A stretch of 44,527 nucleotides of DNA, from positions 1 through 44,527 of IMG/VR virus record IMGVR_UViG_3300050821_001709; one strand, given 5' to 3'. The stretch comes from a virus. The notes under the pieces were generated by a model. It had not been told where the DNA came from and did no database searches. It saw only the letters and a list, made by a program, of their open reading frames with translations. Positions 1 through 44,527 of the stretch are shown one piece after another (within the stretch, counting starts at the first letter, position 1; the number at the start of each line of letters is the position of its first letter). The position numbers were made by a program, and so were the translations under genes.

Positions 1-10
1 CGCTCATATT

Positions 11-682
11 TTAAGATATTACATCAAGTATTATTGATCCTGCTGCTATAGTATATGGAATAGCAGGCAATGTTTTACCCTGATCTGCTGAAACACTTGC
101 AGATGATCCAGCTACCCTCGTTGCTCCATTAAAAGAACCAATAAAATCAGAAGAAAATAAAGCTCCAACAGATTTTGCGCCTGCACCCACAGAACCACTT
201 ACGGTTGCATTTGATGAAGTATATGTATTTACTCCTGTTGGTAATGATACTGGAACAACACTCTGATCCGAAGCAATAACAACAGACATGGAATTTGCCA
301 TTGTCTTTTGTCCCAATGAAGTTGGTGTTCCTGCCGCAATGGAAGTAAGAGAAGAATTTCCAGATGTTTGTAGTGCAGATGTCGAAGCTCCGGTTGGTAG
401 AGCAGAAGAATTAACCACTACTCCATTGGTTACTCCCGGAGTTGTTTGATTAATACTCACTACATCACCAGTTCCACCTGTAATATTTACATTGAGAGAA
501 CCAGCTGTAGAAGTTAATGGATTACCCGCTGTGTCTTCTATTTTAACTGAAGCCGGAACAGAAACTACTGCCGCTGACTTTAATACTCTTGTCCCCGGAT
601 TACTTCCATCTGGAAGAGACAGACTATCTAGGTAGGCTATAAAAACCTGTATTCCTTGATTTGTTGGATCTATGAATGACAT
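11..682 (-). CDS. Virion-associated (tail-fibre region) hypothetical protein
   Basis: This is a 223-residue protein, low in charged residues and rich in Ser, Thr, Gly, Ala and Val. A central stretch (about residues 95-150) has the pattern 'ALQTSGNSSL' then 'SVVIASDQS..PVS', which is common in phage tail or baseplate proteins with short beta repeats. The C-terminus is a Gly/Ala/Ser-rich beta-type segment. It is the last gene seen in the leftward fibre cluster, 22 bases after its upstream neighbour. The start context is AT-rich with no Shine-Dalgarno. It is probably a virion surface or fibre-associated component. The exact role is unknown; the tail assignment rests on composition and position. 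Confidence 0.6.
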   Translation of the reverse strand: MSFIDPTNQGIQVFIAYLDSLSLPDGSNPGTRVLKSAAVVSVPASVKIEDTAGNPLTSTAGSLNVNITGGTGDVVSINQTTPGVTNGVVVNSSALPTGASTSALQTSGNSSLTSIAAGTPTSLGQKTMANSMSVVIASDQSVVPVSLPTGVNTYTSSNATVSGSVGAGAKSVGALFSSDFIGSFNGATRVAGSSASVSADQGKTLPAIPYTIAAGSIILDVIS

Positions 683-704
683 ATTGTTTAGTATTTAATT
701 ATTA

Positions 705-950
705 TTATGTACTTGGATATTTAGATGCTATAAATGCAGTTACAGCAGTAATAACCTCTGTATTTACTTGTGAAACTGTTTTATTAGCATAATTAGCTAT
801 TGGAATAATTAAAGTATCTCCAGCTACCATACCATAGCTATCTGGAGTTCCAACAACGCCAGTAGTGAATCCCTGCGTTATTGTAGCACTACCATCATTA
901 TTTAATTTTACTTGTGCTGGATTCGTGTGTTTTAATTGGTAAGTTATCAT
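705..950 (-). CDS. Small hypothetical protein in tail-fibre cluster
   Basis: An 81-residue protein. Residues 1-45 look beta-rich ('YQLKHTNPAQVKLNNDGSAT') and the C-terminal third looks helical ('VNTEVITAVTAFIASKYP'). No known domain is recognised. It lies between the long fibre gene upstream and the 223-residue protein downstream, with gaps of about 20 bases, so it is very likely co-transcribed with them. It may be a small structural or fibre-attachment protein. No function is claimed. Confidence 0.55.
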   Translation of the reverse strand: MITYQLKHTNPAQVKLNNDGSATITQGFTTGVVGTPDSYGMVAGDTLIIPIANYANKTVSQVNTEVITAVTAFIASKYPST

Positions 951-971
951 GTTATTTATTTTTTATATTGT

Positions 972-3080
972 TTATACTTTTCTTCCTACTACTTGATCTC
1001 CATTAGCTAAAATATTAGCAGCGGAATCAACATATAAATCACCTGTTACCAATCCGGCGTTTCCGGTTTGTATTGTAGTCAATCTTGCTGTTCCAATAAA
1101 TAATTTAGCATTAGGAGTTGCGAAACTTGTTCCTATATAAGCCTCAGATATTACAGATCCAGTAGAACCAATCATTAATTGATTACTTGCTGTTACTATT
1201 GCTCCTTGTCCTAATGCAATTGAATCATGGAATGCTCCACCTGATACATCTGCATTGGCACCTAATATAGTAAGTCTTGATCCAGTAGATATTGTATCGC
1301 CAGCACCAAATCCAACCACGACTACGCCCGTAGAAGAAGTTGCATTATTCATTGCGGCATATCCCACTGCAACATTTTGACCGGGACCTGCATTTAATGA
1401 TTGCATTGCCAATGCTCCAACTGCTACTAAATAAGGAGCATCTATAACTCCCTCTCCAGCTTGAAAACCTATAGCAACTCCATATATAGCACCTACAGTA
1501 TTAACGAAAGCATCTCTTCCTACAGCAACCAGTTTTGCATTTGTTAAATTATTACCACCAGCAGCAGCTCCCACATAGATATTTGTTGCATCACCATTAT
1601 TTTTTAATGATAAATTAGGACCAATCCAATATCCCAATGTAGAGCTAACAGTTCCTCCATCATCAATATAAAAATACAATAATGAAGAACTATCTTGAGC
1701 TTGAAACATACGACTTGAAGTGGTAACACCAGTACCTTGTACAGTTAAGGCGGTATTTACAACAGGAGCAACACCAATTCCAATTTCCCCTGATTTTAAT
1801 ATTCTTGCTCTTTCAATAGAATTAGTTTGAAATGATACATCATGATTATCAGTAGTACCTAAAAAAGAAGTATCATTTCCTGTGGCATTACCTGTTAATA
1901 ACCAACCAGTAGAAGATGGAGTAGCCCATATAGGTGAAGTTCCTGCTCCTTGAGATGTTAATATCTGCCCAATCGTTCCTGTTAAATTATTGGGAGCCAA
2001 AGCACCCCAAAAAGCAAAATGTACATTAGAAGAATCACCTATAGTAACGGTATGATCTGTAGCTCCTGAAACAGGAACAACAGATGTTACTCCAGACCCT
2101 ATAACTATAGCAAAATTTCTTGAATTTACATCTAGTTGAGTAGATTTACCTATTAGGGTATTATTACCACCTGTAGTTAATGCCTGTCCAGATTGCCATC
2201 CTATGGCTACGTTATTAAAGCCTGATGAAAAATTAGCTAAAGCAGCCGCACCAAATGAAGTATTTAATGTACCAGTTCCTGATGGGTTAAATCCATCATA
2301 ACCTAAAGCTGTACTTCCATTTGAATTTACAACTCCAGCAGTATTGCCTGCAACCACAAATCTTATAGGTGCACCGCCACCATCAGTAGTTCCAAAAATA
2401 TTATTAACTCCATCAGTAAGTCCTGTATTGCCTGTTAAAGACCAATCAGTAGTACCCGGATTTGTAGCCCAAGTAGGTATACCTCCAATTACTGTTAAAA
2501 CCTGACCTGTAGTTCCTATTGGCAATGTGCTTAATACATTTGGTGCACTCGCATATAATGTATCTCCTGTTGTATATGATGTTAGTCCAGTACCTCCATA
2601 TATAGCCCCAATAGCTGTTGCGTTCCATGTTCCGGTAGTTATAATTCCTAATGTAGTAATACTTGATTGACCAACATAAGCGGCTGAAATATCTATTACA
2701 GGAGTTGCGCCTCCTGTTGATGTTATTCTATTAACAGTTCCAGATACAGAAGTTACAGTACCATTACCTTTACTATTAAAGGTCGTCCAGTCGGCTGCGC
2801 TTAAAAGTCCTCTATTAACTGCCGATGCGGTTGGAATATTAAACGTATGAGTACTACCAACAGAGGAAATACCAAAATCAACCCCTGCCGATCCAACAGC
2901 AAAAGTTTGACTATTGGCAATCAACCCGTTTAGAGATGTTATTCCTCCACCCGGAAGTCCGGCTGCTGCATCAATAGCCATTAAATCATCAATAATTGGA
3001 TTAAAATCTGCAAGTTTAGCAGCCTGAGATTGATTTCTAAATCTTAGCTGAATCGAACTTAATATTATATTTAAACTCAT
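972..3080 (-). CDS. Long tail fibre-like protein with YadA-head-like repeats
   Basis: A 702-residue protein with the character of Bacteroidota phage fibres. A short helical N-terminus ends at a Gly-rich turn near residue 45. Then follow repeated beta modules such as 'WSLTGNTGLTDGVNNIFGTT' and 'WLLTGNATGNDTSFLGTTD'. Stretches of the type 'NNVAIGWQSG', 'NTLIG' and 'VAVGYAAMNNATSS' resemble the left-handed beta-roll of YadA-type trimeric head domains. The C-terminus ('SAANILANGDQVVGRKV') is short, and I see no intramolecular chaperone domain. The fold pattern is visible in the sequence; the role in host recognition is inferred from it and from the fibre neighbourhood. Confidence 0.75.
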   Translation of the reverse strand: MSLNIILSSIQLRFRNQSQAAKLADFNPIIDDLMAIDAAAGLPGGGITSLNGLIANSQTFAVGSAGVDFGISSVGSTHTFNIPTASAVNRGLLSAADWTTFNSKGNGTVTSVSGTVNRITSTGGATPVIDISAAYVGQSSITTLGIITTGTWNATAIGAIYGGTGLTSYTTGDTLYASAPNVLSTLPIGTTGQVLTVIGGIPTWATNPGTTDWSLTGNTGLTDGVNNIFGTTDGGGAPIRFVVAGNTAGVVNSNGSTALGYDGFNPSGTGTLNTSFGAAALANFSSGFNNVAIGWQSGQALTTGGNNTLIGKSTQLDVNSRNFAIVIGSGVTSVVPVSGATDHTVTIGDSSNVHFAFWGALAPNNLTGTIGQILTSQGAGTSPIWATPSSTGWLLTGNATGNDTSFLGTTDNHDVSFQTNSIERARILKSGEIGIGVAPVVNTALTVQGTGVTTSSRMFQAQDSSSLLYFYIDDGGTVSSTLGYWIGPNLSLKNNGDATNIYVGAAAGGNNLTNAKLVAVGRDAFVNTVGAIYGVAIGFQAGEGVIDAPYLVAVGALAMQSLNAGPGQNVAVGYAAMNNATSSTGVVVVGFGAGDTISTGSRLTILGANADVSGGAFHDSIALGQGAIVTASNQLMIGSTGSVISEAYIGTSFATPNAKLFIGTARLTTIQTGNAGLVTGDLYVDSAANILANGDQVVGRKV

Positions 3081-3100
3081 ATTTTTATTTTTTTTAGTTC

Positions 3101-3703
3101 TTAATTAAGTGTTGGTGTTTGATTCAAATCATAACAAAATCCTAGGCGTTTACTTATAAATTCCATCATACTAAATACTTCATCGTATGTATTGCACCAT
3201 GTAGTAGCCGTAAATCCATTAATAAACGGTTGTGTTGCTCCAACAGTTATAAAACCTATTGTAGTACTTACTGTGGCAATTATTCCATTAAAGGTTGCGC
3301 CTGCTCCAATGGGGGCTTGTACAATAACAAATTCATTTACAGAATACGCATGAAATACACCTCCTAAATTAATTTGATTAACCAAATTAGTTGCAGTATC
3401 ATTTACATTACCTTGCCAAGTAGATGTTCCTATTACTCCATATCCTGCTACTGATACACTTATTATAACAAGTGCAGGATTATTTGGAACAGATAGATAA
3501 ATATGTGCCCTTACTTCTGGTACTATATAATTTATAGCATCTATCATAGGACCTATCATAGCAAACTTCTCAAACTGGCAATCTTCTGCTTTATCTCCAT
3601 ACTTCATATATGCAGCCAACTTACCTACTTCTTTGCCGTATGCACAAGTAGCAATGGCTATAAAACCATTGAGTTGACTATTCGATATTTGTATTAAACT
3701 CAT
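3101..3703 (-). CDS. Hypothetical virion protein
   Basis: A 200-residue protein. The first ~75 residues are mixed helical ('GFIAIATCAYGKEVGKLAAY'). The middle is beta-rich and hydrophobic ('LVIISVSVAGYGVIGTSTW'). The end is helical ('YDEVFSMMEFISKRLGF'). Its ATG overlaps the stop codon of the upstream gene (ATGA), which suggests translational coupling with the short collagen-like protein. It begins MSL(I/N), as do two other proteins of this cluster. The family is not recognised; a structural role is inferred from position. Confidence 0.55.
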   Translation of the reverse strand: MSLIQISNSQLNGFIAIATCAYGKEVGKLAAYMKYGDKAEDCQFEKFAMIGPMIDAINYIVPEVRAHIYLSVPNNPALVIISVSVAGYGVIGTSTWQGNVNDTATNLVNQINLGGVFHAYSVNEFVIVQAPIGAGATFNGIIATVSTTIGFITVGATQPFINGFTATTWCNTYDEVFSMMEFISKRLGFCYDLNQTPTLN

Positions 3704-4221
3704 TTTAAATATTTAACAACGTCTAATTTATCGCATTCAATATCATTTGCAGAAGCAACTCCATTTTGAGCAATTGCATCTACTATAATTGGATTTGTAA
3801 AATCAACAGCTAAAGAAGAACCATAAAAATTGGGACCTATAACTGTATCTGCATATCGTATAGAACATGCAGAAGCTAACAATGATCCAACTCTATTTAC
3901 TTCTAAATCCATTACAAATGGGCCATTATTAGTAAATGATAACATAGAAGATGTTACTCCTGCTATTCTTATTCCTGCTTGTTTTGCATTTCCATTATTT
4001 GCAAATCTAAAAACAGTCCTTGCTATAAATTTACTTCCATTAGTAGTTAATGTATTGGCTGGTATTGTTATAGTTTGAAGAACTGTTAATAAAGTATTTG
4101 CAATAGTAAAAGCAGGAACAAGTTTGTTGTCCACAACAGATGGATTAGTAGGCCCAATAGGGCCTTGTGGACCCACCGGGCCAATAGGTATTAATATAGA
4201 ACCACATGTAGGGCAACTCAT
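3700..4221 (-). CDS. Short collagen-like virion protein
   Basis: A 173-residue protein. The N-terminus carries 'CPTCG' (Cys 3 and 6), followed by about six Gly-X-Y triplets ('GPVGPQGPIGPT'). From about residue 35 a beta-rich domain follows ('QTITIPANTLTTNGSKFIAR', 'IVDAIAQNGVASAND') that resembles phage fibre tip or head-binding domains. Gly-X-Y stretches form collagen-type trimers in phage fibres. The gene overlaps its downstream neighbour by four bases. It is likely a small trimeric virion fibre. The Cys pair could crosslink or bind metal, which is inference. Confidence 0.65.
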   Translation of the reverse strand: MSCPTCGSILIPIGPVGPQGPIGPTNPSVVDNKLVPAFTIANTLLTVLQTITIPANTLTTNGSKFIARTVFRFANNGNAKQAGIRIAGVTSSMLSFTNNGPFVMDLEVNRVGSLLASACSIRYADTVIGPNFYGSSLAVDFTNPIIVDAIAQNGVASANDIECDKLDVVKYLK

Positions 4222-4233
4222 AATTAATTATTT

Positions 4234-4563
4234 TTAATAATCTTCACCATAAACCATTAAATTAACAGTTCCTCCAATAGCAGAAAATGTTAATGATTGA
4301 CCTGTTTCCATATTAGCATATTTACTTCCTCCTGCTTTCTGAGGCATATTACTAAGAACATCATTACCAACTACAGGCGGATTAGCTTGAAAAATTTCGT
4401 TCCCATTAATTAAAACAAAGAGATCTGTGGCCCCAGATACAGATAAAACTTTAACGGCTAAAATTTTAGTCCCATTGGCCCCTGCCGGATATGTACCAGA
4501 AGCACCATTAAAGGAAATAGTTCTGCCTGCCTGTGTATAATATTGTATCGTGTTCTTTGCCAT
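4234..4563 (-). CDS. Small hypothetical structural protein
   Basis: A 109-residue protein, mostly beta by composition, with patterns such as 'TIQYYTQAGRTISFNGASGT' and 'TDLFVLINGNEIF'. It has no Cys, no signal peptide and no membrane segment. It sits between two collagen-like genes, with gaps of about 12 bases on both sides. It may be a partner or tip subunit of the collagen-like fibres. No family is recognised. Confidence 0.55.
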   Translation of the reverse strand: MAKNTIQYYTQAGRTISFNGASGTYPAGANGTKILAVKVLSVSGATDLFVLINGNEIFQANPPVVGNDVLSNMPQKAGGSKYANMETGQSLTFSAIGGTVNLMVYGEDY

Positions 4564-4574
4564 AGTTTTATATT

Positions 4575-5171
4575 TTAAAATCCATTATAATCTGTTTCTG
4601 CTGAAAATGCTGGTCCGGGGGCTCCGGGTGTGCCATTTGCTCCTGCTGGACCTTGTGGACCAGTAGCTCCAGTAGCTCCGGGAGCTCCTGTAGCTCCTGT
4701 TGGACCAGTTGGTCCTGTTGGCCCTGCCACACCTTGTATGCCCGTAGAAAATATGAGTGAATTGGTAGGTATTACATTACCTACTGCATTTAATGATTGA
4801 TTATATGTAGCATAAGCTGAGGTATAAGATACAGTAATAGTATTTACACCTACTGCACTTACTATAAAGTATCCTGCATTCTGTATATATATGATTTGAT
4901 TAGGAGTAATCCAACCTATAAAGTCAGGATTGACAATATCGACAGTAACAACTACCGGAACTCCCGTAGCTGGTTGTATAAATGTTAGTGTATTTTTTGT
5001 GAAGGCGTTTAGCCCGTTAATGCCATTAGTACCATTAGTACCGGGAGCTCCTGTTGCACCAGTTGGGCCAATAGGACCTTGCGGACCAGCAGGACCAACT
5101 GGACCGATTGGGCCAACAGGAATATCTATTGCACCACAACCACAATTATCACAACCACAATTAACACACAT
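4575..5171 (-). CDS. Collagen-like fibre protein with Cys-rich N-terminus
   Basis: A 198-residue protein with four clear parts. Residues 1-14 are Cys-rich ('MCVNCGCDNCGCG'). Then comes a Gly-X-Y collagen block ('GPIGPVGPAGPQGPIGPT', residues ~18-52), a beta domain of about 90 residues, and a second Gly-X-Y block ('GPTGPTGPTGATGAPGATG') to near the end. Two collagen rods around a beta module suggest a trimeric fibre or capsid bristle. The Cys cluster is unusual and may anchor or crosslink the trimer, which is inference. The opposite strand has a long open frame caused only by the Gly/Pro repeat. Confidence 0.75.
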   Translation of the reverse strand: MCVNCGCDNCGCGAIDIPVGPIGPVGPAGPQGPIGPTGATGAPGTNGTNGINGLNAFTKNTLTFIQPATGVPVVVTVDIVNPDFIGWITPNQIIYIQNAGYFIVSAVGVNTITVSYTSAYATYNQSLNAVGNVIPTNSLIFSTGIQGVAGPTGPTGPTGATGAPGATGATGPQGPAGANGTPGAPGPAFSAETDYNGF

Positions 5172-5243
5172 GGGTTAATAAAATTAATTATCAATAAAAT
5201 TATTCAGGAAAGTGCCGTTCAGTCGCCAGACTTACTTAGTTAA

Positions 5244-5810
5244 TTAATTACAGCCGCAATCGGTTCCGGCACATATCTTTTGCAATTCAGCAAGAATTAA
5301 ATCTGCGTTTGCAAAGTCCCCGCACTCAGCGGAAGCCTTTAATCCATCAAGTAATGTTTGAGCAAGCAATGCTGCTTCTACTTTTGCATCATCCATGCAA
5401 CAATCTCTGTCTGTTGAAATTCCTGCAAGCAATTTCCTTACACAACATTCAACACCACAAAGGACATATATAGTTGTATTACTGTAATAATCCACACCCG
5501 AAGCAACTACATGAGATATAAATTCATACTTACCATCTATAAGAGCTGCTAATGTTAAATTAGTATTTGAAATAACAAAAGGAGTATTAGTTATATTTGG
5601 TAGTGTAGGAAACGTATTTATTACTGTTGGTATAACTGATCCCGGATACATTACAGACAATGTGCTTGATGTAGCATCTGATATTGCTGGATTGGGTGCG
5701 CCCCAACCAGAAGGATTTGAGATAGCATTATAAATTCCAGTAACGTCAAAAATATTTATCAGTTGACAATTATTATTGGGACACGCTTCTATTTTGTATA
5801 TCAGGCTCAT
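5244..5810 (-). CDS. Hypothetical virion protein with Cys-rich C-terminus
   Basis: A 188-residue protein. The first ~115 residues are beta-rich with paired Cys near the start ('CPNNNC'). The last ~75 residues are helical and Cys-rich ('CGVECCVRKL', 'DRDCCMDD', 'CAGTDCGCN'). About ten Cys in all suggest metal binding or disulfides. A promoter-like TACTTTTG lies just upstream of its ATG, with only five bases between, so the mRNA may be nearly leaderless. It begins the collagen/fibre gene group. The family is not recognised. Confidence 0.6.
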   Translation of the reverse strand: MSLIYKIEACPNNNCQLINIFDVTGIYNAISNPSGWGAPNPAISDATSSTLSVMYPGSVIPTVINTFPTLPNITNTPFVISNTNLTLAALIDGKYEFISHVVASGVDYYSNTTIYVLCGVECCVRKLLAGISTDRDCCMDDAKVEAALLAQTLLDGLKASAECGDFANADLILAELQKICAGTDCGCN

Positions 5811-5815
5811 CGTTA

Positions 5816-5841
5816 CAAAAGTATGAAAAATATTTAATTAT
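5816..5841 (-). promoter_or_regulatory. Putative leftward (late?) promoter, TACTTTTG type
   Basis: On the minus strand the sequence reads TAATTAAATATTTTT, then CA, then TACTTTTG. This matches the Bacteroidota -7 box TAnnTTTG. A nearly identical 25-base block lies upstream of the portal gene (34215-34240). No clear TTTG is seen at the -33 distance, so the shared AT-rich block may replace it. The predicted start of transcription is almost at the ATG at 5810. Confidence 0.45.
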
Positions 5842-5844
5842 TAC

Positions 5845-8800
5845 CTATCTTTTTTTTGGACTTTCTCCAACATGTATTCCAGTACCTCCAGAAATAACTC
5901 CATCCAATATACCGCCCATTATATCGTCTATTTGCGCCTGCGTCATTCCCCTCTCCTTCATTGAAGTATTTACAGATTTTATTGCCTCTGCTATTGGTAT
6001 AGGAGTTTGTTCTTGTAATAAATATTCTCTCCAAGTAAGATGTTTTGCTCCCTTTCCGGGCTTATCCTTAAAAGGAGGAAGAACATCTCTATTAAAATTA
6101 GTATGTGTAGCAAAATCAAAAGCGGTAGCAGCAAATGGAGATAATTTACCTCTACCATAATTACCTAACGCAGAGAATATCAAATCTTTTCTTTGTTTGC
6201 CATGTAAACTCTTTTGCGATTCAAGCGAAGCATTCAATAATTTATAAATGAATTTAACAGTAGAAATCATACCTCCAGAAGCATCAAGAGTCCTGTTGCC
6301 AACTTTAAATTTAAACCAATCTTGTTCTTGTGGATTAGTAAAGTTTATTTTTTGTTTGGATCCACTTGCAGATAACAATCCTTGATTAGCAGCAAGCAAT
6401 GCAACCATTGTCCCTATTGTTTCTCCCGCTCTCCTTGCAACTATTTTTGCAGCAGCCCTATCGGCTGGAGTAGCTTTTGCCCAATTAGAAAATGTCTTTA
6501 TAGCATTAGCTGGTTGTACTATTAACTTTTGCCATCTTGCGGCTTCTAATCGTGGAGCAAAGAAGGCTACATTAAGTGCTTTTGGAACGATAACATTACT
6601 TGATCCGGTAGAATGATTTACAAGTTTGGCAATTTCTTTTATAGTATTTGAATCAGATTTTTCTATTTCAGATAGTGGTTCATAAATAGATTTAGCCAAA
6701 TCTAAGCGATATACTTTTAAAGCATTAAATCCCCTATCTCCAATATCACTTATTCTACCAAAATATTTTTTAAAGGTTTGGTAGTCATCCGTTACTTTAT
6801 ACGGATCAACAGCTAATCCAGCACGCTGCCACATTATATAATCAGGATCATTAACTAAATTCTCCATTGCCTTATGATATTCGACCTCTGATCCAAAGGC
6901 ATACTTAAACTGCCTCATAAAATTAGGCCAATATGTACCCCACTGAGTAGGCTTAAACATATTTGCCCCTGCGTGAGTAACCATACCTACTGTACCATGT
7001 CCAAATGTCTTCATGGCAAAGAATGCACCGGGCAATGATTTAAAGAACTTAATAAGTTTGGGAGTGCGGGCAGTCTTAACCCATTCTTTAGCAGCATTAA
7101 CCGCCTTAATCCTATCAGATTGTTTCTTATACATCTCGTTGGTAAGAACTCTTGCACCTTTAGGTTGCGATAAAGCATTGCGAACTTGATCCACGCTTAG
7201 CCCTAAGTCTTTTGATACTCCGCTTAACATATCAGCGTAACTCTTGCCTTGATCTATATAAGCCTCTTTTGCGTGCGCCCAAATATCTTTTACATCCTGT
7301 AATTCAAATTTAGAATCTTTTTTATCTGCAAATTTTATAGCTAATTCTTCTGGAGTATTTTTTATTTTTTCTCTTCCACCTATATAATTAGTTAACGCTT
7401 TTTCTGCTTCGTTTTTTCTTTCTTCATTTATTTGTTTGTACCAATCACTTTCCTTCATGTGCTTCACAGCATCACTTATGGCCTGTGCTACTTTACCTCC
7501 AGCTTCAATGGTTTTTGCAGCTACCTCTATTGCACCGTCCCACACTAAAGAGGCGGGAGAGGCTGCCGAAAATATACCCGGACGGTGTATTTTACCTTTA
7601 CGTATTGCAGAAGCTAATTTTTTTGTTTTCTCTTTTATATTTTCCGGCTTCTTACTTTCTTCTTCTATGGCATTATTTAAAGCATCGGTGAGTTTAGTTT
7701 TTAGATTCTCTACTTCATCAGTTAACGTTTTTACTTGGTTGGATAATTCTTTTGCTTTTATATTTTGAGCAGGAGTTAAATCGATCCCATGCTCTTCTTT
7801 AAATGCAGTTCTTATTCCAACAAATGTACCTGTATCTATATCAGTTACACCCATCATGCCCTTACCTATATTACTCCATGCGGTAGCCATAGGTTTAATA
7901 TCCTTCTGCCATTGTTCTAATTTGGAACTTGCAGTTTGATCTTCTGGACTATTTTCTCCAAAATCTTCTACTGCTTTATAAACATCTTTTACAAGTTGTT
8001 CTTGATGTGCCCTAACGATAGACATTGCATCAGCAGATATTTTACCATCTCTTTTAAATTCTTCTACTATCTGTTGCGGATTTTCGCCTTTAGAAAGCAG
8101 TTCTCTACCCTTTGCTATTTCGGCTTCGGTAGTTGTTCCTTCACCTCTTTCAGGTGCTTCTATGCCAAGTTCGGCAGCAGTGCGAACCATTGCCTCATGT
8201 GATATACCTGTAACTTTTGGTTCGGCAATAGCTTCGTTTGGATTATCATATCCTAATTCTTTTGCACTTTTTATAATGTTTTTTCCACTTGCTTCATCCC
8301 ATGCTTTTTGTAAGCTAACATTTAATTTCTCTCCTGTATCTTTTAAAAATTCAGATAAGTCTCCCCCTTTTTCTTTAATCCATTCTTTAGCAACATCAAC
8401 AAGTGCTTTATGATATTCAAATAGTTTATTTGCACGTTCTTCTGGATTTGGAGCAATACCTAATTTATTTCTGTCTTCGTCAAGTTTTCTTTTGGCCTCT
8501 GCTAATTTTTCTTTAGCTATATCTAATGGAGTTTTTTCTTCAAATAAATTTAGATCTTGCTTACCTTCTTCTCCTTTTAATTTATCCTGTAAATCTTTTA
8601 ATTCAGTAGTTTGTTTTTCAAGAATGTCTTTAAGTGGCTGTAACACTTTCTCCCTTTGTGAAGCATCTGCCCTTTCATCAAACATTCCACCTGTTGTAGA
8701 TTTACGCTCTCCAAACAAATCTTCTTGGTCAGCCATTAATGCTTTGTCAAGTTCTTTGGCTTTGTTTTCTAATGCGGTGCGTGAAGCCGATATTTCAGAT

Positions 8801-11616
8801 TCTTTCTTTTCTATTAATCCTTCAAGTTCTTTTGCCTGTATAGTTTTTTCTGATTCTTCTATTGGCGGATTTTCTTCTAAATATTTATCAACATCTTCTG
8901 GAGTTTCAAGTAATGCAACTTTTACCTTTTCTTCATCGGGTAATTCACTCCAAATATCTTTAGCTTCATCAACTAAATCATAATCTTCAGGGATGTCAGC
9001 ATAAAAAGAATCTTCTTCAATGTGCTGCTTGTTGCGCTCCAATAAATCGTCAATCATCGTGCGAGTACTGATATGGCTATTAACAACATCTTCCACTGCA
9101 TTTCTCAAATCTTGTATATCGAACTGTCCCTCATGTCCACCTTCTTGATTTTCCCATAATTTATGAGCAATTCCCTCAATGGTAAGTCCTGATTTTTTTA
9201 TGTAACCTATTCTTGATCGCATTTCATTGATAGGAAATTTCTTTTTCCCTCCACCGTATAGTTCACCCATTGCAGAGGGATGTAGTTGTCCTTTTCCTAT
9301 AAAATATTGTAACGCTGCTTCATGCGGTGTTTTAGCATCTATCTTTAATGCTTCAATGGCTCTTGGGTTGACGATTTTTCGTTTAGATTTTGAAGTTCCG
9401 GCTCTAACTGTTTTAGCTTTCTTCTCCGTAACCCCTGTGCCAGTTTCAGTAACACCTGTTTTTCCTGCTCCTTGCTTAGTTGCTTCATATTTAGTTGTTT
9501 TAGTTTCTCCTTCATGTACTCTAACTTCTGCACTTTTCACTTCATCTTTACGGTAATCTTCTTTAGCTTTCTCATTCCACTCTCCACCATTCTTACGCAT
9601 AGCATCCAATATCTTCATATTCTTACTGTGAGTAAGTATGCCAATAGTTTCAGGTGCTTTAGGATCAGACACTAATTCATTATGTAGATCAACAAGTCTT
9701 GTTACTAAAGACCCCCACGATTCATTTAACTTCTTATCCTGCATATCAGGAAATAAATCTTTAGGCAATGTAGTTTCATTAGGATGATCTTGAAAATATT
9801 CTTCTATTGGTTTGAATTTCTCTCTATCCATTCCTTCAAAACCAGTCTTTTCATTACCTATATCCCACGCATCTAAAGCAGGATTTATTTTGTAATTAAA
9901 CCTATCTCCTATTTTATTGGCAGTCTTTGTTGCCCTTCCAATAGCAGAAGTGTGAACATCAGTAACTCCTTGTTTGCCCATTTCGATTCCTGCAAGTTGT
10001 GCTTGCTTATCTACTTCTGGCATTAATTTAGTATTATCAGTTCCTCCTACTTGTTCTGCTGCATCATAAGTATCTGTGCCGTGATGTACTTCTACTACTT
10101 TCTTGTCGGTAGGTACAAGTTTGGGTAGTTCAACTTGCGGTTCTTCTGTTTTAGATATTTCAGATACTATTGGTTCTTGAGTTGGTTCTACTGGTTTTAC
10201 TTCAGGAGCACCTTCTTTTTTACCAAACATTATTTCATCTAATTTTTCAGCAAGTATTTTATGCTCACCTTTTGCCTTTTCCAAAAGTCTAACTTTCATA
10301 GGACTTTTAGCGTATTCTTTATCTTCTTCTATAATATCAATTAAATCCTGTTTCTTAGCAATATCAGAACTAAGTCCCATAGCTTTTCTATTCTCTTCAT
10401 CGGATAAGCCCAACTGTTTTATCTGGTCATATTCTTTCTTGTAGAAATCTAATTTACTTGTCCCTGCGAAATGATCTGCTTCCGTAATTTGTCCGTTAGC
10501 TTTTAAAGCATCTAACTTTTGCTTAAACTCTTCTGTTGGCACATCTCCCTTACTAACAAAGTCATATAATAAATCATGTTGTTGTTTTTCTGTTAAAGGT
10601 TCTGTTTTTCCTTCGGCAGAAGCATTAATTAGTTTGGCAGCAATTTCTTTTGATTCTGGAGTGTCTTTTTTAATAGCCTCTTCAATTATGTCTTTTGGAG
10701 TAACGTCTTTAATTGCATCAAGATTTTCTGCTAATTTCTTTTGTTGCTCCTCTGTCAATTCTCCTACTTTTGCTTGATCTACTTTGGTCTTTAAATCCGA
10801 CATAGATTTTATACCATATTTTACTCCTTTGTGTGCTCCACCTATCATAACTGCTTGCCATGCCAAATCACCCAATTCAGCAAACATAGAAGCTGTTGAT
10901 CCTTCTTTTAAATCTGCGCCAAGATAATTAGACAATGTGGTTACACCATTCATTGCATTATCAAGCCCATTATTAATAGATTCTCCATGTGGCAATTCTT
11001 TTATTCCTTCTTTGGCTGCATTAAGGGCAAGATTAAATTCAATAGCTGGAGGCGCAACAGCCATAATAGTTTCTCCTGCACCAATCAGTCCTTTTAATGG
11101 AGCGTGAATAGAAAATGCTGCGAATGGTTCGTTTTTTGTTTTAGGATTAACGTCAACCATTTTACCATTAACTAATCTTATGTCTGGGCCTTCTGCACCC
11201 GCTTCAGCCACTTTCTTTAATCCTGATTTAACGGCTTCTGGAATATCAGCTATTGGTTTTGTTAATATTGCTTCTATATTTAATCCTTCCTTTGGCTTTT
11301 TAATTTCTTCCCATTCCTTCTGAGTAGGTGCCCTAAATGTTTCACCAACTGATTTTTTTATCTCTGTCCAAAAGTCTGTTGGTTCCGGTTGTTTAACTAC
11401 TGGTATTTTCTCTATATTAATTTTAGGTCTTTCGGCTGATAAATCAACACTTTTGCCAACTGAAGCTATTTTAGTTGCGTCAAATTGTGGTGTTGGGGGA
11501 GCAATAGAATTAGGAATCTTGGCAGACTTTCCTACTGCCACAATCTTTGTAGGATCAAACTGTGGTGTAGTAGTAGGTTGTTGTTCTTGAACTAATGGAT
11601 TTTCTTCTAATGCCAT
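5845..11616 (-). CDS. Giant polyvalent virion/cargo protein with histidine-phosphatase-like domain
   Basis: A 1923-residue protein, the largest in the window and a likely internal or ejected virion protein. Residues ~18-57 contain a duplicated motif (FDPTKIVAVGKS, FDATKIASVGKS). Residues ~240-470 are helical and charged. Residues ~505-700 look like a histidine phosphatase/phosphoglycerate-mutase fold: 'VVEVHHGTD' in place of the usual RHG, 'TSAIGRATKTA', then 'IGILTHSKNMKIL'. The nucleophile His is kept, but the preceding Arg is His. Residues ~750-1400 are long charged helices. The C-terminal ~380 residues ('GAFFAMKTFGHGTVGMVTH' onward) resemble the helical C-terminal domain of phage polyvalent proteins. 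It follows the two other large cargo candidates with 2-38 base gaps. Function beyond this is inferred. Confidence 0.7.
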   Translation of the reverse strand: MALEENPLVQEQQPTTTPQFDPTKIVAVGKSAKIPNSIAPPTPQFDATKIASVGKSVDLSAERPKINIEKIPVVKQPEPTDFWTEIKKSVGETFRAPTQKEWEEIKKPKEGLNIEAILTKPIADIPEAVKSGLKKVAEAGAEGPDIRLVNGKMVDVNPKTKNEPFAAFSIHAPLKGLIGAGETIMAVAPPAIEFNLALNAAKEGIKELPHGESINNGLDNAMNGVTTLSNYLGADLKEGSTASMFAELGDLAWQAVMIGGAHKGVKYGIKSMSDLKTKVDQAKVGELTEEQQKKLAENLDAIKDVTPKDIIEEAIKKDTPESKEIAAKLINASAEGKTEPLTEKQQHDLLYDFVSKGDVPTEEFKQKLDALKANGQITEADHFAGTSKLDFYKKEYDQIKQLGLSDEENRKAMGLSSDIAKKQDLIDIIEEDKEYAKSPMKVRLLEKAKGEHKILAEKLDEIMFGKKEGAPEVKPVEPTQEPIVSEISKTEEPQVELPKLVPTDKKVVEVHHGTDTYDAAEQVGGTDNTKLMPEVDKQAQLAGIEMGKQGVTDVHTSAIGRATKTANKIGDRFNYKINPALDAWDIGNEKTGFEGMDREKFKPIEEYFQDHPNETTLPKDLFPDMQDKKLNESWGSLVTRLVDLHNELVSDPKAPETIGILTHSKNMKILDAMRKNGGEWNEKAKEDYRKDEVKSAEVRVHEGETKTTKYEATKQGAGKTGVTETGTGVTEKKAKTVRAGTSKSKRKIVNPRAIEALKIDAKTPHEAALQYFIGKGQLHPSAMGELYGGGKKKFPINEMRSRIGYIKKSGLTIEGIAHKLWENQEGGHEGQFDIQDLRNAVEDVVNSHISTRTMIDDLLERNKQHIEEDSFYADIPEDYDLVDEAKDIWSELPDEEKVKVALLETPEDVDKYLEENPPIEESEKTIQAKELEGLIEKKESEISASRTALENKAKELDKALMADQEDLFGERKSTTGGMFDERADASQREKVLQPLKDILEKQTTELKDLQDKLKGEEGKQDLNLFEEKTPLDIAKEKLAEAKRKLDEDRNKLGIAPNPEERANKLFEYHKALVDVAKEWIKEKGGDLSEFLKDTGEKLNVSLQKAWDEASGKNIIKSAKELGYDNPNEAIAEPKVTGISHEAMVRTAAELGIEAPERGEGTTTEAEIAKGRELLSKGENPQQIVEEFKRDGKISADAMSIVRAHQEQLVKDVYKAVEDFGENSPEDQTASSKLEQWQKDIKPMATAWSNIGKGMMGVTDIDTGTFVGIRTAFKEEHGIDLTPAQNIKAKELSNQVKTLTDEVENLKTKLTDALNNAIEEESKKPENIKEKTKKLASAIRKGKIHRPGIFSAASPASLVWDGAIEVAAKTIEAGGKVAQAISDAVKHMKESDWYKQINEERKNEAEKALTNYIGGREKIKNTPEELAIKFADKKDSKFELQDVKDIWAHAKEAYIDQGKSYADMLSGVSKDLGLSVDQVRNALSQPKGARVLTNEMYKKQSDRIKAVNAAKEWVKTARTPKLIKFFKSLPGAFFAMKTFGHGTVGMVTHAGANMFKPTQWGTYWPNFMRQFKYAFGSEVEYHKAMENLVNDPDYIMWQRAGLAVDPYKVTDDYQTFKKYFGRISDIGDRGFNALKVYRLDLAKSIYEPLSEIEKSDSNTIKEIAKLVNHSTGSSNVIVPKALNVAFFAPRLEAARWQKLIVQPANAIKTFSNWAKATPADRAAAKIVARRAGETIGTMVALLAANQGLLSASGSKQKINFTNPQEQDWFKFKVGNRTLDASGGMISTVKFIYKLLNASLESQKSLHGKQRKDLIFSALGNYGRGKLSPFAATAFDFATHTNFNRDVLPPFKDKPGKGAKHLTWREYLLQEQTPIPIAEAIKSVNTSMKERGMTQAQIDDIMGGILDGVISGGTGIHVGESPKKR

Positions 11617-11618
11617 AA

Positions 11619-13181
11619 TTATTGTTGCTCATAAGGTACTGGTTGACCTTGTTCATTATATTTCCACAAACTTCCATCTTGCATCTGTATCGCATCATTT
11701 GGAATGTCTGGATTAACAATAATATTTGGTGCGGAAGTATTATAGTTTTCTTCCATTGCCATCTTTTGCGATTTTTTATCTGTTACTCCAAATGTTTTAT
11801 TGTATAATAAAGCATTTTGTTTATCGGCAGCAAAAGGTAAATTAACATTTAAAGAATACGTTGGCATTCCCTGAGTATTAATAGATTTTGTAACAATAGA
11901 GGCAATTTTTTTATCAGATATATTTCCGTCTTCATCTAAAATAGATTCACCCTCTTGCGTTGGGAACATTTGACTTAATTGTTCGGGAGTCATTGTAGCA
12001 ACAACACCTGCAAATGGTTGCATCTTGCCATTAACCAATCGTGCCACTCCGCCTGCTGTTGGATTTAGTTTAACTCCTGATGGTAAACGAGTTTCCATCC
12101 AATTACCATAGGCATCCTGATAACTTCCACGATCAGGTGAACGATCAGCCAATGCTTTTACAAAAGGAACTGTTAAATCTAAAGTACCAATTCCTTCTTT
12201 TCCTTTTTCAACTACCGCTTGCTGTCCCAAATACGGAACTGTTTTAGCTGTCTTTTGAGTTCCAGCAATTTGTGATGCAGCACTATTCATTTCATCTAAG
12301 AATGGATTAACACCAGCTTCGTTCAAACTCATCCCTTTTAAATTTCTTGCATTAGCCGCTCTTAATGATTCTAAATAAGATTGATTCGTTCTGAATAATG
12401 GTTGAATACGTGATTTAGTTTGGTCGAAAGAATAATTCAATAAAGCATTTGGATCATTAGCATATTTACTCTTTACCGATTCAGGCTCATTATTAAAACC
12501 AAGCTGAACACCTCTTTTATATTTATCATTTAGAAGCAAAGAATTAACATACGTTCTTATGTTATCATCCTTAGCTGTTATTTGATTGGTTTCATTATCC
12601 AATTTGCTAATTTGATCTTTAGGAACATTTTTAGCATGCTCATCAAAGAATTTAGCAACATCAAATGGAGGAGGTGGTGGTACAAATGTATAATCTCCTC
12701 CTTTGCCACCCGGACCATCAATATCTCCGAACTTAGCACGATTTTGCATTTGAGTTTTATATTTATTTAACTCTTCTGCACTTAATATATTGGGATTTTT
12801 TTCTAAATAATCTTGAGTGGCCTTTACTTGAGAATCATAATACATGCTACGTTTTACATGCTCATTATTTAAAAGTTGATCTGACATTTGTTTTGCATAC
12901 AACGTCTTTCCTACATCATATTTCCAATCAGGATTTTGATTAAAATATGTACCCATCTCTTTTACTTTTGAATCAGTAAAAGCTCTTAAATTATTTCTAT
13001 CATATTCATTATTAGCAGCACCAAACTTAAACATATTAGCCATTTCGGCAGTTTCATTTTTGGCACGTTGTTTTGCCATAGCATCCAACTGCTCCTCTTG
13101 GTGAAGATTGGCAATATCCTGTTGGTAATTATGCCTATAAGCTAATCCTTGTACAGTACCAAAATCTAATAGAGGAGGCAT
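11619..13181 (-). CDS. Internal virion (cargo-type) hypothetical protein
   Basis: A 520-residue hydrophilic protein rich in Asn, Gln and Lys. The N-terminal ~130 residues are helical ('DIANLHQEEQLDAMAKQRAK'). A Pro run ('VPPPPPFDVAKFFDEH') near residue 170 acts as a linker. The C-terminal half is mixed, and includes 'GGVARLVNGKMQPFAGVV', close in style to 'DIRLVNGKMVDVNP' in the 1923-residue neighbour. Only two bases separate it from that gene. It resembles internal virion proteins of crAss-like phages in size, composition and position, not by any recognised domain. Confidence 0.55.
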   Translation of the reverse strand: MPPLLDFGTVQGLAYRHNYQQDIANLHQEEQLDAMAKQRAKNETAEMANMFKFGAANNEYDRNNLRAFTDSKVKEMGTYFNQNPDWKYDVGKTLYAKQMSDQLLNNEHVKRSMYYDSQVKATQDYLEKNPNILSAEELNKYKTQMQNRAKFGDIDGPGGKGGDYTFVPPPPPFDVAKFFDEHAKNVPKDQISKLDNETNQITAKDDNIRTYVNSLLLNDKYKRGVQLGFNNEPESVKSKYANDPNALLNYSFDQTKSRIQPLFRTNQSYLESLRAANARNLKGMSLNEAGVNPFLDEMNSAASQIAGTQKTAKTVPYLGQQAVVEKGKEGIGTLDLTVPFVKALADRSPDRGSYQDAYGNWMETRLPSGVKLNPTAGGVARLVNGKMQPFAGVVATMTPEQLSQMFPTQEGESILDEDGNISDKKIASIVTKSINTQGMPTYSLNVNLPFAADKQNALLYNKTFGVTDKKSQKMAMEENYNTSAPNIIVNPDIPNDAIQMQDGSLWKYNEQGQPVPYEQQ

Positions 13182-13219
13182 ATTGAATAATTTAAAGTGC
13201 TAATTTAATTAATTAAATT

Positions 13220-15895
13220 CTATTGTTGTGGTATGTTAATAGTTTTACCACCATACATAGCATCTCTTTGTTGCTGTGCTTGCAATGCTTTATCATATTG
13301 AAACGAACCAGCCAAATTAGAAATACCAGATTGTAACAAGGCCGCTCCAGCTTGTTGATTCTGTTGGAAACGATTCATATCTTGTTGATAAGCAAAGTTT
13401 TTATAATTAGCCAATTGTGCAGCTAATCCATAAGCCTGTTGTTGTTTTGCTCTCTTGGCTGCTGCATCCTGAACATACATGTTAATAAGTCCCTTGCCTG
13501 CTGTTTGATCTAAGCCTTGTATCATTCTGTAAGCATTGGCGGCATTACCACCTGATACCCCTGCAACAAGCCCAGTAGATGTATTTGTTTGTGCTTTAAT
13601 ATCATTCTCTATCTGTGCTTTAGCGGCAGGATCAAGGCCGTATGTAGCTTCTTGTTGTGCCTGTCCATAAGCCTGTTGTACTTCGCTTGGTATAGTATAT
13701 TGAGGACGTTTATATGACAATGTTTGAGCAAGTCCTAATCCAACTTGTCCGGCAGCCAATAGCTTATCTATATTACTGTGTGTTGATTTAGGGGAATCTT
13801 CTTTTGCTTTTGCAGCCAATGTATTTAATTTATCTTGTGCATCAATTTTCTTTTGTGCATCAAGAACTCCGGTAGCCGTTGGTTCTGTTACATCAGATTG
13901 TTTTGAAGCAAAAATATCTGGATTGTCAGTAGTTTTAGTTTCTGGAATATCCTCTCCTACTTCAGGAGTTACAACATTACCGTCGTCATATCCTTTTACC
14001 TTACCACCTTTATAATAAAGTTTACCGCCCTTTTTATATGTCTTTAGTCCCGCATTTTGTGTAGCAGTATCTTGTACTGTTCTATCGCCTTCCATCTTTT
14101 CTGTCTGTGCTATACTTCCGTCTGCACTTGGTGGTATCGCTCCAGTAGTTGTTGTTTCTACTTTCACTGCATTGCCAACAGGGCTTTGAGTATTAACAAA
14201 ACGTTTATTGGTTACTGGTTTATTAGTTGTAGGCACAACAATTTTAGAAGCAAGTGCTTGTTCTGCATCTGCTTGTTGAGGTGTACTATCTACTTTCTTT
14301 TGTGATGAACTTATGATAGGTTGAATAGTAGGAATAATCTTACCACCTTTTTTTAATGCGTTAACTATCCCACCATCTTCTTTATGCGACCATTTGGCGG
14401 CGTTCAAAGCGAAAATTGCTCTCTTCTTAGTTAGTGGATTACTGCTATGCGATAGTTCTTCTGTTGATTTTCCAGTAGCCTTTTTAGTGGCAGTAAACTT
14501 ACCTTTGTTAGCTGGATTAATATGTATCCCTCCGCCTTTAGCTTTTTCTAATTTCTCATCTGCATGAGGAGCTAAAGCATTTAAGTCAACACCTTTTGAA
14601 CGTAATATATTAACTTCTTGAGGAGTAAAAATATGTTCACCATTGCTTACTTTAACATCTACCTTTTTAGTAGAGCCTCCAGTAACTAAATATTGTTTAC
14701 GTAATTCTTTTGCCTTACTTGCATTAGCAGCAGGAACTACAAATGAACCCTCTGCTGCTTTCATAGGTATCTTATCATCTTTAGGTCCACCGGGACCTTT
14801 TATCTGACCACCTTTAGCTTTTGTTTCAGGAATTGGAGTCCCAACAACTGGTGTAATTGGAGTTGGTACTGGTTTTGGCATAATTACAGTATCTGTGCTT
14901 TTTGCACCATAAGTATCAACATCAGCTACATTTTTCCAAGGCAATTGTTGTATTTTATTTACTGAGTTATATATTTCAGGAGTTGACCTACTAAAACCTC
15001 CATGTGTATCATGCTTAAAAACTTCTCCAGTATTAGGATTTTTACTGTACATATCTATTGTTTGCGTTGTTCCCTTTATCCTTTCTTTTCCCGGCCCAAC
15101 TTGAACATCTCCGCCAAATGCAAATAATAAACCTTTAGGCTTCTTAGCATGTTCTGGTGGGCCAAGCGGTACAGATATACCTCCACCTCCTGATGATACT
15201 CCACTTCCTCCTCCACCTGCATCACCACCACCACCTACTGCACCACCCATATCTAATCCTTGTGATACAACACTGCCAAAGAACTTGCGTTGTTTATCTG
15301 TTATCGGTTTGCCATAGACAGTTCCGTCTTTTAATATTTCAGCAGCTTTCTCTTTAGAAATATCTCCATGTTTAGAAACTGCTCCACCTTTTTTATATGC
15401 AGCACCAACTTTTGCTTGTGCTGCTGCTGCATCGGCCTGTCCCATTGCAGCTAATTCATATTTTCCTTTTTTATTTCCAGTAACACCACCATAAATTCCG
15501 CCTGCAACTGCACCTATTGCAGTTCCCCATCCGGGCATTATTTCGGTTCCTAATGCTGCTCCTTGTGCTGCTCCGCCAACTGCTCCTGTAACTGTATCTT
15601 TTGTTTCTACGTTTTTACGAGTAGTTGGAGTTCCTGAAGCAATTGCATTTGTTGCTAAAGTTGCTGCCGAACCTATGGCTGCCACTTTACCTCCCGTTAA
15701 TCCTGTTGAAGGGGCAGATGTTTTACCTCCAACATTATCCATGTATTGTGCTCTTGCAGCATCATCTGGAAGGGCTTTATATTCGGCTAATTGAGCCGGA
15801 TTAAGTTTAGATAAATATCCGCCATCATCATATTTTTTTATTGGACCACCATTAGCCATTTTCTTTGCGGTAACTTTTTTCGGAACTTTTTTCAT
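13220..15895 (-). CDS. Large virion protein with repeated Gly-Gly motifs and a glycine-zipper segment
   Basis: An 891-residue protein. A basic N-terminus leads into recurring short motifs of the type K-x-GG ('ANGGPIKKYDDGG', 'YKKGGAVSKHG', 'KAKGGQIKGPGGPKDDKIP', 'KKGGKLYYKGGKVKGYDDGN'). Residues ~100-145 form a Gly/Ala zipper ('GAVGGAAQGAALG', 'WGTAIGAVAGGIYGG') that could cross a membrane. Around residues 455-505 is a motif seen in many phage virion proteins ('IHINPANKGKFTATKK', 'KRAIFALNAAKW'). The last third is helical and rich in Ala and Gln. It lies directly after the muzzle-like gene, the place of cargo genes in crAss-like phages. A pore-forming or ejected role is inference. Confidence 0.6.
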   Translation of the reverse strand: MKKVPKKVTAKKMANGGPIKKYDDGGYLSKLNPAQLAEYKALPDDAARAQYMDNVGGKTSAPSTGLTGGKVAAIGSAATLATNAIASGTPTTRKNVETKDTVTGAVGGAAQGAALGTEIMPGWGTAIGAVAGGIYGGVTGNKKGKYELAAMGQADAAAAQAKVGAAYKKGGAVSKHGDISKEKAAEILKDGTVYGKPITDKQRKFFGSVVSQGLDMGGAVGGGGDAGGGGSGVSSGGGGISVPLGPPEHAKKPKGLLFAFGGDVQVGPGKERIKGTTQTIDMYSKNPNTGEVFKHDTHGGFSRSTPEIYNSVNKIQQLPWKNVADVDTYGAKSTDTVIMPKPVPTPITPVVGTPIPETKAKGGQIKGPGGPKDDKIPMKAAEGSFVVPAANASKAKELRKQYLVTGGSTKKVDVKVSNGEHIFTPQEVNILRSKGVDLNALAPHADEKLEKAKGGGIHINPANKGKFTATKKATGKSTEELSHSSNPLTKKRAIFALNAAKWSHKEDGGIVNALKKGGKIIPTIQPIISSSQKKVDSTPQQADAEQALASKIVVPTTNKPVTNKRFVNTQSPVGNAVKVETTTTGAIPPSADGSIAQTEKMEGDRTVQDTATQNAGLKTYKKGGKLYYKGGKVKGYDDGNVVTPEVGEDIPETKTTDNPDIFASKQSDVTEPTATGVLDAQKKIDAQDKLNTLAAKAKEDSPKSTHSNIDKLLAAGQVGLGLAQTLSYKRPQYTIPSEVQQAYGQAQQEATYGLDPAAKAQIENDIKAQTNTSTGLVAGVSGGNAANAYRMIQGLDQTAGKGLINMYVQDAAAKRAKQQQAYGLAAQLANYKNFAYQQDMNRFQQNQQAGAALLQSGISNLAGSFQYDKALQAQQQRDAMYGGKTINIPQQ

Positions 15896-15897
15896 AA

Positions 15898-18800
15898 TTA
15901 ATATGTTTTACGGTAAGTATAAATCATTGAAACGACTTTTAAAATTTCATTTTTAGAAGTTGTAGGATCTAAAAGTCCTGTTATTATAGATAATGCCCTA
16001 TTATCTTTTACAAATTTACCACTTAACCATCCATCTACCAAACGAGATTGACTTATATCATCAAAAGGTATATTATAATACCAAGATTTATCTATAAGTC
16101 TGAAATCTTTATTTGTAATAATATCTATGCCTAAATCACTTCCTATCTGTGTGGTGTTATTATAAATTATGCTTGACCAGAAATTAGAATCTGAATTTTG
16201 CTTTATGTTATCTATAACTTTTGTTACAGAATAATTATCATTCATTATTTTAACTAAGAAGGCATCATCTACTTTACCATAATGATTAGATATTTGATCT
16301 CCTAATCTATTGTGCATCCACACATCTCTTATATCATTTATTAGTACCCAATGTGCTACATCAACAAAAGGTTGTGTAGGCGTGATGTTTGTTGTATAAG
16401 GGACTATATTAATATAATTACCCGTTCCCTGTGCAAGAGTATTTATTGCCATCCAATGTGTCGGGTCTAGCGACGGTTGTATTGGTGGAGTTGCACTTGT
16501 ATAAGATAAAATATTAACATAATTTATTTGTCCTTCACTAACATGATCTCCTAAATTATAAAGATGTGCAGGAATAATTACAGGATAAAGAAATATGCTT
16601 ACCACATCACTTATATTATAAGAAGTATTTCCTCTTATTGGAGGAGCCAAATCTGGATTAGTAGAAATATAATGATCGTAAAAATCAAGTGTTATTCCGG
16701 GAGTAAAACTATATCTTCCTGAAAAATGTTTATTTAATGTATTGTAGGCAATAGTAAAATCTCCAAAGTCTACATTCTTGAAATTCATCACCACTTCTTT
16801 ATACATGCCATTGTATTCAGCCCATATACCACCACCCAAAATAGGATTATCATTTAGTGCTACTGGACCAACAACATTATTCTTTAAGAATGACCGCAAT
16901 CCCTTAATGGTTGATACTTCTATTAATTGTCCACCTGTGCTTGCAAAACAAAATGCTTTCCTTCTGTTATCAAACCAATAAAAATCATCTTCTGTTTCAC
17001 ATAGTCCGTGTTTGTGTTGATTGCCAAAGAAGTTATTAAACTCATCGTAACGTTGCGCTACTCCGCCTGTACCTAATGTAACAGGGAGTCCCGTTACTCC
17101 GGTAGATAATTCTCTTTCCAATACTGGTATGTATCCAAAACCATTATCCTGCCAATAAAATAATCTACCATGTTTTGCACGTAAATTATTTATCTGTCCT
17201 GTCCAGCCCTCAAGGTCAATATAGTTTAATGGTAAAAATATTCTGTAATTATCTATTATCTCTCCGTCCACCTTCATCAATGAATAAATAACACGATGTT
17301 CAAATTGCCGTGCTGGAATAAATCCTATTGGCTGAGAGGGATAGCGAACGTATGGGGCTAAATCAAATGTGCTTGAATATGCCTTGTTAACAATATATTG
17401 TTCTGGGCGCAATGGAGGACCAGCCCAATTTATTCCATTTCCTACATTTTCTGGTGGCTCATAATTTCTGTCTTTATTAAAAAAAGTACCTTCTCTTAAA
17501 TTAGTATTAACAGAACTCTCAACTGGAAATACAGTAGCACAACTTATCTGATTTGCGGCCGGCTTATTTCCCATTATACGCTCAGTAGCATACATCTGTA
17601 CAAAACAATCTCCACCGAATACTTGTATACCTCTTGCTTTCCCAACAGCTTTTCCTCCTGAAGTACTTGCCAAATGTGCCATAAATCCTGTATCGAATGC
17701 CTGAAAGTGTCCTACATAAGCATATAGAGTACTTGCTTTAGCTGATTCAGTATTACCTCCATATAAATTACCTTTTGGACGGACATAATTAACTAATGCC
17801 TTTTGCGGGGTAAGACCATTGTTAGCTGTATATTTTATAGGCCAACCAAATCCAATCGGAGTAAATGGGCCCTTATCTAATTCTATTACATAAGTTATTT
17901 GTCCAACTCCGTTGTGGTCTTGAGCTGTTGTTTGATTATTAAATATATATTTTGCATTAGGAGGAAACAAACCAGTTGCTCCAGCATTAACAAATATACT
18001 TCCGCTTGGATTAAGTAAAGATGGACCTGAATTTTTAGGATAATCATCTGCGGTAGCAGCAATTTGAGTATATTGTTTTTGATAAAAATGAAAGTTATTT
18101 GTATCTAAAATTCCTTCGCATTGTTCAAATAGACTTAATCCCGGATTTGGAGCCAAATAATCTGCAATGTCCATTACATCTCCTGCTTTTGGAGCTACCG
18201 CATCATTATTAAATGCAAATTGCACTTCAGGACTAAATAATTGATAAACATCAGGGCGTGGTCCCTGCGGTTGAAAAAGTGGATTGCTTGTAAGATTAAA
18301 AAGTGCTTCAGTTATTTGTGGAACGGTAGCCGTATTTTCTATAACTGTTGGATACCACAATCCCTGACAAAGTATTTGCTTATCTCTTGGGGCACGTACA
18401 ATAGAAAATCCATCAAAAAAATCTCCCAATTTATCAAATGTAGTTCCCAAATTAGCTGCAAGTGTATTAAAATCTAAATCATCAATAGATAAACCAATAT
18501 GCCTTAAACTTGTATGTAGATTTATTCCATCTGTTCCAGTATAAGGAGGCGAGCCTGCATCTGCAACATATATTTCTGGTTCTGCAAGCCTAAAATTAAT
18601 GCCTCCAGTTGTTTCATATTGATGTGGAATGGTTTTATCTGCCAACCATTTTACATATTGTGGCTGCCCTCTTTTTTTCCATAGTAGAACACCAAAACGA
18701 TAGGTTTCAGCCCTCCAATGACTTCTAAGATAGAAATCTGCCATCTGTCCTTTTGAATCAGCAAAATCACCTTCTATGGGTATAATATCATACTTACCAG

Positions 18801-20457
18801 TATACCTTTGAATTTTAATAATTCCAATAACCTTGACAGTTCCAGATAAGGGTGTAAAAGTTCTTACATGAGTAACCCCCTGAAAAGTATCACCATGATT
18901 ATAGGTTATAGCATTATAAATTATGCTTCCACTACCCAATACTTGATACCACTGATCTTTCATTATAAAATTATTCCCAGTAGTAACATAAGGGTTATTT
19001 TCTGGCCTCAATTCTATGTGTCCATGAATAGGATAGCCAGCAGGAATATCTGTTTTCAATGGTGGATTAAATCTTGTGGAAAAATTTGTTGTTGGAAAAG
19101 AGAATATATCAGTTGGAACTAAATACTCTACAAGATTAACTTGTGTGCCTGATGCAGGTGCGCTTGGATCCCAATCAAAATTAAATCCAGCCGTAATATT
19201 TCCTTCAAAAAGTCTATTTTTTAATGTCGTTAATGTCTTTACTCTATCAACATCTGCTGGTTCAACTTCTAACGCATCAAGTGGGCCAGTTCCGGCAGGT
19301 AAAATTTGAATATTTTCATTGCCCTTTAATAAAACATCTATGGCTGGTTTACCATTTGAATCTATATAAACTCCTTCTGCTATTACGCTTTCCCAAAAGA
19401 CAATAGGATTATTTGGAATTTGATAGGCATCAGTTTCTACATAAGCAACACGTATCTTAAAAAAATTAGTATCTACTCCAGATATAGTATATTTTAATGC
19501 TTTTGTTGTAACTACTGTGGATGGATGACCTATATAATTAGCGTAGGCTATTGGTTGATTTGGAGTAGAGCCAAGAGGATCTTCAACCGTTACATGAACG
19601 CCTTGTGATAGATAACTCCAATCTGTCAGAAATCCATCACTTGTTTCTAATTGATAAGCTATTTGATAATCTGCACATTTTAATTCACCACCTTGCTGCC
19701 ATCCTTTGAAAAATATGTTTCCAAGTGCTTTAAATGGAACTTGGTCAAGTGTAGCTACATTGGGCTGATATAGAACTACTATTGTAGTTCCTGTTGAAGT
19801 ATAAGTAGTATTAAATCCATTTGTTGTAAATACAGTACCCAATATTTCATTGGGACCATAAAAATTGCCGGAAGCAACAGGATATTCTACTCTACCCTGA
19901 AGTACCATGTAAGATGTTGGTGGAACTATAATCAATGAGCCACTTGGTATATTAGCAGGTGGATTAAGAAAAGTATTAATAGCTCTATTAGCAATATTTA
20001 ACGCACGTGGAGGATTATAATTATCTGTCCAATAAACTCTTTCTATGTTTTCATTTTCTTTCTGTATCCTGCACTCTTTACCTATCATGTGCGCCTGAGT
20101 AAAATTCAGATCTCTATGATTATAAATAGGAACGTATGCGTTTATAAGGGGAAATAATGGTTGCAGTGTATCAATATTAAGATAAACAACACCAACCTCT
20201 CCATTGCCACCTGCACCTGTACTATCAGTAGAGAACACAACAAATTTTTCTCCCTGAATGGTCCAACCAATAGGCCTGTAATTTGGATTAAGCTGAAAGA
20301 GTATTGAATTGCCTTTTATTATTTCTGCGGAATAGGTATTTTGACTATCAGAGATGACACGAAAATTCATCATGTCTCTAACAGTATTTTCGGGTTGCAG
20401 GCTTATTTCATTTTCATTCACCCAGCCAGAGGTAAACATTGACTGCTTTATACTCAT
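15898..20457 (-). CDS. Tail stabilization / muzzle-like protein
   Basis: A 1519-residue protein. The N-terminal part ('NTVRDMMNFRVISDSQNTYS', 'IKGNSILFQLNPNYRPIG') and 'ENIERVYWTDNYNPPRALNI' near residue 145 match the pattern I know from the 'stabilization protein' of crAss-like phages, which forms the tail muzzle. Residues ~503-545 carry a small beta module ('YQVLGSGSIIYNAITYNHG') shared with two connector-region proteins. A diverged copy may lie at ~183-215. Residues ~1300-1370 hold two tandem motifs ending in 'PTHWMAIN' and 'VAHWVLIND', reminiscent of CBM5/12-like carbohydrate-binding repeats. Its start shares one base with the upstream stop. The assignment rests on pattern, length and gene order. 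Confidence 0.7.
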   Translation of the reverse strand: MSIKQSMFTSGWVNENEISLQPENTVRDMMNFRVISDSQNTYSAEIIKGNSILFQLNPNYRPIGWTIQGEKFVVFSTDSTGAGGNGEVGVVYLNIDTLQPLFPLINAYVPIYNHRDLNFTQAHMIGKECRIQKENENIERVYWTDNYNPPRALNIANRAINTFLNPPANIPSGSLIIVPPTSYMVLQGRVEYPVASGNFYGPNEILGTVFTTNGFNTTYTSTGTTIVVLYQPNVATLDQVPFKALGNIFFKGWQQGGELKCADYQIAYQLETSDGFLTDWSYLSQGVHVTVEDPLGSTPNQPIAYANYIGHPSTVVTTKALKYTISGVDTNFFKIRVAYVETDAYQIPNNPIVFWESVIAEGVYIDSNGKPAIDVLLKGNENIQILPAGTGPLDALEVEPADVDRVKTLTTLKNRLFEGNITAGFNFDWDPSAPASGTQVNLVEYLVPTDIFSFPTTNFSTRFNPPLKTDIPAGYPIHGHIELRPENNPYVTTGNNFIMKDQWYQVLGSGSIIYNAITYNHGDTFQGVTHVRTFTPLSGTVKVIGIIKIQRYTGKYDIIPIEGDFADSKGQMADFYLRSHWRAETYRFGVLLWKKRGQPQYVKWLADKTIPHQYETTGGINFRLAEPEIYVADAGSPPYTGTDGINLHTSLRHIGLSIDDLDFNTLAANLGTTFDKLGDFFDGFSIVRAPRDKQILCQGLWYPTVIENTATVPQITEALFNLTSNPLFQPQGPRPDVYQLFSPEVQFAFNNDAVAPKAGDVMDIADYLAPNPGLSLFEQCEGILDTNNFHFYQKQYTQIAATADDYPKNSGPSLLNPSGSIFVNAGATGLFPPNAKYIFNNQTTAQDHNGVGQITYVIELDKGPFTPIGFGWPIKYTANNGLTPQKALVNYVRPKGNLYGGNTESAKASTLYAYVGHFQAFDTGFMAHLASTSGGKAVGKARGIQVFGGDCFVQMYATERIMGNKPAANQISCATVFPVESSVNTNLREGTFFNKDRNYEPPENVGNGINWAGPPLRPEQYIVNKAYSSTFDLAPYVRYPSQPIGFIPARQFEHRVIYSLMKVDGEIIDNYRIFLPLNYIDLEGWTGQINNLRAKHGRLFYWQDNGFGYIPVLERELSTGVTGLPVTLGTGGVAQRYDEFNNFFGNQHKHGLCETEDDFYWFDNRRKAFCFASTGGQLIEVSTIKGLRSFLKNNVVGPVALNDNPILGGGIWAEYNGMYKEVVMNFKNVDFGDFTIAYNTLNKHFSGRYSFTPGITLDFYDHYISTNPDLAPPIRGNTSYNISDVVSIFLYPVIIPAHLYNLGDHVSEGQINYVNILSYTSATPPIQPSLDPTHWMAINTLAQGTGNYINIVPYTTNITPTQPFVDVAHWVLINDIRDVWMHNRLGDQISNHYGKVDDAFLVKIMNDNYSVTKVIDNIKQNSDSNFWSSIIYNNTTQIGSDLGIDIITNKDFRLIDKSWYYNIPFDDISQSRLVDGWLSGKFVKDNRALSIITGLLDPTTSKNEILKVVSMIYTYRKTY

Positions 20458-21197
20458 TATCTACCCCAATATATATCGTTATACTTCCATAGAGCTATAC
20501 CTATACCACTTAATGGATTATTAATCATTCCTGTTATTTCTCTCATATCTGATGCACTTGGATCACCATCTTCTGCCCTTGCATTTCTACATTTACGGTT
20601 CCATTCTTTTCTCAAATCCATAATAACATTTTCCTGTATTTTATATTCAGGATCAAACCAACGAGTTCTTAAAGAATGTTTATATTCTATATATTGAGCA
20701 ATGGCATCTACATGGTTTTCATTGATAAGTGGAAATCCCTTTTCATCAACTTCATAAGCCAAATATTGTATAGTAATCTTTTGCTGGTCAAAATCACCAG
20801 ATAAAATAATTTTATTGCCTTGTATGTGCCATCTAACGCCTGTAACATTTACAGTCATATAGGGATCAATAACTATAAATCCTGCATTAGTATCTATCTG
20901 AGCATTGCCTCCTGAAAAGAAATTTATAGCACTGTTAAATTGTAAACCACAATTACAACCATGATCGCCTAATAGAATAGCTATTACCGCCACTGCACTA
21001 CAAGGCAATTCTGCCGTACAATGGTCAACATCTAATACACAGATAGTTTTTTTATAAGCATAATAGCTGCCTATTTTCCTATCCGCTTCTACACCCCACA
21101 CAGTATATAAAGGAACATCCCTTGTGTTTTGGCTATTCATATTGTCCATAGCAGCATTCACTGCATTGGACATGGATATTTTCTTTTTAATGCTCAT
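20457..21197 (-). CDS. Tail/connector-region structural protein
   Basis: A 246-residue protein between the IHF-like gene and the muzzle-like gene, overlapping them by four bases and one base. The middle is beta-rich with a Cys cluster ('DVDHCTAELPCS', 'DHGCNCGLQF'). The C-terminal ~80 residues are helical and charged ('KIQENVIMDLRKEWNRKCRN'). In crAss-like phages this position holds a tail tubular or ring protein next to the muzzle, so a tail-stem role is likely. No domain is recognised with certainty. Confidence 0.55.
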   Translation of the reverse strand: MSIKKKISMSNAVNAAMDNMNSQNTRDVPLYTVWGVEADRKIGSYYAYKKTICVLDVDHCTAELPCSAVAVIAILLGDHGCNCGLQFNSAINFFSGGNAQIDTNAGFIVIDPYMTVNVTGVRWHIQGNKIILSGDFDQQKITIQYLAYEVDEKGFPLINENHVDAIAQYIEYKHSLRTRWFDPEYKIQENVIMDLRKEWNRKCRNARAEDGDPSASDMREITGMINNPLSGIGIALWKYNDIYWGR

Positions 21198-21574
21198 ACG
21201 TAACGATAATCAATAAGTTTATTTTTTACCATTTCTTTAACTTCTGCCTTAATTTTTGGTAATATTTTACATTCAATTTTTTCTCTTTTTATCGCTTCTA
21301 TCGGTTCAAAATCCAACTTGTACCATGTGCCATTTATATAAAAACTCTTTTCTTTTGTAACTTTTAGTTTTGGAGCTGAATGAGCCTTTACTATTTTAAG
21401 CGTCCCAAAATTTGGAACAAACCATTCAAAACCCTTAACTATTGCCTCTCTTACTTCTTTAATATAATCTGCGAGTATTTTTCTTGATACTACTTGATTA
21501 AATTCAGTATAAACTAATGTGGCATTAGTAATTGCCGTTTGCTTTTCTTCTTTAGTCCCTCTATGCTTTCTCAC
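21194..21574 (-). CDS. Small IHF/HU-like protein (tentative)
   Basis: A 126-residue basic protein. The segment 'SRKILADYIKEVREAIVKGF' followed by 'EWFVPNFGTLKIVKAH' has the helix-helix-beta pattern of HU/IHF-type proteins (helical dimer part, then 'G....PNFG.L'). IHF-like genes lie between connector and muzzle genes in crAss-like phages, as here. It overlaps the upstream gene by 14 bases and the downstream gene by four, so it belongs to a tight structural operon. It may bind packaged DNA or act in tail assembly. The assignment is tentative. Confidence 0.5.
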   Translation of the reverse strand: MRKHRGTKEEKQTAITNATLVYTEFNQVVSRKILADYIKEVREAIVKGFEWFVPNFGTLKIVKAHSAPKLKVTKEKSFYINGTWYKLDFEPIEAIKREKIECKILPKIKAEVKEMVKNKLIDYRYV

Positions 21575-22391
21575 CCTGCATCACTATTAATTCATCCTGA
21601 CTATCATTACGTATGTCTGATACTTGTGATTCTTCTATCTTAAAGTCTTGTGTTAATATCTTTAACATTATCATTTCTGCCAAAGTAAATGACATTGGAT
21701 ATTCATCATCAACCGTAAATGGTCTTATTTGATTAACCAGTTGTACTTTGCCTGTACCTAAAAAAACAGAATTAACCGCTGTAAACGTTTGTGGTGCGTT
21801 ATATTGTATTGCATTATGTACAATAGTACCAGATTGTACTTGATAAAGAGTGCCTATTACAAGTGTTCCAGACACTTTATCTGTAGTATCATAAATAGTC
21901 CCTTCTAAAGGATTGTCAAGGATAAGTATAGGATTAAGGAAGTCTACAAGGCTATTTACATAGATAGATGTACCTACTTTAAAATAATAATCGAATCTTG
22001 TCCTTAGTGAACCTTGTACAAAATCAAAAAATCTCGGTTGACTCACCGGATAATATGTAATCTGCTTGGTCGCAGAACTCATACGATATATCCCAGCATT
22101 GCTCGGCAGTTGTACTACTGTAGGAATAGTTATCTTGCTCAAAGTAACTGATGAGATAGGTATGATCGGATCGTCCGCTGACGTTACTGTAGTAGTTGGG
22201 ATCGAGCCCATATCTTGCAACCATGATGTATCCGTATCTAAAGTTTTTGAATAATTCTGTCTTATTGCTATTGCACGATAGCGATTGATTAGATGCTCTA
22301 TGTGGCGTGGATTTACCCGAAAGTCCTTACTTATCTTAGATTTTTGTAGAAGTAAAAGAATATCACTCCTATAATTTTTCAGCGAGGCCAT
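21561..22391 (-). CDS. Head-tail connector / ring-type structural protein
   Basis: A 276-residue protein. The N-terminus is helical ('SDILLLLQKSKISKDFRVNP', 'IEHLINRYRAIAIRQNY'). A beta core follows. Residues ~176-218 are a beta module ('LYQVQSGTIVHNAIQYNAP', 'QTFTAVNSVFLGTGKV') that recurs in the 257-residue protein at 26.4 kb and in the muzzle-like protein. The C-terminus is helical ('FTLAEMIMLKILTQDFKIEE'). It is the first gene after a terminator-promoter element and heads the overlapping connector operon. The ring or connector role follows from size and gene order in related phages. Confidence 0.55.
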   Translation of the reverse strand: MASLKNYRSDILLLLQKSKISKDFRVNPRHIEHLINRYRAIAIRQNYSKTLDTDTSWLQDMGSIPTTTVTSADDPIIPISSVTLSKITIPTVVQLPSNAGIYRMSSATKQITYYPVSQPRFFDFVQGSLRTRFDYYFKVGTSIYVNSLVDFLNPILILDNPLEGTIYDTTDKVSGTLVIGTLYQVQSGTIVHNAIQYNAPQTFTAVNSVFLGTGKVQLVNQIRPFTVDDEYPMSFTLAEMIMLKILTQDFKIEESQVSDIRNDSQDELIVMQGEKA

Positions 22392-22409
22392 ATTAAATAT
22401 TATATATTA

Positions 22410-22441
22410 CAAATATAATAAAAATAAAAGGGAGAAAACAA
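22410..22441 (-). promoter_or_regulatory. Bacteroidota-type promoter in front of the connector operon
   Basis: The minus strand reads TTG, 21 bases, then TATATTTG, matching -33 TTG and -7 TAnnTTTG. The TTG lies in the loop of the terminator hairpin at 22430-22455. Predicted transcription starts about 14 bases before the ATG at 22391. The same layout recurs at 24651-24680. Confidence 0.6.
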
Positions 22442-22455
22442 TTAAGTTTTCTCCC
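22418..22455 (-). terminator. Rho-independent terminator after the 341-residue gene
   Basis: The hairpin GGGAGAAAAC (22430-22439), AATTAA loop, GTTTTCTCCC (22446-22455) is a perfect 10-base-pair stem. On the minus strand it is followed by a T-rich tract (CTTTTATTTTTATT). It lies 27 bases past the stop of the gene at 22482 and so ends that transcript. Confidence 0.8.
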
Positions 22456-22481
22456 TCTTTTATCAACCATTTTCCTATCGA

Positions 22482-23507
22482 TTAAATGTTAATCATTGTA
22501 GGGAAGTTTGCAAGCATAGCCGCATCAAATGCGCCATAACCAGCAGCACCTTCATTAGCATACACTACTTGTACTCTACGTGCACCAACCAAAACTCCAC
22601 TTGAAGCATTGTCAGGAGCAAGAATAGAATCAACAACTATATATTGAGTATAGTTATTAGATGCTATTACCAACTCAAAAGTTGGGAAAGAGAACAAACC
22701 TTGACGTAAGTTATCGCTCAACAATTCTTTTTGAGGAACTTCATCAACTAATCTTGAACCAATACCACGACTGATAACACCAGCAGTTGTAATAACTAAA
22801 TCGCTTGCTGCAAATCCTTTAGTAACAAGTACTGTATTTGGACCTTGGAACAAACCTTTAGTATAAGCAGAGAAATAACCACCAATATCAATGATTCTTA
22901 GACCTAATCCTAATACTGGAGGAGCACTTGTTGTAGTTGTAGCACCACTTGTTTGACCAGTGATTACTTCTCCGTTTACGAATAAACCAGAGAATACTGC
23001 AATGGTCATATTTCCTGCTACATCGGATACAAAATATCCTTTTGCGCCAGAAGTTCCACCTGTTACTACTTCATGTAAAACAAATGTTCCTACTACTGCA
23101 CCATGTGTAATGGTAATAACAGAACCAGCATTAGCACGTGCCGATGCTGTATTGTTAATTTTTGTTGCAATAGAGAAATAGATGTTGTATTTATCTGTTG
23201 CAGGGCTTCCCGATAATACCGCCGGAGCAGTAGCACCAAAGAATGTTAATTGATTTTGAGCACCTTCTCTACGATTACCAGTATTGCCTATTGCAACTTG
23301 GTATTTAGAGAATGCTACAATAGCTGCTGCACTTGTAACAGTTACCACTTGACGAATTTCTGCAATAGAGTGTGCTCTTGTTGCTGAAAGAACTTGTGTT
23401 TGAAGAACTGGAAACCAGCCAGAAACCTGTACGGACCCGGCAGTTAAAACAGAATCTCCTGCTACCTCATTATTCAAGAGGTATGCACGAACTACTTTTG
23501 ATTCCAT
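22482..23507 (-). CDS. Virion structural protein, short paralogue
   Basis: A 341-residue protein that aligns nearly end to end with residues 1-341 of the 559-residue protein at 24717-26396. Shared blocks include 'KVVRA.LLNNE', 'YQVAIGNTGNRREGAQ', 'EVVTGGTSGAKGY', 'GQTSGAT', 'TAGVISRGIG', 'LLS.NL.QGLFSFPT' and 'NEGA.GY.AF.A.ML.NFPTM'. It lacks the C-terminal ice-binding-like domain of its partner. The two genes were adjacent before the endonuclease genes entered between them. Its own terminator follows. Position suggests a capsid or connector decoration protein. Confidence 0.7.
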   Translation of the reverse strand: MESKVVRAYLLNNEVAGDSVLTAGSVQVSGWFPVLQTQVLSATRAHSIAEIRQVVTVTSAAAIVAFSKYQVAIGNTGNRREGAQNQLTFFGATAPAVLSGSPATDKYNIYFSIATKINNTASARANAGSVITITHGAVVGTFVLHEVVTGGTSGAKGYFVSDVAGNMTIAVFSGLFVNGEVITGQTSGATTTTSAPPVLGLGLRIIDIGGYFSAYTKGLFQGPNTVLVTKGFAASDLVITTAGVISRGIGSRLVDEVPQKELLSDNLRQGLFSFPTFELVIASNNYTQYIVVDSILAPDNASSGVLVGARRVQVVYANEGAAGYGAFDAAMLANFPTMINI

Positions 23508-23532
23508 GATTAAAAAATATTAAATTTAATTA

Positions 23533-23562
23533 TTTAGTTGTGTGCCCTATGGCACCACTAAA
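23533..23562 (-). other. Leader hairpin between endonuclease gene and structural gene
   Basis: TTTAGT and ACTAAA form a 6-base-pair outer stem. Inside it, on the minus strand, GTGCC-ATAG-GGCAC forms a second stem. It lies 26 bases upstream of the ATG at 23507 and 15 bases after the stop of the HNH-AP2 gene. It may end the endonuclease transcript or shield the 5' end of the structural mRNA. A T-rich run follows at some distance, so it is not a textbook terminator. Confidence 0.45.
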
Positions 23563-23576
23563 TTAGTAAATTTTTT

Positions 23577-24302
23577 TTAATCTATTATATTTATATCGGA
23601 AAGTTTCCCATTATATTTAATCACTCCTTCGTTGTGCGCTATGGCAGCATCCTTTTCATCTTCAAAATATCCCAAATGTTTTACTTTATTATTTATGCGA
23701 ACTGAAGCAACCCACTTACCTATTTTCATTTTTCGTGTTTCCTTATGCCAACTAACCCCCTTGTATTTACTTCTTTTATAAGCATGAATAATATTGCATC
23801 TATCTGTAATTATCATTTCTTCCAATTTTTTGATAGGAATATTTATTTCATTAGGACAAAAATAGTCTGATAATTCTAATCCTTTTTTATTATAGGCATG
23901 AGCCGCAGCCTCCTCTGTTCTATAATACCCACAAAAATGTTTCTTACCATTCATTCGGCAATATGATAACCATGTTTTTGTTTCTTCTCTAAAATAGACA
24001 CCTTTATATTTATTTTTTGTATTTTTTCGCTTTTCCTGATTATGACTATTGCCTTTTTTATCTGTTATTCTAATATTATCTCTTGTATTATTTAATTTTA
24101 TTCTATCGATATGATCTGATATTTCACCTGATTTAATTTGTTTAATTAAATGGTGCATTTTTGTTTCTTTTCCATTTATTTTTGTTGCTGCATAACCACC
24201 CGAAATCCACCACCGATGTTTATTTATCCAATCATAATCTGAATCATCAACTTGGGCAAATTTACCATTTCCGTGTATTCCGTGTAATTTAATATGTTTC
24301 AT
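23577..24302 (-). CDS. HNH homing endonuclease with two AP2 DNA-binding domains
   Basis: A 241-residue protein. HNH core: 'MHHLI' (His 50-51), 'DHIDR' (Asp 63, His 64), 'NNTRDNIRI' (Asn 71-76). Two AP2-type three-strand domains follow: residues ~98-145 ('YKGVYFREETKTWLSYCR', 'CGYYRTEEAAAHAYN') and ~178-235 ('YKGVSWHKET', 'HLGYFEDEKDAAIAHN'). Such enzymes nick or cut DNA at a target and spread by homing. The gene is free-standing, between two paralogous structural genes, and no intron core is visible. The gap to the 75-residue gene upstream is five bases. Confidence 0.9.
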   Translation of the reverse strand: MKHIKLHGIHGNGKFAQVDDSDYDWINKHRWWISGGYAATKINGKETKMHHLIKQIKSGEISDHIDRIKLNNTRDNIRITDKKGNSHNQEKRKNTKNKYKGVYFREETKTWLSYCRMNGKKHFCGYYRTEEAAAHAYNKKGLELSDYFCPNEINIPIKKLEEMIITDRCNIIHAYKRSKYKGVSWHKETRKMKIGKWVASVRINNKVKHLGYFEDEKDAAIAHNEGVIKYNGKLSDINIID

Positions 24303-24307
24303 ACTAT

Positions 24308-24535
24308 TTATTTTATTTTGTTTCCATATTTCTTACTTTCTGCATGACAATATCTATGTGGTATTTTATACCAGTATATTAATACTGGACTTTTGCCTTT
24401 ATCTAAATACATTTTTCTAACACCAATAACTTTTCTAACTATTAATGCAGGACCATCATATTCTGATCCATCATAAATTACTTGTGCATTTTTTGGCATT
24501 TTTTGTAATTCTTCAATTAATTTTTTGACTGTCAT
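24308..24535 (-). CDS. Small hypothetical protein of the 'MTVKKLIEELQKMP' type
   Basis: A 75-residue protein starting 'MTVKKLIEELQKMPKNAQV', a pattern very common in short phage hypotheticals: an N-terminal helix with 'L..MP.(N/D)A.V', then a beta strand ('IYDGSEYDGPALIVRKVIGV'). It lies between the kissing-loop leader RNA and the HNH-AP2 gene and is probably carried with that insertion. Function unknown. Confidence 0.65.
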   Translation of the reverse strand: MTVKKLIEELQKMPKNAQVIYDGSEYDGPALIVRKVIGVRKMYLDKGKSPVLIYWYKIPHRYCHAESKKYGNKIK

Positions 24536-24567
24536 GTTTTTTGTTTTTAATTGTTTATAAAATAAAA

Positions 24568-24644
24568 AATCCCCTTGATAGTGCAGCTATCTCAGGGATT
24601 AGTAAAGGCTTGCGCCAATATTTTTTTGAATTGCTGCACAATTC
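24568..24644 (-). ncRNA. Kissing-loop leader RNA, copy A
   Basis: Two hairpins lie 5' of the 75-residue and HNH-AP2 genes. Read on the minus strand, hairpin 1 (24644-24628) is GAATT-GTGCAGC-AATTC. Hairpin 2 (24600-24568) has outer stem AATCCC/GGGATT and inner stem GATA/TATC closing the loop GCTGCAC. The two 7-base loops are exact reverse complements, so they can kiss. Hairpin 2 is followed by TTTTTTATTTT, like a terminator. Copy B at 34770-34842 has the same plan with different loop bases that still pair. Promoter TATATTTG lies just upstream, so the RNA would start almost at hairpin 1. Confidence 0.65.
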
Positions 24645-24650
24645 TATGCT

Positions 24651-24680
24651 CAAATATACAAAAATAAAATGGGATAACAA
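24651..24680 (-). promoter_or_regulatory. Bacteroidota-type promoter of the endonuclease module
   Basis: The minus strand reads TTG, 19 bases, then TATATTTG. The TTG lies in the loop (AACAATTAAG) of the terminator at 24666-24697. Predicted start is about 24645, so the transcript would open directly with hairpin 1 of leader RNA copy A. Confidence 0.6.
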
Positions 24681-24697
24681 TTAAGTCATCCCATTTT
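24660..24697 (-). terminator. Rho-independent terminator after the DUF3494 fusion gene
   Basis: AAAATGGGAT (24666-24675) pairs with ATCCCATTTT (24688-24697) in a 10-base-pair stem. On the minus strand it ends in TTTTATTTTTG. It lies 20 bases past the stop at 24717. The A-rich flank on the other side could make it bidirectional. Confidence 0.75.
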
Positions 24698-24716
24698 TTA
24701 TTATTAATCCTATTAA

Positions 24717-26396
24717 TTAAGAGGTAGGAAGTACATAAGTACCTGCTCCAGCACCAGTGCTTATAGCTGCTGCCGCTGTTGACAATAATCTACCTTCAAG
24801 TTGCGTATTAGCACCAGTAGTTTGACCTGCTGGAGAAAGAGAGTTTCCTTTCCAGATAGTGTTTGCTCCTGTTGTTAATGCTGCGCCTGATGCGAAGAAA
24901 ATCCTTGATGCAACTGCTCCATTTAGCAATACAAAAGTTGTATTGGCTCCTGTGGTAATCGCACCGGGGAATATAAATACATAATCTCCAACTCCGCTAA
25001 AGGTAACTGTTCCTCCTGCTCCTGTTCCCGCTGCACCTGTTCCTTTAAAGATACCCGGATGGAATATACCCGGACCATTACCTACGTCAACAGTTTCTAA
25101 AACAACTGCTCCCGGAATAAAGCTAAATGTTGGTGTTAATCCTGTCAATGTAGCATAAGTATTTGCTGCATCATTAACTGCCGGAGTAGATGCTGGGGCT
25201 GGATAATCTGCACCAGAAGTAAATACTACCGAACCAATTATTGCGCCTGCTTGTCCTATATCTCCATTTACTGGTTGTGCTGGTGTTCCAACTGTAAGAG
25301 CACCACCTGTAAGAATAACATAAGTAGTAGCTAATCCTAAAGAATAAGCTGGTGCTATTGGAACACCATTACTATTTACCATTGTAGGGAAATTGGTAAG
25401 CATAACGGCTTGAAATGCTGCATATCCCGGTGCGCCCTCGTTTACATATAAAACCTGTACACGTCTTGCGGCAACGGTCGTTCCTGCTGCTGCATCATTT
25501 GGAACATTGTTAATATAATCTACTACAATATATTCTGTGTAGTTATTTGCTGCAATGATAGCTTCTGTTGTAGGGAAAGAAAATAATCCTTGAGCTAAAT
25601 TACTACTCAACAATTCTAATTTAGGTACATCATCCACTAATCTTGTTCCAATACCTCTGCTAATAACGCCAGCGGTAGTGATAACTAAGTCTAATGATCC
25701 CCAACCTCTTGTTGCAAGTACTGTATTTGGTCCCTGTAAAAATCCTTTAGTATATGAAGAAAAATATAAACCTGTATCTGTAATTCTAAGTCCCAATCCA
25801 ATAGTAGGAGGAGCAGTAGTAAGTGCAGTAGCACCACTTGTTTGTCCTGTGATAGTTTCACCACTAATGAAATCACCAAAATAGTTAGCAATAGTTAAAA
25901 CACCTGCTGCGTCCAATACCAAATAACCCTTTGCGCCTGACGTACCGCCTGTTACTACTTCATTAAAAATAAATGTTCCAACTGTTGCTGCGTGAGCAAT
26001 AGTTATTACCGAACCAGCAGTAGCGTGTGCGGAAGGAGTTTGATTTATTTTTTTTGCAAGTGCAATATAAATATTGTGTTTATCCTGAGCAGCGTTACCA
26101 GACAATAAAGCCGGAGCTGTTGCACTAAAGAAATCTATTGGAGTTTGTGCGCCTTCTCTGCGGTTTCCTGTGTTACCAATGGCAACTTGATAAATTGTGA
26201 ATGGCGTAATTGCAGCGTTACTTGTAATAGTAACAACTTGTTTTACTTCTGGCGTAGAAGTAATTTTAATAGCCGAAAGAACATTGGTTTGTTTTATAGG
26301 GAACCAGCCCGTAATATATACGTAACCTGCCGTTAAGACTGAATCTGCGGGGGTTTCATTATTGAGCAATTGCGCTCGGACAACTTTTTCTTCCAT
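24717..26396 (-). CDS. Virion structural protein with C-terminal DUF3494 ice-binding-like domain
   Basis: A 559-residue protein. Residues 1-341 are a paralogue of the 341-residue protein downstream, including an inserted beta module at ~128-195 ('EVVTGGTSGAKGYLV', 'ETITGQTSGAT'). Residues ~352-559 match the DUF3494 / type I ice-binding pattern in order: 'ATTYVILTGGALTVG', 'PVNGDIGQAGAI', 'VNDAANTYATLTG', 'HPGIFKGTG', 'GDYVFIFPGAITTGANTTF', 'LLNGAVASRIFFASGAAL', 'TIWKGNSLSPAGQTTGAN', 'EGRLLS'. DUF3494 proteins form a beta-solenoid and serve as ice-binding proteins or adhesin modules. Here it would sit on the virion surface. A terminator follows the gene and a promoter-like TATATTTG precedes it. 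The parent role is inferred as capsid or connector decoration. Confidence 0.8.
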   Translation of the reverse strand: MEEKVVRAQLLNNETPADSVLTAGYVYITGWFPIKQTNVLSAIKITSTPEVKQVVTITSNAAITPFTIYQVAIGNTGNRREGAQTPIDFFSATAPALLSGNAAQDKHNIYIALAKKINQTPSAHATAGSVITIAHAATVGTFIFNEVVTGGTSGAKGYLVLDAAGVLTIANYFGDFISGETITGQTSGATALTTAPPTIGLGLRITDTGLYFSSYTKGFLQGPNTVLATRGWGSLDLVITTAGVISRGIGTRLVDDVPKLELLSSNLAQGLFSFPTTEAIIAANNYTEYIVVDYINNVPNDAAAGTTVAARRVQVLYVNEGAPGYAAFQAVMLTNFPTMVNSNGVPIAPAYSLGLATTYVILTGGALTVGTPAQPVNGDIGQAGAIIGSVVFTSGADYPAPASTPAVNDAANTYATLTGLTPTFSFIPGAVVLETVDVGNGPGIFHPGIFKGTGAAGTGAGGTVTFSGVGDYVFIFPGAITTGANTTFVLLNGAVASRIFFASGAALTTGANTIWKGNSLSPAGQTTGANTQLEGRLLSTAAAAISTGAGAGTYVLPTS

Positions 26397-26429
26397 GATT
26401 TTTAATTTTTAGTTTTTTGCTTTATAGCA

Positions 26430-26449
26430 TTACAAATATAATGCTTTTT
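26430..26449 (-). promoter_or_regulatory. Possible promoter within an inverted repeat
   Basis: AGCATTA (26427-26433) and TAATGCT (26438-26444 region) form an inverted repeat. Its centre contains TATATTTG on the minus strand (26440-26433). It lies about 37 bases before the ATG at 26396. No good -33 box is seen. It could be a promoter overlapped by an operator-like palindrome. Confidence 0.35.
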
Positions 26450-27221
26450 ATGATTTATTTGCTTCTGCTTCCGACCATTTAGACTTTGAGTAATTTTCTA
26501 CTTCTCCAATAATTATAGACGCAGCCAATTTAGCTAATTCCTCATGAGTGCTTACTGGCAAATCAGTATTAACTATATTAATTACAGTACCAATACCTGT
26601 TAGTGCAGTATTAACTGCAATAAATGTCTGTCCTACCTGATAGGTAATAGCATTATGTGTTACGGTATTTGTAGTAACATAATATGTTAATCCAATAGTA
26701 AGAACAGCCGGACCCGCCACTATAGGAACGGTAGATACAAATACTATTGCAGGAGCAATTAGATAGGTTAATATGGCACTACTAAAAGTACCAGTACCAC
26801 CAAAGTCTACATTGATTCCATTTTGATCTTCAAAGTGTACAGGATATTCTATTGTGGGTTCTTGGAATGTATTACTCTTTATAATTCTATATTCATCATA
26901 AGATACCATACGACTACTTTTTTGTATTCCATTAACTATTGTATCAAAGCTGAGTTCGTGTTTGTAATCAGATGGGTAAGTAACTAAATTGCCTGAGGGA
27001 GTTAATGGAGCTGTCTTTACTAATGTACGAAGGTCATCACGTACCCTTTGAATAAATTCAAACGAATACATTTTATGCTGCTTGATATTATCATACCTGT
27101 CATAAAAGAATTGATCTATTGCTGTATTAACAGCATTGTCCTTTTCAATCTCTGTGAAGCGAGCAGAACGGGCACGATCCACCCATTGCATCATTCTATT
27201 TTCTAATTCTACAATATTCAT
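26448..27221 (-). CDS. Head-tail connector / ring-type structural protein
   Basis: A 257-residue protein. The N-terminal ~70 residues are helical ('IVELENRMMQWVDRARSARF', 'AVNTAIDQFFYDRYDNIKQH'), as in phage adaptor proteins that recruit the tail to the portal. A beta core includes 'LVTYPSDYKHELSFDTIV'. Residues ~174-216 hold the same beta insertion as in the 276-residue protein ('LTYYVTTNTVTHNAITYQVG'). The C-terminus has 'DLPVSTHEELAKLAASIIIG'. It sits two genes after the capsid gene, the usual place for a connector. Role inferred from pattern and position. Confidence 0.6.
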   Translation of the reverse strand: MNIVELENRMMQWVDRARSARFTEIEKDNAVNTAIDQFFYDRYDNIKQHKMYSFEFIQRVRDDLRTLVKTAPLTPSGNLVTYPSDYKHELSFDTIVNGIQKSSRMVSYDEYRIIKSNTFQEPTIEYPVHFEDQNGINVDFGGTGTFSSAILTYLIAPAIVFVSTVPIVAGPAVLTIGLTYYVTTNTVTHNAITYQVGQTFIAVNTALTGIGTVINIVNTDLPVSTHEELAKLAASIIIGEVENYSKSKWSEAEANKS

Positions 27222-27242
27222 GATAGTAAGTTTTTATAAAGG

Positions 27243-27280
27243 TAAAAAAAATAGGCCAACAATTTCTTGTCAGCCTATTT
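27243..27280 (-). terminator. Rho-independent terminator after the 308-residue gene
   Basis: On the minus strand AATAGGC (27279-27273) pairs with GCCTATT (27256-27250). An inner ACAA-GAAA-TTGT sits inside. A run of T follows directly. It lies 19 bases past the stop at 27299. Just after it, TACCTTTA resembles a weak -7 box for the next gene. Confidence 0.8.
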
Positions 27281-27298
27281 CTTGTTCAAGCAATTAAT

Positions 27299-28225
27299 TT
27301 ATTCAACTTCAAAAGATTCTGCATATCCTTTTTTAGCTAATGGATTCTTTTTATCTTCGACTTCTTTTTTAGCGGTTTCTACCGCTGCTTCTTTTGCCGT
27401 TTCTACTTTCTTTTCATTTCTGGCTTCTTCAACATAGAATATATCCTTCTCTTTCGATTCCGTATCAATAAACACCATCATCTGTCTATCCTTGCGAAGG
27501 GAATTAACTATACCACCCTCAGTACTTCCAAGAGGAATGGTATTCTTAAACATATACCCTTTGTCAGGAGTAAGTTGGATAAGTCCAGTTGCCATACCAC
27601 GCTGTATGATAACTTTAATATCTCTTTCTTCTTCATTTTCAAGCATACTCATAAAATAATCTGGCTTATTCATAGCCTTCTCATAAAGCATCTGTTTGAT
27701 AACAATGTAACTATTATTCATAGTATCAATAGCAAATAAACGTGCTATATCACGAATCTTAGTTTCAGTCATATCAGGTGCATTAATAAGTGCTACCGCA
27801 TCCATAGATTTAACAACTGAATCAACTTTTGATTGAGCATCACGTTCTGTATCTATAACTTCAAACATGTGGAAACGTGTTCTGTTACCATCGCCACAGA
27901 TAGCAGGATGATGTTTTACAACATGCCATTCTTTAGCATCTTGTTCTATCTCTAAATTGTAATGTCGGTGTCCATCAATTATAATGCGTTTGAACTTATA
28001 TGTTCCATCTGCATTACGACCAATAGGAATACCATACCATACATCAGTATTAGGATTTCTCCATCCTCTGAAGGATAGTTGATTACTATTTAACTCTTTA
28101 CCGTCTGTTGATTTTTTACTTCTTAACGGCTTAAGGATTACATTTCCTTTGCGTTGTATGTCTGAGAAGTCTACCAGATTTTGTTCTACCGGAGCGAAGC
28201 TCGGTACTGAAAATTGATTATTCAT
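27299..28225 (-). CDS. Hypothetical protein next to the capsid gene
   Basis: A 308-residue protein. The N-terminal ~130 residues are mixed alpha/beta with many His ('IIIDGHRHYNLEIEQDAKEW', 'HVVKHHPAICGDGNRTRFH'). A helical middle follows ('IRDIARLFAIDTMNNSYIVI'). A beta part then reads 'KGYMFKNTIPLGSTEGGIVN', and the C-terminal 50 residues are Lys/Glu/Ala-rich and probably coiled. It is flanked by terminators on both sides. Position suggests a capsid-associated protein. Family not recognised. Confidence 0.6.
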   Translation of the reverse strand: MNNQFSVPSFAPVEQNLVDFSDIQRKGNVILKPLRSKKSTDGKELNSNQLSFRGWRNPNTDVWYGIPIGRNADGTYKFKRIIIDGHRHYNLEIEQDAKEWHVVKHHPAICGDGNRTRFHMFEVIDTERDAQSKVDSVVKSMDAVALINAPDMTETKIRDIARLFAIDTMNNSYIVIKQMLYEKAMNKPDYFMSMLENEEERDIKVIIQRGMATGLIQLTPDKGYMFKNTIPLGSTEGGIVNSLRKDRQMMVFIDTESKEKDIFYVEEARNEKKVETAKEAAVETAKKEVEDKKNPLAKKGYAESFEVE

Positions 28226-28283
28226 TTTTATGTTTTTTAAATTATGAAGAGGGCTACCTCTTATCCGTTTAACAATAATTTAA

Positions 28284-28327
28284 GGAATTTTGGGGGAAGA
28301 TGCTTAGCAACTCCTCCCCCAATTTCC
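28284..28327 (-). terminator. Probable terminator or stabilising hairpin after the capsid gene
   Basis: TTGGGGGA (28290-28297) pairs with TCCCCCAA (28315-28322). It is extended by GGAA/TTCC across small bulges, with GCTAAGC in the loop. It begins 13 bases past the capsid stop. The T-run after it is weak, so it may also act to protect the abundant capsid mRNA. Confidence 0.6.
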
Positions 28328-28339
28328 TACTCCTATTTT

Positions 28340-29812
28340 TTAGTTAGGAGATTTGTATATAATACCACATGACATAGTATTGTAAATGAAGATACCATCT
28401 TCTTTCAGCATATTGAACTCAATAGCATCAGTAGAAGATACAACATCTCTGTTATCACCAGTTACACCATTAAGGTATGCTGATACCATAGAACGATTAA
28501 TTCCATAAGCACCTTTAGTCATAATCTCAATGTTGCTACGTCCTGCAACAGTACCCATATCAAGGAAAATCATCATAGATGATTGTAGCAATTTACCATC
28601 GCTTCCACGTTGAGTAAAACGCTCTTCATCATCAAACATTGGATGTTTAACAGTAACGATTTGATTACCGTGAATGTTAAACACGTCGAAGTTACCTCCT
28701 ACTGGAATATCTTCTCCTCCGATAGTTTGTGTTTGACCTGCATTTTGGTTAAGATTTGTACGACCACCCATGAAATTAACACGGTAATCTCTAAACAAAT
28801 CTTGTAGTGTTCCGTAACCATCAGTTCCAGTAACTACATACCACATTTTACCATATACGCTATTAGATTTCTTTTCTAATTGACGCATAAAGTCAGAGAT
28901 GTCATCGATAGTAGCTGAACCATCAATGCCAGAACCGAACATTTCGTTTCCACCTTTGATTTGTTCTAAGATACCATCACCGATAACAACTTGTTCTCCA
29001 GTTTCAGGATCAATAACGTTAGAAACAGCTAACAAGTTATTGTTAGAATCTCTCATTGTTGATTTACCGAAGATTTTATTCCACTCATCTTCCATCATAA
29101 ATTGAATACGTGCTTGACGTTCTTTTTCAAAGATCCATCCTTTAGCACCATTGTATTCATACCAAAGTACATCAGTAAGTGCAGAACCAGAAAGGGCTAC
29201 TGTCTTACGTTGAATACCTAAGTGGTTAATGAATTGGTCAGGATAATGAGTACGACCAAAACCACGAAGCGAACGTTCGCTATAAGCAGTAAATTGACCG
29301 AAACATGTTTTATCTCCTGACTGTGGAGTTACAGATGCAGCAAAGTTAAATACTGATTTGTCGATAGTTTGGAAACTATAAACGAAATTACCGGGACCTC
29401 CTGCTGGAAGACCTTGAACACGAGCTTGCAATCCATCCCAAAAAGTAACAATCATACCTTGTACGATATAATTATCCTTTAAAGAAAGTTGGAAAGAACC
29501 ATCAAGTCCAGAAGTACCCACTTGAGCACCAATAACTGTTTTCTTTTGAATACGACCTAATACATTGTAACGGAAAGCATGATCTCCAATCAGTTTGTCT
29601 GCTGGAATTTTGCCAATCTTGTTACGTGTATTCATTCCTTGAAGATCCCAAGGAGATTTTGCACCTGATACGATCAAAGTTGAAAGCATACGAGGTTCTG
29701 CATACTGAATCACATCACGAATAACTGGTTTCTTTTGTTGATTTTCAGTAAGGTTACTTGATACTGTGCAGGTTTCATCGAACCTACCAGCATACACTTG
29801 AATTTTTCCCAT
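28340..29812 (-). CDS. Major capsid protein (crAss-like type, HK97 fold expected)
   Basis: A 490-residue protein in the place of the major capsid gene, after portal and scaffold-like genes. The N-terminal 60 residues ('AGRFDETCTVSSNLTENQQK', 'VIQYAEPRMLSTLIVSGAK') and internal blocks ('RHARF'-like turns, 'IEIMTKGAYGINRSMVSAYL', 'GIFIYNTMSCGIIYKSPN' at the end) fit crAss-like capsid proteins as I know them. No membrane or signal segments are seen. It is followed by a strong hairpin, as expected for a highly expressed gene. The name rests on pattern memory and gene order. Confidence 0.75.
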   Translation of the reverse strand: MGKIQVYAGRFDETCTVSSNLTENQQKKPVIRDVIQYAEPRMLSTLIVSGAKSPWDLQGMNTRNKIGKIPADKLIGDHAFRYNVLGRIQKKTVIGAQVGTSGLDGSFQLSLKDNYIVQGMIVTFWDGLQARVQGLPAGGPGNFVYSFQTIDKSVFNFAASVTPQSGDKTCFGQFTAYSERSLRGFGRTHYPDQFINHLGIQRKTVALSGSALTDVLWYEYNGAKGWIFEKERQARIQFMMEDEWNKIFGKSTMRDSNNNLLAVSNVIDPETGEQVVIGDGILEQIKGGNEMFGSGIDGSATIDDISDFMRQLEKKSNSVYGKMWYVVTGTDGYGTLQDLFRDYRVNFMGGRTNLNQNAGQTQTIGGEDIPVGGNFDVFNIHGNQIVTVKHPMFDDEERFTQRGSDGKLLQSSMMIFLDMGTVAGRSNIEIMTKGAYGINRSMVSAYLNGVTGDNRDVVSSTDAIEFNMLKEDGIFIYNTMSCGIIYKSPN

Positions 29813-29846
29813 AATTATTTAAACATTTTAAAAGGTTAGACAATAC

Positions 29847-31100
29847 TTAATAGCCGTTGCTGTCAACTGTGGCATTGTCCTTATCTACCTCTTCCCAAGC
29901 ATCAAATGCACCAGCACCGACTTTTTTGGTTGAGACTTCTCGCCTTCCAGATGTTTCAGAATTACTTAAATCCTTTGTGTTGTGTAACTTACCTTGTATG
30001 TCATCACGACCCTTTTGAAATGAAGTTTTCTTCAACTCTTTTAAAGCATCTTGCCCTAAATACTTATTCAGCATAAAATCAACAACGTCTTTCGAGTTAC
30101 TTTGAAACGCCTTGCGTACTTCACCCGATTCCCATTGTTTCTGTATATACTGACGAGCATTGTCAGGTATTTTAAAACCCATGAATGTTTTGGTTTCTGC
30201 CAAAATATTTAATACTTCTTTACTTTCTTTTTCATATTGCTGTTGCAACATGGTAGTTCTTGCGGCAGCTTCGTTTTTAGCATCTTCTACTATTTGACTT
30301 TCCGTAGTTGCACGTACATTTTCTAAATCTTTGCGTAGTCCGTAGGCTTCACTTTCTAATTTGCCTTCGTCTTTAAGGATTTCCATCTTTTCATCAATCC
30401 GGTCAGCCTCCCATCCTCTCGCTTCAAAATCTTTACGCAAAAGAGATTCGTTATCTAATACCAGAACTTCATCAATTCTTTTTAATGGATTGATAAAATC
30501 TTCGATTGTATTTTGTGGATTAGCATTTAAGTATTCAATAGCCTTTTGAGCCTGTGGAGTTAGCTTTTCTAACTCTATTTTACTTGCTTCTGCCTTTCCT
30601 TCTTCTCTTGCTTGTTGTTTAATAGTATCTATCGATTCTTTGAAAGCCTCGTAACTGTCTTCCTTGAGCTCTATACCTAAATCTTTGCCTAAAGTGGACC
30701 ATGTGCTTTCTGATTCGTCGGATTTTTCAAGTTTAAATCTTGTTTCATCGATTGCAAGTTCTGGAGCCTTATCTTCTTCGCTAATATCTGTATCCTTTCC
30801 AGCAGTGTCATCTTTTTTTGCTTCCTTCTTAATTTCAGCAGTAGTTTCTGGAGTTTTTTCTGCATCTTTTTTCTCTTTTTCCTCGTCCTTTTGTTCACTT
30901 TTAGGCTCATTGGATAATTCTTTTTCTAATTCATCGAAACCTTTGGTAGTAGATGCCTCTTTTGGCATTTCTTCTACCGATTTGAATGAATCTTGAGTGT
31001 TTGAATCTTTATTTACATCATCAAATCCAGAAAAATTGTCTTTTGGTGATGTATTTTCATTTGCTTGCTCTGTGGCAGCGGTACTTTCTTCCTTTTCCAT
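29847..31100 (-). CDS. Scaffold-like acidic coiled-coil protein
   Basis: A 417-residue protein, highly charged and without hydrophobic core motifs. Residues 1-120 are Glu/Lys/Ser/Thr-rich and probably disordered. Residues ~130-350 are long helices with coiled-coil character ('LEKLTPQAQKAIEYLNANPQ', 'NAQNEAAARTTMLQQQYE'-like segments). It lies directly upstream of the major capsid gene, where scaffolding proteins are encoded. It likely guides capsid assembly inside the procapsid. Based on composition and position only. Confidence 0.65.
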   Translation of the reverse strand: MEKEESTAATEQANENTSPKDNFSGFDDVNKDSNTQDSFKSVEEMPKEASTTKGFDELEKELSNEPKSEQKDEEKEKKDAEKTPETTAEIKKEAKKDDTAGKDTDISEEDKAPELAIDETRFKLEKSDESESTWSTLGKDLGIELKEDSYEAFKESIDTIKQQAREEGKAEASKIELEKLTPQAQKAIEYLNANPQNTIEDFINPLKRIDEVLVLDNESLLRKDFEARGWEADRIDEKMEILKDEGKLESEAYGLRKDLENVRATTESQIVEDAKNEAAARTTMLQQQYEKESKEVLNILAETKTFMGFKIPDNARQYIQKQWESGEVRKAFQSNSKDVVDFMLNKYLGQDALKELKKTSFQKGRDDIQGKLHNTKDLSNSETSGRREVSTKKVGAGAFDAWEEVDKDNATVDSNGY

Positions 31101-31122
31101 TTTTGTTTGGCTTTAGGTTAAA

Positions 31123-31608
31123 CTAACTATTCATATCGTACTGATCGATAAATTTTTTATCTGATTTTGGCGTTACCTTTGTAGAAGTAGCTTTAGTTAC
31201 TGGTTTAGCACCATTCTTTTTTACTACTTTACCCCCCTTTTTTAACATATCATACTTGTCTATAATAGCTTTCTTATCAGACTCTGGAGTTGCTTTAGTG
31301 GATGTTGCTTCAGATACGGTCTTTCCTCCGCCTTCTTTTGCTTCTACCTTACTTCCATCTGCATATCCGTTCTCTTCCGATTCTTCATGTTCCGTTTTTG
31401 CAGAAATTATTTTAAATTCAGCACACATTGATCCATCTTCTTTTTTACGGATAGATGTTTGTTCTACTTTAAGTTGAACAATATATTCTTCTCCAACTGT
31501 CCAATCTTTTATCTCTGGTAATTCTGCATCTGTCAATACAAGAGTATTTGGAAAGTCGAAAATAGATTTCAACATTGCTTTTGCGGGTGGTAATTTCTTG
31601 TCTGCCAT
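31123..31608 (-). CDS. Hypothetical capsid-region protein with duplicated C-terminal motif
   Basis: A 161-residue protein. Residues ~15-85 form a small beta-type domain ('KDWTVGEEYIVQLKVEQTSI', 'CAEFKIISAK'). The C-terminal half is low complexity, with a tandem motif: 'ATSTKATPESDKKAIIDKYD' (101-120) and 'ATSTKVTPKSDKKFIDQYDM' (140-159). The copies are separated by a Lys/Gly linker and the last one ends the protein. Such a repeated short motif could be a docking peptide. It sits between the Cys-rich gene and the scaffold-like gene. Family not recognised. Confidence 0.6.
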   Translation of the reverse strand: MADKKLPPAKAMLKSIFDFPNTLVLTDAELPEIKDWTVGEEYIVQLKVEQTSIRKKEDGSMCAEFKIISAKTEHEESEENGYADGSKVEAKEGGGKTVSEATSTKATPESDKKAIIDKYDMLKKGGKVVKKNGAKPVTKATSTKVTPKSDKKFIDQYDMNS

Positions 31609-31614
31609 AATTTT

Positions 31615-31848
31615 TTATTTTTTATTTGTTTCCCATGCTCTGATAGTTCCTTTGGCATCCCAAAGCGCACAGCATTCTCTTTTAGTTACTGGTTGATTAA
31701 CTTTTTCGTTAATACAAAAGTTATCTTTAAAATATTCGCAGTTAGAGCAGTTTGTCCCGGTTATACTTGGAGGGAGAGTTATGAGGTCTACGTTTTTAGC
31801 CTTTTTTAAATCTTCTGTTAAAGAACTCTTTTTCGGTGGCTTATTCAT
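31615..31848 (-). CDS. Small Cys-rich protein between portal and scaffold-like genes
   Basis: A 77-residue protein with five Cys (34, 37, 45, 59, 60) in 'NCSNCEYF', 'FCINEKV', 'ECCALWD'. The spacing suggests a zinc or iron-sulfur site. Similar 'NCxNC..F....C......CC.LW' small proteins occur near the portal gene in Bacteroidota phages, by my memory. The stop lies six bases before the next ATG. Function unknown; a virion or assembly role is inferred from place. Confidence 0.6.
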   Translation of the reverse strand: MNKPPKKSSLTEDLKKAKNVDLITLPPSITGTNCSNCEYFKDNFCINEKVNQPVTKRECCALWDAKGTIRAWETNKK

Positions 31849-31941
31849 GCAAATATATTAATTTTTTAATTAACTGTACAACTACTACTTATCAACGGTT
31901 ATATAAAGGATTACTTTAAGTCAAAAAAAAGGCAAAAAAAT

Positions 31942-34194
31942 TTACGCTCCCTTACCTTGATTTTTTATAAAATCATTCGCTGCTTGCTGTGAATTTAACA
32001 CATGTTGATTCTGCGCCTTCACCGTTTCAGCGGCAATTTTATTTGTTCCTTTTTGCACTTCCATTTCTTTTTGATGTTCAAACATTCTCTCATTCATTCC
32101 AGCTTGTCCTTCCTGAGCTTGTTGTGCCTGTTGCGCCTGAGCCTGTTGTTGTGCCTCTTGTTGTTGTTGATTCATTGTCTGCACTTCTTTCCATCCTTGC
32201 TTAACGCAAGCAACCGCTTCTGTCATAGTTTCTGCAAGTTCAAAACCAAGAGCATCCTGTACTCTCATCTCTTTACTATTAAGAGCAAATTCCATAAGGC
32301 CACGAATACGATTTTTAATCTCCTCTTCTTTTCTATTATCAGCTAAATAATATCCGTAATCATCGTAACTAATATCTTTTGTAATCTTTAAGAATCCTAC
32401 CGCATCATCACCTATTATCATTCCCAATTTATCAGGATGAGTAAATACGGTAATCTTAGAATATTCCGCAACACGTATCAAAATATTTTCTACATACCTA
32501 TCGAAATAATAATTAAGAGGCTCTGTAATATTTCTTGATCCCTGTACTGCCAACTGGGCATTACCGGATGTTTGACTTGCCGCTATTTCACCTTGTCTTT
32601 CGTTAGATATTCCAGACAAACGGTCTGCCATATCCTGAAGTTGAACTTTTAGAGTAAGCAGTACTTGCATGTTAGAAGAAATACCTAAATCTATTTCACG
32701 AATAGAGCCCTGTACCTCTACGCTTGTTCCACTCATATTGCCATCAGCAGAAGAATCATAATCATAAATACCATCGTTGGTAAGTTTGTGCATTACATCC
32801 TTCATGGTCTTCCCTTTTGGAAGATATGCTCTATCGTATGTAACCACTTTACCTTTTGCTTTAGCAAGTTCCCTATTGATCTGGAACATGATAATATTAT
32901 ATATCCTACTTATATTTTCTAATGATTCTAAAATAGAAATACGTATGCCATCCCTTGTATTGAGTAGCATGCCAGTATAAGAATACATAGTATTAAATGG
33001 ATTATCTAAAGAGCCAATTATATTCGGTTTCTCACGCATATTAACGTACATGTCTGCACCTATACGTGTTGCTTCCCAGATAATCTTTTTGTATTTAGTT
33101 TCTATTGTATATTTTCCTTTATTCACATCACTTTGTATCTGGCTATAATTTTTATTATAATAGTCAAGTGATATAGATTGACGGTAAGGTTCTGCATCAA
33201 TATTTCGTGGGTCCTTTGATACTTTAGTATAGAATGGCTTTAAAGCATACCACTCTAAAGTATAAACCATAACTGCTAAATTCTTTTCTACTAACCGATA
33301 GTTCATCCTCCATTGTTCGGAAGATGTATTTACGTTTTGATCCCAACGATCTCTTATCTCATAAAGATTTTTCTTTTGGTCATCGCTTAATTCAAATTCA
33401 GAAAGTATGTCGTGAATGAACATCAAACGAGCTTCTCCCAAATAAGGTGTTTGTCCTAAAAACGGATCACGTTCAATCTCTTCCCATATACCATTACGGG
33501 GATCAATTTCTCTGAACCGCACATTTCCATCCTTGTCTATTGACACTTTACCAAAACATTCTGCTGTGATAAGTACATCTAAATAGTTAGAAGCGAAACG
33601 AGTTTTTACATCCTGACCGTAATGATTATTTTCTATAAAGTTTTTTATTAAAGTTTGCATAACAACTTCGTTACGCTCCTTAATATTAAAGTCTGGCTTT
33701 GCGGTAGCTTGATCTGCGCCATCTGCCTGTTTAACTTCCGGCATAGGCATGCCTTCAAAAACATCGTAACCTACTAATTGTTTTTGTTTTTCTAATTGCT
33801 CTTGCGCTGCTTGTCTGCCTAATAAAAATTCGTAGTTCTGAAGTTTACGTGAACGGGCTTCCTTGTTGATAGTATATACTGTTCCCGAAAGTGGTCGTGA
33901 TAAAAATTCTCCTACCAATCCATCTATCTTAGGGCGTGCCATACGATAGTCTATGTAATTGGCTAAATTCTCCTTCCCGTATGTCCTGTTCAAATACTCG
34001 AAATTCCTTGCGTCCGTAATACCATTGTAGGAATCCATAAGCAATGTCATCTTCTTTATCTGCCTTCTGCGGTATCCGTTATAGTTATTAACTGCGTAAT
34101 CAATGCAGTCTTTACAAACCTGCTCTTGCTTATCTATATTCTTGTGTTCGTAAATCTGGGTTCCAACGAACCGCTCAGGAGTGCTACTTGACAT
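31942..34194 (-). CDS. Portal protein
   Basis: A 750-residue protein in the place and size of crAss-like portals, downstream of TerL. It is mostly helical and charged. It includes 'RMARPKIDGLVGEFLSRPLS', a pattern common in portal proteins of this group, 'LGEARLMFIHDILSEFELSD', and a long helical region after residue 500 ('LTLKVQLQDMADRLSGISNE', 'GNAQLAVQGSRNITEPLNYY'). Residues 675-697 are almost pure Gln/Ala, followed by a charged helix. The portal forms the dodecameric ring through which DNA is packaged. A TACTTTTG promoter lies 20 bases upstream, so it can be expressed apart from TerL. Confidence 0.8.
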   Translation of the reverse strand: MSSSTPERFVGTQIYEHKNIDKQEQVCKDCIDYAVNNYNGYRRRQIKKMTLLMDSYNGITDARNFEYLNRTYGKENLANYIDYRMARPKIDGLVGEFLSRPLSGTVYTINKEARSRKLQNYEFLLGRQAAQEQLEKQKQLVGYDVFEGMPMPEVKQADGADQATAKPDFNIKERNEVVMQTLIKNFIENNHYGQDVKTRFASNYLDVLITAECFGKVSIDKDGNVRFREIDPRNGIWEEIERDPFLGQTPYLGEARLMFIHDILSEFELSDDQKKNLYEIRDRWDQNVNTSSEQWRMNYRLVEKNLAVMVYTLEWYALKPFYTKVSKDPRNIDAEPYRQSISLDYYNKNYSQIQSDVNKGKYTIETKYKKIIWEATRIGADMYVNMREKPNIIGSLDNPFNTMYSYTGMLLNTRDGIRISILESLENISRIYNIIMFQINRELAKAKGKVVTYDRAYLPKGKTMKDVMHKLTNDGIYDYDSSADGNMSGTSVEVQGSIREIDLGISSNMQVLLTLKVQLQDMADRLSGISNERQGEIAASQTSGNAQLAVQGSRNITEPLNYYFDRYVENILIRVAEYSKITVFTHPDKLGMIIGDDAVGFLKITKDISYDDYGYYLADNRKEEEIKNRIRGLMEFALNSKEMRVQDALGFELAETMTEAVACVKQGWKEVQTMNQQQQEAQQQAQAQQAQQAQEGQAGMNERMFEHQKEMEVQKGTNKIAAETVKAQNQHVLNSQQAANDFIKNQGKGA

Positions 34195-34214
34195 CTAATT
34201 TTGAATTAGTTTAT

Positions 34215-34240
34215 CAAAAGTACGAAAAAATATTAAATTA
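34215..34240 (-). promoter_or_regulatory. Putative leftward (late?) promoter, TACTTTTG type
   Basis: The minus strand reads AATTTAATATTTTTT, then CG, then TACTTTTG. This closely matches the block before the gene ending at 5244 (5816-5841). It overlaps the end of the HNH-AP2 gene. The predicted start is about 15 bases before the portal ATG at 34194. Confidence 0.5.
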
Positions 34241-34751
34241 TATTAGGACTGCAAAATTCCCCAAAATATTTTTCACATGCCTTATTATATGCAATCGCAG
34301 CATGCTCTTCTGTTTTATGTGATCCTAAATGAATAGCTATGCCATTAACCTTTATTCCACATTTCCATGATTTATAAATATATAAACTTCCATCTTTTCT
34401 TATTCGTTTTTTAATTGCTAAAGAAACACCTTTATATTTTGATGAAGCATTTTTTTGTTTTCTTTTATTCATTGCATTTTGACTCGTAGTGCTTGGCCTT
34501 AAATTATGCCTTTGATTATCAAGTCCATTTTTATTTTTATGATCTGTATTTTTTTGACCAGTAATATCTTGGTGCATCATGCTATATTTTCTTATATCGT
34601 CTTCATAAACAGATCTTCTTGCATATAAATTATTCTCGTCTGGAAGTAAATGGTAATTATACTTACTTAACCTTTCATAGTCTTCATCATCAACCATTGC
34701 AAAATATTTTCCTTTACTTGGCCCTTGTTTAGATAATTCAATTAATTTCAT
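34233..34751 (-). CDS. HNH homing endonuclease with one AP2 domain
   Basis: A 172-residue protein. HNH core: 'SMMHQDI' (His 60), 'NTDHKNKNGLDNQRHNLR' (Asp 70, His 71, Asn 79, Asn 83). An AP2-type domain covers ~105-160 ('SKYKGVSL', 'KVNGIAIHLGSHKTEEHAAI'). The first ~35 residues ('KGKYFAMVDDEDYERLSKYN') resemble 'GNGKFAQVDDSDYDWINKHR' in the other HNH-AP2 protein, so the two are related. It is inserted between TerL and portal and is preceded by leader RNA copy B. Free-standing homing endonuclease. Confidence 0.9.
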   Translation of the reverse strand: MKLIELSKQGPSKGKYFAMVDDEDYERLSKYNYHLLPDENNLYARRSVYEDDIRKYSMMHQDITGQKNTDHKNKNGLDNQRHNLRPSTTSQNAMNKRKQKNASSKYKGVSLAIKKRIRKDGSLYIYKSWKCGIKVNGIAIHLGSHKTEEHAAIAYNKACEKYFGEFCSPNII

Positions 34752-34769
34752 AATATTTATAAATAAAAA

Positions 34770-34842
34770 CGCTTTGCCTTTCAGGGTAGTGCATCCTTAC
34801 TCAGCAAAGCGATTAATAAGTTTTAGTCGGCACTACTCGACT
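34770..34842 (-). ncRNA. Kissing-loop leader RNA, copy B
   Basis: Two hairpins lie between TerL and the HNH-AP2 gene. Read on the minus strand, hairpin 1 (34842-34825) is AGTCG-AGTAGTGC-CGACT. Hairpin 2 (34811-34770) has an 8-base-pair stem CGCTTTGC/GCAAAGCG whose large loop holds GCACTAC. GTAGTGC in loop 1 and GCACTAC in loop 2 are exact complements. Hairpin 2 ends in TTTTTATTT. Both copies begin hairpin 2 with CTGAG after the stem and contain TGCACTA, but the pairing bases differ between copies. The upstream TATATTTA is a weaker promoter than in copy A. Confidence 0.65.
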
Positions 34843-34861
34843 ATATAAATATACAAAAAAT

Positions 34862-36883
34862 TTATGTAATCTTCCCTTGTGCTATTAAGCGAAGAAATGG
34901 ATCTTTGATTTCCGACAACTTTTCTTTTGATACTATTGGTCGAAGATGTCCTCCCTCTCTTGAATATGTTGTTAAGTCATAAGGGTCCTGTGAAATTTCC
35001 TGTTGTAAATTTATTGGCTTTTTATTTATATCAGTATGCCTCATAAGTGCTATACCTAAAGCATCAGCAGCATCCCAATCGGAATCCTTTTGTAACTGAT
35101 CGTAGTTAAGCAAGTCATCTATCAGATATTTAAACCAGATTTTGTGTCCGTTATATGCAACAAATGTTTGTAGTAATGATACCATGCGAGGCTTACTAAG
35201 TCCAGTAAGGGCTACACCAAATTCATGGGTCTGCTGTGAATTTTCACTTTCAAAACTTGTTGGGCGTGGTGCTAAATATTTTTGGCAGCCTTTGTCTTTG
35301 TAGTATTGTATCACAGCAGCCTTTGCTATATCCACCAAAGTATTTCCTATAAGATTATAATAGATAGAAAGTTTCAAACAATTTTCATAAAATATTTCTT
35401 TGTGCTTGGGGCGATTACGTATCATGGCAATAGGGGACATACTATCCAATCCGGGTATCATGTGTTCACGTATCAACACAACCATAGATCCTAATGATTT
35501 ACTTGTTTGTGAACTGTCCTGATCGTAACTGTCAAGCCCAGAACAATATAAATTCTTGTATCCTAAAACAGGAGTATATCCCGGACGAATAAATATTATA
35601 TTATCTTCCGGCTCTAATTCATCAGCAATCTTTGCTTTAACTTTAAATGGTGTCTTAATACTTCCATCATCATTCTTTTCCCACTCCAAAATATATTTTA
35701 AGTATGGAGTTGTTGGTGAACTGTCAATAGCATATCCTTGATTGGATAAAATAGTACTGTCGAAATTATTACTACTGAAAGTTAAGAATGCTTCCTTGTC
35801 TGTTAATGGATAATTCTGTAAATAGTCATAATACTTTTTCTTATTGCGCCCTTTAACAAGTTCTCGTCTTGTTTCCATTATCACCTTCTCTGCCTCATGT
35901 ATATCTTCGCAACCGCTAATATTATTATTGCTATCTTTTAATTTTTTTATATTGGGTATGTGTTCTTCCAATTTGCCCTTCTCATTTTTACTTCCTCCGA
36001 AGTACCCAACCATCATACGGGGGCCCATAATTTCAAACTTCATTAATCCGTAATTGTCTGCCTCCAGCCACATATCCCTAAAGTCGTGTGATGAAGATTT
36101 TATATCTCCTCCAGTGCCGTATAGATACGGAGTTCCGACCATCTTTGTTCCTACCATGAAGCAAGCCTTAGTAGCATTATATCCTGCTATCAAGTGATCG
36201 AACTGCCCGGCCTCCTCAAATATTACATCATTGAACGCATTACCCTTAAAAATATCCGGGTTGTTGTACATGGTCTCGCAGATAACAGTATTAAGACTAC
36301 CTCTGCTTACCTCCCCGGTATTTGTCATTTCTGTATATCCACAAACCAATTCTTTTGCATTATCTTTTAAATAGTGCATTTGTAATTCTTTTGGCAAATC
36401 TTTATTTACCTTCTTCACCTTATCGAATAATTCCTCACTATACGTTTCTTGCCCGGCGCATATACCTGCTTTGTATCCTGAATTAGAAAAACGTATTCCA
36501 TAATCTAAAATAGATTTGCTCTTTTCGCTCATACCTTTACGCCTTGCCTTGATACATATAATTCCTTTGTTATCTTTTTTTGCTTGCTCTATGAAGTTGA
36601 AGTATTCAAGATCTATATCTACAAATTCAGGATGGTGAAGTCCACGACCTACTGTGCTGATAAGAATAAAATTCAGGTAGTAATAATATCTTCCGGGAAT
36701 GAATACGCCTCCGGTGGTGTAACCATTTAGGATTCTATGTAGTTGTTCTTTCCACCATTCTTCGTGGGCCATTGTACCAACAATGGTATGGTTGAGTGTA
36801 GAATTTGCGTAATCTGGAATACCATTAACAGCTATCTCGTTGGGGAAAAAACCACGCTTTTTTATTAATGGTGTATATGGCAT
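34862..36883 (-). CDS. terL: Terminase large subunit (TerL)
   Basis: A 673-residue ATPase-nuclease that drives DNA packaging into the procapsid. Walker A is 'IKARRKGMSEKSK' (about 111-123), the variant P-loop of phage terminases. Walker B is 'NDVIFEEAGQFD' (219-229) with the catalytic Glu. A likely coupling motif is 'YLYGTGGD'. The C-terminal RNase H-like nuclease starts at 'LYCSGLDSYDQD', with later acidic positions near 'DWDAADALGIAL'. The ATG is 12 bases past the tmRNA 3' end, so the mRNA probably needs tmRNA processing at its 5' side. The length is normal for crAss-like TerL. Confidence 0.9.
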   Translation of the reverse strand: MPYTPLIKKRGFFPNEIAVNGIPDYANSTLNHTIVGTMAHEEWWKEQLHRILNGYTTGGVFIPGRYYYYLNFILISTVGRGLHHPEFVDIDLEYFNFIEQAKKDNKGIICIKARRKGMSEKSKSILDYGIRFSNSGYKAGICAGQETYSEELFDKVKKVNKDLPKELQMHYLKDNAKELVCGYTEMTNTGEVSRGSLNTVICETMYNNPDIFKGNAFNDVIFEEAGQFDHLIAGYNATKACFMVGTKMVGTPYLYGTGGDIKSSSHDFRDMWLEADNYGLMKFEIMGPRMMVGYFGGSKNEKGKLEEHIPNIKKLKDSNNNISGCEDIHEAEKVIMETRRELVKGRNKKKYYDYLQNYPLTDKEAFLTFSSNNFDSTILSNQGYAIDSSPTTPYLKYILEWEKNDDGSIKTPFKVKAKIADELEPEDNIIFIRPGYTPVLGYKNLYCSGLDSYDQDSSQTSKSLGSMVVLIREHMIPGLDSMSPIAMIRNRPKHKEIFYENCLKLSIYYNLIGNTLVDIAKAAVIQYYKDKGCQKYLAPRPTSFESENSQQTHEFGVALTGLSKPRMVSLLQTFVAYNGHKIWFKYLIDDLLNYDQLQKDSDWDAADALGIALMRHTDINKKPINLQQEISQDPYDLTTYSREGGHLRPIVSKEKLSEIKDPFLRLIAQGKIT

Positions 36884-36895
36884 AATAATATTTTG

Positions 36896-37220
36896 TGGAG
36901 CTGGTGGGAATCGAACCCACGTCCAATATATTTAATTAATTGATTTTATTTAAAGGCTTAGGATATGATTTACTAACCATCCAAAATCGGGGTCGATAAT
37001 TTACCAACCTCTCCACCAGTTAGTTTAATGTTCTAACAAACCACAGAGCTTCTGTTCCCAAAAACTGCTTACGCAGCCGCTCTCATTTCGGTTATCATTT
37101 CGATAACTGGCACATTTTTAGTTTTGCCATTTAATTGTGAAAATAATTTATTAATCGGATATTAACAGCCGATGCCTTAACCAAAGAACGAACCTATACT
37201 GTCAAAAGCCTGTCAGCCCC
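36896..37220 (-). ncRNA. ssrA: Phage-encoded tmRNA
   Basis: A complete tmRNA of about 325 nt. Its 5' end GGGGCTG pairs with 3' CAGCTCC in a 7-base-pair acceptor stem (one G-U), and the discriminator is A. The T arm is GTGGG-TTCGATT-CCCAC. CCA is not encoded (CAA follows). The tag frame reads GKTKNVPVIEMITEMRAAA then TAA, starting after ..TTAAAT with A at -4. The stop codon sits in a GTAA tetraloop closed by CTGC/GCAG, as in known tmRNAs. The tag is longer than the usual ~9-10 residues and lacks the Bacteroidota-type 'GENNYALAA'. It starts three bases after the upstream stop codon and ends 12 bases before the TerL ATG. Confidence 0.9.
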
Positions 37221-37223
37221 TTT

Positions 37224-37760
37224 TTAATCTATTTCAACTATTCCTTGTCTACTCTGTGCAGCTTTAAAATCACGCATGTTATTTTGCCACTTCTCTATCC
37301 ATGTCAGTTCACCTCCACCACGTAATTGTTCTATGTCATCACTCTGATCGATTTGTTTCTGTAACTTATCTATCCTATCACCCAAACGCTCTATCGCATC
37401 ATCTATCTCCTTAATAGTCTTTGCCTTTGTTTCATCGAGCATAGCATCGGACAATAATTTTATTTTGCCCTTGTACTTAATAACCAATTCCCTGTTATGA
37501 TCGTACTGCAAACCACGATAGCAGTCAATAGCACTACGTATAACTACACTATCTATTTTATATTTGCTATCTCCCCAGACGTGATGCTTTGCCCTGCGTT
37601 GCCTTTCTTCTTCCGGCAACTGGTGATAAGGTGAATGATAATCTACAAAAATAATTGTGTAAAGCAATTCGTCTTCTGTCAGGTCCTTAAACTCAGGACA
37701 CAACAAAATAGCATCTTTATTTAGTATAACCTTTTTAGATTTGTCGAGAGAGAATAACAT
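37224..37760 (-). CDS. Conserved terminase-adjacent protein (possible small terminase)
   Basis: A 178-residue charged protein. The N-terminal half has mixed structure ('KDAILLCPEFKDLTEDELLY', 'DYHSPYHQLPEEERQRRAKH'). Residues ~105-150 form a probable coiled coil ('IKEIDDAIERLGDRIDKLQK'). The end is helical. It lies upstream of tmRNA and TerL and shares one base with the nuclease gene. A small terminase role fits the position and the coiled coil, but I see no helix-turn-helix signature, so the function stays open. Confidence 0.5.
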   Translation of the reverse strand: MLFSLDKSKKVILNKDAILLCPEFKDLTEDELLYTIIFVDYHSPYHQLPEEERQRRAKHHVWGDSKYKIDSVVIRSAIDCYRGLQYDHNRELVIKYKGKIKLLSDAMLDETKAKTIKEIDDAIERLGDRIDKLQKQIDQSDDIEQLRGGGELTWIEKWQNNMRDFKAAQSRQGIVEID

Positions 37761-38548
37761 TATAATGTTTGTAGATTATTGTCAGATAAAAAAAGCTCTT
37801 TGCTCTTACCATAACTCTTCATTATCATTTTTGCTTCATATAGCATAAAGGGAGCTGGTATCACCTGATAAAGCTCCGGATTAATCTCCGGTATGAAAAC
37901 TATATTTATCCTGCGTGTCTTATAATTAAATTGCCTCTTAAGCATATAGGCATAAGAACTTAACTGAAGCGCATAGCGTGAATAGCTACAATCACTCAAA
38001 TGACTTACCGGCTTCTTTAAATACTTACCACGCTTACTATAAAATTCTATTTCACCTTTACTCAAACTCGTTTTCCAGTCGTACATATCAACAACACTCC
38101 TACCTACATAACCAAGATAATCAGTACACCCTGCCACATTATACTCATCAAGATACAAAACCTGCTGACAAAAACCCTTCTTATAAGTTCCAAAAATCTC
38201 TACCTGCATCCGATCCAACATCTTCTCATACCCTACCGCCTTACTCCCATCCAATAAATATTGCTCTATAACACCATCCACAAAACTACCAAAGTCAGTA
38301 CTGCGTTTATTCTTTTCTTCCCAACCCTTCAAAATACTTTCCTGCCGTATAGTTATCTCTTCATCATTCTCATTACACTCCAATCTCATTTGACTCTTTG
38401 CCATAGACCACGATATAATATTCTTATTGAAATCATTCTTCACACTATCCAATACCCAACTCACCCTATCGTACTTCCTACCACCTTCCCCAAAGTACGT
38501 ATTCTCCAAAGGATCCAAAAATACGCTATGTTCTATCAGCTTCTTCAT
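37760..38548 (-). CDS. PD-(D/E)XK nuclease (RecB/Cas4-like)
   Basis: 262 residues from the preferred start. The core motif is 'GCTDYLGYVGRSVVDMYDWK' (Asp 143, Asp 157, Lys 159 in this numbering), i.e. G-x-x-D then D-x-K-T. 'YALQLSSYAYML' supplies the following Q-x-x-x-Y motif. Earlier, 'GSFVDGVIEQYL' matches the N-terminal helix of this family. I chose the ATG at 38548 because it begins one base after the upstream stop codon and the protein then opens 'MKKLIEHSVFLDPLENTYFG', as related proteins do. An in-frame ATG at 38602 would add 18 residues and overlap the previous gene by 53 bases. Likely acts in recombination or DNA processing. Confidence 0.75.
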   Translation of the reverse strand: MKKLIEHSVFLDPLENTYFGEGGRKYDRVSWVLDSVKNDFNKNIISWSMAKSQMRLECNENDEEITIRQESILKGWEEKNKRSTDFGSFVDGVIEQYLLDGSKAVGYEKMLDRMQVEIFGTYKKGFCQQVLYLDEYNVAGCTDYLGYVGRSVVDMYDWKTSLSKGEIEFYSKRGKYLKKPVSHLSDCSYSRYALQLSSYAYMLKRQFNYKTRRINIVFIPEINPELYQVIPAPFMLYEAKMIMKSYGKSKELFLSDNNLQTL

Positions 38549-38549
38549 A

Positions 38550-38798
38550 TCACTCTTGAAAATATTTTTCTCTGTCCACATCCCTCTCAAAAATAAAAAC
38601 ATCTATACGTATACAACTCTCCTTAACCACCTCAAACAAATTAATCACACTACCTCCAACTATCTTCACCTCTACCTCAAATGGCCTGCCTTCACCCAAC
38701 TCCTCACCCATCCTATAGCTATCTTCCAGATACCTATCGTAATCATCAAGATTACCATAAATCCCATACTGATTATATATACCCTTTTCCTTTAACAT
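38550..38798 (-). CDS. Small acidic hypothetical protein
   Basis: An 82-residue acidic protein with a Tyr-rich N-terminus ('MLKEKGIYNQYGIYGNLDDY'), then 'GRPFEVEVKIVGGSVINLFE'. The stop TGA is followed one base later by the nuclease ATG, so the two are probably translated together. Family not recognised. Confidence 0.5.
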   Translation of the reverse strand: MLKEKGIYNQYGIYGNLDDYDRYLEDSYRMGEELGEGRPFEVEVKIVGGSVINLFEVVKESCIRIDVFIFERDVDREKYFQE

Positions 38799-38824
38799 TA
38801 TTTTACATTTATCCTAAAAGTTAA

Positions 38825-38869
38825 AGGTGCTCCGATAGGATAAAGATCAATCTAACCTAACAAGCACCT
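38825..38869 (-). other. Stem-loop between small genes
   Basis: AGGTGCT (38825-38831) pairs perfectly with AGCACCT (38863-38869). On the minus strand it has an inner AGG/CCT pair and a loop near GATTGATC. It lies 27 bases before the ATG at 38798. There is only a weak T-rich stretch after it, so a 5'-leader element is as likely as a terminator. Confidence 0.4.
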
Positions 38870-38955
38870 CTCACTTCTCTAATTAAAAAAAGGCTTACAC
38901 CCAATACAAAAATAAATCTTTTCCCTTTTACTTCAACATAAACAAAAAAAAGATA

Positions 38956-39270
38956 TTAACTACCCATCAACTGCGGATTACTATTAAACAATCTAAACCA
39001 CTGCTGACTTTGTAGTGCCTCCAACTCCGTATTCCATCCTCCCTTAAACTCCTGCATCACAGTAAAGAAATTCAGATTACCATCACGACCAACATAATTA
39101 TTATGCCCGGCCTTCGTTACCTGTATCCAATATTGTCCCGCCACAAACACTACCCCTATACTAACCCCAATATCCGTAATACTTACATCCAACACTCCAT
39201 TCGGCGTCGGAAAACCTACCGCTACCGTCGGATAACCAACAGTTGCCATTTCTACCATTACATCTTGCAT
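38956..39270 (-). CDS. Hypothetical protein
   Basis: A 104-residue protein, or 97 if it starts at Met 8. The first half is beta-rich and hydrophobic ('MATVGYPTVAVGFPTPNGVL', 'GVSIGVVFVAGQYWIQVTKA'). The C-terminal half is polar with aromatic residues. TATATTTG lies 39-46 bases upstream on the minus strand (39316-39309) and may be its promoter. It is the promoter-proximal gene of the nuclease-terminase group. Family not recognised. Confidence 0.5.
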   Translation of the reverse strand: MQDVMVEMATVGYPTVAVGFPTPNGVLDVSITDIGVSIGVVFVAGQYWIQVTKAGHNNYVGRDGNLNFFTVMQEFKGGWNTELEALQSQQWFRLFNSNPQLMGS

Positions 39271-39559
39271 ATCTTTAAATTTTAAAAGTTAATTACTACT
39301 CCTATTCACAAATATAATAATTTTTATACTGATGTATATTCCAATAATCTATAATTACATTATGTCTGCATAATCACTATTCCTATAATTAATTTATATG
39401 GATGTAATAACAATACCCCCTACCCACTCTGCCAAAACACTAGGGACGGCTGCCGATAACCGGGGGTCTTAAAATTCAGAGCAAGAAAAAAGTTAAAGTA
39501 ATTTCTTTTAAAGGTTGGGATGGTAGGCTCTCCGTCTGAAAGCTATTTTGGTTTTGAAT

Positions 39560-39649
39560 GTATGTACATACTGTTTTGTTGGCTTGCCAGATGATTGCCT
39601 AAATTATATGTGCCTGCCGTATATGTTTTGACATTGTATGTATATACAT
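39560..39649. promoter_or_regulatory. Pair of operator-like palindromes
   Basis: GTATGTACATAC (39560-39571) and ATGTATATACAT (39638-39649) are perfect 12-base palindromes of related sequence. Their centres are 78 bases apart. Such pairs often bind a dimeric regulator that loops DNA. Binding is inference. Confidence 0.4.
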
Positions 39650-39992
39650 TTGAGACAATAAATTGTCGTGGAACAATTGCGTGGAACATAACAACGTAAC
39701 TCATTGAATCCCAGTAAATTTAGACAAGCCTAAAATATTCTACATAAACACCTGATTGTTAATAAAATAAACCTATTTATATGAAGTATTTGATTAATCT
39801 TCATTAAACATTCATAATTAATTTACTAAAATTACTTTTGCTCTTAACTTATTGATTTTTAATTAGTTTGAAGCATAAATGAAGAGACAAATATATCTTT
39901 TTAGATAGTTTATGATATTGAATAGTATTAATTTGGGTATATTATTTGGTTTATGCTTTTATTTTTTTTTAGTAGATTGTTTTGAGTTAATA

Positions 39993-40153
39993 TACTTGTA
40001 ATTAATAGTATATTACTGGTAATTACTTATAATATATATATAATACTTGTTATACTGGTTATATAGTTACTATTAGTTATTAACTGGTATATTATTGCTT
40101 ATACTGATGTACTTACCAAGTATATAAAAGGTAATATATAAGTAATTACTTGT
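39993..40153. repeat. Iteron-like ACT(T/G)GT repeats
   Basis: ACTTGT or ACTGGT occurs about six times directly (near 39994, 40015, 40045, 40054, 40083, 40148), with one inverted copy ACCAAGT near 40115, inside a stretch of alternating A and T. Most copies are followed by AATTA or TATA. This is typical of a replication origin or multi-site regulator binding region. AT-rich sequence produces such repeats by chance more easily, so the call is modest. Confidence 0.35.
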
Positions 40154-40351
40154 AAATTACGACGGCAGCTTGTAAATGTCCGTAGATTGCATTAGCTGCA
40201 TTTTTTGGGTTGGTTGATACTTTGGTGTGTTTTAGTGTAGATAGTGTCTTAAATAGCGAACGTATACATAAATTAGCCCTTTTAAATTACATTATACATA
40301 GTTAAGTTGTCCAATAATCCCGAACAATTCATTTTTAATCAAATTAGAGGC

Positions 40352-40660
40352 TTACCAATAACGTTTTTTGCGTTTCTTCTTCTTTTTGAGTTTAACCTTT
40401 CGGGCTAAAGATATTTTCTTCTTGTATTTGCCCTTTTTATTCTTCACATATCCATACTCTTTTTGATGGCAATTTTTACATAAAATCTTTAAGTCTTCCG
40501 GTTCTTCATTAAATATATTTTTATATGTTAAATGATGAATTTGCAACCTTTTAGTATTGCCACAATCTTCACATTTTTTACCCCTAATGTTAAACAAATC
40601 AATTCTAATTTGCGCCCACTCATTACTATTTAAATAATCCTTATATTTTTTGTCAATCAT
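40352..40660 (-). CDS. HNH endonuclease (zinc-ribbon type)
   Basis: A 102-residue protein. The first Cys pair 'CEDCG' (30, 33), 'LQIHHLTY' (His 42-43), then 'PEDLKILCKNCHQKEYG' (Cys 61, 64, His 65) form the classic HNH fold with two zinc knuckles. The C-terminal 30 residues are almost all Lys/Arg, suited to DNA binding. The size fits phage packaging-associated HNH nucleases and small mobile ones; the position away from TerL does not decide between them. Confidence 0.85.
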   Translation of the reverse strand: MIDKKYKDYLNSNEWAQIRIDLFNIRGKKCEDCGNTKRLQIHHLTYKNIFNEEPEDLKILCKNCHQKEYGYVKNKKGKYKKKISLARKVKLKKKKKRKKRYW

Positions 40661-40752
40661 ATATAATTACCGTTAATTATTGAGTGTATATTTTTCCGAG
40701 AACCACCAAAGAAAAAAGAACAGAAAAGTAACAAACACTAAAACAATAGTAA

Positions 40753-40823
40753 AGAGAATAAAAAAGAAAAGCCCTCCACAAAAGACTATTCTCTGCAATT
40801 AGATTGCCTTGGCCTGATCCAAG
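40753..40823 (-). other. Two stem-loops upstream of the HNH gene
   Basis: AGAGAATA (40753-40760) pairs with TATTCTCT (40787-40794) across a 26-base loop. CTTGG/CCAAG (40808-40823) forms a second, smaller hairpin on its upstream side. The order, small hairpin then long-stem hairpin, is that of the HNH-AP2 leader RNAs, but loop-loop pairing is at best five bases with one wobble (AGGCC with GGCTT). Confidence 0.35.
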
Positions 40824-40866
40824 TAATGTTTATTTACAAGTTTGGTCTGTTTGTAGCTTTGACTTA

Positions 40867-41064
40867 CTACTTATTGGTATTATACCCATAAAAGATTTTA
40901 GGAGGTTTTAACTCTTTCCTATTCTTTCGCCTGTTTTGCTTTTTAGTTAAACGCTTTACTTTGCCCTTAACTAATCGCTTAATACCATACATAACACCGA
41001 GCGTTAAACCAGCTGTTCCATTTGCACGATATAATTCTAATTGTTGTTGTTTAGTAAGTCCCAT
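40867..41064 (-). CDS. Small basic hypothetical protein
   Basis: 65 residues from the preferred Met: 'MGLTKQQQLELYRANGTAGL', then 'GVMYGIKRLVKGKVKRLTKK', very basic at the C-terminus. An in-frame ATG at 41115 would add 17 residues, but that stretch lies inside one arm of a 12-base inverted repeat, so I prefer the later start. A short hydrophobic patch near 'TLGVMYGI' is too short for a clear membrane helix. Family not recognised. Confidence 0.4.
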   Translation of the reverse strand: MGLTKQQQLELYRANGTAGLTLGVMYGIKRLVKGKVKRLTKKQNRRKNRKELKPPKIFYGYNTNK

Positions 41065-41098
41065 AAACCATATAAAACACAAAACCCCACCAGTTTCC

Positions 41099-41194
41099 TG
41101 ACAGAGTTCTTGCATGGCATGGGCTTTGCTCGGTTTTACCCGATTCGGTTTTTACACCGCAAAATATTTTTATTTGTTATTTAGAACTCTGTCA
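41099..41194 (-). repeat. Perfect 12-base inverted repeat in a leader region
   Basis: TGACAGAGTTCT (41099-41110) and AGAACTCTGTCA (41183-41194) are exact inverted copies, 72 bases apart. Between them are two CGGTTTT(T)AC copies. In the minus-strand RNA they would form one long stem upstream of the ATG at 41064. Could be a regulatory stem or ends of a tiny mobile piece; no gene is enclosed. Confidence 0.5.
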
Positions 41195-41244
41195 AAAGCC
41201 TAATAACACAACAAAACTATAACAAATATATCAAACTACCAAAT

Positions 41245-41553
41245 TTATTTTAAATGAGCAGAAAATAATAACATAAAAACGGGGTTAATTACTGTTATAT
41301 ATTGGCATGGTTCAACTGTTTCTATGCTTGCAGTCCAGTTATCAAAAGAAAGCACAATCCATTTAATGCCATTACCACAACCGTAAACTTGTCCCGGTAT
41401 CATATAGGGTTGATTGTGTATAGTTACATTGGCCCTGTAATGATATTTATACTCAATAGGTATATTAAAGAGTTTAGCTATTACTATTTTGTACTTAGGT
41501 ATGTGCACCTGAGTTGTTTTTGTTATAACTGATTCACTTATTTTATAGATCAT
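41245..41553 (-). CDS. Hypothetical protein
   Basis: A 102-residue beta-rich protein ('ESVITKTTQVHIPKYKIVIA', 'YKYHYRANVTIHNQPYMIPG', 'IKWIVLSFDNWTASIETVEP') with a hydrophobic C-terminus. It overlaps the stop of the ribbon-helix-helix gene by four bases (ATGA type), which argues for co-expression. Family not recognised. Confidence 0.5.
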   Translation of the reverse strand: MIYKISESVITKTTQVHIPKYKIVIAKLFNIPIEYKYHYRANVTIHNQPYMIPGQVYGCGNGIKWIVLSFDNWTASIETVEPCQYITVINPVFMLLFSAHLK

Positions 41554-41747
41554 TTTTTATTTTCCTCTTTTTTTAGTTTACTGTCCTCTAATTTTAACGC
41601 CTCCTGTATTACTGAAGAATAACACTCTTTTAATGCTTCTTGTATTAATTCCCCCAATGTAATATCATTATCAATGGCAAGTTTATGTAATGCTTTTTTT
41701 ACTTCCAAGCTACCGAAGTCGAATGTATATCTTTTAATGTGTTTCAT
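41550..41747 (-). CDS. Ribbon-helix-helix (Arc/CopG-like) regulator
   Basis: 65 residues from Met at 41747: 'MKHIKRYTFDFGSLEVKKAL', then 'HKLAIDNDITLGELIQEALK'. A beta strand (KRYTFDF) is followed by two helices with 'N-D-I-T-L-G-E-L-I', the ribbon-helix-helix pattern of small DNA-binding repressors. A longer frame to 41873 runs through AT-rich, low-quality sequence and a promoter, so I reject its first 42 codons. TATCTTTG lies just before the ATG, which could make the mRNA leaderless. It faces the rightward promoter region and may control both directions. Confidence 0.6.
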   Translation of the reverse strand: MKHIKRYTFDFGSLEVKKALHKLAIDNDITLGELIQEALKECYSSVIQEALKLEDSKLKKEENKK

Positions 41748-41751
41748 AAAA

Positions 41752-41759
41752 CAAAGATA
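41752..41759 (-). promoter_or_regulatory. Possible -7 box of the regulator gene
   Basis: TATCTTTG on the minus strand matches TAnnTTTG. Transcription would begin at or next to the ATG at 41747. No -33 box is clear. Confidence 0.4.
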
Positions 41760-41925
41760 GGCAATAATATTATAACATTTAATATTAACGCATTTAATTT
41801 GTGGCATAGAGTTTGTATGTATGCTTAATTTTAATAGAAACGCACAAAATATGGTGTTTTTAGTTTCTAACAACCCATTGTTTAACCTAACTGTATAACT
41901 TTAGATAAATAATTATGTAATAATA

Positions 41926-41957
41926 TTTGCGCAATTAATATTGTCAACCTATCTTTG
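41926..41957 (+). promoter_or_regulatory. Rightward Bacteroidota-type promoter
   Basis: TTTG (41926-41929), 20 bases, TATCTTTG (41950-41957). Both boxes fit the Bacteroidota primary sigma-factor consensus with proper spacing. Predicted start near 41962-41964. It would drive the structured RNA and the small rightward genes. The -7 box is identical to that of the divergent regulator gene. Confidence 0.7.
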
Positions 41958-42005
41958 ATGTAACAAATAATACAAACGTTCTTTATTTCAGATAATAAAA
42001 ATTAA

Positions 42006-42400
42006 AGCCCGAAAGAGGTGCTAACATAGTTAGACGTTAAATAGGGACTGAATGCCAACAGGAATGAACGAAAAGTCGAAAGGCGAGTACAAGTAAAGAA
42101 AAGGCATAGCGATAATCAAATAGATGAGCTAAAAGAGGGACAGTCAAAAGGGCTGAATAGCGTAAACGCTTTCCTATGGAAACAGAGGTAATACTCGCCG
42201 TACTTAAATAACAATGAGCCTGCCAGTAAGGAGTAGTTTCCAGTACCGCAGGTGAATGAATTAGAATACATTTAAAGCATTATTATAGGTAGATACCTAT
42301 CGGAGTATCTTTAATCGTGAGCTATACACGTTAACCTATTATTACATATAAATTCGGCGGGATAACATAATACGGTTAAGGTATCGCATACCGCCCGCCG
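42006..42400 (+). ncRNA. Large structured RNA or leader of the rightward operon
   Basis: About 400 nt without a coding frame but dense in pairing: GGCGAGTA (42082-42089) with TACTCGCC (42192-42199); AGCCC (42006-42010) with GGGCT (42150-42154); hairpins CTAAC-ATA-GTTAG (42021-42033), AGCG-TAAA-CGCT (42159-42170), TTTCC-TAT-GGAAA (42170-42182), CCTGC/GCAGG (42219-42252), CGTG/CACG (42316-42330). ATAGGT/ACCTAT (42285-42300) competes with GATAC/GTATC (42292-42309). The GC content is higher than its surroundings. It lies directly after a promoter. I do not recognise it as RNase P, 6S, group I or group II intron. Confidence 0.55.
42355..42400 (+). other. GC-rich stem-loop before the first rightward gene
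   Basis: CGGCGGG (42355-42361) pairs with CCCGCCG (42394-42400). An inner hairpin GGTAT-CGC-ATACC lies at 42380-42392. It ends 23 bases before the ATG at 42424. No T-run follows, so it is not a simple terminator. A similar two-level hairpin precedes the pentapeptide-repeat gene. Confidence 0.55.
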
Positions 42401-42423
42401 AACTCACTAATAAATTAACAACC

Positions 42424-42576
42424 ATGAAAACCACAGAAAAATTAAAAAAACAAGCCACTGAACTAATGAAAAGAGGTTATAGTCAAACATTAATTGAATC
42501 TAAAATGTGGGCTATGAGAGATTCCAATACAAGCATTAAAATGATTAAAAAAATCATTGAAAAAATAATCGCCTAA
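42424..42576 (+). CDS. Small basic hypothetical protein
   Basis: 50 residues, 'MKTTEKLKKQATELMKRGYS', then 'QTLIESKMWAMRDSNTSIKM', all helical and Lys-rich. It is the first gene after the structured RNA. Start context ACCATG, the only one of the rightward set without G before CCATG. It could be a small DNA- or RNA-binding early protein. Not recognised. Confidence 0.5.
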   Translation: MKTTEKLKKQATELMKRGYSQTLIESKMWAMRDSNTSIKMIKKIIEKIIA

Positions 42577-42614
42577 CCATTAAAACACACTTTAAAAGGC
42601 TTGAAATATTAGCC

Positions 42615-42674
42615 ATGTTCAGGGAACGCATTAAGTTTTTAGACCCAAGAGATCAATATCAAATTATACGTTAA
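42615..42674 (+). CDS. Possible 19-residue microprotein
   Basis: ATG in the context TTAGCCATG, then 'MFRERIKFLDPRDQYQIIR' and a TAA. The only support is the start context, shared with the other genes of this cluster. It may be real or a chance frame. Confidence 0.3.
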   Translation: MFRERIKFLDPRDQYQIIR

Positions 42675-42696
42675 ACTAACTAAAATCACAATCGCC

Positions 42697-42909
42697 ATGG
42701 ACAAATATAAAATAGTATCAAACTTTGAAGGCAGCTATATAAGTGTTGACCAAGACAATAATTTTACATATTGTGGTAATTGGGCAAATAAAATATTAAG
42801 CATGTTTATTAAACTTAATATACTTAATAATACAGCCGAAAAAATTAATGTAATTAAAAACGTTGTTATACCAAAAACAAGCGGATTTGTTATTTACGGA
42901 ACTATTTAA
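42697..42909 (+). CDS. Small hypothetical early protein
   Basis: 70 residues. 'MDKYKIVSNFEGSYISVDQD', then 'NNFTYCGNWANKILSMFIKL', ending in a beta strand. Start context AATCGCCATG, without Shine-Dalgarno. Not recognised. The antisense frame here is a shadow. Confidence 0.55.
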   Translation: MDKYKIVSNFEGSYISVDQDNNFTYCGNWANKILSMFIKLNILNNTAEKINVIKNVVIPKTSGFVIYGTI

Positions 42910-42934
42910 TATTAACCTTTTAAACCTAATCGCC

Positions 42935-42999
42935 ATGAAAACTAAAACAATTACGACATTGCAGAGCTTGCCGAGATGGCACAAAAATTAAGAAAATAA
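42935..42999 (+). pseudogene. Short gene, apparently frameshifted
   Basis: The start ATG has the cluster context AATCGCCATG. In frame it gives only 18 residues and a stop at 42991. A shift by one base after 'MKTK' gives 'NNYDIAELAEMAQKLRK' to a TAA at 42999, a far more protein-like helix. One A missing in the A-run after codon 4 would explain it: mutation, sequencing indel, or a -1 frameshift on AAAAC. Confidence 0.4.
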
Positions 43000-43016
43000 T
43001 TTAAAACTTTACAGCC

Positions 43017-43187
43017 ATGAAAACTAATATAGATTTGACCCTAAAGAGTGGTGCAAAGATAACCGTACAATGGATATTTGACGATCATATTAATTACTTA
43101 CTATTAAATGATTCAGAGCCTTGGGCTTATTTGCAAGCAGACAAAGGAACTGACAAATTCAATGAAATAGTAGAACTTTTGCATTAA
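43017..43187 (+). CDS. Small hypothetical early protein
   Basis: 56 residues: 'MKTNIDLTLKSGAKITVQWI', 'FDDHINYLLLNDSEPWAYLQ', ending in a helix. Beta-hairpin then helix, acidic. Start context ACAGCCATG. Not recognised. Confidence 0.55.
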   Translation: MKTNIDLTLKSGAKITVQWIFDDHINYLLLNDSEPWAYLQADKGTDKFNEIVELLH

Positions 43188-43218
43188 TATTAACTCACAT
43201 AACTAATAACTAATCGCC

Positions 43219-43368
43219 ATGAAAAAGATAAAATTAAATTCAACCGTTTTATGGTATAACCGGAAATTATGCAGCCTATTTTATGACTACAAAATGACAC
43301 GCCAGTTTCCGCAATCGTGCCTAAATAAACAGGATTATATTAACTTCTTAAAACAAATACAGCCATGA
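43219..43368 (+). CDS. Small hypothetical early protein
   Basis: 49 residues: 'MKKIKLNSTVLWYNRKLCSL', 'FYDYKMTRQFPQSCLNKQDY', basic and aromatic. Start context TAATCGCCATG. Its stop TGA overlaps the ATG of the next frame (ATGA). Not recognised. Confidence 0.5.
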   Translation: MKKIKLNSTVLWYNRKLCSLFYDYKMTRQFPQSCLNKQDYINFLKQIQP

Positions 43369-43445
43369 ATAATCTAAATATATGTATTTGCACTACTTCA
43401 ATTGAAGGTGAATTTATTCATTTACCAGACTTTTATTTAAACTAA
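43365..43445 (+). CDS. Possible 26-residue microprotein
   Basis: 'MNNLNICICTTSIEGEFIHL' and six more residues. It overlaps the upstream stop by four bases (ATGA) and has the start context ACAGCCATG. The overlap and context support translation; the length does not allow a family call. Confidence 0.4.
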   Translation: MNNLNICICTTSIEGEFIHLPDFYLN

Positions 43446-43465
43446 CCCAAAAAACCACAATCGCC

Positions 43466-43840
43466 ATGAAAACCGTAAAAAGAAATTCCAAAGGCATAAT
43501 AACCCATACCACAAAAGACGGTATTAAATGGGATAAAGTGAATAACATTTATAATAAAGCTCAGCATACAGCGGGCGAATGGAAAATATTATTCGGAAAT
43601 TATATTCATTTCGCAACAATCAATAAAGATGCGATGACTCGTATCTGTGAAATTAATATAACAGAAGATTCGCCTCAAATAGATGAAGCAAGAGCCAATG
43701 CCAAACTGATAGCAGCAGCACCGGAATTATTGAAAGCCCTTGAAAATGTACTGCAATTTAATTGTTTGATTCCAGATACAACTGTACGTAGAGAAGTGTT
43801 GTATCAAATACATCAGGTAATTAAAAAAGCAACTGAATAA
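43466..43840 (+). CDS. Phage early hypothetical protein with ANAKLIAAAPELL motif
   Basis: A 124-residue protein. The N-terminus is basic. 'HTAGEWKI' is followed by a beta part ('YIHFATINKDAMTRICEINI'), then 'ARANAKLIAAAPELLKALEN', a motif found in very many phage small proteins of unknown function. The C-terminus is helical. Start context AATCGCCATG. The family is widely distributed in phages but its job is unknown to me. Confidence 0.75.
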   Translation: MKTVKRNSKGIITHTTKDGIKWDKVNNIYNKAQHTAGEWKILFGNYIHFATINKDAMTRICEINITEDSPQIDEARANAKLIAAAPELLKALENVLQFNCLIPDTTVRREVLYQIHQVIKKATE

Positions 43841-43861
43841 TTAACTAATACCACCAACGCC

Positions 43862-44071
43862 ATGAAAACCATAAAAAGAATCGACATAAAAGAATGTCCA
43901 CCACAAGCCACTCACGCTAAATTTAATCCAACAAACGAGTTTATAGAATTATTTTATAAAATCGAGAAAGATGAAATTAAATTTTTATCGACTTGTGGAG
44001 GAGGGTGGGGACATTCCGACAGCGCAGACAAAGACAAAGATTTTATAAACAAATTGATTAAAATAGTTTAA
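43862..44071 (+). CDS. Small hypothetical early protein
   Basis: 69 residues: 'MKTIKRIDIKECPPQATHAK', 'FNPTNEFIELFYKIEKDEIK', then 'FLSTCGGGWGHSDSADKDKD'. The start 'MKT(I/V)KR' is shared with the upstream 124-residue protein. Start context AACGCCATG. Not recognised. Confidence 0.55.
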   Translation: MKTIKRIDIKECPPQATHAKFNPTNEFIELFYKIEKDEIKFLSTCGGGWGHSDSADKDKDFINKLIKIV

Positions 44072-44116
44072 TCGAAGATGCAGTTAATTGTATATAAATA
44101 TAAATAGGGAGAAAAC

Positions 44117-44154
44117 TAACGGGCACGATTATCGTGGCGATAGTCTGCCCGTTA
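44117..44154 (+). other. Two-level stem-loop before the pentapeptide-repeat gene
   Basis: TAACGGGCA (44117-44125) pairs with TGCCCGTTA (44146-44154), and TATCG-TGG-CGATA forms an inner hairpin. It ends 33 bases before the ATG at 44188. CCCCTTGTT follows it, not a T-run. The plan resembles the hairpin at 42355-42400. Confidence 0.5.
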
Positions 44155-44187
44155 ACCCCTTGTTAAATTCACTTAAACTTATTAGCC

Positions 44188-44527
44188 ATGATTAAAATAG
44201 AAATAAAATCAATATTAGGTAAAGTTCTTTTTGAATACAAAAAAGAAGATAATACCATACTGAAAACAGTCGTAGAAGCCGTAAATAAAGGCGCAGACTT
44301 ACAAGGCGCATACTTACAAGACGCAGACTTACGAGGCGCATACTTACAAGGCGCATACTTACAAGACGCAGACTTACGAGGCGCATACTTACAAGGCGCA
44401 GACTTACAAGACGCAGACTTACGAGGCGCATACTTACGAGGCGCAGACTTACAAGGCGCATACTTACGAGGCGCAGACTTACGAGGCGCATACTTACGAG
44501 GCGCAGACTTACAAGGCGCATACTTAC
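44188..44527 (+). CDS. Pentapeptide-repeat protein, cut by the window end
   Basis: At least 113 residues, open at the window end. After an N-terminal part ('MIKIEIKSILGKVLFEYKKE', 'ILKTVVEAVNKG') the sequence is a strict run of A-(D/Y)-L-(Q/R)-(G/D) pentapeptides, which form a right-handed square beta-helix. The DNA is built of near-identical 15-base units (GGCGCAGACTTACAA, GGCGCATACTTACGA), a sign of recent expansion. Some pentapeptide proteins mimic DNA and act on gyrase; nothing here shows that role. Start context TTAGCCATG. The long minus-strand frame opposite is a repeat artefact. Confidence 0.85.
   Translation, partial: MIKIEIKSILGKVLFEYKKEDNTILKTVVEAVNKGADLQGAYLQDADLRGAYLQGAYLQDADLRGAYLQGADLQDADLRGAYLRGADLQGAYLRGADLRGAYLRGADLQGAYL

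Follow-up and report, generated by a model that had tools for sequence, protein, structure and literature searches.

The 172-aa HNH-AP2 homing endonuclease-like gene of the 44.5-kb virus contig analysed here (referred to as a whole as the window) is preceded by a leader in which two hairpins can pair through their loops, and folds of this kind, built from other sequences, recur before HNH-AP2 genes that possess a leader of their own in viral contigs of many unrelated phages. The structure of this leader is well supported; its function, as deduced from sequence, is probably that of a cis-acting attenuator in the 5' leader of a mobile or free-standing homing-endonuclease cassette. The element, termed copy B, lies on the minus strand (34843..34770), as do the genes of this region, within one base of where the original prediction had located it, and consists of hairpin 1, a 12-nt linker, hairpin 2 and a U-run. 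Hairpin 1 (TAGTCG-AGTAGTGC-CGACTA, 34824..34843) was defined by motif scoring, and the MFE fold agrees on its stem, TAGTCG/CGACTA, which has 6 bp instead of the 5 first described; the remainder of the proposed plan (two hairpins, the second of them longer, and a T-run) was confirmed. Kissing strand 1, GTAGTGC (34830..34836), lies within hairpin 1, whose loop is AGTAGTGC. The linker, AAACTTATTAAT (34812..34823), leads to hairpin 2 (CGCTTTGC-TGAGTAAGGATGCACTACCCTGAAAG-GCAAAGCG, 34770..34811), delimited by folding and motif scoring, which has a stem of 8-9 bp and an apical region of 26 nt. This apical region, between CGCTTTGC and GCAAAGCG, reads TGAGTAAGGAT[GCACTAC]CCTGAAAG and includes kissing strand 2, GCACTAC (34786..34792), so that the two loops share a perfect complementarity of 7 bp. 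Directly 3' of hairpin 2 the sequence contains a terminator-like U-rich tail, TTTTTATTT (34761..34769); this terminator-like hairpin was missed by a simple terminator scan in which loops were capped at 8 nt. The ATG of the HNH-AP2 gene (34233..34751, minus strand; PHROG 99/4578 HNH endonuclease, E 5e-28 and 3e-16) is found 18 nt after the end of hairpin 2, and no Shine-Dalgarno-like sequence is present in copy B. Even without the kiss, copy B folds better than its own shuffles (z -2.4). A second contig, with a single base difference to the window over 18 kb, contains the region unchanged, and because of this an assembly error is unlikely.

A second leader with the same plan, copy A, has been found on the minus strand at 24644..24568, with the kiss GTGCAGC/GCTGCAC; the 7-base complementarities reported earlier are thus present in both copies. 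Its hairpin 1 (GAATT-GTGCAGC-AATTC, 24628..24644, by fold and motif scoring) carries GTGCAGC at plus-strand positions 24633-24639, and its hairpin 2 (AATCCCT-GAGATA-GCTGCAC-TATCAA-GGGGATT, 24568..24600) carries GCTGCAC at 24581-24587, followed by the U-rich tail TTTTATTTT (24559..24567), identified by sequence and by the U-run test. This copy also folds better than its own shuffles without the kiss (z -2.9). Both copies had been described as preceding HNH-AP2 genes, which is strictly the case for copy B; copy A precedes a hypothetical 75-aa ORF (24308..24535, minus strand), and the 241-aa HNH-AP2 gene (23577..24302, minus strand; PHROG 99, E 1e-42), with a second AP2-like stretch, begins a few nt further on. 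The 75-aa ORF has no Pfam match, and in PHROGs only weak matches to families of unknown function. The 172-aa protein is related to annotated phage HNH endonucleases and aligns with the same family as the 241-aa copy; both match the PHROG 99 HNH endonuclease, and AP2 was detected by Pfam only in the 241-aa protein, with an E value of 4.5e-6 that falls below the Pfam cut-off. Copy A, the 75-aa ORF and the 241-aa gene are flanked by paralogous genes with similar N-termini (22482-23507 and 24717-26396, minus strand), which places this cassette inside a duplication, between its two halves. At its end the longer paralogue (24717-26396) carries an ice-binding-like domain (PF11999, E 1.5e-12).

Taken bare, the motif is not rare, since shuffled windows contain about 0.9 instances each of its loose form (5-bp stems, a 7-bp kiss and a T-rich tail). 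Its strength is more informative: when stems and kiss were scored together and compared with the best match in each of 297 shuffled windows, copy B (54.5) exceeded all of them (maximum 52), whereas copy A (45.5) ranked about 15th, an event of about 5% on its own. The second-best match of a shuffled window never scored above 43.5, that is, below copy A. Shuffling the loops, the check that had been proposed, gave a 7-base match, given both loops, in 0.16% of cases for copy B and 0.04% for copy A. That the two copies are chance hairpins of AT-rich intergenic DNA, picked out by the search, is very improbable: the frequency of the bare motif in shuffles and the 5% of copy A speak for it, but the shuffle, real-gene and independent-feature controls all go against it, and it was already disfavoured. 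The loop changes between the two copies are another matter. They had been called compensatory, and clean compensation does exist in other leaders (see below), but copies A and B do not differ by clean paired substitutions; both hairpin 2 loops contain TGCACTA, over which the kissing register is shifted, and for this reason the two kisses are weaker evidence of covariation than was first thought. Close relatives that could provide covariation were sought, yielding one near-identical contig and otherwise phages with 36-50% protein identity and without the cassette RNA.

Selection for loop-loop pairing, as originally suggested, is supported by a survey of 221 distinct HNH-AP2 upstream regions from viral contigs. 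In a first small set, kisses were noticed by reading before L007 and L012 (identical with the loci L044 and L059), and a kissing descriptor was then run. In the first set of regions, 7 of 60 scored at least 45, against 0.35 expected per shuffle; in a second set, fetched later, 4 of 73 scored at least 48 (0.18 expected), all of them near the start codon. For example, the leader of L138 combines TTGTTT[GGGACTGGC]AAACAA with TTTGT[GCCAGTCCC]ACAAA, and L133 and L109 contain the hairpins GGATTGA[CCGCGAG]CAATCC and CTAATC[GTTCGAGC]GATTGG, respectively; further examples are L103, L069, L084, L051, L059, L068, L101 and L250. L101 carries the two 7-mers of copy B in exchanged places, with GCACTAC in its 5' hairpin and GTAGTGC in that of the terminator; the terminator tail of this leader, GGGCTTTTTTAATTTTATAAAC, is similar to the one in copy A. 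With the kissing descriptor, a score of at least 45 was reached by 10 of 62 HNH-AP2 leaders versus 1 of 111 control leaders from the same contigs (gap 80-250 nt). With a more general descriptor (a hairpin near the start whose apical region complements any upstream segment, cut-off at least 38), 28 of the 79 HNH-AP2 genes with their own leader (gap of at least 80 nt) were positive, compared with 1.7 expected from shuffles and with 8/246 control leaders, taken from other genes of the same contigs (Fisher 6e-13). The excess persisted when an in-frame stop was demanded, which excludes open coding sequence (16/79 versus 7/244, p 2.5e-6). By contrast, HNH-AP2 genes abutting or overlapping the upstream gene showed no excess over shuffles (5/122 at 38 or above, 4.0 expected), and none of the 122 reached 40. 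Four apparent positives were rejected, L115 and L168 as ordinary terminators, L121 and L147 as in-frame coding sequence. In the latter two, apparent pseudoknots lie some 100-125 nt upstream of the start assigned to the HNH-AP2 gene and in frame with it, and their similar peptides (MDS...SSC..CCPT) are probably an N-terminal extension. Beyond the viral contigs, bacterial and archaeal genomes yielded three loci when scanned, but none of use; GenBank phages showed only short DNA matches to leader plus gene, the best of them within the gene, and 11 HNH-AP2 genes of named phages follow closely behind the upstream gene, without a leader.

Features on which the search did not depend also support selection for pairing. 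The general descriptor takes no account of what surrounds the upstream pairing strand, so that the placement of this strand in a loop is an independent test; among 24 class I leaders (the architecture of copies A and B, described below), 12 have it within a hairpin loop, versus 2.5 expected, and these 24 included copy A (winA) and L044, both below the score cut-off. Of 20 curated leaders, 13, with copies A and B among them, have a U-run of 4 or more after hairpin 2, against a background of 9%. The U-run is absent in L051, L044, L059, L068, L240, L296 and L251, so termination cannot be the mechanism common to all. Non-Watson-Crick pairs that bridge helix segments are GU in 13 cases and AC in 4, a bias indicative of coding-strand RNA. 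Finally, two homologous pairs of leaders show compensatory changes with no broken pair: in L122/L173 (72% identical) 4 of 11 pseudoknot pairs differ, each compensated, and in L030/L075 4 of 7. Both pairs have sub-architectures of another kind, L122/L173 lacking the 5' hairpin and L030/L075 being int-alpA-like, and they are not close relatives of copies A and B.

The surroundings of copy B are consistent with an inserted cassette. The large terminase of the window is 23-27% identical to those of crAss-like phages, to which this phage is, by sequence comparison, distantly related, and the portal and major head proteins were identified by PHROGs. The large terminase gene has a full-length tmRNA gene (36893-37220, minus strand; RF00023, E 1e-28) immediately upstream, and the end of the contig contains a repeat-rich frame, MRLVSLRLVSMRLVS... 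(44192-44521, minus strand), perhaps a tandem repeat or an assembly artefact. L016, a relative, has its terminase and portal genes side by side without an intervening endonuclease, hence RNA and gene look like a cassette inserted in the window. Absence of the cassette from the corresponding site of L016 would also suit a DNA-level element, with nested inverted repeats serving cassette mobility or protein binding and no RNA fold; this is hardly plausible, given that order and strand are fixed relative to the gene, that GU pairs prevail over AC, that U-runs follow, and that the structure is absent where the HNH-AP2 gene has no leader of its own.

Three architectures can be distinguished among these leaders. 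Class I, with copies A and B, consists of hairpin 1, a linker with an optional small hairpin, and hairpin 2, whose apex kisses loop 1. The second closes a three-way junction, 3' of which lies the sequence that pairs with the loop of its third hairpin. Rfam scores place L129, L221 and L242 above the threshold of int-alpA (RF02996), and L030, L045, L075, L155, L167, L201 and L264 look int-alpA-like by eye only. The assignment of L030, L045, L075, L129 and L167 by the first descriptor was wrong, as they are int-alpA-like. The int-alpA leaders of L129, L221 and L242 (at about 1371-1479) stand directly before HNH-AP2 genes, a context that differs from the integrase and alpA genes of the name. The third type, L122/L173, has no hairpin 1. 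About 110 nt before the HNH-AP2 start, these two share a conserved core, GGCAATTCGGG..GCxCAA, and a covarying 11-bp pseudoknot, overlapped by an open frame of 33-34 codons that ends in GW(F/L)FYW; the conserved element may be RNA, leader peptide or both. The three architectures may or may not be related, their common point being a pseudoknot beside the HNH-AP2 start. No Rfam family, group I intron and HEARO included, reaches its gathering score in copies A or B, tmRNA being the sole match in the window, and a search of both copies, the window and 29 relative loci gave nothing for class I; the int-alpA model itself does not match either copy at E values up to 10. Readings as a pistol ribozyme or a group I intron were dropped, as no model matched. 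Class I leaders have a common architecture but not a common sequence, and no conserved ligand-binding core. This bears on a riboswitch-like switch in which the kiss would form on binding a metabolite or a protein, possibly the nuclease itself. Loop-loop contacts do organise known riboswitches, TGAG, TGCACTA and AAG occur in hairpin 2 of both copies, and L122 and L173 have their common core; across class I, however, the sequences differ almost everywhere and leave no conserved pocket, and we regard such a switch as quite unlikely.

Attenuation by the leader would start from a promoter just upstream. The consensus of the Bacteroidota -7 promoter element is TAnnTTTG. A promoter-like TATATTTA (34846..34853, minus strand), differing in the last base, lies 2 nt 5' of hairpin 1 of copy B, and TATATTTG (24651..24658, minus strand), which matches the consensus, lies 6 nt 5' of that of copy A. 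A sigma-70-type scan also marks TATATTTG and has no match before copy B. In several relatives TTGACA-17-TATAAT-like promoters end 6-20 nt before the structure, and promoters of sigma-70-like type are present in L138 and L142; the sigma-70 test on the leaders was mixed (up to 2 mismatches in 3/16, against 1-3% of controls). All promoter assignments follow from consensus only, and that of copy B is weakly supported. Transcription from such elements, present before copies A and B and several relatives, would produce an RNA with hairpin 1 as its 5' end. Hairpin 1, whose structure is supported, would fold and present a loop of 7-8 nt, which would then pair with the apex of hairpin 2, just ahead of the coding region, a step that has comparative support. 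In copies A and B and most relatives, hairpin 2 and the U-run would act as an intrinsic terminator between promoter and gene; in both copies a stable stem is followed directly by the U-run, the promoter position being suggested only. In a few relatives hairpin 2 instead lies against the start region or covers it, and members without a U-run would act at initiation. The folded leader would thereby limit read-through or initiation and keep nuclease output low. As the kiss is topologically compatible with hairpin 2, it most likely locks the folded, repressive state; this direction of action, like promoter use, termination and any trigger, we infer from sequence. A promoter-like TACTTTTG (34222..34215, minus strand, by consensus only) stands before the portal gene, so that a terminator before the endonuclease need not starve the portal.

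The same order of elements could also produce a stand-alone small RNA, ended by hairpin 2, that acts either in trans or bound to the HNH-AP2 protein in an RNA-protein complex. The order promoter, RNA, terminator, protein is also that of retrons, type III toxin-antitoxin systems and IscB-associated RNAs. A promoter-like element, a compact fold and a U-run precede the gene in copies A and B and many relatives, and the related int-alpA is typed by Rfam as an sRNA gene. We consider this unlikely, because the loops are unconserved and always pair with each other, as would be expected neither of a guide nor of a conserved binding site, and because members without a U-run continue into the ORF. A further possibility, which we find doubtful, is that HNH-AP2 homing endonucleases are accompanied, as they move, by an RNA module of their own, which has no fixed sequence and is defined only by the kiss between 5' hairpin and terminator hairpin; this module would have repeatedly evolved or diverged into the class I, int-alpA and L122/L173 types, and would be a nuclease sensor or RNA partner instead of a simple brake.

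Attenuation in cis, the reading that we prefer, has its nearest precedent in T4-like phages, in which homing endonucleases (I-TevI, I-TevII, I-TevIII, segB, Aeh1 mobE and seg43(25)) are controlled by RNA structures consisting of single hairpins (PMC2988022). There, as here, the structure lies just 5' of the homing-endonuclease ORF and is tied to the placement of promoters, and in seg43(25) likewise the hairpin does not cover the RBS (PMC2988022). In contrast to the single T4-like hairpins, which mostly sequester the Shine-Dalgarno sequence (PMC2988022), the present leaders have two kissing hairpins, the second of them usually with a U-run, and a promoter-like element precedes the whole structure; a Shine-Dalgarno sequence lies within the stem in the relative L044 but not in copy B. 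Like int-alpA (RF02996), they are pseudoknotted phage leaders, although int-alpA, with its three-way junction, a third hairpin loop pairing 3' of the closing stem and conserved CUAG/CGAAAA, has another topology than copies A and B. They share a hairpin and U-run between promoter and gene with intrinsic-terminator attenuators, and an intramolecular loop-loop contact with riboswitches such as the purine riboswitch. They differ from both in that no conserved ligand core and no competing anti-terminator pairing were identified, and in that the kiss directly involves the terminator loop. In the literature searched, kissing-loop leaders of homing endonucleases were not found reported.

Most of what is known about how selfish homing endonucleases hold their expression down to a level harmless to the phage comes from T4-like phages. 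Leaders that conserve a shape and not a sequence would escape searches by sequence as well as by covariance model, and this may explain the absence of such a class from Rfam. The finding of orphan int-alpA RNAs beside a gene family whose nuclease would be limited in this way suggests what int-alpA does. The kissing leader offers a concrete and easily tested mechanism, and points to an undescribed RNA brake on nuclease genes.
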